Source: Chromera velia
Taxonomy: Eukaryota; Sar; Chromeraceae
Direction: 5' to 3'
DNA length: 42,500 nt
Assembly (NCBI GenBank): GCA_018398765.1
Contig: JAHBMJ010005900.1
Span: 8,257-50,756 of the forward strand
The position numbers and the translations under genes were made by a program. Of the stretch, positions 1 to 42,500 are shown one piece after another; within the stretch, counting starts at the first letter, position 1, and the number at the start of each line of letters is the position of its first letter. The notes below the pieces were generated by a model. That model was not told the origin of the DNA. It did not search any database and saw only the letters and a program-made list of their open reading frames with translations.

Positions 1-151
1 CCCCCCCATGAATGTGTGCTCTGAGTTGTCCTCAAAGCCTTGTTAGTAGTGGCTTAGGATTTGGCGTCGCTAAATTTAGGATTTAACCCTCAATCATCAT
101 CATCATCAATGTTGCTACTTATGTGAGAAAAGTTTTTTTCCAACCTTCATA

Positions 152-385
152 GACCTCCCTGAACCTAACTACCACTTGAAAGTTTAAGCCGCATTTTTGG
201 ATAAGCTTGAAAGTTCACGACGCAGGCGCAGATTATTTATGGTGTCTTGAAAGCCAAAGCCGCATATCTGGACGTTGTCTTAACCGTGTACGCCGCAAGG
301 GTAGACAGTCTCTTGAAAAACGATGCCGCAGATGGAGATCATCTTGATTATATTTTTTCAAATGGCACTTAGGTTCAGGGAGGTT
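152..385. mobile_element. MITE-like element, 234 bp, with terminal inverted repeats and 8 bp target duplication
   Basis: The two ends are inverted copies. ACCTCCCTGAACCTAA at 153-168 is matched exactly by its reverse complement at 369-384, and a further 9 of the next 12 bases also pair. The octamer CCTTCATA sits immediately outside both ends (144-151 and 386-393), as a target-site duplication would. It has no coding capacity. An 8 bp duplication is typical of hAT-superfamily transposons, so this reads as a non-autonomous hAT-like MITE. The superfamily assignment is inference, because the termini are not the common CAGGG type. Confidence 0.7.
175..350 (+). repeat. Degenerate ~33 bp tandem units inside the MITE
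   Basis: Units begin with CTTGAAAG or a variant at 175, 206, 246, 279, 312 and 343, giving spacings of 31, 40, 33, 33 and 31 bp. Most contain an internal GCCGCA or ACGCCGCA about 13 bp after the start. The units are diverged and non-coding, and they fill most of the element interior. Confidence 0.6.
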
Positions 386-979
386 CCTTCATACACAGGA
401 AAAGAAAAAGTTTTTTTATATGAACAATTAATCGAACGTCGATCGATCGATTCATTCTTTTGATACATGGCGGTTAACTGGCTGCTCATAGTGCCGAACT
501 ATGCCGAACGAAACCGCCGATGGTATAAGCCTTTCCTGGGCAATGAATTCTGGGGGGCAGTCGGAACATAAATCCTTTCCTATCTCATCCCATATTACAA
601 AGCTAGGCGACGCTAAGCTGGATTAAGCAAATACTCACCTAAAACAGCCAAACTTTAGGACAACTAGCTAGCAAAAAAGTGTGCACCAGAATCGATCAAT
701 CCGGTCCTAGACAGTGAGTAACAGGGAGCAATGAAGTTATCATAATGTCAGTGATATATTATCATGTATTATCATGTTATTAAGACTAATTAAGTTCACT
801 GATTCTGCTGCCAGTTTCATCGCATACGGCAACCTGGGCAAGAAGACGAAAAAAGACGAAGAAACTCAATCGGAAAGGAGTTTCGGAAATAGCAGCAAGT
901 AGTCAGACTCGAACATCATCTGATTCATGCAGAACAAGAGGCTAGTAGATACGATGCATCCAAAAAGACTTTCCAGACA

Positions 980-3056
980 TCACGAGACGAAAACTCCCGC
1001 CGTGCTTGCAGTGAGAAAGCACGCGAGATTTGACGCGGCAAAGGCGTACCATGCGAGGCTTGCCACTTCACTCTTGCGAGCTTCTGCAAGTGTACCAAGC
1101 CCCCCCACCATCACTCCAATGCTCCCTACATTCGAAAACCCGCACATCGCAAATGTGAGGATCACCTTTGCCCTCTCCCCCAAAGCCTCCTGAACTTCAG
1201 GCGTTACCATTCTCGAGTAAGCAACAAACTCATTCAAAAAGATTTTCATCCCCAAAAGCTCACCTGCAATCAGGCACTCGCCATTTTGCCACGGCACGCC
1301 CATCAAGAATGCAAGAGGCGACAGGACGTAGCTGCAAATCTTCTCAAGAGACAAACTTTCAAGTCCCACAAAAAAACCAAACCACGACAAAACGGCATTC
1401 ACGAACGCGACTGCTGAAATAAACACAAGAAGCTGCGCTCCAATGTTCAATGTCAGAATGATCGCTGCTGCAGTTCCGTTCGCCAAGGCCTCAACCAAAC
1501 TCGAGTCAGGACTTTTCATCAATTCCTCCACATCCACAGCATCAGGATTCTCCTCCTCTTTTTCATTCCCTCCATTCTTTTTCTGATCTTTCGATTTCAC
1601 TGTCTCCTCTCCTTCCGCTCCAACACCCCCCTCCACTTTCTTCCCATTCCGAGGCCAATTGCGGGGATCCACTACTGCCCCTGCACTCCAAATCCGTGTC
1701 TCCATCCCAAACAGATTCCGTCCTCTCGCCCCTCTCCCTCTACTAGGCAACCCTCCTTCCTCTAGGTCCCCCTCTCCTGCTGCCACTTCTCCCTGCTCAC
1801 TCATCGCACCTCCCCCCCCCCTCCCTGCAGTCCTCTGTGCCTGTCTGCAAGAGCCCAAAAGTTCCCTCTCCCTCTCCTTTTCTTGTTGGATACTGCCCGT
1901 GCTTGTGAAGCTGCTGCTGCTTGCCTGACCTCCCGGGCCCCCCAGGGCACTCTCTTCCCGCTCTGTCATTGCCCTTCCACACAAACCTGCCGCCTCGTCC
2001 TCTCTTGTCCCTTCCCCTTCATCTCTGCTCTCTCTCTGGAGACCCACAATGCCTCCCGTCCCCTGCAGAGGGGGTGGGGGGCACATTGAGGGCGAACGTG
2101 TGGGGACACTGGAGCCAGGAGACGGCCCCGGAAAGGCCATTCCAGACTCCTCAAGTGCCCCATCGGTCTCATCTCCGTTCCGCTCCCCTCTCTGCCCCCT
2201 CTCTTCATCAAGTGCACCCCCAACCTCTCCTCCCTCTTCCCCCTCTTGCTCTTCTCCTGCTTCCTTTGCATGAGAGAGAGCGAGGGAGGTTCCGTGAGGC
2301 AGAAAAAGCTTCGACATTGCCAGCGCTGCGGGTGCAGTCATCACTGAGGCCGCAAGGAGCCCTGAGGGAGAGATCCCCATGGCGATGTAAACACCCAGCA
2401 CGGTGCCTGCAATGGAGGCCATGCCGCTAGTCATCAGAGCAAACAGCTCAGAGGAGGAGAGACGAGGAATGAGGGGGGAAATCAGAAGGGGGGCCTCGGT
2501 TTGTCCAAGGAAGATGTTCGCAGCCGCAATCAGCGACTCGGGACCTGCACGGAACCGGGAGGGCAGAAAGCTTTTGTGAGGGGAGTGTATCGAGTGAATA
2601 TCAAAAGCTTTGGACTGAAAGGAGGGGCTGCCATGTGAACAGGAGATGGAGTGAATATCAAAAGGTTTGGACTGAAAGGAGGGGCTGCCATGTGAACAGG
2701 AGATGGAGTGAATATCAAAAGCTTTGGACTGAAAGGAGGGGCTGCCACGTGAACAGGAGATGGAGTGAATATCAAAAGGTTTGGACTGAAAGGAGGGGCT
2801 GCCATGTGAACAGGAGATGGAGTGAATATCAAAAGGTTTGGACTGAAAGGAGGGGCTGCCATATGAACAGAAGATGGAGTGAAAATCAAAAAGGAGTGAA
2901 AGGAGGGGCTGCCATGTGAACAGAAGAGGTCTTGCCAGACAGCAGCTAAAAAAGAGAGCTCCAACTGAGTGCACGTCCTTCTTTCAGTCTTTCCCAGCGT
3001 TTGAAACTCTTTGTCCGTCTGCTCCTCCGTGTGTGTGGAGTGTCTGTCCGTGTGCG

Positions 3057-3103
<47 letters not shown>

Positions 3104-3112
3104 CTGTCTCTG

Positions 3113-3162
<50 letters not shown>

Positions 3163-3164
3163 TG

Positions 3165-3214
<50 letters not shown>

Positions 3215-3272
3215 TGTCTGTCTCGGTCTCTCTCGCTCTCTCTCTGTGTGTGTGTGTGTGTGTCTGTCTCTG

Positions 3273-3348
<76 letters not shown>

Positions 3349-5065
3349 TCTGTGATGTGAAGCACACTCTCTCTCTAACACAAGGGAGGTCCAGGAGGCA
3401 CGCACGCACCTGTTGTCTGCATGGTGAAGCTCATCACCCATGCCGCCCCTCTGATGGCCGGCTGGATTGCCCCGAAGTACCTCAACACCCCGACAGCAGC
3501 AGAGAAGTAGACGACCAGGGGAAGGACACGGAACGCGATGGACATTTCACTTTTCCCAAATAGAAAGTCAATGCCACTGTCTGCGAACCCAATGAAAGCG
3601 TTAAACTTTTCCCCAATGAATTCAAACACCTTCAATCCTGCCTCTGTCTGGAGGATCAGGAGACCCAAAAGAAACTGCAGGAACACACCCCATACCAGAG
3701 GCTGCCAGACAATCTGCCGCCTGCAAAAAGAGGAAGGAAAGTGGCACAAGAACAATAAGAGACACTACCAAGAAGAGACTTTCCCCGCTTCTTCGTTTCT
3801 GAGGAAAGAAACGCAGTCCAGGAGCGCGCACGGAACCCGGAGGCAGGCAGGAAAGGGATAGGGGCCGTGCTCCAAAGCGAATTCTTGACCACCAATTTGG
3901 CACCAAATGAAGCATTGCCACTTTGTACGCTTCTCCTCAGCGCACAGTACGCACCCAATTCACGCGGCAGAGGGACAGGGACGAGTGACTCAGGCTCTGT
4001 CAACATACTCACAGACGTACCTTGCAGGTGACAGTGCGTACGCGATTCCGATGAAGACAAGAATGCCCGCTCCTGTGAAAAGACAGGCAAGGGGGCGAGG
4101 GAATGGGAGTTAGGTGTGAAATCACTCGCGATCACGCTGACTCTTTCATGTGCCACGGCGTCTGCACGAATCTGCACCTACACGTCCAAATGTGCAGACG
4201 AAGGAGGAAGACAAAAGAGTCGCAGTGAGGGTCTAAAATACAGAGAGGAGACTAGAATGGAGTTCCCTGCTCTGGATCGTGCCCCCCCAAAAGTACCGCC
4301 CGCCTTCATTCATACACAACCCCACGCATGCAAGAGAGATTGACTGACCTGAGATAAGGCACTTCAAGTCACCGACTGAACGCGCGACCACAAAGGCAAC
4401 CATGAACAGAAGGAGCATAGTCTGCACAACTGTCTGAGGATTCACCCTCGTGCAGGCAGATCTTCTCGAGCATCCTGCAGAGCACTTCCCAGACCTCCTG
4501 CACAAAGGACAGCATTACAGGTTGGTGCACGAGAGTTCGGGATCGAGCTACCATCTGCTCCTGTATGCAACATACATCTACACAATAGTCGTATGACACT
4601 ACAGAAGCTTGGTGGTGTTGGTAGCTGCTGTGGGGGGCAAGCGGGGGGGAAAGAACTGCAGTGAAGATCAAGGCGGACAACAGTGGTTGGAGCGACTTAC
4701 ACCAAGCTCTTCTTCACTGCTCTGGCGAGCACAGGAATGGAGTACCTCAACGCAAAGTATCCGACAATGGCAGCAGTCACATAGACCAGAGGGAGTGCTC
4801 TGTTGACATCCAGAACCAGTGCGGTGACAAAATAGGCAACGAACAAAACAAGGAAGACGATCCGCAAAGTCAAGTTCAGTCTCCTCGACCGTTTCTCCGA
4901 ATCCTTTGATCCCGCCTGCATCGTGCACGTAGAAGCTAAAGGGATAACCCAAATGGCATGTGTAGATTGGTCTGGGCAGAAGAGACTCATGCTCAACTGC
5001 CACCGGATCGAGTGGAAGAAGATAGCTAGGTCCGACGAGATGTGCCGTTCAATATCTCGAGCCAT
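980..5065 (-). CDS. Concentrative nucleoside transporter (CNT/SLC28 family), five exons
   Basis: Sodium- or proton-coupled nucleoside symporter of the plasma membrane or an organelle membrane. Exons on the minus strand are 5065-4701, 4497-4349, 4072-4021, 3720-3410 and 2544-980. They sum to 2442 nt in one frame (813 residues), with GT-AG introns and consistent phases. Diagnostic features: GQTEAP at about residues 306-311 (the nucleoside-binding hairpin motif), the MASIAG-VLG segment after it, NEF at about 730-732 in the second binding motif, and the family's C-terminal GFSNVGSIG block. Early exons supply the N-terminal membrane segments. About 240 acidic, Gly/Ser/Pro-rich residues (roughly 384-630) interrupt the core where human CNTs have a short loop. 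The start is uncertain: a second ATG at 4921 would remove 48 residues. The 4497 acceptor is the least certain junction. The gene is divergent from the HCP fusion. Confidence 0.9.
2594..2935. repeat. 57 bp minisatellite in the last transporter intron
   Basis: Units start with GTGAATATCAAAAG at 2594, 2651, 2708, 2765 and 2822, exactly 57 bp apart, with a decayed sixth unit from 2879. Fifty-seven is a multiple of three, so several frames stay open through the array on both strands. It lies between the 3410 donor and the 2545 acceptor, and the 865 bp intron is not a multiple of three, so I treat it as intronic. Confidence 0.85.
3059..3345. repeat. CT/GT microsatellite in the transporter intron
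   Basis: Alternating (TC)n and (TG)n blocks run almost without interruption for about 290 bp. Open frames across it encode only Ser/Leu/Cys/Val repeats and are artefacts of the repeat. Confidence 0.95.
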
Positions 5066-5551
5066 TCCGAGCCATTCAAGTCCTTCGCGCTGTGGACTAT
5101 TCGCACGCGGCGTTCATTAATTCCTGTTGTAAAAGTGCCCCCCGCTTCGCTTTCCTGGGCCACTATTAACGTCCTCCGATGTCCTCCGTGACGCACACCA
5201 TGCACCGATACGCCGAAAGGAGTCGGAGAGGCAACGTCGTTGCAGCAGTAGAAATTTAATTAACTCTGCATACGTGGATCTCTCCAATCCGTCAGAAGGT
5301 TTTACTTCAGTGACTTGTTCAGTGTTTTGCACTCTGTCGACCGCCCCCGCACGAGAAAACTTTAAGCTTGAGACAGCTCTCGAGTGATTTCGACTGGTTG
5401 GTTTTGTCGCAAAGTGACGACTGAAACGATCAGAGCAAAAAACGGGCAGAGCAAAAACGCACTTCACTTCTATCTGAAGCGGCAGAAAAGGGAACACCCA
5501 CTTACTCTTGGAATCGTCCACTTTCCTCATCAACTCTAAGGAAGCACCACC
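5066..5551. promoter_or_regulatory. Divergent intergenic spacer between transporter and HCP fusion
   Basis: About 486 bp separate two oppositely oriented start codons, so both core promoters and 5' untranslated regions must lie here. The sequence just before the plus-strand start reads CACCACCATGG, a strong Kozak-type context that supports ATG 5552. I see no clear TATA box or transcription-factor site that I could defend. Confidence 0.5.
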
Positions 5552-8500
5552 ATGGGTCAAAGCTGCTCAGGAGCCACTCACTTGGGTCACGACGACTCGA
5601 GTCACGAAGTGCTAGTGCTCTTCGGTTCCCAAACCGGCACTGCGGAGAAGTACGCGCGCACGGTTTCGATATTCGCCCGAGCACACGGTTTGGAGATCGA
5701 AACACTGCCTATGGATGCGTACACCGCAGACAAGCTGAAACACGAGAGGCGCCTGGTGGTTTTCATCTGTTCGACCTACGGGGCTGGAGAATTTCCGAGC
5801 AACGCCCAGAGGCTCTGGAAGTCTTTGTGCAAGGACAACCTGAAACTTCCGGGGCTTCGATACGTCATTTTTGGTCTTGGGAACTCATCTAACGAACTGT
5901 TCAACCAGGCCGCCAAGAACCTAGACACCAGACTGCAGGAGACAGGAGCGACCCCTGCGCACAACACAGGCTTCGGAGATGAGCTGGCCGAAGCAGGACA
6001 CGACACGGCCTTCCGACCCTGGCTGAGCTCTCTGTGGAAGGCTACGGGGACTTCGGCTGCTACGTGCAAGGAGCTGAAGGGGGCGTACAAGTTGGGCACG
6101 GTTCCGAATCAGAAGGGGGCACTTGGCCTTCCGGTGCCCTCCGGGTTCGTGGAAGTGCCCGTGAAAGCGAAAAAGAAGCTGACCAAGGACGGAGCCCAGA
6201 GGGATGCGTACCTGATGCAACTGGATCTGCAAGCAGCTGGACAGTCGTATCAGATTCTGGATCACGTTAGGGTGATGCCGCAGAACAGACCCGGTGAGTG
6301 AACTTCCCGTGAGTCTGGAGTGTAGAAGTGACGGTTAGGTTACTTCGCTGCTTCTCCGCCCCAGGCCGACTCCTTCTCTGCGGAGGTCCGCACAGTGCGT
6401 GAAACAAAAGAAGGAAGGAACGCAGACAGCAAAAAATTTGCCCGAGAAGAAACCTTCTGCTTTATGGCTGCAAAAGTGAAATGCATCGGCCTGCAGCGAG
6501 GACTATTTTTCTTACAACGTGCCCGTGTTGTCTTTTTTTTTGCTACTATGTTGTGGCTTGCAGAAATTGTGAACCGAGTGATTACGTCTCTGAAGCTTCA
6601 GGGGGACCTGCAGGTGTGCGTGCAGCCTGCGAAGGGAACAGCACCCTCAGTCCTCGATGGAGCGGTCAGTCAGGCTGTTTAATTTCTCTGCTTCTTTTCT
6701 TTGGGCTTCCCGTACTCTTTTTAACTTCGTTTGGTTCTCTCTTTGCATGGGTTTTTCCATGTGTAACTTCTGTTGCTCACCCTGCCTTCGTCTGTTCGTT
6801 CCTTTCAAGACTCTCTGGTGCCCCCCCCGGTATCCTCGTGACTCTTTCTTGAGTGCGGTCGCCCCTAGTGAGCTCTGTACTTAGGCGGAAACGCCAACCG
6901 GAAGCATGTCCCAAAAAAAGAGCTATTGTGCTCCTTGGTGTTTCTACTGTCCTCCCTCTCCTCCCCGATCAGTGCGGGTCTGTGTCGGAGATCATCACCA
7001 AATACCTCGACGTGAGCGGTCTTCCCTCTCGATCCACTCTCGACATCCTCGCACTCAGGTCCGTCTGCTCTGTCTGGTGTGTGCTTCTGTTTCATTCAAT
7101 TCTTGTCGGACGAGTTCGGGAGACCAAATAGAAAGAGAAAAGAAAAAGAGGGCCTTGTGCGCATGTACCCCTCCCACGCAGCCCGCCTGCAGACAACAAA
7201 GAGCTTGACCCAACTTCCTGTCTGTCTGTCTGTCTCCCTTCTGAAACCGCGGAAGGGCAGGGAAGGGAAGGGAAGAAAAGGGAATGGAAAAGACCGGCAG
7301 GGAATATGAAAGAGCAAGTAAGGAGACGCAGTCTCTCTCTCAATCCATCCATCTATCTATCTATCTATCTGTGTGCGCGTTCGTGCGTGAGTGAGTGAGT
7401 GAGTGTGTGTGTGTGTGTGTGCGCGTGTGCAGGTGCAAGAACGAGGAGGAACGACAGAGACTGGAGGACATGGCAACGGACGTGTCGAAGGAGTCTGCCT
7501 ACACGAAGGTGGCCTCTGAGGGGGTGATGTCCTTTGCCGATGTCCTCGAAGAGTTCCCCTCCATCTCCATGTCCTTCATCGACCTCCTCTCCATCTGTCC
7601 CCTGATCCAACCCCGAGTCTACTCGATTGCCTCCGACCCCGATGCTTCGGGAAAGGGCCTTCCCGAGTTCGCCTTCATGGTCGAGAGAAGGGAGGACGGG
7701 CTGAGGAAGAGAGAACTGAGAGGTCTTGCCACAGACTTCCTCGCAGGCCTCGGGGAGGGCCAAAACGTGGCAGTGGAGGTGGTCAGGGGTGTTCTCTCTC
7801 TCCCGGACTCCTCAAAGCCCCTCGTGGCCCTGGCTCTGAGCTCCGGTATCGGGCCCGTCCGAGCTATTCTCCAGAGAAGGGCCAGACTCGTGCGCCTCCC
7901 CCATGAACGCTCTGCCTCAGCCCCGATCTCTGTGTACTTTGGTTTCCGGAGAGCGGCGACGGACTTTTTGTTCCAGGACGAGCTGGAGGCATGGAAGGCG
8001 TCAGGGGTGATCGACCGCCTGGTGCCTGTCGCTTCACATGATCAGGTGAGTGAATGATCCTGGTGTGGGTGTGTAGGGAGGAGGGAGGGAGGGGCCTGTA
8101 TAGCAGTATCAACGCTAGGCATGAATGTGAGTCTCCTTTCTGTCTGTAGGGTTTCTGTCGGCACAAGCAGCTGATCAGATGGAGAAGAGTATTTGAGAAG
8201 GAAAAGGGCCGCCTCTGGATTTCTCTCTATCAGCTGGTGTGTTCAAAAAGAGAAGAGAGAGGGGTGGGGGAATGCGTGTTTTTCTTGGTAAAGTCCTCCC
8301 TCCCTGTCTTGTCTTCAAATAGGCATACATCAAAAACTCCTATCTGTTCCCCGATCTGCTCGTGGTCGGAGAAGGATGACGAAAGGATGTATGTATCTCA
8401 TGAAGCACGCATGCATATGTTGAGGAGAGGAATGGCTGGCTGAGGCAGTGAATGGGGCGTGGCGGATTGGATTTTTGAAACAGAAATGTCGGCGTTGCAG

Positions 8501-11500
8501 AAGGAGATGCTGACCCCGATGAACAAACTGGAGGAGGATCACGAGTACGTGGGGAGGCAGCTGGTGAACAACAAGGGCGTGTTCCTCTACTGCGGCCTTG
8601 GGGGGGCTGTGCCTCTGCTGGTGGAGAGGGGACTGCGCAGGTGGGGGGGAGTGAGTTCTGCAGAGGGGGGGGCTTCTCTTTGTGGTCGAATTTTGTCTTG
8701 CCTTTGATTTGCTGTCTCTGGAGACGGGGGTGTGTTTTTGTCTCTTGGGGCAGCTTCTCGTTCATCGTCTGAAGCAGAGGAGGGAGGGCATCTGTGCGTG
8801 CCTGTCTTTGTCTGAGACATTTTGTGTTGGTAGGTGAAGGTTTGTGAATCTGTCTGAGCTTCACCATCAGAAAATATGTCCGACCGGTACATCTTTGTTA
8901 AGTAAGCACAAGTTGCTTGCATTTCATGTGTGTCCGATTGAACGCAATGTGCTTGCTTCACTGCAGGTCTCTGAAGCACTCGACCGCAGACTACCAGGAG
9001 GAGCTGTCGATCATGAGGAGAGAGGGGCGTCTCCTGGAGGAGCACTACTCTCCGGACAGGGACAGCGAGAACGCGTTCAGGAAGGAGGCAGCCGAGGCAC
9101 TCACCAAACCCCCCATGTTCTGCTTCCAGTGCGAGCAGACGATGCAGAACAAGGGGTGCACTTCGGTGAGGCCGCTGTCTCTTCTTTTCTTTTCTTTTCT
9201 TTTCTTCCTTTGCAGATGCAAGAGAGACGGAATTAACGGAATAACAGAAGGATGAGGCCCGATGTTGGAGACAGAAAGAAAAAGCTGTACAGATTGTGAC
9301 GAAATAGCATAAAAATCGAACAAACGAACGAATGACAAGTCGATTAAGCAACCGGGGGATCGAAAAAGTAAGAGATCCATCGCTTCTCTTGTGCTTGTTG
9401 ATCGATCGATTTCTTTGAAGCAGCCTGACTGCAAACGGAAACGGTCCAGTGAAAGAAGAAGAAATCGAGAGAGTGTGGCTCGCGTCAGTTGAAATTTGCG
9501 AGGCATGTTTGAGTTTTTGGTGTCGTGACAGCACTTCTTCCTCAGACTCCTTCCTTCCTTACATCTTTCCCTCCTTCCTTTTGTTGACGTTACCCAACTT
9601 TCTGAATGCAGGTGGGTGTATGCGGGAAGACACCCCACGTGGCTGCCCTCCAAGACCTGACAGTCCAGTCTGTCAAGCTGATCGGGCACTTTGCTCACAG
9701 GCTGAGGACTCTGAGGAAGCAACACGGACTGTCGGAGGGAGAGACGGAATGCGAGGAGGCCAACAGGTCAGTCAGGGTCAAAGCTAAGGGGTGTGATGCG
9801 GATGGTCGCTCCCTTCTCTCTTTCCCCTTCTGTGAAAATTGCAAAGACGCATTCGTCACACTCGACCATTCCCCCTTCTCCATGTGTCTCTCTCTCTCTG
9901 TCCTTGTGGATGCAGATTCACCCTGGAGGCGATGTTCTCCACTCTGACGAACGTCAACAACGACCCGAGTAGGTTCGACGACCTTCTGGAGGACGCAGAC
10001 AGACTCACAAAGCAGCTCAGACAGATGTACACGGACGCGTGCAAGAAAGTGAACGTGCAGGCAACGGAGCCTCGCACCCTCCCCGTCCCCCCCCAGACCC
10101 GAAAGATGAGAGTCGCGGACATCGAGGACCTCGCGTATGACGTGGGCGTGCACCAGAGGTGGGTAGGTAGGTTGCCGGCCGTTGCCCTCTTGTTCTCTTT
10201 TTTTTTTTTTTTCTCGGAGACCCCGGAGGGCTCTGTCTGCCGTCTCTTGTGAACTGGATGGGTGCGAGGAGCATACACGAGAACAGAATCAACGAAAGGA
10301 GCATGTGACTGCGTGTGAGGGTCGACCGTTCTGCATTGCCGGCCGTAGTGCTTTTCGCACTCCGTTTCGCGGCTTGAATAGAAACACACCTTCGTCCTTT
10401 TTTTCTCTCTTTGTCGTAACGACTCTCCTGCACTGGACTGGAGGCCGACAAACACCTGCATGTACTTCCTGTCCCCTCACGTTGAAAGCACAAGAGGGAG
10501 GGAGGGCCCGTGATTCCTCGCAGGAAGGAAGGAACGGTCTGTCTGCATCGATACATATATAGGGTTTGTGCATGCGCGTATGATAGATGGTTTCCCTTTC
10601 CTTTGCCGCGTACGCTTCTTCGAGCATGCAGGTTTGTGAAGGAGAGTGAGGAGGACAAGAACGTGGCAGGGGTCTGCGAGATGCTCACGTACGGCCTGAA
10701 GGGGCTGTGTGCGTATGCTGACCACGCGATGCTCGGGCACGTGGAGGACCAGAGAATATACGAATTCGTCCACGAGGCCCTCGCTTTTCTGGTGGCCCCG
10801 GAAAGACGGGATCTCGGGGCCGCCCTCCAGATGTGCCTGAAGGCAGGGGAGGTGAATGCCCTTGTGATGCAGAAACTGTACGAAGCGAACTCGAAACTGG
10901 GGGTGCCTGAGCCCACAGAGGTCCCTGTGACGCCTCGGGAAGGAAAAGGAATCCTCATCTCTGGTCTGTCTGTCTGTCGGTCTTTCTGTCTATCTGTCTG
11001 TCTGGCCTACCTGCTGTTTCTGAGTGGATGTATTTGTTCCTCTCTTGGTTCACCTACCTCCTGATACCTCCAGCTGTGCATGTCTCTTTTGTCCTCTGTG
11101 AGTCTGTGTCTCGTCGGCCCCACCCTCTCTCTCCCCAGTAGTGTCAGTGCCAGCCTGCGTCTGTTGACAAAAATTCCTCTGTATGATGGTGTCTCCCCTA
11201 CCAAATCCCACTTTTCTTCAGGCCACGACCTGTTCATGCTCAAATCCCTGCTCGACTACCTGAAGTCCTCCGGTAGCTCGGACGTCCTCGTGTACACCCA
11301 CGGGGAGATGCTGCCTGCCCACTCCTACAAGGCCTTGAAGGAGACGGGACTGCTGGCAGGGCATTTCGGGGGGGCGTGGCAGAGGCAGGCCGTCGAGTTC
11401 CCCCACTTTCCGGGGGCAATCCTCGCCACCACCAACTGCCTGACCGAGCCAAAGGAACCGTACAAGGACAGAATGTTCACAGTTGGGGCAGTGGGCTGGC

Positions 11501-13258
11501 CAGGATGCAAAAATCTTGGGACAGTCCCTGAGAAGGTCTGTCTGAGCATCCCTTTATTCATTCATGAGTCCGAAACGCCCGGTTTTGACGCACGCACGTG
11601 CGGTTGTTTTTGGTCAACTTTTTCAAGCGAGCAAGAATTGGGTGCACAGGTTTTCTTCCTTTCTCTCTCTCTTTCTCTTCCGATGATTGTGCACAGGCCT
11701 TTGTGTGAGAAGGGTGGTCTTCTTTCATCTGCCCTGCTCTCGTCCTTCGTCTACGCACGCCGTGCCCTTGCAGGTCTTGCGTCTCGGTCTTGCGTCTCTC
11801 TCTTGCTCTGAGACTTCCGTTTCTGCTTTCCTTTCCCACTCTCGTGAAAGGAGCGACTAGAAAGTCTTCCTTCTTTCATTACCTGTCTGCCTACCTCTTG
11901 TCTGCCGTTCTGCAGGTTGACTGGAAGCCCCTTGTCGAGAGTGCGAGGGGAGAGAGGGGATTCCGTTCAAACGACAAGAGCTTTTCCTACCCTGTCAGAC
12001 CGGGAGGAAGGGCGGTGGACAAATTGATGGTCAGGCAGGCAGTCAGGCTGGTTGAGGGTCTCGTCAGTAAAAGAGGGAGGGGGGGCAGGTTTCAACTGCT
12101 TCGATCATCCCTCGATCGATCTTGCTGTTTCGTGGTCCTCAGGATAGGTCTTGAGCCTGTTCCCCTCCCCTCCCCGTGATGACGTGAATTAATCCGCCTG
12201 TCTGGATGGTATCTATCCTTCTTGACGGTGCTTCTCCCTCCTTTTACTTCCCTCTGCGTGTCTGTCTGTCTATCTGTGTGTACATCCAGGTCGGGTTTGG
12301 TCACGAGGCTGTTCTGGGTGCCGCTCCGACGATCATCGAGGCGATCAAGGCAGGGGCCATCACCCGGTTCCATCTGATCGGGGGGTGTGACGGGTTTGAG
12401 GGCAACAGGAGTTACTACTCGGACCTGGTGGAGGCCCTGGAACCCACCTCTGTGATTTTGACTCTGGGGTGCGGAAAGTTTAGGGTCAACGACCACGACA
12501 AGGGCACGATTGGAGACTCTGGGATTCCACGGATCCTCGACATGGGCCAGTGCAACGATTCGTGGAGTGCCGTGCAGGTGGCACTCAAATTGGCTGAGGT
12601 GCTAGAGTGTGAGGTGAAAGACCTCCCCCTCAGTCTGACCCTCTCGTGGTTTGAGCAGAAGGCAGTTGCTGTCCTCCTCACCTGCCTCCACTTAGGGCTG
12701 AAGCCGATCCGGGTGGGCCCCTCTCTGCCTGCGTTTGTCACTCCCGACGTTCTCTCTGTTCTCGTCAAGGACTTCGGTCTGAAGGTCATCGGTGACCCTG
12801 ACGAGGACGCCAAAGAGATGGCGGCAGCGGTGGGCATGGCGTGAGTGAAGACAAGAGAATGTTCGTGAGCATCTTCACCAGTACTGCCATATACAAAGAA
12901 GTGAGAGAGAGAGAAACAAAGAAGGAATTGCTGCAGCGAGATGCAGTGCGTGGGTGGGCGATGGCTTTTCACTTATTTAAAGGTTGACTTGGACTGAGTC
13001 GCTCGAAAGAAGAAAAAAGAAAGAAAGAAAACAGATGGAAAGCTGTGAATCTTTGAAAAGTCATAAAGGGGAGAAAGGAAGGACGGCAGAGCAAGGCCGA
13101 GTTGTTCCGGTCTGCCGAGAGAGAGAGAGAGAGAGAGAAAGAAAGAAAGAAAGAAAGGAAGGAAGGAAGGAAGGAAGGAAGGAAGAGAAATTGACTAGAC
13201 TGATGCCACCTGTCTGCCTTTTTTTTACAGGATGGTTTCACCAGAACTGACTGTATGA
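5552..13258 (+). CDS. Diflavin reductase-hybrid cluster protein fusion (NADPH-driven HCP / hydroxylamine or NO reductase)
   Basis: Exons: 5552-6293, 6564-6664, 6973-7058, 7433-8045, 8501-8640, 8967-9165, 9612-9766, 9916-10158, 10632-10963, 11222-11535, 11916-12062, 12290-12840, 13231-13258. They sum to 3651 nt in one frame (1216 residues). Residues 18-165 are an FMN flavodoxin domain (GSQTGTAE 25-32, STYGAGEF 74-81, FGLGNSS 107-113). About 200-560 is a cytochrome P450 reductase-type FAD/NADPH module (RVYSIAS 371-377, SHDQK 511-515). HCP starts at Met611. Cys613, 616, 625 and 631 have the CX2CX8CX5C spacing of class I [4Fe-4S] sites. His872, Glu899, Cys943, Cys1057, Cys1085, Cys1112 and Glu1146 correspond to all seven hybrid-cluster ligands. 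Known HCPs reduce NO and hydroxylamine and need a separate reductase; here the reductase appears built in. The N-terminus MGQSCS suggests acylation. The last exon is uncertain: reading through the donor stops at 12844. Confidence 0.92.
12836..13258 (+). other. Alternative 3' end: stop codon overlapping a consensus splice donor
   Basis: After the codon for Met, the sequence GGC GTGAGT can be read two ways. Unspliced, GCG TGA gives Ala and then a stop at 12842-12844. Spliced at the GTGAGT donor (12841) to the acceptor after a pyrimidine run (exon from 13231), the protein instead ends AMVSPELTV with TGA at 13256-13258. Both products differ only at the extreme C-terminus, outside the cluster ligands. 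I favour splicing because both sites are strong. The 390 bp intron contains GAAA and GGAA repeats (about 13118-13188). Confidence 0.6.
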
Positions 13259-15753
13259 CTCTCCAACCCGGAACTCTACTTAAGGGGTCATCCGCCCGTT
13301 TCGTTTTTTATGGCTTTGGTCGGTCAAAGGAATCGCGTGCGGAAAGGGGGGGAGTCTCTAGGGAGGTTCCCCCCGCGTCTTTCTTTGCATCTTCTGAAAT
13401 AAAAAAGAGGAGGCAGGGAGGGAGCAGAGATGAAAAAGAGAGGAAAGGAAGTGGAAGAAAAGAGGTGAATGCACAAAAGCCACTCGCGTTCGTTCATGGT
13501 TTCTCCATATTTTTAAAACATTTGTCTTTGCCGCCTTACCTGTCTACCCGTATGTGTCTTGTCTGTCTGCGTCGATCTCCTTCACTGTCTGTGAGAGCTC
13601 ACTAGAGCGTGGGCAGACGAAACAGTGGAAACAGTGGACTGCCAGACAGACAAACATCGATAGAATGAACAGAATTTCCTGCCCTTTCGCAAGCATGGGC
13701 TTGGCCTAGCTGTGTGGAGGAGTGAATCTCGGACTCAGTCAATGAGCGAATAAAAGAAAAGAGACGCAGGTTGATGCATGAATACATTCATTGCACTATA
13801 GCGACAAGGCAGAGAGACAGGCATCGAAGGGATCCGAGGCATCTGTCTGTCTGTCTGTCTTTTTCTGTTTCTCCCTCCCTCCTTTCTCTCATCTACTTCA
13901 CTGACACAGCATGCCATTAAACGACAAGGGGCCCCAACCTTCAAGCATGCCGAAAGAACGCTGAGACGAGAGAATTAATTTCGATTTCTGATGGACCTCT
14001 GTCGGTCAAGCGGGTGCTGCTCTTCTTTCTTTCTTTCTCATGCCGTCTTCCTCTCTGTCACTGTCCCAGACCGCTTGCGTGGCTGTCTCTCTTCATCTCC
14101 TGAAGAATGCCTGGCCGTCTTGTTCTCACAACATGCCTCCGTCTGCTCTATTCTTCCCTCTCTGCTTCCCGTCTCCTCTATTCTGGTCTCTGTGTGGGAG
14201 ATGATCAGTTTTCATCATTTTTCATTATTTTTTAGCAATTAAAGAAACAAAACAAAAAGGGATCATCGATCTCACTCGACCTTCAGGCAGAAGCCGTGAT
14301 GAAGGAAGGACTTGAGTGATCGATCTCGATTTTTCTCCTCTGTCGACCGGGTCGCCTACCTGTTTGATCCCCCAAAGTGCATTGCTCCAGTTGGGCTCCG
14401 AGCGGCTGTGCCACCACACTCGATCTTTTCTCGCGAAGGAAAACGCAGAGGAGAGAGAAGGTGGAGGGGAACACTAGAAGGGGGAAAGTGCATCGATGGA
14501 TGAACGGTGAAAGGCCTCGAGAAGAGACGCTGAGAAAGGCGAAGAGAACAAACATGAAAAACGATGTCTCTGAAAGGAAAGAACAATGTTGGCGGGGGGT
14601 TCGGTCGGAATCCAGGTGACCCTGCGCTGACTGAAGCACTCGATCGGTTGTTTTTGTTTTTTGTCAGATTCTTTTTCGATGAGAAAGCGGAAACAACCCT
14701 TGGATGATGCATTTTTCCTTTCTTAAATTTTTTGGTTGTTTATTCAATTCTCCTGTCGTCCTATAGGGCCTTGACTCCTGTTTCGTTTCTGTCTATCTGT
14801 CAGTGTACTTCCTGCATGTGCCAGAGGCGGCCTGAGGTGCAGAGTGTGTATTGAGGCAGACGATAGATAGTCATTCATCCTAAGACATGCATGCAGAGAC
14901 AGAGTGCACATGCAAAGAAATGAAGCACGGGAGTGAATGAATCGAAAAGCGAGACAAGACAGCCGCGATTGTACGTGTCTACCGCTGACTCCTAGGCTAA
15001 CTCCTTCGTCCGTTCTTTTATTCATACAATGTCATCCTGGGTACGTGTCTGTGTGTCCCCATTGTTCCGCTCTGTGCTCTCCATTCGCGGGACAAGTTGG
15101 GGAGCGACCTTTCTTTTCGTTGGTGCGTTGATTGATCGATTGATGAAGAGATTCAGGCAATGTCACGTGCAGACGCCAATCAATGGTTTTGGGCTTCAAC
15201 CAAGGTTCCTTTGTCATGGTATCGGAATGTTTCGGCATACGATACGGCAAGCAAAGAGAAGGAAGACACGTAAAGACGGGAACTCCACACCCAAGAAGGC
15301 CTGTGAGAATTCATGTTCGTTTGGGTGAGTCAGACAGTAAGACTGACACGCAGACAACATGAAAGGAGACAACAAAGACAACAAAAAATGCGGGGTTCGA
15401 AAAAAGATAAAACACCGCTCTATGGCATTCAAGACTCAGCTCAGGCTTGCTTTTTTTTTGCTTGATCTGTGTTTAATCGATTCGATCCTGCATATCCCGG
15501 CTGGTTACTACAGCTGCTGAAGCGAAAAGAACTGAGAACACTGGAGTCTGGAGTATCAAAAATTGGTTAACCATGCATGCAGTATTCCTTTTAGGGACCA
15601 CGTGTGATTTGATAGATCATAGATTTGAATTTGATTTGATTTGATCTAGGCGGAGGACAACATAAATAAAATAAATATTATACGAAACGATTTTTCTTTT
15701 AAAATTTTATTTATTTAATTTTTCTTCGTGATTTAGCCAGACTTAGTTCTAGA
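13259..15753. other. Intergenic stretch without a recognisable gene
   Basis: Short open frames exist on both strands, but none shows a family motif, consistent splice phases or coding-like composition. The stretch holds TCTG and TTCC-type simple repeats, several GATCGAT and GCATGC clusters, and from about 15600 a marked shift to AT-rich sequence containing TTTGATTTGA motifs. I see nothing functional that I can defend. Confidence 0.6.
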
Positions 15754-15924
15754 CTAGGCGTAGGATATTAAAAACAATAATCAAAAATAATAATCAAAAC
15801 AAAAAAAAAAATGACGATATGATTCAAATGCAAAAAATGTACAATTTGACCTATAGGTTACTACTAGGACCTTCCGGTCACCTAAAAATACCCCTAAGAA
15901 GGCTTCCTATAGTTGATCCGGGCG

Positions 15925-16057
15925 CCGAAGGCGCGGGCCTGCCAAAGCCCGACCGTGCCGAAGGCGCGGCCATGCCAAAGCCTGACCGTGCCGAAGGTGC
16001 GGTGATGCCAAAGCCCGACCGCATATTAAAGACGCGGCCATGCCAAAGCCCGACCGT
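15925..16057 (+). repeat. 33 bp tandem repeat, GC-rich
   Basis: About four units of CCGAAGGCGCGG-CATGCCAAAGCCCGACCGTG type start at 15925, 15958 and 15991, with a diverged last unit near 16024. The period is 11 codons, so an open plus-strand frame reads as an AEGA-MPKPDR peptide repeat. Its GC content contrasts sharply with the AT-rich flank. I see no reliable evidence that it is translated. Confidence 0.75.
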
Positions 16058-16261
16058 GCCATCCCTAGCTTGCAAATTAAGCCCATGCACAGCTCCATCA
16101 GCTGTTTGCATACATGCATGCATGCATTTCAATGCAAAAGCTGTCTGAAAAACGTCTTAGTCTTCTGGCCTGCTACTGTATGTCGGTCCGCTACGGACAG
16201 CACCTACTCTTAGGCTGGCGAATTCGGTCTGACCGTGTCTGTGTTTTTTTCTTTTCCCAAA

Positions 16262-16456
16262 ATGTCCAGCCTGCCTTTTGACGCTCGTTTGCGAATCGCC
16301 GTGTTGGACTTCCTTGAAGATGCGGCCCTTGCGGACTAGCTTGCGGAGTCAGTTTCACAATTCTTTCTGAAGACGTTGGGGGTAGAATCCACAGAGCATA
16401 TCGAGAAGTACTTTGAACCCCGAAAGGAATTTGAAGTGTTTAACAAGAAAGGGTAA
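16262..16456 (+). pseudogene. Broken 64-codon ORF inside the transposon-like element
   Basis: From ATG 16262 the frame reads as ordinary protein: MSSLPFDARLRIAVLDF, then an acidic stretch, then an in-frame TAG at 16337-16339 (codon 26). It continues equally protein-like (LAESVSQFFLKTLGVES, later FEVFNKKG) to TAA at 16454. The final GG GTAACC could instead be a splice donor leading to an exon now lost or replaced by the satellite that begins about 230 bp downstream. I do not recognise the family. Its position just inside one end of the element suggests it was an element-encoded gene. Confidence 0.45.
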
Positions 16457-16689
16457 CCGTCTCAGAGTGACAGACTTAGTATCTGATGTGTTGAAATCGG
16501 AGATCTGGTTTTAAAATCCTGTTACCGCGACGAGTGAGGAGCTTCCAGAAGCTCTCCAGCGGTCATCTGAAGAAAACGTGGTCTAGAATGCGGTGAAGCG
16601 GAGAACACGGTGTCTTTCTTTCCACTCAATGCTCTCCGTTGCATGCCTTCTTTCCAGTCAATGCATGCATGCTCTCTTTCCACTCTGCA

Positions 16690-17995
16690 GTGACTGACGG
16701 ATGGATGGATGGAAGGAAGGAAGGAAGGATGGATAGATAAATTGATGGATGGAGTGATGGAGTAAGTGAGGGATGGAGTGATGGAGTGAGGGATGGATGG
16801 ATGGATGGATGCATGCATGCATGAAGTGATGGAGTGATGAAGGATGGATGGGTGGATGGAGTGAGGGAGTGACTGAGAGATGGATGGATGGATGGATTCA
16901 TGGATGGATGGAGTCTAGGGATGGAGTGATGCATGAGGGATGGATGGGTGAATGGAGTGAGGATGTGACTGAGGGGTGGATGGATGGAAGGATGGATAGA
17001 TAAATTGATGGATAGATGGATGGAGTGAGTGAGGGATAGATTGATGGAGTGAGTGAGTGAGTGAGTGAGGGATGGATGGATGGATGGATGGATGGATGGA
17101 TGGATGGAGTGAGGGATGGATGGATGGATGGATGGATGGATAGATGGATGGATGGATGGAGTGATGGAGTGATGAAGGATGGATGGGTGGATGGAGTGAG
17201 GGAGTGACTGAGAGATAGATGGATAGATGGATGGATGGATGGGTGGATGGAAAGATGGATATTAGATAAATTGATGGATGGATGGATGGAGTGAGTGAGA
17301 GATGGATTGAAGGAGTGAGTGAGGGATGGATGGATGGAGTGATGCATAAGGGATGGATGGGTGGATGGAGTGAGGGAGTGACTGAGGGGTGGATGGATGG
17401 AAGGATGGATAGATAGATGGATGGATGGATGGATGGATGGATAAATTGATGGATGGAGTGATGTAGTGAGAGAGAGATGGATGAAGGAGTGAGTGAGGGA
17501 TGAATTCATGGATGGATGGAGTGATGCATGAGGGATGGATGGGTGGATGGAGTGAGGAAGTGACTGAGGGGTTAATGGATGGAAAGATGGATAGATAAAT
17601 TGATGGATGGAGTGATAGAGTGAGTGAGGGATCATGGATTGAAGGAGTGAGTGAGGGATGGAGTGATGGAGTGATGCATAAGGGATGGATGGGTGGATGG
17701 AGTGAGGGAGTGACTGAGGGGTGGATGGATGAAAGGATGGATAGATAAATTGATGGATGGATGGATGGAGTGAGTGAGGGATGGATTGAAGGAGTGAGTG
17801 AGGGATGGATGGATGGAGTGATGCATAAGGGATGGATGGGTGGATGGAGTAGGGGAGTGACTGAGGGGTGGATGGATGGAAGGATGGATAGATAAATTGA
17901 TGGATAGATGGATGGATGGAGTGAGTGAGGGATGGATTGATGGAGTGAGTGAGGGATGGATTGATGGAGTGAGTGAGGGATGGATGGATGGAAAG
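16690..17995. repeat. ATGG/GTGA satellite array, ~1.3 kb, with higher-order structure
   Basis: Nearly all of this stretch is built from GATG, GATA and GTGA tetramers. A larger unit of about 150 bp is visible: the landmark GATAGATAAATTGATGG recurs at about 17587, 17739 and 17887, with earlier decayed copies. Minus-strand frames hundreds of codons long read as His/Pro/Ser/Ile peptide repeats, an effect of the tetramer composition. I do not call them genes. Confidence 0.9.
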
Positions 17996-18173
17996 AGGCA
18001 CCTCTTTCCTCCTCAATGCGAGCCACTAGGCGAGCCATTCTAGAAGTCTGAGGCCGCTTGATGAATATTGCAACATCAATGTATTTTGATGGCATGACAA
18101 TAGTTATCAGAACATTTCTGATGTGTGTTTCAAAAATTTAAAAAAATATATATAAAATTATAACTTATCAGTT

Positions 18174-18338
18174 CCGTAAAAAAAATTATGCCTGTATGGC
18201 AGTGTATATACACTAGTCACTGAGACACACTCTAGTACTAATAGAGATTAAGAACCCGTAAAAAAAATATGCCTGTGTGGCAGTGTATATACACTAGTCA
18301 TTGAGACTCACTCTAGTACTAATAGAGATTAAGAACGT
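18174..18338. repeat. 82 bp tandem duplication carrying a 14 bp palindrome
   Basis: Two nearly identical units start with CCGTAAAAAAAA at 18174 and 18256. Each contains the perfect palindrome AGTGTATATACACT and ends with TACTAATAGAGATTAAGAAC. They differ at only a few positions. The units lie between the satellite and the minus-strand pseudogene inside the transposon-like element. The palindrome could form a hairpin or be a protein-binding site; no function can be assigned. Confidence 0.75.
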
Positions 18339-18428
18339 AAAATTGATAGATTTGTGATTGCATATGACTTTTTGTTGATACGATAAAGTTAGAGCACGTA
18401 CCAAAATTAAGGTGATAATCACTCAGCT

Positions 18429-18759
18429 TTATGGCACTTCCTTTTCCTCTTCTTCATGATCACTTTCTTCAATGTGAATCGAATCGATCGGTGGTGGGAG
18501 CTGCTGAAAGCTTTTTCTCTGGCTTTTTGGCTTTCCAGGAGTGGGTGTTCCTGGGCTTCTATTCGGTTGCGGAGAGATGACAACGGGGTAAGACACATAT
18601 AGTTTCTCCTTCCCCCTCAGCTCCTTGTATTTTCACCTGACACTGAATCACATTTGCCCCCTTTTGCACGGACCATATTTTTTTTGCGTACCCGGCTCTA
18701 AAAACAAATGCCTCCTTCTTCGGTTTTTTGAGACCTTCATATTTGAGGTTTAAAGTCAT
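18429..18759 (-). pseudogene. 110-codon element-borne gene with a single-base frameshift
   Basis: Reading leftward from ATG 18759, the frame encodes a Lys-rich, protein-like sequence (includes EAFVFRAGYAKKIWSV). At a run of four A residues (18630-18633) the coding signal moves to another frame (KLYVSYPVVISPQPN) and continues through a Pro-rich then acidic tail (HEEEEKEVP) to TAA at 18429. The 331 bp length is one base more than 110 codons, which fits a one-base insertion in the homopolymer. The unshifted frame stops at a TAG after SATE. I do not recognise the family. The gene sits near the right end of the element and faces inward. Confidence 0.5.
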
Positions 18760-18821
18760 ATTGATCAAATATTTGATCGTATTTGATAGATCTTTAAACA
18801 CTAGGTCCTCCCTGACTGGAT

Positions 18822-18900
18822 ATTTGATTTAAGGTAGGGCTGGATATTTGATTTGAGCTTAAGCCCTACCTCAAATCAAATCAAATCAAATCAAATCAAA
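18822..18900. repeat. Inverted repeat with (TTTGA)n / (TCAAA)n arms
   Basis: TTTGATTTAAGGTAGGGCT and the reverse complement of AAGCCCTACCTCAAATCAAA pair at about 18 of 20 positions across a loop of some 20 bp, followed by an (ATCAA)-type run. Related TTTGATTTGA words occur at 15630-15645 and 19925-20040, so this is part of a dispersed AT-rich repeat family. Confidence 0.6.
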
Positions 18901-19106
18901 CATTGTCACTATTTGTAGATTTTTATAAAAAAGATTAAAGCAGTTAGAACTTACATTTTGACTAGTGTTTTGAAATGACTTGACCTAGGTCTTGATCGTT
19001 TAATTCAAAACTAGTTTCAAAAATAAAAAAAATCAAAATCAAATATTAAAAAAAAAAACTGGAAAAAATGACGTTATGTTTTATTTTGATGTCCTACGCC
19101 TAGTAG

Positions 19107-20765
19107 GTTCTAGACTTAGCTGACATATAAACATACCTAGAGTTTGACATAGAAACATGGTGTATTGTAGGCGGGTGGGCTGAGGTTTCTCTTCATGTGT
19201 TAGAGATCTTAGAAAAAGAACCTGCTAGAGCAAAAGTTTAAAGTTATATAAAGACCGATGTAAAACATCATTGTTATTTAGATTAAAACATATAATTTAT
19301 GATACAAAATTGAATTAAAAATTTATGATTCTATGACTAAAATTTTCAAAAGAAACTATATATTTTTATTTAAAACATTTATAATTTTTCAAATAGTATA
19401 AATGTAATAATACAGTCAGCACAGGCAAGGATCGAAAGAGGTAGAGTGCTGACTGCCTATCACTTAGAAAGAAAGGAGGTCTGTTGGAGTGGAAAGATGG
19501 ATGGAGATGTAGGTAGACGGTACAAGGGAATGTACCGTGAAGATCAGTGGGAGAGCTATAAATGTACCTAGGGAACTTGGGGATGTCCCCACGGAGAAAT
19601 CTCGTGCAGAGACTTAGAGAGAGATCTCGTACAGAGAAGTCTGTTCGACAAGGACTCTTTGCTAGAACCTTGTATTGATTGTTTGTAATGCTTTGATTGC
19701 TTGCATGCATAAGATTGCATGCATTTGTGCTGCATGGATTTACTGCGGATCAATATCGGATCAATACAGTGTCGAGTGCCCCGGCATGCCTGACTGATTG
19801 GCTTGCATGGGCGCGGTGCGTACGAACGGAGGCCGCGGCTTGATGCTTGGGCCTTTCTATGGTCTTCAGTGCAGTGGTTGCATAGGTAACACTTTACAAT
19901 AAATATTGTTTTATTTTATTTTTCAGATTTGAGGTGGATTTGATGTAGATTTGATAGGGGTATCAGAGCAAGCCCTATCAGACCTGCAGATTTGATTTGA
20001 GGTTAAGTATGACTTCAAATCAAATTAAATAAAATCAAACCTAGTTACTAAAATTTCTTTTTTTTTATTTCTAGTTATTTCTAGTTTTTTGTTTAACATT
20101 CTTCATTCTACTTCACCTGAGCTAAGGATAATTTTTTTTAAAAAAAGTATTTTCACTTCTAGTTTCGCTTCTAGTTTTAAACGAAGTTCTTCTTCTTTCC
20201 CTTTGTTTTTCCAATTTTTCCTATATTTTTCCTGAAAGGTAATCCGTGCAAGAACATTGACCAGAACGGTCTTTTACCCTCTTCCAGACGTATCCCCGTT
20301 TTGCCAATAATTGCAATCATGGGCTTAAAAGTGGAATATACAGGAAATTCAATATATGTGTTGTGATGTGATGTCTTCTTGCATGTGTGTATGCATGGTC
20401 TGGACTAATGTGTATAGATATACGTATAGTATAAGACGGACGTTAGGCAACTCGTATGCAGGTTTAAGACTTCGGCTAGGACTTTGGCCCGAACACAATG
20501 CTAGACACAAAATCACACAATTAATGTAATCCTGACATTATCCGGTAATCCAAATACGTAAAACACCTGCATATAAACAGATATAACTTGAACTCAGTTT
20601 GTTGAAAAAAAAATTTTTTATTCTCTTTAAAGCAACTCATTGTTAAACCCTGCCGAAACCTGGCTTGCCAGTGTTATAAGGCCCTAAGTCAGAACCACGT
20701 CTTAGGCTCTGGCCAAGTTCTCATACCAATCTATGCTAATATATGCTAGAATCTATGCTAGAAGC
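19107..20765. other. AT-rich repeat tract, possible decayed LTR-retroelement remains
   Basis: No gene is visible. A segment from about 19482 starts TGTTGGAG, contains a TATA-like TATAAAT at 19558-19564 and AATAAA near 19900, and is followed by GGTATCAGAGC at about 19967-19977. That 11-mer matches the core of the initiator-tRNA(Met) primer-binding site used by many Copia-type elements. However, no gag or pol frame follows, the expected LTR-terminal CA is not next to it, and the 11-mer also lies in the loop of a short hairpin (GATAGGG...CCCTATC). I therefore treat the LTR reading as tentative. Confidence 0.3.
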
Positions 20766-23700
20766 CTAGAACCCGTGTGATGCCAATAAATTTATCACTG
20801 GTACAGAATCACGGTGCAAGACTAGGTGGGCACTGATGGCATTCGAACGAAAGGCCGTAGCTGGGGCGTTGAGCGGATCAGCCCATTCCAGCCCCTTCCT
20901 CATCAGCTTCTTCATGTCGGGCGGCATCGTTGTTCTCCTCTTCTTCTTCTTCCTCCTCCTCCTCCTCCTCGCCTTCCTCTGACTCAGGCTGGGGCTCAGC
21001 CTCGTACTCCATCTCTGGTTCATCCGAAGGGTCAAATTCCTCCAACGCACTCAGCTTCCCCTGCTCCCTCGCCCTCTCCCACGCAGCCCTGGCGGACTCG
21101 CAGAAATGCGCTTCTCCCCCCTCCGCCTCGAGGCCCTGTTGGCCAGACAGCAACAGCGTGTGCAATCTCGTGAGGGAGTCAGAGCCAAGGGTGTCAAAGA
21201 AATCAGACACACCCCGATGGCTCACTCGGTTGCTCTTCAGGTCCAATTCGCGAAGACCGTCACACTCATGCGAGCGGAAGATCTCGGCGAGTTTCTTCAG
21301 CTTTGCGTCATCAATTTCACATTGTGCGAGGTCAAAAACGTACACACTGTTGAGTTTCTTTGACCTCTCTGCAAAGTCATCGACAGACTCGGAGGAGTCG
21401 GACGGTGCACCTCGGACGGTGCACTTGCGACAAGCGACGACAGTGCTTCCTCTCCCACCCGTCCCACTCTCAAACTCACCCCAGCCAAGCAGTTTGGCAT
21501 TCCCGCCTCACTCTCAGCAATAGCTTCAAGAATCGGGTCTACGCTAATTCCGTACGCATCTGGGCGGATTCGGAAACCCATAAGATCCATTGGGGGGGGG
21601 AACCTGCCCTCCCTGATAGCATCAGACACAATCCCCACCCCCTTCTCATCCAACCGAAACCGGAAGGGGTCCACATCTGCGAAGAAAGAACGAAACGGGT
21701 GCCAAAGCGATGGCAGCCTGCCGGATGTCAGAACAGCCATCGCTGCGCCCCCCGCGTCCACGACGTTCGTGGCGGAGCAGTCAAGAATACGGAGATGTGG
21801 GAGTCCACCCGGGCTTTCGAGGATTCCTTCCATCAACTCCTCCCACGCCTCTGTCTGCACATCAAAATTCTCACCCAAATCTAGCACTTCAATCTCCTCC
21901 AGTGCCCCCGCCTTGACTGCTTCAGCCAACCCTCTAAGCCCTTCATCTGACAGATTGCAATCATTCAAAGCCAGATTTGTCACATGTGGAAGTTTCCCCC
22001 CCACAATCGCTTGACCTAGCAGGGAGAGCACCTCACCCGCTGTTGTGCTCCACAGATGCAACGCACTCAATTTGGAGAGACCCCCCTCGCTGGCTACCAA
22101 CCCTTCAAAGAAATCTCTCCAAGCACCGCTCTCTACGTCCTGGTTCTGAGACAGATTCAAATCTGTCAGCTCACCCATGGCCTCCCCTTTTATGGCCCGC
22201 GTGAGCCCTGCAACGCTTTCTTCAGTCAGGAAGGACCACTGGAGGTTCAGCTCCGAAAGTCTTGGCAACTTTCCAGACAACAATGCATCGCCCAAAGGGG
22301 CGACACCGACCCCCGCGTCACTCTCTGAAAGGTCTATCGACCTCAAGTGAGGCATGCAGTCCGGCCTCACTCTCCGCAATCGCCCCGCCTGCATAAAATT
22401 CGCCCTCCCAGTCCCCCCCGTCCAGTCCATTCTGACCCATGCTCAGAGAAGTGAGATGGACCAGAGCCCCCGCACGTACAGCACTGCCTAGCGCCCCCAA
22501 CCCCGCCCCTGTCAGGCTGCAGCTGTCCAAACTAAGTGCAGACAGATTCCCCAGCTTCCCTGCAATCAGGGCTTTTGCCAAGGACTCTAAGGCCTTTCCT
22601 GCTTTCGTGCTTTGTAACCTCAATTCTTTCAGATGAGGCAAACCCTCCTCTGTCTCTGTTATGGCATACGTCAGGGCCTCCAGCCCGACTCTTCCAAAAC
22701 CATCCCTATGATCATGCTGACTTAGGTCGAGTACCTCTAAGCCGGATAGATTCCCAGCCCGCACTGCATCGCCCAGGAGAGACAAGTGGACATCCGACAC
22801 TGCGGCCCGACTGATTCTCAGAATAGAAAAAAAAGGAAGCTTGACAAGGCCAAGAGAGCCGAAAAAACACTCGATGGCCTCTTTCAAATGGTCTTCGGGG
22901 CCAGAAAAGCATGCGTCAATTTCACGAAGAGAGCTCAGTCTCCTTCTCCTAGCTGCCTCTCCCAGCAACCTCACCCACTCAACAGACCCAAGATCATCTC
23001 CATATGCACCCCCGAGCTTCAAGCTCAGACTCTCAAATTGCGGTTCTGATGGAGAGTCAACGAGCGCTCTGAGGAACTGTTCTAGAGACCCCCCCAACAT
23101 TTCGAGACGGAGAGTGCGAACTACCGGGTACCGTCCGTTCGCGAGTGCACGAAGGTCGGCCGTGTTGGCAGCAGTGTTTATGAACAGGCTGACGTTCTTC
23201 AAGGGAGGACACGCGGGAGAGGCAAGAGCCTCAAGGAAGGTTGCCACATCCCCGGCAGACCTCTCGCCCCTCTCAGTCATCAAACTTAGGTTTCTCAGAC
23301 ACCTCAGCTTGTCTGCACCTTGACTAAGCGCCTTTCCAAAGGGGCCCAAAACTTTCTCTGCCCACTTGCACATTGACAAGTCCAAAGTCTCCAACAAAGG
23401 CATATCCCCCCTACCCAAAAACTCAGCAAACTCTTCTATCTTACCGTCGTTAAACCCACATCCCTTCAGAAGCAACACTCGCAGACAGGGCAACGAAGCC
23501 TTGCCTAGGAATCGGCACAAAACGCTCATTCCCGACGTTTCTCTCTGCTCATTCCAACAAATTAAACGGGAATTCTCAGACAAATTCAAAGTCTCCACTC
23601 GAAGGGGAGAAACACTCGCGGCCTCGCAAAGAGCCTACTGCCCCTCTGCACAGAGCCCTGTGTTCGTGAGATCCAATTCTCGTAAAGATGCGGCCTTTTC

Positions 23701-24426
23701 TTCCCGTACAAGCGCTGCAAGTACCTCCAGTCCCTCCGTGTTGAGGGGGTTACCTGAGAAGGAAGGGACGTGGGCAGAAAAACAAAAAGTGAGAAAGAAG
23801 ATACCAGACATACATGCACGCTTGCCGGGGCTGATCGTGCGTGTGTCCACTGTCCAAACGGAGCTCTTCAATCGAAAACTGGATGTCCAAGCACGACGGA
23901 CGGTCGATTGGTATCGCGTGGCGGCAAATCTGTGTGTCCGTCTGCACTGATGTCCGTCCGGCCAGTGCTTCTCCTGCCTGTATTTTGCGGCATGCTCAAA
24001 AGCTTTGCTTGACCCTAAGTATTCTGCCTCCTACTGCATGCGCGTTCTGCTCTCTCTGTCTGTCTGTCTGGCTGGCTGTCTTCCTGCGTGTCTGCATGTC
24101 ATCAGCTCTGACTTCCTGTCTCCCCTCCCCATCCATCCATCCGTCCATGCATGCATCCACCAATGCAATGGACCGACCATTGAGGCCGAGCTTCCCCAAA
24201 GAAGGCACCAGAAGAGGGAAGAGGACTGGGGCTTCCTCAGGACCCAGCGAGTTCTCTGATCGAAGAAAAGAAAAATGCGTAAGAGAGGAAGGAAACCATA
24301 AGAGGGGGGAGTCACTGTGCGGCAAAGAAATTTCTTACGAAGAACAGCAGACAACTCAAAGAACAGTCAGTTCATAGAAATGAGTCGGGGAGAGAACGAT
24401 ATCCATGCCAAATGAAAAAGTGCGAG

Positions 24427-24457
24427 AATCTGTGTGTGTGTGTGTGTGTGTGTGTAT
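24427..24457. repeat. GT microsatellite in an LRR-gene intron
   Basis: A short uninterrupted (TG)n run lies in the 1205 bp intron between the 24959 donor and the 23754 acceptor. The rest of that intron has no coding signal on either strand. Confidence 0.85.
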
Positions 24458-25122
24458 GTTTTTGTGTGTCGTTCCCCTTTTCTTGCACCTGGGAGTATTT
24501 TCCTTCTCGCACCTGCAAAAGTGATGCTGTTCAATTGCAGCACCCCGCTCTCCCCTTCTGCCAGCCTCGATGACTGAGGACGTTTCAGAAAGCGGACAAA
24601 GAGAGGACGCGCAGCTCCTTTCACAGCAGCAGAATCTGCACTCAATCAAGTGTCGAAGAAGCATGGAGATCAGAGAAGGGAAAAAGAGAAAGGGAAAGAG
24701 GAACTGAGAAGGGTGAATCAGACAGCAAGTCCAGAAGGATGCCATCCCAGGAACAAGGAGAGGGCATCCCAGACGTGCAGATGAACAACGAACAGGACGA
24801 AACACCACACCGATCAAAGCAAAGAGGTCAGTCGTTCTCTTTTTCTCTCTATCTGGAGGCACGGATTTCCTGCGCTCCAGTTCACTGCCACCCTTGCCTT
24901 ACATGGTCTATTCGATCTTCTCTATGACGCATGCATTTCACTCCCCCGGCACCCTCACCGATCTTAATTTCTTCCACCGTTGCAGGCAGGAAGTCCAAAA
25001 AGAGAAAAAGCTGTTTCGGGGAAAGAACGCCATCTGTTCCTGCACGGGAGAAGATGCGATCCGGGAGAGACATTCCTAGAACGCGAAACGTGTCGCGCAC
25101 AGACAGACAGACTATATGTTTC

Positions 25123-25348
25123 GACAGACTATATCGTCTTTTCTTCACTTCACTTTTTCCGAATCGCTTCCTTTCTTTCGGACAGACAGGCAGACAGACA
25201 GACAGACAAACAGACACACAAACAAGCAGACACAGACGAACAAACAGAGGCTTCCTTTCATTCTCTTCTGTTTTCTTCTTTTCTTTTGGCGCGCTCTCAG
25301 TGGAAGGATACCAGAGCTCCAGGCCTTGAGTCGTATCCTGCGGCCCTT
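25123..25348 (+). repeat. 226 bp repeat, copy 1
   Basis: This segment, GACAGACTATATCGTC to GCGGCCCTT, includes a (GACA)n core. By eye it is identical along its whole length to 25897-26122. A 41 bp piece of its left end recurs inverted at 30683-30723. It is non-coding and lies in the 1547 bp LRR-gene intron (25076-26622). The word CTATATGTTTCGACAGAC lies just before copy 1 and just after copy 2. Confidence 0.9.
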
Positions 25349-25618
25349 CACTGCCCAGTGTAGGGTTGCCCTCTTGCACTTCCACATTCTTTCCATCTGA
25401 ACGAGTTCGTTTCTTTTCATTTCCTTTCGCATAGGGACCTTTTTCTTTCAGCATTCACCACTTTCTTCTTCGGGGTTCCCTTTATTTTTTTGATTTCTTC
25501 TTCTGGGGTTCCCTTTTTCAGTCGATGACACAAACAGAAGCAAAATCCCTCTCTACTTGTTGGATCTCTTCTTTTGACCGCCCGTCCAGATGGAAAGAAT
25601 GCGTGTGCGTGTAGGCAT

Positions 25619-25657
<39 letters not shown>

Positions 25658-25660
25658 TGC

Positions 25661-25690
<30 letters not shown>
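25619..25690. repeat. GT microsatellite
   Basis: A (GT)n run of about 70 bp with one GCGTGCGT interruption lies in the 1547 bp LRR-gene intron between the two identical 226 bp repeats. Confidence 0.9.
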
Positions 25691-25691
<1 letters not shown>

Positions 25692-25896
25692 ACTGCTCAC
25701 AGGTATAAGGACCTGCAAGGAAATGCCTCCTTTGAGGAAACGAGAAAACATAACAGGCTATTCGAAAATAACCAGGAGGATTTCGTCACACGTCGTTGCC
25801 ATCATATTGGCCATAGGTTGAACTCGCACCCCTTGTTGAGGTCTCCGAAGCATTCCGATGCACTCTCCAAAGGGAGAGGATCAGCTACTCCGCCTT

Positions 25897-26122
25897 GACA
25901 GACTATATCGTCTTTTCTTCACTTCACTTTTTCCGAATCGCTTCCTTTCTTTCGGACAGACAGGCAGACAGACAGACAGACAAACAGACACACAAACAAG
26001 CAGACACAGACGAACAAACAGAGGCTTCCTTTCATTCTCTTCTGTTTTCTTCTTTTCTTTTGGCGCGCTCTCAGTGGAAGGATACCAGAGCTCCAGGCCT
26101 TGAGTCGTATCCTGCGGCCCTT
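25897..26122 (+). repeat. 226 bp repeat, copy 2
   Basis: Direct copy of 25123-25348, 774 bp away in the same intron, with no difference that I can find. It is followed by CTATATGTTTCGACAGAC and a GACA/CTCT microsatellite to about 26240. The identity implies very recent duplication, gene conversion or an assembly artefact. Confidence 0.9.
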
Positions 26123-27911
26123 CCCTATATGTTTCGACAGACAGACAGACAGACAGACACAAACGCTCTGTCTCTCTCTCTCTCTCTCTCTCTCACAGAC
26201 ACACAGACACGCACACAGAGAGAGAGAAAGAGAGAGGAGAGAGACCAGGCTGATTTTTTTCTTTTCCGCGTCTTTCACAAACACAGAACTTGACAGAGAC
26301 CCCTTCTGAAACAGGGTCGAGGAAAGAATGGAGGCATCCCAGCTCGTTTTCCGTATCTATTCTCTTGATGTCCTTTCTGTGTCATTCCCTTTCTACGTAA
26401 TCGAAGGACAGGGACCGTGCGTGTGTGCGTACGTACAGCATCCAACAAGGGAGGGAGAAAAGGGATCTCCAGAATGCGTTCGGATGGATGGCACGCTGAG
26501 AAAGAAGGCCCCCCTTTTCGAACCTTTGTTTTGACGCACGCAAGGACGCATCAAATGACGCACGCCATGCAAGAAAGAAGGCCCCCCTTTTCGAACCGTT
26601 CCTTGATTCATTTCCTTTCCACCTTCCTGGTACAGAACCAACAAACCCCCTGATGCAAGAATGGATGGACTGATGGATACGTTGGCATGCATGCATTCAG
26701 CAGGAAGCGCTGACAGCGAGATCACGGAGCCAGGCGACTTTTCTGCATAGACGGCAGGCGGCATGGGTGTGTCTGTTGGTGTTCCTGACTTGCCTGAGAG
26801 GTCAAAGACTCTCGGACACCCGAAGGGCAGTCTCTGCAAAAACACAACGGGGAGAAATAGTGAGCGGACAGAATGGTACGAGGGAAAGATGCGGAAGGAA
26901 TGTACAGAGAAGAGAAGAGGAAAACTGCAGGGAAGACCCAGGCAGGGTGGCCTGATGAGGTGAGGTTGGACGTATGGCGGACGAAGAAGATTAGCAAGCA
27001 GCTCGAGCTCTTCGACACTGAAGGCCAAGAGGGCGGTCTAGAAGTCGAAACATTAACTGAAATGAGCCTAACGCTCTGGAGAAGACCAGACCAGAGGAAA
27101 CAAATGAGTGTGCAGACAATACTGGATTATTATAGATATGTGTCTTCCTGTCAGTCAGTCCGTGTGCCTGTCTGTCTGTCTGTCTATCTGTCTGCCTGTA
27201 TCGCTGTCTACCCCCCAGACTATCAAAAGGAAAGCGTCAGGCCCACCTTCGGATACAGAAGGGTGGCCAGCACAGCCAAGCCAAAGGAGTCCTTGTCTTT
27301 CACCAACTGGGAGAGTGTCTGCGGCACGGAAGAGAGGGGGTCACGGGGGGAAATAATGAAGAGCTAGAAAGATCACTGCGAACAGCATTCATTCTCTGCG
27401 TCCCCAGGAAGGGAAGGGAATTCATCGGCAGAACTTAGAAGAGTGAGAGGGGCGCATGCTGACCCCGGAATCCAGACCCAAACGCTGGAGGAAGAGGGAG
27501 ACGGCTTCGTCCTCTTCGTCCGTCTCCTTTGTGTGAGTGTGGGACTCTGGATCTGCACCCGAGTTGTTCAAGTGGCGCCACTTTGGAGGTGCCTCGCCTT
27601 TCCCTCTCTCTGGCATATCCTTTGCACAGCAGTGAGGAAGGTTCCTGCACACACACACAGGCAGAAGATGCGACGGGGCCCTCAGTGGTGTCGGCTCACA
27701 ACGTTTGCGCTTTTCAAACTGAAAAGAACCGTCTCTAATCCTTCTCACCAACGCCCCAGCCGACTAACCCCTCCGATGCTGCAAACTTAGCGTGAATCCA
27801 AGGAGCCAGAGATCTTTGGCACCTCTTCGACCTTCACCGGCTCTGGAGGTATTGGGGGGGGTTTCCAGACTGAACGGAACGACTGCCCTTCAGGGCCGAA
27901 TTGGACACCAT

Positions 27912-28494
27912 GTTTTCTTTCAATCAGTTTGAGGGACTCAGAATCAGTTTCAGATCACAGAAGAGAAGAGATTGCTGCAGAGCATAAGCGACAATGCATT
28001 GTTACGACACCCGACCCTCATTACTAATCTTCTTACTCTTGAATCTGCAGTCGAGTCTGACTCTCAGCACAAAACCCTCCATCATATCACGTACGTGCAA
28101 TAACCCCAGATGACCCCAGAAAGTTGATAATTCCGGCTCCTTTTTTTGAGTGCGCGAGCCGTCCCCATTTCAGCTGGCTCCATGCATAAAGAGTGCATGC
28201 ACGTTAGTCGATCGGCCGCGATCGATTCGATCGACATATATATATTCGCTGCATGCACATATGCAGCTATAGATATACTGAGCCATTCGGTCGGGAACTG
28301 GAGCTTCTCTTCTGCGCTTCTGACACGTACTGCTTCTGCACTAACTTGCGGTTCAGTTGCGAATGCACACATGGCCATTGGATGGACAGTATAGCACGCA
28401 GAGCTTTGTACATGCAGGAGCTGTGAGGGTATTCCTGCTGCAAGTAGATCTATCAGTCAGTCTGTCCCCAAAGAGAAAAAGAGAAGTGGCCACC
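27912..28494. promoter_or_regulatory. Divergent spacer between the LRR gene and the repeat-module gene
   Basis: The 583 bp between the minus-strand start (27911) and plus-strand start (28495) must hold both promoters. A TATA-rich patch (CATATATATATTC, about 28235-28247) and further ATAGATATAC lie near the middle. The plus-strand start sits in GGCCACCATGATG, a near-ideal Kozak context. No specific regulatory site can be assigned. Confidence 0.45.
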
Positions 28495-29183
28495 ATGATG
28501 TGGTATGGCGTTCATGCTGCGCGGCAGAGGAGAGCTGCGGCAGAGGAAAAGGACACCACAAGTCCGGGGAGCTTCTTTGTGAGTACCTCAAAACAAGCAA
28601 AGAAAGTCGCGCCATCTCCATATTTTCATTCTGTGTATATATGATGTATATATGTTTGTTGAAGCTGTACACTCCGTGGCAGAGCAGCGAGACTTTATCA
28701 AATTAGACATATCTTACTCAGTCAAAACTCGAGGCTCGCTTTCAGGTCACTGTATTGCTTCTTTGCCCTCAGATTCGCCTCGGCCCGCTTGCATGCATTC
28801 CGAGAAACGAAAATGGTGTCGGCATCTGAGCGAATTAGTTTCCCTTTTGTTGATGCTTGCATGGTCCTCTGCAGCGTGATGTATGCAGCAGCATCTCCTC
28901 ATTTGTAGGCTCCTACTGTGGTTTGACGGATCTCTGTCTTCATCCTTTCTTTCCTTCCTTCCTGCAGGCATCCCCTGTGCAGGCACAACCTAGGGCACAG
29001 CAGGAAGAGAAGTCCTGTGAGCACCCGATTCTTGCCCCTCCGACGAAGCAGCGGAACCCCCGAAACCCGCTGCTGTTGAAACCGACCATTCAGGGCAGAT
29101 ACTCCTCTGCGGAGGAGCGGACACACCCCGTCATCGCTGAGAGACAGTCAACTGCAAATCCCGAGAAGAGGGGAAAGGTCAGT

Positions 29184-29222
<39 letters not shown>

Positions 29223-29232
29223 TTTCTCTCTC

Positions 29233-29302
<70 letters not shown>

Positions 29303-32300
29303 CAACCGCTGCCATCTTTTCTTTTCCTCTCCATGCTTGCTCTCGAGATTTGCCCCCTCGTCCCCGGCACGCAACTCGCCCGCCTCCCTCTTTTCAGTTG
29401 GGGGGCCGTCTCTCCTTTCCCCGCCTCCCCTTAATTCCTGCTGGACTGAATGAATGACTGCAGTCATCGAGCCTCCCCGAGTACCCGATCAGCGACTCAC
29501 CCTTTGTCTCTGGAAAGTTGAGTCCCATCTCAAAGCATTCTCAGTCACCAGAGGGAAGGAGCAAGACCGCATTTAACCTGCCTGACCTCGGAAAGTCTTT
29601 CCACGAAAACGGAGCCGCAACAACCGATGCAGTAGAGACCCGAATAGAGAAGTCGCTGACTCCATCAGTGGGGGCAGCTGACAATCACAGCCGAACACCG
29701 AGAGGCTCCTCCAGTCCCCAGAGTCCTCCGAAGGGGAACATTGGCTTCGTGTCTGATGGGACAGCCCGTGGTTCTTCTCATACAGTCAGCAGCGGTCTCA
29801 ATGTGGAGGCAGACGTCGAGGAAGTGAGCGCAGTCACGTTCAGGTGCGCAACCCGCATGGACGAATTTGAGCAGTTCATCTCTGACATAGAGAGAAGAAA
29901 AGTCGAAACGTACAGAGGGACTGAAATGTCAGTCTACATTCGCTTGCAGAGAGAGCTGAGTGCTTCCCTGCACAGCCTGAAGCTTCTTGTGGGTGGAGGA
30001 GATCCGGTAGGAGAAGAACCCAGTCGAGAGGAATCTCCTTCTCCTTTTTGGACCCCCAACCGATCGCTCTCCATTTTTGCTGGACTTGCAGAGCGTTTTG
30101 ACGGTCTGATTGAGCGGTCCGCGCAACACTGGGACAGCTCCACACGCACTCTGCACAGTGCCATGAACCGAAACAAAAAAGAAGAGGCCCTTACGCAGGA
30201 CGAGAAAAGAGAATTTGGGAAGAAAGAACACAGTTTCATAGAGGAGGAGATGGAGACAGAAGTCGGAGAGGGGGGAGAAGACAGTCCCCCCTTACGAGTT
30301 CAGATCGCACCCAACACCAGAGAACCCCGTGGAAAGGTGGAGAGAAAGCCTACAGGTATCCCCATCCCCCGTGACAAAGCGGTCATGCAGTCGGCGCAGA
30401 TGGAGGGAGAGTCTGAGAGCGCTCAACGTTCACACACAAATATGGCTCAGTGGAAATCCGTCTGTGTCAAAGTCAGTCCTCCCTGTTTCTCTTTTCTTCC
30501 CTTTTCCCGCTCTCCCTGCGCTTTGCTCCATCAGTTACTGTCGGCAGGCATTCGTGTGTATGTGTGTGTATTTGTTGTGTTGGAGTGACCGCAGAGAGAG
30601 CGTGCTCCCGCTTTCTTCCCCCCGGGCCCGTGTTCTATTTTCTTTTTCATCAGCTGTCTGTCTGTCTGTCTGTCTGTCTGTCTTCGGAAAAGTGAAGTGA
30701 AGAAAAGACGATATAGTCTGTCTGTGATGCAGGCTCTGTGAATGTTTGTACGTACATGCATGCACAAATATGAGCTCGGATGAGAAATTTGCGTGATGGA
30801 TCATCTATACGCTGATTCCGCATGCATCTAGTAGGCATGCACATGGGAACTGAAATGCATATATGTGAGGTCGAGATATGCCTTGTCTGCCTCCCCCCAC
30901 CTTCTTTTCTGTCCCTTCTCTTTTAACCGAGCCAAGTGTGTGAGCTCCCTCCTCTCCTTGACGTTTCCCTTGCTGCCTGCCTGCTTGCATGAATGCAGTG
31001 GGCCTCTCTCATTCATCCTGCGTCCTTCTTTCTTTCATTTTGCCCCTACCTGCTGGACTGAATAAATGACTGCAGTCCCCAAGCCTCCCCGAGTACCCGG
31101 TCAGCGACTCCCCCTTTGTCTCTGCGAAGTCGAGTCCCATTTCAAAGCCTTCTCGGTCACTAGAGGGAAGGAGACAGACCGCAGTCAACCTTGCCCGCCT
31201 CGGAAAGACTTTCCATCAAAACGGACCGGCGACAACCGATGCAGCCAAACCACAAATCAAGAGGTCACTCACACGAGCCGTGGGGGAAGTAGACGATGAC
31301 ATCCGAACATCAAAAGGCTCCTCCCCCCCCAGCAGCCCGTCGAAGGGGCCCATCGGCCTCAGGTCTGCTGGGGCAGCCCGCGACTCTCCTCTCAGCGTCA
31401 GCAGTGGTCTCAACGTGGAGACAGACCTTGAGGAAGTGAGAGCAGCCACGTGCAGGTGCGCGACCTGCATTCACGAGTCTGAGCAGTTCATCTCTCTCCC
31501 TTCCGACCCCCCCCCTTTCGCCTTCTCTGTGCGTGCCCACAGCCAGGACACAATGGCGACGCCGCACGGAGACAGGCGTGCGGTATCGTTGGAGGAACCC
31601 ATGCAGCGATTGGGAGCTGTAGAGGCGGCGGCGCCCGAGTCGTCCCTCTCGCCAATATCGCTCTTCTCCTGCAGTGCACGTGACCAGCAGAAAGGGAGGG
31701 TGGAGGCTGAAGAGAAAGAAGACGAGGAGGATGGCGACACCTCATTCATTTCTACCAACCCAAGTCCTCTTTCAAAGCGGTATCAATCAGGGACACCTGA
31801 GGGAAAGAGACAGACCGCATTCAACCTGTCTGAGCTCAGAGAGTCATTTCCCGAGAACGGACCGGCGACAAGTGATGCAGACGAGGCGCGAATCGAGAAG
31901 TCACTCACACGAGCCGTGGGGGGAGCAGACGATGACAGCCGAACACCAAAAGGCTCCTCCCCCCCCAGAAGCCCGTCGAAGGGGCATATCGTCCTCGGGT
32001 CTGCTGGGGCGGTCCGCGGCTCTTCTTACAGGGTCAGCAGTGGTCTCACCGTGGTGGCAGACCTCGAGGAAGAGAGAGCAGTCGCTTTGAACCAGGAAAT
32101 GCAGAACAGGTGGATATCCTACTACAAAAAGGTCAGGCGATACTCTGTCGGTCTGTGACAGTCTTTCTCCCTGTCTGTCGTTCCTTTTCCCCCTTTCCCT
32201 GTTTTTCCCCCCCTGTTTCTGTATCAGCGACTTTTCATGTTTTCCTTCGAAAAGCTGTTGCCTTGGAGACACTTTAGAGAGATCTTCTTCTGTCTCGTTT

Positions 32301-33544
32301 TCTCATTCATGTTTCCGGCACACGAGGCGTCTGCCTGTCACAGCCGGGGTTGCATGGTTTGTGCATTTACGCACAAGTTCTTCGATCCTCGAATGGGCAC
32401 TCTATGTCAGCCTTCCTTCCTTATGCACGCTACCTGCACGTACATGTCAGAATTAAGTGAAAGGCACAATTAGTGACACACCGCCAAACTGTCCGCATAT
32501 GTCTCTTGGAGATCTGCCGTTCTTCATTCCCTTCGATCCGTCTCTTCTCCTCTGTTGACAGAGCTCCTCTGTTTGACTCTTTCCTTTCTGCTTGACTGCT
32601 TATGTATGAACGCACGCCGTGGCAGAAGTACCTACATTTTCTTTCATACAGAATTCTTTTTTTCAGATCGAATATATACATACATACATGTTATGTATGA
32701 ACGCATGCAGTGGCAGAAGTACCAAGAAGCAGAGCTGAGATTCACGGAACTGAAGATGAAGGAGACAATCCAGCGGCAACGAATCCAGCTCTATCGGGCC
32801 CTCCAGGGGGGAGGCGGGGAGCAGCGTGATCATTCTGCAAGTTCTCGTGAGAAGTACGAGGAAAGAATCAAGGAGATGATCAGGAAGCGGGAGAAGCTTG
32901 AGGTCTTTTTCCGAGGTCTCGACCGGGAAGCTTTCTCTTTACCATCTCCTCCTCCATTTCTCCCGCCCTTGCGATCTGTGTGTCCCCCTCCGCTTCCCCA
33001 CCCCATACGAGAGGAAGCCCAAAAGTGCACAATCCACATGGACAACTTTGAGCACTTCATCTCTGAGATGGAAAAGATGAAGGTCTTCCGGTACAAGGGC
33101 ACTCAGATGTCTGAGTATATTCGGTTGCAGAGAGAGGTGAGTGCTGCCCTGCACAGTCTCAAACGTCTTATGGGTGAAGAGAACTCGACAGGGGGAAACC
33201 GTCGCACCGCCTCCCTCCTTATCCGGTCCCTCGTGAACCGCTTCAAGGACGTCATGGCGCGGTCCCAGCGCCACTGGGACAGCCCCACCTGCCGCCTCTA
33301 CTCATCCATGTTCAGGCAGGAGACAGGGAGCCATGGGGCGACACAAACAGCAGAAGGTGTGGGGGGGAAAGAGGAAACCGACACTGGAGGAAACAGCCGT
33401 CCGCAAGCCCCCCCTCCACCCACGCCTCCGAGTCCTTCCGCCCGCTTTCACCCGTTGGACCTTCTCCACAGATGGTCCCGCCAGGAGGTCTCATTCCCCA
33501 ACCCCCGCCCTCACGTTTTGGATCTCTTCCATCGGTGGCGTTGA
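28495..33544 (+). CDS. Uncharacterised modular protein, 1063 residues, five exons
   Basis: Exons are 28495-28578, 28968-29177, 29464-30471, 31076-32131 and 32711-33544, all in phase 0 (3192 nt). I recognise no family. Two module types are visible. Module A is a Ser/Pro-rich, probably disordered block (SPISK-S, TAFNL, IEKSLT, SSGLNVE), present at residues about 99-225 and 435-570 and partly near 655-770. Module B is a helical block of about 100 residues (MDEFEQFISDIERRKV, later YIRLQRELSASLHSLK, then AERFDGLIERSAQHWDS). It is present at about 225-331 and again at 891-989 (MDNFEHFISEMEKMKV), with a truncated start in exon 4 (HESEQFIS). Exon 5 begins with a charged, probably coiled-coil stretch and ends with a short duplicated LDL-HRW motif. 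There is no signal peptide or membrane segment. Introns carry CT/GT and GTCT repeats. Function unknown; a scaffold role is inference. Confidence 0.8.
29178..29301. repeat. CT/GT microsatellite in intron 2 of the modular gene
   Basis: A (TC)n block followed by a long (GT)n block lies directly after the GTCAGT donor at 29178. Open frames through it are repeat artefacts. Confidence 0.95.
29439..29850 (+). repeat. Exon-duplication unit, copy 1 (intron end plus exon 3 start)
   Basis: The last 25 bp of the intron (TGCTGGACTGAATGAATGAC then TGCAG) and the first ~390 bp of exon 3 are paralogous to 31051-31480. The exon parts begin alike (SSSLPEYPISDSPFVS versus SPSLPEYPVSDSPFVS). A third, exonic-only copy lies at about 31745-32085. 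The match crosses the splice acceptor, so this was a genomic exon duplication. Confidence 0.8.
31051..31480 (+). repeat. Exon-duplication unit, copy 2
   Basis: Paralogous to 29439-29850, including the intron end (TGCTGGACTGAATAAATGAC then TGCAG) and the start of exon 4. It diverges after CATCIHESEQFIS, where copy 1 continues into the helical module; here unrelated Pro-rich sequence follows. Confidence 0.8.
32599..32727 (+). repeat. Duplicated splice-acceptor segment before exon 5
   Basis: TATGTATGAACGCACGCCGTGGCAGAAGTACC at 32601-32632 recurs 91 bp later as TATGTATGAACGCATGCAGTGGCAGAAGTACC. The second copy has the AG used to open exon 5 (32711). The first has CG at that position, so it cannot serve as an acceptor, and its frame soon leaves the family sequence. 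Confidence 0.75.
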
Positions 33545-33546
33545 GG

Positions 33547-33564
33547 NGGGGGGGGGGGGGGGGG
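33547..33564. other. Unresolved base beside a poly-G run
   Basis: A single N at 33547 is followed by about 17 G residues, two bases after the stop codon of the modular gene. The true length of the run is unknown. It lies just outside the coding sequence, so it does not affect the predicted protein. Confidence 0.9.
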
Positions 33565-36500
33565 CATCAGTCTCTGACGTGAAGTTCGATCACTCACATG
33601 AAAATCATGCTTCTTGACACAATGTCTGACGTGAAGTTCGATCTCTCAAAATCGTGCTTCTTCTCATTTAGACTTCTGTTGACTAGATTTGTCCTCTGTT
33701 TTTCTGTGCTGCCTCTCTCGTGCGGGGCGTACGTCATATGAAGTCCCGCAGAGGACATCAGGGACCTGCAGATGTACAGGGATTAATTGGGATTGAGAAG
33801 AGAACAGGGAAGGGAAGGGAAGGAGGGCGGGCGAGGAACAGCAAGACAAGGCACGTACCACTATCACTCTTTCCACTCTGACTCTTTCTTTTCAATCGGA
33901 ATAAAACTGAGGGTGCATGCATGGTTGGTTCACTTCATGTTGATCGACAAAGATGGCATACATGATCGATGTCCGAATTCAATGATCGTTAGTCAGTCAG
34001 TCAGTCAGTCAGTCAGTCACTCAAGCTGCTGCGAAAAAATAAGAGATTGTGAAAGTAAGATCCTGGGACTTTCTCTGTTGTTTGGTGCGATTCCGCAAAA
34101 TTAATGAGAGAGAGATATCACAGTGCATGCCAGCAGCATGCAGCACGTGCATGTACCAAAAATGGATGAACATGCAGTCTCTTCCGGTGTTCTTCGAAAA
34201 ATTGTTTGTCTCTTTCACTCTTTCTTTCTGTCTGTTGGAAGACTGCATGACTGAACGTGCCTTCCAAATCGTCCAAGCCTTTCTCGATCCTTTGTTGATG
34301 CTGTGAGCACATCCATACGTACACGTAGATGTCGTAATGTGGTTGCGATTTTATCACACGAAGTGAGAAAGCAGAATGAACTTGGATGAGCAGACAGAAT
34401 GTTCTCCAGGGGCTCGCAACATCTCTGCTGCATGATGCGTGCATGTGAATGGTGTTCTTTGGCTGTTGCTGTGTTTTAATTCGCGTTGCATGACTGTGGG
34501 GTAGGTGGGGCGGGTTGTGCAACCGGCAGTGTCGGCATGCTTTCAGAGGACGTAGAAGGGGGAGGCGCAAAAGACCTTCCAACCACTACAGCAGGCCAGA
34601 CCACCTTGGGCCTCTGGACAGAGGGAGGGAGGGAAGGAAGGAAGAAAGGGGAGAACTGCCGGTCCAAAAAAGTTGCCATTTCGGCTCTGTTTCGGGGGAG
34701 GAACAGAGAGCAAGGAATGGGCAAAGGAGAAACAAAGGCGGCCATAGAAAGGAAAGGAAGATCTCATGCGCAGTGCGTGAGGGGAGACGCAGTCACGACA
34801 GAGTGAGAGAGGACTGAGAGTGGGGTGAGAAAGACCTTAGGGAAAAAGCGAGAAAAAGAGAGAGGTCGAGAAACAAAGAAAGAAACAGAGAGAGAGAGAG
34901 AGGGAGAGAGAGAGAAAATCGGGTCAGAGATGAGAGAGAAAATCGGGTGATTATGACACAGACACACAACACACACAAGGAGAGAGAGATGGAGAGAGAG
35001 CGAGATGCACAGAGAGAGAGAGAGAGAGAGAGAGGCCCTTTGGTTTGCTTTGTTTTTTCTTTCTTTTTGTTTTTTCAGCCACAGCACAGTTTTTTTCTGG
35101 ATCTCAGATGTTGGTCTTTTTGTGTTTATTTCTTGCTTTTGGTGTAGCATGGCGAAATTGATTATTTCTTTTCAGACTAAAAGCGTGAAAGCGTCTGTTC
35201 TTCATGTTGGTCGACGCACGCCGTGTTGAAAGCGTTTCCTTTTATGATACATGGGCCCGTCACGGTGCGCTGGAATTACGTTCCTGGTAAAGCACTGCCG
35301 TTTAATTGCTTTTTTTGCGTGTCAGCTTGAATGAATGTCAGCCTCCATCCCAGTTGGGTAAACACAGACAGCGATGCGCTCGCTACTCGCAGAATCCTGA
35401 GGGACACTCGGTGATGTTCGAGCTTGTGACCACACCTCCTCTCCATGCTTGCCTTCATGCATGCATGGGAGCTAGTGAGTGGAGCTCCTCGTGCGATCCG
35501 GGACTGCCAAGTGGTGGCGATTCGCTGTCTTGCCTCGCCGACAGAGCAACCAGGAAACAGAATGACAGACCGAAAAGTAGAGAAGACAGGGGGAGAAAAA
35601 CAATGGATGCAGATTTGTTTTTGCTTTTTGCTCCACACCACGCCTTGATGCCTTCCTCGTGCGTGCATTGCGTTCGTGTATTCTGCACAGGAAGGGTCAC
35701 GAAAGAAGGAGGTGTTTTGGAAGAGCTCCTCTGTCTGCATGTCAGTGTCAGTCTGCTGTTCAGGCTGCATGCATGCACGTGTGTCCGTACGTCAGTCAGG
35801 GAGTTACTCAGTCAGTGAAAAAAAAGAGGAACGAAAGAACGATCGATCGATCGACAAAGAAATTGGCGGGCGTGCCTACCGACTCTCTCTTTTTCTTGCC
35901 TGCCCTGATCAAATGTTTGTGTTGTTTTCAAAGGCTTGTAGCTCGCAAATGTATACCTGCAAGTAAAATGAAATGTTCCAAAGAAGAACGGGGAGTTTGC
36001 CTTTTAATCATCACGTCAAAATTCATCCAGCCGCGAGTTGCTTTTCACCTTTGCTTTTTCTTTCGCTGTCCGTGATGTTGCAAACGATCGAGCAAAAGAA
36101 AAACAAAAAGAACTAAGGATCGAGTGTGGCCCTGATGAGTTGGTCTGCCACATGTCTCGCCGCACGCACTGACCGTACAAGGAAGTGCGAGACGCGGCCG
36201 AAGGGGAGTGGAGCGTCCACATGGCAAGAGAGAAGCGTCCCTTTGCCTCTTGTCTCTGAAGTCTTCGTCACAGGTCATCCGGCTAGCTGCGTCCCTGGTC
36301 ATGTTTCTTCTTCTAGCTGCGTCCCTGGTTGTGGGCTTCGGGTGCGTTTTGCTCTCCTGTAACGGTTTGTTGATTTATTTGCGTCTTCTCTGTGCTGGAA
36401 GTTTCGTTTGGTGTCATTTCTTTTGCTTTGATTTCTTTCAGTCCGTTTCTTTTGTTTCCTTCCATTCCATTGATCAGTCTTGGCAAATGGAAGGACCTTT

Positions 36501-36688
36501 GAGATCGAAGAAAGAGGGTCTCAAGCATTGTTTTGCTTTTCCGTGATAGAGTGCAGAGCTTTCATTTTATCGTTTCACTTCTTTTGTACTTTCGTTTTGT
36601 CGGTCGAGGTGGCGCACCATGTCTTACGGAAGGAATTGACAGTTTATTTTCTTTTTGGCATCATCCTCTCTCTCTTTCTATCGGTGAG

Positions 36689-36725
<37 letters not shown>

Positions 36726-36770
36726 AATTCTCGACTCGGATCGCCTTCTTTGTCAAAAGTCATCGCTCTC

Positions 36771-36817
<47 letters not shown>

Positions 36818-37160
36818 GCACGGGATGCAAAGCAGGATAATTCTCTCCTCGCTCTCTCAGTCCCATGTCGCCTCTCAGTCTTTCTTGCGCGGATCAGACA
36901 AGGGGAGGAGAGATGAGGTGCTTCTGGAGCAGTCAGATTTTTTAGACGTCAAAATGGCTGCTGTTGGAGCTGTGGGGAAGTAGAATGGGTGGAAGGGGGA
37001 GCGGAAGCCGGGAGTGGCGACGAACGTGCATCCATTCCGGCCCCGCATTTCCTGCCTTGAAAGTGTGGGCGAGAGGGCCATACAGCGTGTGGGGGCAGGG
37101 AAAGAAATGGGAAAGAGAGACGGAGTCGTGTGTCCCTCTCCTCTCCCGGAGTGAGGGGGA
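33565..37160. other. Intergenic, repeat-rich, no convincing gene
   Basis: Directly after the poly-G there is a ~53 bp imperfect duplication (TCTGACGTGAAGTTCGATC at about 33574 and 33627). Further on are an (AGTC)n run (33990-34020), GGAA repeats (34621-34645), GA runs (34885-35035), a GT run (36690-36722) and CT runs (36765-36815). Short open frames occur on both strands (for example plus 34486-34806), but they lack motifs and exon phasing, so I do not call genes. Confidence 0.55.
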
Positions 37161-37451
37161 GCGGGATCAGAACGGAGGTGGAACTCCCACCGGCAGGAAG
37201 ACATACACCTGCAGTGTTTGTCTCCCTGCACGTGGGCGATCGTTGGACCCGATGTGCGTGCCTCGGAGCGGCTTGAGATCAGGCCCGCCAATCGAGGCAA
37301 AAGCGGCAAGGCCCGGACAATCCTTTCAACGCCCTCTGTCAAGCGGTCGGACTCATGGCCATGGACAGCTGGCGAAGGGGGAAAGCTGTGGCACTGCCGG
37401 CGCACAAGGGAAGGGAATGCAAACTACATGTATGATGATTCATATTGGTGA
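37160..37451 (+). CDS. Possible terminal exon of an unidentified gene
   Basis: A plus-strand frame open for about 95 codons reads like protein (for example RASERLEIRPANRGKSGKA, then GEGGKLWHCRRTREGNANY) and ends YMYDDSYW-stop at 37451, directly before AT-rich sequence. The frame is closed upstream by a TGA, so an intron would be required, and no upstream exon could be matched. Competing open frames exist in the other plus frame and on the minus strand. No family is recognised. This is a weak call made from composition only. Confidence 0.2.
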
Positions 37452-37857
37452 TCGATGAATGAATGCTTTACAGTCTATGGATGTACAATTACAGTGCTAG
37501 TCACACTGTTAGGACATGCATTGAGCCAAGTCATCAGCATAAATTACGAATTAAATTTAGGTACATAAAAAAAATATACAATTATTATTATTTCATTTGT
37601 TTAAACTACAATTGAAGCGGCAATTCCAATTCACAAGAAATTAGAACAGTACACTATTCATAAATAGTAAACTATTCATAACACAAAGAATTTAAAACGT
37701 CTAAGAATATTTGAGAGAATGATGCTGAATAGTATACTATTCTGGAATAGTTACTCTTCTGACAGCTAAAAAAAGAAGCTGACCTATATGGATGGTGAAG
37801 ACGTGTTCTAGTTACTAGGCTATTCTATAACATTTTATCATACTGACGTCATAGGAT

Positions 37858-38091
37858 CTAGGCGATGCACAGTGGTAAAAAAAAAAAAAGAATAGACATG
37901 TCGAGATTTTTTTTTTTTTTTTAAGTCTAGTGGTCAAAGGTCCAAGCAAACTTAGCAAAGGTAGGTTTTGTAGTTAGATGTGTTTTTGTTATATGTTTGG
38001 CACTTCCAATAAAATAATAATAATAAAAAAAAAAAGATTAGGCTTCTCCAGATTTTTTTTTTCTTTTTTTTAATCACTGTGCGTCACCTAG
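37858..38091. mobile_element. MITE-like element, 234 bp, foldback, 8 bp target duplication
   Basis: The ends are inverted: CTAGGCGATGCACAGTGGT on the left and CTAGGTGACGCACAGTGAT as the reverse complement of the right, matching at 16 of 19 positions and both followed by A runs. CATAGGAT lies directly outside both ends (37850-37857 and 38092-38099). The interior consists of poly-A/poly-T foldback segments and has no coding capacity. The terminal CTAGGCG and the 8 bp duplication resemble the 3.35 kb element at 15754, which suggests the same superfamily (hAT-like by duplication length; inference). Confidence 0.75.
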
Positions 38092-38099
38092 CATAGGAT

Positions 38100-38480
38100 T
38101 GTCATAGGATTATTGTCGTTCTTCAGTGAATCTTGAAGTTAAAGAAGAATCTATAATAATAACTTGAAGCTCGCCAAGTTTTGCTCATATATAATCATTA
38201 TTATAAAGAAAGTCACAAACTGTACTTAAGTAACAACGAAGAAAAGGAGAGGGAGGGGGATTACCTGAGCCTGTCTAAGATTTAATGAACACTAAATTTA
38301 CTGAAATTTAAATACTAAAATCCTCATGATTCAATAGAATTTACTTTTTTATTTAATTATATTTATTGATTATTTTTCTAATACAGGTTTAGGATTAAGA
38401 TCATGATTGATTGGTTGATTGATAATATACCAGTATACTATTAATTTTGTCACTACAGTTTTGTCAGTTTCTTCTGCAAA
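38100..38480. other. AT-rich spacer
   Basis: AT-rich sequence with ATTATTATT and TTTATT words and no coding signal. It continues the AT-rich flank around the 234 bp MITE. Confidence 0.6.
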
Positions 38481-38489
38481 GTTCTCCTC

Positions 38490-39250
38490 TAATTATCGGG
38501 GGACCTCCTCCTCTCGCCCCCTCATCTGCGCAACCACGTCCTGGGATCGAGCGGCGCACTTGATCTGCAGGCCTGGTTCACGACGTACTTTCTCTGGTCC
38601 TCTGTGGGCCGACGAGCGGGTACCGGGCGATTCGGGTTATGTTGCCATGCCTGAGTCGGGTAGGATGACGGTGTCTGCCTCAGGTGTTGCAAACCCAATG
38701 GCACACTTGGCCCATGTGTCCCAAGGGTTTCGGACCCTTGTACGGGTCTGGCTCTTACGGAGGCGATTGCGGGCACGAGTTGCGCGGCGGGGGGGAGGGT
38801 GGTAGGTCGGTTGAAATACGTCCTCCCATTCACGTCATACGGGGTCCTGCAGATCATGCATAAGACACACAAACGTGAATCTGACACAATCTCATTCACT
38901 TCTCATGCACGGACTCGATCTATGAGGTTGAAAGAAGGTGCAGGTTGCCAAAGAGCAAGCATGGAAAGTTTCATTTCGGAATTGAACAAGGCCAAGAACC
39001 TTCACCCACTGATCGCACAAGACAACAACGTGCTTACCATTGATTTTGGCCATACGCCTGAACCACGACCTTTCCGTGCTCCAGTGGTTTGCCTGCGACC
39101 TCTCCCGCGGCGTGACTGTACTCCAGGGGTTTGCCTGTGACCTGTCTGTGATGAGTTTTTCTGCATTCACAAGAAACAGCGATCGATGAAACAACTTAGA
39201 CGCCACAACGGGGTACGCGTCCTGCCACGCAGAAGAGGAAGTGAGTGCAT
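38490..39250 (-). other. Possible decayed coding fragments, minus strand
   Basis: Composition shifts abruptly back to GC-rich. Several minus-strand pieces read like protein but in different frames: AKINGKHVVVLCDQWVKVLG (about 38990-39050), RTPYDVNGRTYFNRP (about 38800-38845), and FATPEADTVILPDSGMAT (about 38645-38700), the last interrupted by TAA. The frames cannot be joined by clear splice sites. This could be a degraded mobile-element gene or simply long non-coding frames. No family is assigned. Confidence 0.2.
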
Positions 39251-39467
39251 GCAACCCAAGGACCTTCGGGGACTTCTAGCGGAGACCGCCTAAGACGCCT
39301 GCGGAAATATCAGGGAGCTCCAGAAAACGACCGCAAGACGTCCAGACCAAAGAAGGGACACAGGAACAGACAAGAAGAAAGAATGAAAGGGTGGGCGAGC
39401 AACCAAGCACGAACGAGGGAGGGAAAGAGCAGGACCCAGAAAAAGAGAACATGACGTCCACTGCGAT

Positions 39468-39860
39468 GCTGACAGACAGACAGACAGACAGACAGACAGA
39501 AAGACAGACAGACAGACGGACGGACAGACAGACAGAAAGACAGGCAGGCAGACAGACAGACGGACGGACAGACCGACCGACCGAGCGACAGACAGACCGA
39601 CCGACCGACAGACAGACGGACAGACCGACCGACCGAGCGACAGACAGACAGACAGACCGACCGACAGACAGACAGACCGACCGACCGACCGACCGACAGA
39701 CAGACAGACAGACAGACAGGCAGACAGACCGACCGACAGACCGACCGACGGACCGACCGACAGACAGACAGACAGACAAAAACACAGGCAGACAACCAGA
39801 CAGACAGACAGTAAGACAGACAGACAGAAAGACAGACAGACCGACAGTAAGACAGCCAAA
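39468..39860. repeat. GACA/GACC/GACG tetranucleotide array
   Basis: About 390 bp made almost wholly of GACA, GACC and GACG units. Long open frames across it on both strands encode only TDRQ or CLSV-type repeats and are not genes. Confidence 0.95.
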
Positions 39861-40064
39861 TCGGCAAACCTTGTATTTGTCTTTCTTTATTGATGTGCTT
39901 CCTTTCTCTTGTACACCAACCGACAGTCCGACAGATAGGAAAACACAGACAGATGAAATGAATGGAGGAGGGCAGGAAAAGAGAGAGGCAGCCAGACAAA
40001 ACGATAGACGTAAGGACTGGTACATAGGAAGACAGCCAGCAAGGCAAGCAGGAAGGCAGGTTGG

Positions 40065-40150
40065 CAGAGAGAAAGAGAGAGAGAGAGAGAGAGGGAAAGA
40101 TGGAGAGGGGGAGAGAGGAAGAGACAGATAGAGACCGATAGGGACGAGAC

Positions 40151-40183
<33 letters not shown>

Positions 40184-40400
40184 CACAGAGAGAGAGACAG
40201 AGAGAGAGACCGAGAGAGAGACCGAGAGAGGAAGAGAGATAAAAAGAGAGCGAGAGACACACGAAGAGAAACCAAGAAAAAGGAAATTAGAGAGGAGAAA
40301 ATAGAGGGTGGGCGGAAGGGGTCCAGGAGGAAGAGGAAGCGAGAGACGGAGAAAGAGGGAAAGAGAGAAAACAGCAATCAAAAAAAGACATCAAAAGACA
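40065..40400. repeat. GA-rich purine tract
   Basis: Purine-rich (GAGA, AGAGAC) sequence of about 330 bp. Minus-strand frames here read as Ser/Leu repeats continuing from the GACA array and are not considered coding. Confidence 0.85.
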
Positions 40401-40550
40401 GAGACAGGTGAAGAGATGAAAGTAATATCTTTACAAAAAATGTGCGGAAACTGAATGCACGTTGAAACAAAGACGACACTGATCACATGGTCATGTAGAA
40501 ACGATCCAGAAGTCTAGAAAAGAGTAGAGTACCCCTCTCGTTACTCACCC

Positions 40551-40691
40551 GCTGGGCAGCAAGTGATGCGTCCCATTCTGAGGCAGAGCTCCTGGTTGCG
40601 CCTGCTGTTCGAGGCGAGTGGAGGAACTCAGACCAGCGTCAGGAGGGTGTCGGAGCAGAACTGGCTGATGAGAAGAATCGTGGAAGACTCT
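40551..40691 (-). CDS. Possible internal exon of an unidentified minus-strand gene
   Basis: Between an acceptor (GTCTGCAG, reading leftward from about 40698) and a GTGAGT donor near 40550, one minus-strand frame is open and reads as a Ser/Pro/Gln-rich peptide (SSTRLEQQAQPGALPQNG). It may belong with the exon at 41205-41556, but I could not join the two in phase with clear splice sites. Low confidence. Confidence 0.25.
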
Positions 40692-41106
40692 GCAGACAGA
40701 CAGGCAAAGAGTGGATAGAATCCCGAGCGAGTGGGCACATTGAGATTCAAACAGAAAGAGGGGAGCAGAAATCCAGCTGGACGGTGCGGATGATCAAGAG
40801 CACGCAATTAGATCGAAGTGGCCCTGTCGGTACACTGCAGAATACTATCACTCTGCCCATGACACACTGACCCGCAGATTAATGTATTAATATGCTTTCT
40901 GCGGATAGGAATGAACAGCGCCCTGGTGGTTCAAGCATTGCACCGACCGTTGAGGGAGGGGTCCCGAACGGACAGGCTGCGCTGCGTGAGCGTGAGGTAG
41001 ATCTAGCCTTTCGTGAATCGCCTGGCTCTTTTGCGCTGGCTCCTGAGGGCCCGCATGCTGCGGAGCCGTGTTAGTAAGCGGCTGCAGCTCTACCCTCTTT
41101 GCTCTC

Positions 41107-41322
41107 GACTCCGTCGGCTCCTTGGTTGAAGAGACGGGGGCGGTTTGTCGGCTGTCTCTCGACTCCGTCGGCTCCTTGGTTGAAGAGACGGGGGCGGTTT
41201 GTCAGCTGTCTCTTGACTCCTTTGGCTCCTTGTTTGAAGAGACGGGGGTGGTTTGTCGGCTGTCTCTCGACTCTTTTGGCTCTTTGGTCGAAGAAACAGC
41301 AGCGGTCTGTGGTGTGTTTTCA
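41107..41322. repeat. 54 bp tandem repeat, four units
   Basis: Units start with GACTC at 41107, 41161, 41215 and 41269, exactly 54 bp (18 codons) apart. On the minus strand each unit reads KEP-ESRDSRQT-PVSS-. On the plus strand they read LDS-GSLVEETGAVC-LS and are also open. Confidence 0.9.
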
Positions 41323-41556
41323 GGTAGTTTGGGAGAAGGGAGGCCAACAGAGGCACCAAAAGGTCCGGAGGGAACTCTCCGACCTCTTTCTCGTTCTTGG
41401 TGGGAACTGTGTCTGCGGTCTCTGTCTGAGTCCCCTTCCTCGATAACATTGGAAAAACGGTCGCCGTTGATTTCTATCGCTGCAGCGGCTAGTATCGCGG
41501 CAGAGGGAGCACCAGAAGGGAGGAGAGGTTGGGAGGTGTCTTGGATCCTCGGACTC
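41205..41556 (-). CDS. Exon of an unidentified disordered protein with an 18-residue repeat, partial
   Basis: A minus-strand acceptor (CCCTGCAG then GAG, exon from 41556) opens a frame rich in Ser, Pro, Glu and Arg (SPRIQDTSQPLLPSGAP, FSNVIEEGDSDRDRRHSSHQ), followed by the 18-residue repeats. A TGA at 41204-41202 falls at a repeat position where the neighbouring units have CGA (Arg). Beyond it the same frame stays open to 40879. An exon candidate upstream at about 41920-41825 (includes IDEDMKEEEIHNFESAG, donor GTGCGT) is coding-like but its phase does not match directly, so an intervening exon may be missed. A competing plus-strand frame of 234 codons spans 41068-41772. No function assigned. 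Confidence 0.35.
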
Positions 41557-42500
41557 CTGCAGGGAGAAAAGCAGGAAAGCCACCACTTAAGAGACTCCGC
41601 GATAAATAGCACCAGTCTGTCAATCACTCGCAAACGGTATCGGACACACAAAGACAGAGACTCTCGTATGCAGAGAAAGGGACAAGGTCAGAGGCAAATA
41701 TACAGACAGGGTCGCAGATGGAGATGGCAGCAGCGAACGGGAGATGCAAATTTGCGAAGGCATGGTGGATAAATTTTGAATGGCCGAAGATGAAGTGACC
41801 CCTCAGACAGTCTGACGCACCTCCAGCGCTCTCGAAGTTGTGAATCTCTTCCTCCTTCATGTCTTCGTCTATCGCGGAAGAGCGGCAAGAACCACTCGCC
41901 TCCTTCGACGCCCGTGCACTACAGAACAATGGTCGGAACCGACATCTGACGTGATTCGTGGTAGTAATCAAAACAGAGGACAGTCAAAGGCAGGCGACGA
42001 TTGTCAGTATCAACTGCTTTGCACTCATCAACGCACGTGCACCGACTTTACATGCTCCCCCCCCTCACGCAGTGCAGGATGCAACACAAATGTCCGTTTG
42101 CGACTCGAGAGATTAGAGCAGCAGAAAAGGGTCGCGGTCAAGAATCCGTCTCGAAACCAAAGTGGAAATGACGCGAGAAGCAAGTAGAGGCTGAAAGTGT
42201 CCTACAAAGAAGTGAGAACTACGGGGTGGTCTTCTCTGACGGTCTCGTCTGACTGATTTGCTGAGGTGGTTTCAGTTGTCTGTCCGCCTGTCTACATAGT
42301 GACTATAGTAAGAGACAGCTGACGTAAAAGAGCGTGAAGACTGACCCTGCACGTATGCTGGAGCACCCGATTTCTCTTTCTATGTCCCGCTGATCGCCCT
42401 TTCCCTCCTTTCCTGCTGTACTGGAAAGAGAGGTTTCACTGCCACTCCCTGCGCTGGAGTCTGCATTCCTTGAAGTGCCAGCTGCAGTTGTGACGGGAGC
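41557..42500. other. Right edge of the window, fragmentary signals only
   Basis: Apart from the exon candidate at about 41825-41920 on the minus strand, no frame is convincing. Plus 42060-42187 and the opposite strand of the same stretch both give short open frames. A gene continuing beyond 42500 is possible but cannot be read from here. Confidence 0.4.

What the first reader, a model, noticed from the sequence alone, without database searches (positions are those of the whole stretch)
5552..13258. Diflavin (P450-reductase-type) module fused to a hybrid cluster protein
Seen directly: one continuous 13-exon reading frame carries FMN, FAD/NADPH and then a complete HCP with the four class I-type N-terminal Cys (613, 616, 625, 631) and all seven hybrid-cluster ligand equivalents (His872, Glu899, Cys943, 1057, 1085, 1112, Glu1146). 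Known: HCPs act in NO and hydroxylamine reduction and take electrons from separate partners such as the bacterial Hcr reductase. Pyruvate:NADP oxidoreductase of some protists is a precedent for fusing a P450-reductase module to an Fe-S enzyme. Inference: this is a single-chain NADPH-dependent HCP. I do not recall this architecture being described. The linker between modules is only about 20-40 residues.
Basis: partly seen in the sequence, partly recalled or inferred. Interest (0 to 1): 0.88.

Follow-up and report, generated by a model that had tools for sequence, protein, structure and literature searches.

The report
Reductase-fused hybrid cluster protein in algae
A gene of the alga Chromera velia encodes one protein that joins a flavin reductase to an iron-sulfur enzyme thought to remove nitric oxide; the same joined protein turns up in fungi, water moulds and protists, and it hints at where this enzyme class gets its electrons.

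Summary
The fusion is real. The window is Chromera velia CCMP2878 (100% match to UniProt A0A0G4IEB6). The gene runs 5552-12843, 12 exons, 1197 residues: FMN, FAD and NAD(P)H domains, a 21-residue linker, then a complete class I hybrid cluster protein (HCP). Exon 6 alone encodes the end of the reductase and the start of the HCP.

It is not peculiar to Chromera: 74 of 120 listed homologues carry the fusion, in fungi, oomycetes, an ichthyosporean, Euglenozoa and others. Trees of both halves split the fusions into the same two groups, so one fusion event is likely; interspersed stand-alone HCPs, including cryptophyte ones, suggest later losses.

Best reading: a self-sufficient NAD(P)H-driven NO/hydroxylamine reductase (inferred). 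'NADPH' is not supported: the two basic 2'-phosphate residues occur together in 0 of 74 fusions but 115 of 120 stand-alone diflavin reductases. The electron donor of class I HCPs is described as unknown (PMC10210160), so this is a testable answer. A table footnote (PMC8003979) already mentions such a fusion in Cyanophora.

The parts
5552..12843 (+). Whole gene: diflavin reductase-HCP fusion, 12 exons 5552-6293, 6564-6664, 6973-7058, 7433-8045, 8501-8640, 8967-9165, 9612-9766, 9916-10158, 10632-10963, 11222-11535, 11916-12029, 12290-12840 plus stop 12841-12843; 1197 aa
   Evidence: Introns between these exons GT-AG; identical to UniProt A0A0G4IEB6, 1197 aa
5615..6022 (+). FMN (flavodoxin) domain, residues 22-157
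   Evidence: PF00258 E 2.9e-28; loop T28 in 71 of 74, G29 in 70 of 74 fusions
6152..7733 (+). FAD-binding domain, residues 201-410 (introns included)
   Evidence: PF00667 E 5.7e-32; R371 and Y373 74 of 74, S374 72 of 74 fusions
7821..9051 (+). NAD(P)H-binding domain, residues about 440-589 (introns included)
   Evidence: PF00175 weak (20.8 bits, cut-off 22); model overlays the FAD/NADPH domains of known reductases
8034..8042 (+). Ser511-His512-Asp513, where stand-alone reductases have Ser-Arg-Asp
   Evidence: At 512 His 55 of 74 and Arg 6 of 74 fusions; Arg 116 of 120 stand-alone diflavin reductases
8967..9165 (+). Exon 6: end of the reductase (EEHYS), linker and HCP start (MFCFQCEQTMQNKGCTS) in one exon
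   Evidence: Translation; UniProt model identical
9052..9114 (+). Linker, residues 590-610 (21 aa; 28-37 aa in 72 of 74 fusions, 54 in one)
9115..12840 (+). Class I hybrid cluster protein, residues 611-1197 (introns included)
9121..9623 (+). Four [4Fe-4S] Cys codons: C613 9121-9123, C616 9130-9132, C625 9157-9159, C631 9621-9623
   Evidence: Cys in 73 of 74 fusions at each site, a gap in the other

Best explanation
The gene makes a self-sufficient hybrid cluster protein. A reduced nicotinamide (NADH or NADPH) binds the reductase half and passes a hydride to FAD; FAD passes single electrons to FMN; the FMN domain swings, as in other diflavin reductases, and reduces the [4Fe-4S] cluster at the N-terminus of the HCP half across a short linker; the hybrid Fe-S-O cluster then reduces NO (to N2O) or hydroxylamine (to ammonia), most likely to cope with nitrosative stress under low oxygen or during nitrate use. 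Shown here: architecture, single frame, cofactor ligand residues, predicted folds, shared ancestry of both halves, and loss of the usual 2'-phosphate motif. Inferred: the electron path, the substrate, the coenzyme and the physiological role. The enzyme is one member of an old eukaryotic family that probably arose from one fusion and later lost its reductase half in some lines, cryptophytes among them.
Against: No activity, redox or transcript data for this gene. NAD_binding_1 falls below its cut-off and is listed for only 10 of the 74 fusions (my count of the table). The 2'-phosphate motif is lost, GxGxxP keeps its Pro in 7 of 74, and the second FMN-flanking Tyr is mostly Asn or Thr (45 and 18 of 74), so the reductase half could have another donor or altered flavin chemistry. 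pTM 0.66 leaves the relative placement of the halves open. In the HCP tree the label 'fusion' alone needs 12 changes (at least 6 forced by starred branches), because 23 stand-alone rows lie inside. Other algae in Table 4 of PMC8003979, including the chromerid Vitrella, have an HCP not marked as fused. In Chlamydomonas ferredoxin is the proposed donor (PMC4773151, passages).
Confidence: 0.75

Rival explanations
1. The fused enzyme is NADH-specific rather than NADPH-dependent, so it works like the bacterial Hcp-Hcr pair (NADH driven) built from different parts.
For: Arg and Lys of the S-R-x4-K-x-Y motif occur together in 0 of 74 fusions and 115 of 120 stand-alone diflavin reductases; replacement by S-H-D...F-x-T-P (55, 56, 59 and 62 of 74 for H, F, T, P) and by C-G-x-G-G-x-P. 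HCP reductase is said to oxidise NADH in class II (PMC10210160 passage).
Against: Arg482 is invariant in 74 of 74 and His512 could still contact a phosphate; loss of one motif does not prove a change of coenzyme.
Confidence: 0.45
2. The reductase half does not use a nicotinamide efficiently; it takes electrons from ferredoxin or another flavoprotein, or regulates the HCP.
For: Divergent NAD(P)H domain: NAD_binding_1 under cut-off, altered GxGxxP and CGDA motifs. Ferredoxin is the proposed donor of Chlamydomonas HCP4 (PMC4773151 passages).
Against: Whole FAD/NAD(P)H fold kept in the model; FAD motif R-x-Y-S kept (74, 74 and 72 of 74 for R, Y, S), S511 68 of 74, aromatic residue at 588 (Phe 54, Tyr 20) 74 of 74.
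Confidence: 0.12
3. Annotation artefact: two neighbouring genes merged by the splicing model.
For: Multi-exon model without RNA data in hand.
Against: Reductase end and HCP start lie in one exon; the same fusion in 73 other rows, some with transcriptome-style names; linker length 28-37 in 72 of 74.
Confidence: 0.02
4. The fusion arose several times independently.
For: Patchy distribution; 23 stand-alone HCP rows lie inside the fusion group, and the fusion label needs 12 changes on the HCP tree.
Against: Diflavin halves form one group away from 27 stand-alone references (support 100); same domain order and the same two-way split in both trees.
Confidence: 0.07

Closest known systems
Class I hybrid cluster protein (Desulfovibrio, Methanothermococcus)
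E. coli class II Hcp with its reductase Hcr
   Same: HCP supplied with electrons by a nicotinamide flavoprotein (works like)
   Different: Hcr is a separate protein of another build (recalled: FAD plus [2Fe-2S]); here an FMN/FAD diflavin module is fused, and the HCP half has class I Cys spacing
Diflavin reductases: cytochrome P450 reductase, sulfite reductase flavoprotein CysJ, NDOR1, NOS reductase part
   Different: 2'-phosphate motif replaced, C-terminal HCP, own branch in the tree
Pyruvate:NADP+ oxidoreductase and similar diflavin fusions (recalled)
   Same: Diflavin module fused to a redox enzyme in one chain
   Different: The partner enzyme is an HCP, and the diflavin module is N-terminal (in PNO and NOS it is C-terminal, recalled)
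Cyanophora paradoxa HCP 'fused to a gene coding for sulfite reductase' (PMC8003979, Table 4 footnote d)
   Same: Very likely the same family; P0047 (tig00000882_g5263.t1) looks like it (identified from the name format, recalled)
   Different: Only a footnote; no domain, residue or evolutionary analysis in the passages seen

Membership tests
Hybrid cluster protein, class I | Full-length prismane/HCP domain | tested here: met
   PF03063 1-513 of 513, 430 bits; PRK05290 600 bits over cut-off 367
Hybrid cluster protein, class I | N-terminal Cys with class I spacing | tested here: met
   C613-X2-C616-X8-C625-X5-C631, aligned without gaps to the class I proteins 8cnr, 1e2u and 1gn9; Cys in 73 of 74 fusions at each site
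Hybrid cluster protein, class I | Hybrid-cluster ligands (His, 2 Glu, 4 Cys) | tested here: met
   H872, E899, C943, C1046, C1074, C1101, E1135 present; 72, 74, 72, 72, 74, 73, 74 of 74
Hybrid cluster protein, class I | Hybrid Fe-S-O cluster present; NO or hydroxylamine reductase activity | not testable with these tools
   Needs purified protein
Diflavin reductase (CPR/CysJ) | FMN domain then FAD domain with conserved cofactor motifs | tested here: met
   PF00258 and PF00667 above cut-off; FAD motif R-x-Y-S 74, 74, 72 of 74; but the second FMN-flanking aromatic is mostly Asn or Thr
Diflavin reductase (CPR/CysJ) | NAD(P)H-binding domain recognised by profile | tested here: inconclusive
   PF00175 20.8 bits, cut-off 22; fold kept in the model
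NADPH-specific diflavin reductase | Arg and Lys of S-R-x4-K-x-Y for the 2'-phosphate (roles recalled) | tested here: not met
   Both basic in 0 of 74 fusions, 115 of 120 stand-alone rows
HCP reductase Hcr | FAD domain with a plant-type [2Fe-2S] domain (recalled) | tested here: not met
   No such domain among the 4 Pfam families found
Pyruvate:NADP+ oxidoreductase | Pyruvate oxidoreductase domains | tested here: not met
   No such family or 11

The most novel reading that the evidence does not exclude
An ancient eukaryotic family of self-sufficient, NADH-preferring diflavin-HCP enzymes, formed once and carried as a unit through at least fungi, ichthyosporeans, oomycetes, Euglenozoa, a glaucophyte and a chromerid: the first defined electron donor for a class I HCP, a nitric-oxide/hydroxylamine detoxifying enzyme of eukaryotes that also live with oxygen, and the source of cryptophyte stand-alone HCPs by loss of the reductase half.
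Probability: 0.35. Interest if true: 0.82.

Novelty: new variant of a known kind. Interest (0 to 1): 0.7.

Why it matters
What reduces class I hybrid cluster proteins is stated in print to be unknown (PMC10210160 passage). Here evolution has tied a reductase to the enzyme, which gives a direct, testable answer and a one-protein assay. It also shows that eukaryotic HCPs have at least two histories: a fused family in many lineages, and a green-algal type that groups elsewhere. The changed motif predicts a shift in NADH/NADPH use; among the 120 stand-alone diflavin reductases compared here those residues are nearly uniform.

Tried and rejected

Prokaryotic fusions: a scan of genome contigs with alignment A1 gave 46 loci, all matching only residues 590 or later of the fusion, and a tblastn of residues 1-600 found no diflavin reductase in any of the 46 (flanks up to 3 kb, many cut by contig ends). 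The two patterns used come from the HCP half and are strict, so this is a limited negative. A plasmid search with 112 residues of the HCP N-terminus matched 44 records; the 5 listed are bacterial, 3 annotated hydroxylamine reductase and 2 without annotation.

Led nowhere: the genome search gave no answer, so I cannot say whether Chromera has a second HCP. The chromerid genome paper (PMC4501334), the Euglenozoa paper (PMC7052976), the Preaxostyla paper (PMC10703272), a 2026 osmotroph gene-transfer paper (PMC13345962) and a Chromera mercury paper (PMC6920818) do not hold the HCP words I asked for in their main text (word look-ups only). The paper most likely to discuss eukaryotic HCP evolution (van Lis 2020, FEBS J) is not held, so a description there cannot be excluded. 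Paper searches for Hcr and PNO gave nothing on the fusion in the rows listed. No tRNA and no Rfam family at gathering score in the window.

Limits: one search scored only the 7992 candidates sharing most words, listed 120 of 166 hits, and takes proteins of 0.55-1.75 times the query length, so it favours fusions over 550-residue HCPs; the share of 74 of 120 is not a natural frequency. The 74 include the Chromera protein itself and seven Aphanomyces euteiches rows. Trees use 44 of the 74 fusions, 37 stand-alone and 28 bacterial-type rows, or 27 of 120 diflavin references, chosen by me for spread. Two diflavin rows (P0050, P0075) were under half filled. Many rows are unnamed metagenome proteins, and stand-alone rows from short contigs may be fragments of fusions. 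Platyophrya (P0009, a ciliate) groups with the PhM-4 row and may be a contaminant. Oomycetes group with ichthyosporeans and chytrids while the pelagophyte lies in the other group, so gene transfer or an old duplication is likely; I did not test which. Searches used a 1205-residue model with the 8-residue tail that I later dropped.
Full report
WHAT IS THERE. The window comes from Chromera velia CCMP2878: the spliced protein matches UniProt A0A0G4IEB6 over its whole 1197 residues. The gene has 12 exons, 5552-12843, introns GT-AG. Eleven of these fit a later donor in exon 11; 0 of 73 other fusions have an insert at that junction. Eight fit an exon 13 that skips the TGA at 12841-12843; 70 of 73 other fusions end within 2 residues of the same column, the other three run on by 11, 14 and 23. 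I therefore use 1197 residues, and the last four ligand numbers drop by 11.

LIGANDS. Over 74 fused proteins (Chromera included) the four N-terminal Cys are present in 73 each, and the seven hybrid-cluster ligand equivalents in 72, 74, 72, 72, 74, 73 and 74 (His872, Glu899, Cys943, Cys1046, Cys1074, Cys1101, Glu1135). The Cys spacing X2, X8, X5 aligns without gaps to the solved class I proteins. Classes I and II differ by an insertion in this motif, and class II is thought to be a subgroup of class I (PMC10210160, passages).

A WIDE FAMILY. With the HCP half as query, 166 proteins passed and 120 were listed; only candidates of at least 0.55 of the query length were scored, so short HCPs are under-represented. 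By the precomputed Pfam domains 74 of the 120 carry FAD_binding_1 plus Prismane, and 71 of these also Flavodoxin_1. Named sources are Gonapodya, Basidiobolus, Hyaloraphidium, Polychytrium, Podochytrium and Siphonaria (fungi), Aphanomyces, Achlya and Thraustotheca (oomycetes), Sphaeroforma (ichthyosporean), Chrysophaeum (pelagophyte; group names recalled) and rows labelled PhM_4 (a prokinetoplastid, PMC7052976). The labels Hpha, CFRG, RCo and tig00000882 I read from memory as Hemistasia, Creolimax, Rhabdomonas and Cyanophora. Rows P0006, P0013, P0040 and P0064 carry transcriptome-style names, so a fused mRNA is probably made in relatives. The linker is 28-37 residues in 72 of 74 rows, 21 in Chromera and 54 in one.

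ONE FUSION. Trees were built with 44 of the 74 fusions. HCP halves: all 44, with 23 of 37 stand-alone rows, form one group (support 100) apart from bacterial-type and green-algal HCPs. Because stand-alone rows are mixed in, the label 'fusion' alone needs 12 changes on that tree, at least 6 of them forced by starred branches; I read these as losses or as fragments, but independent fusions would look alike on this tree alone. A smaller IQ-TREE run (50 rows) gives 99 for 24 fusions plus 4 cryptophyte-type rows. Diflavin halves: the 44 fusions are one side of a branch against 27 stand-alone reductases (support 100), which speaks for one fusion. Both trees split the fusions into the same two sets of 22 (supports 97 and 99, 86 and 95), and pairwise distances of the halves correlate (r 0.82, 43 rows, 0 of 1000 permutations as high). 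Related rows inflate such a correlation, so the equal topology is the better evidence. Hemiselmis and Rhodomonas stand-alone HCPs lie inside the group, which suggests that cryptophytes lost the reductase half. In a limited scan no prokaryotic locus had the fusion (46 of 46 HCP only).

COENZYME. In stand-alone diflavin reductases the 2'-phosphate and adenine site is S-R-x4-K-x-Y (roles recalled from rat CYPOR Ser596, Arg597, Lys602, Tyr604). Aligned columns: Arg 116, Lys 116, Tyr 117 of 120 stand-alone rows; in fusions His 55 and Arg 6 of 74, Phe 56 of 74, Thr 59 of 74. Both basic residues together: 0 of 74 fusions, 115 of 120 stand-alone. The CGDA motif becomes C-G-x-G-G-x-x-P: Cys545 63, Gly546 74, Gly548 73, Gly549 74 and Pro552 74 of 74. 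Arg482 is invariant in the fusions. So nicotinamide use is likely (fold, FAD motif and end aromatic kept), but specificity for NADPH is not supported; NADH is as likely or more so. The 74 rows share ancestry, so this is one change, not 74.

HOW IT PROBABLY WORKS. NAD(P)H to FAD to FMN to the N-terminal [4Fe-4S] cluster to the hybrid cluster, then NO or hydroxylamine. Everything after the architecture is inference. For class I HCPs the donor is stated as unknown and reduction by NAD(P)H as exergonic; for class II it is an NADH-oxidising reductase (PMC10210160 passages). In Chlamydomonas, ferredoxin is proposed as donor of HCP4 (PMC4773151 passages). The N-terminus MGQSCSG fits an N-myristoylation pattern (recalled); the length before the FMN domain varies from 0 to 85 residues among 14 rows looked at, so any membrane attachment may be peculiar to Chromera.

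PRIOR KNOWLEDGE. The rows listed show no paper about such a fusion. PMC8003979 (passages and table text) has one footnote: the Cyanophora HCP gene is fused to a gene coding for sulfite reductase. The same table marks an HCP without that footnote in the cryptophyte Guillardia, which fits the loss proposed here, and also in the chromerid Vitrella and in Symbiodinium, so the fusion is not general among alveolates; Chromera was not in that table. van Lis 2020 was not available. Hence: new variant of a known kind, already visible in databases but not, as far as I could find, studied.

Noticed in passing
window 983-2983 (-): Stop-to-stop frame with a Na+-dependent nucleoside transporter C-terminal domain (PF07662, E 2.1e-65) and a weak Gate domain: a concentrative nucleoside transporter next to the fusion gene.
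   Followed up: partly
window 2592-2927: Six head-to-tail copies of a 57-base unit (94% matches) within the span of the transporter frame; 57 is a multiple of 3.
   Followed up: no
window 16699-17992 and 39471-40257: Long strand-biased low-complexity tracts (GGAT-like, then GACA and AG) with strong GC or AT skew.
   Followed up: no
window 21300-23634 (-): Two overlapping frames with leucine-rich repeat matches, probably one LRR gene.
   Followed up: no
P0009, P0027, P0029: HCPs in the fusion group that lack all or part of the diflavin module (P0029: FMN domain directly before HCP): possible partial losses, splice forms or assembly errors.
   Followed up: partly
P0090, P0120, P0097: Green-algal HCP proteins with other long extensions (PF12576, PF12576, PF13855); may be merged gene models.
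   Followed up: no
P0078, P0082, P0085, P0086, P0088, P0091: Prismane domain together with PF01966 (HD domain, name recalled) in proteins of 704-731 residues without a given name: another recurrent HCP fusion.
   Followed up: no
P0109, P0110, P0114, P0116, P0119: HCP joined to PF21349, PF00301 and PF01613 (rubredoxin-type and flavin reductase-type domains, names recalled), 714-723 residues: a second, different electron-donor fusion for HCP.
   Followed up: no
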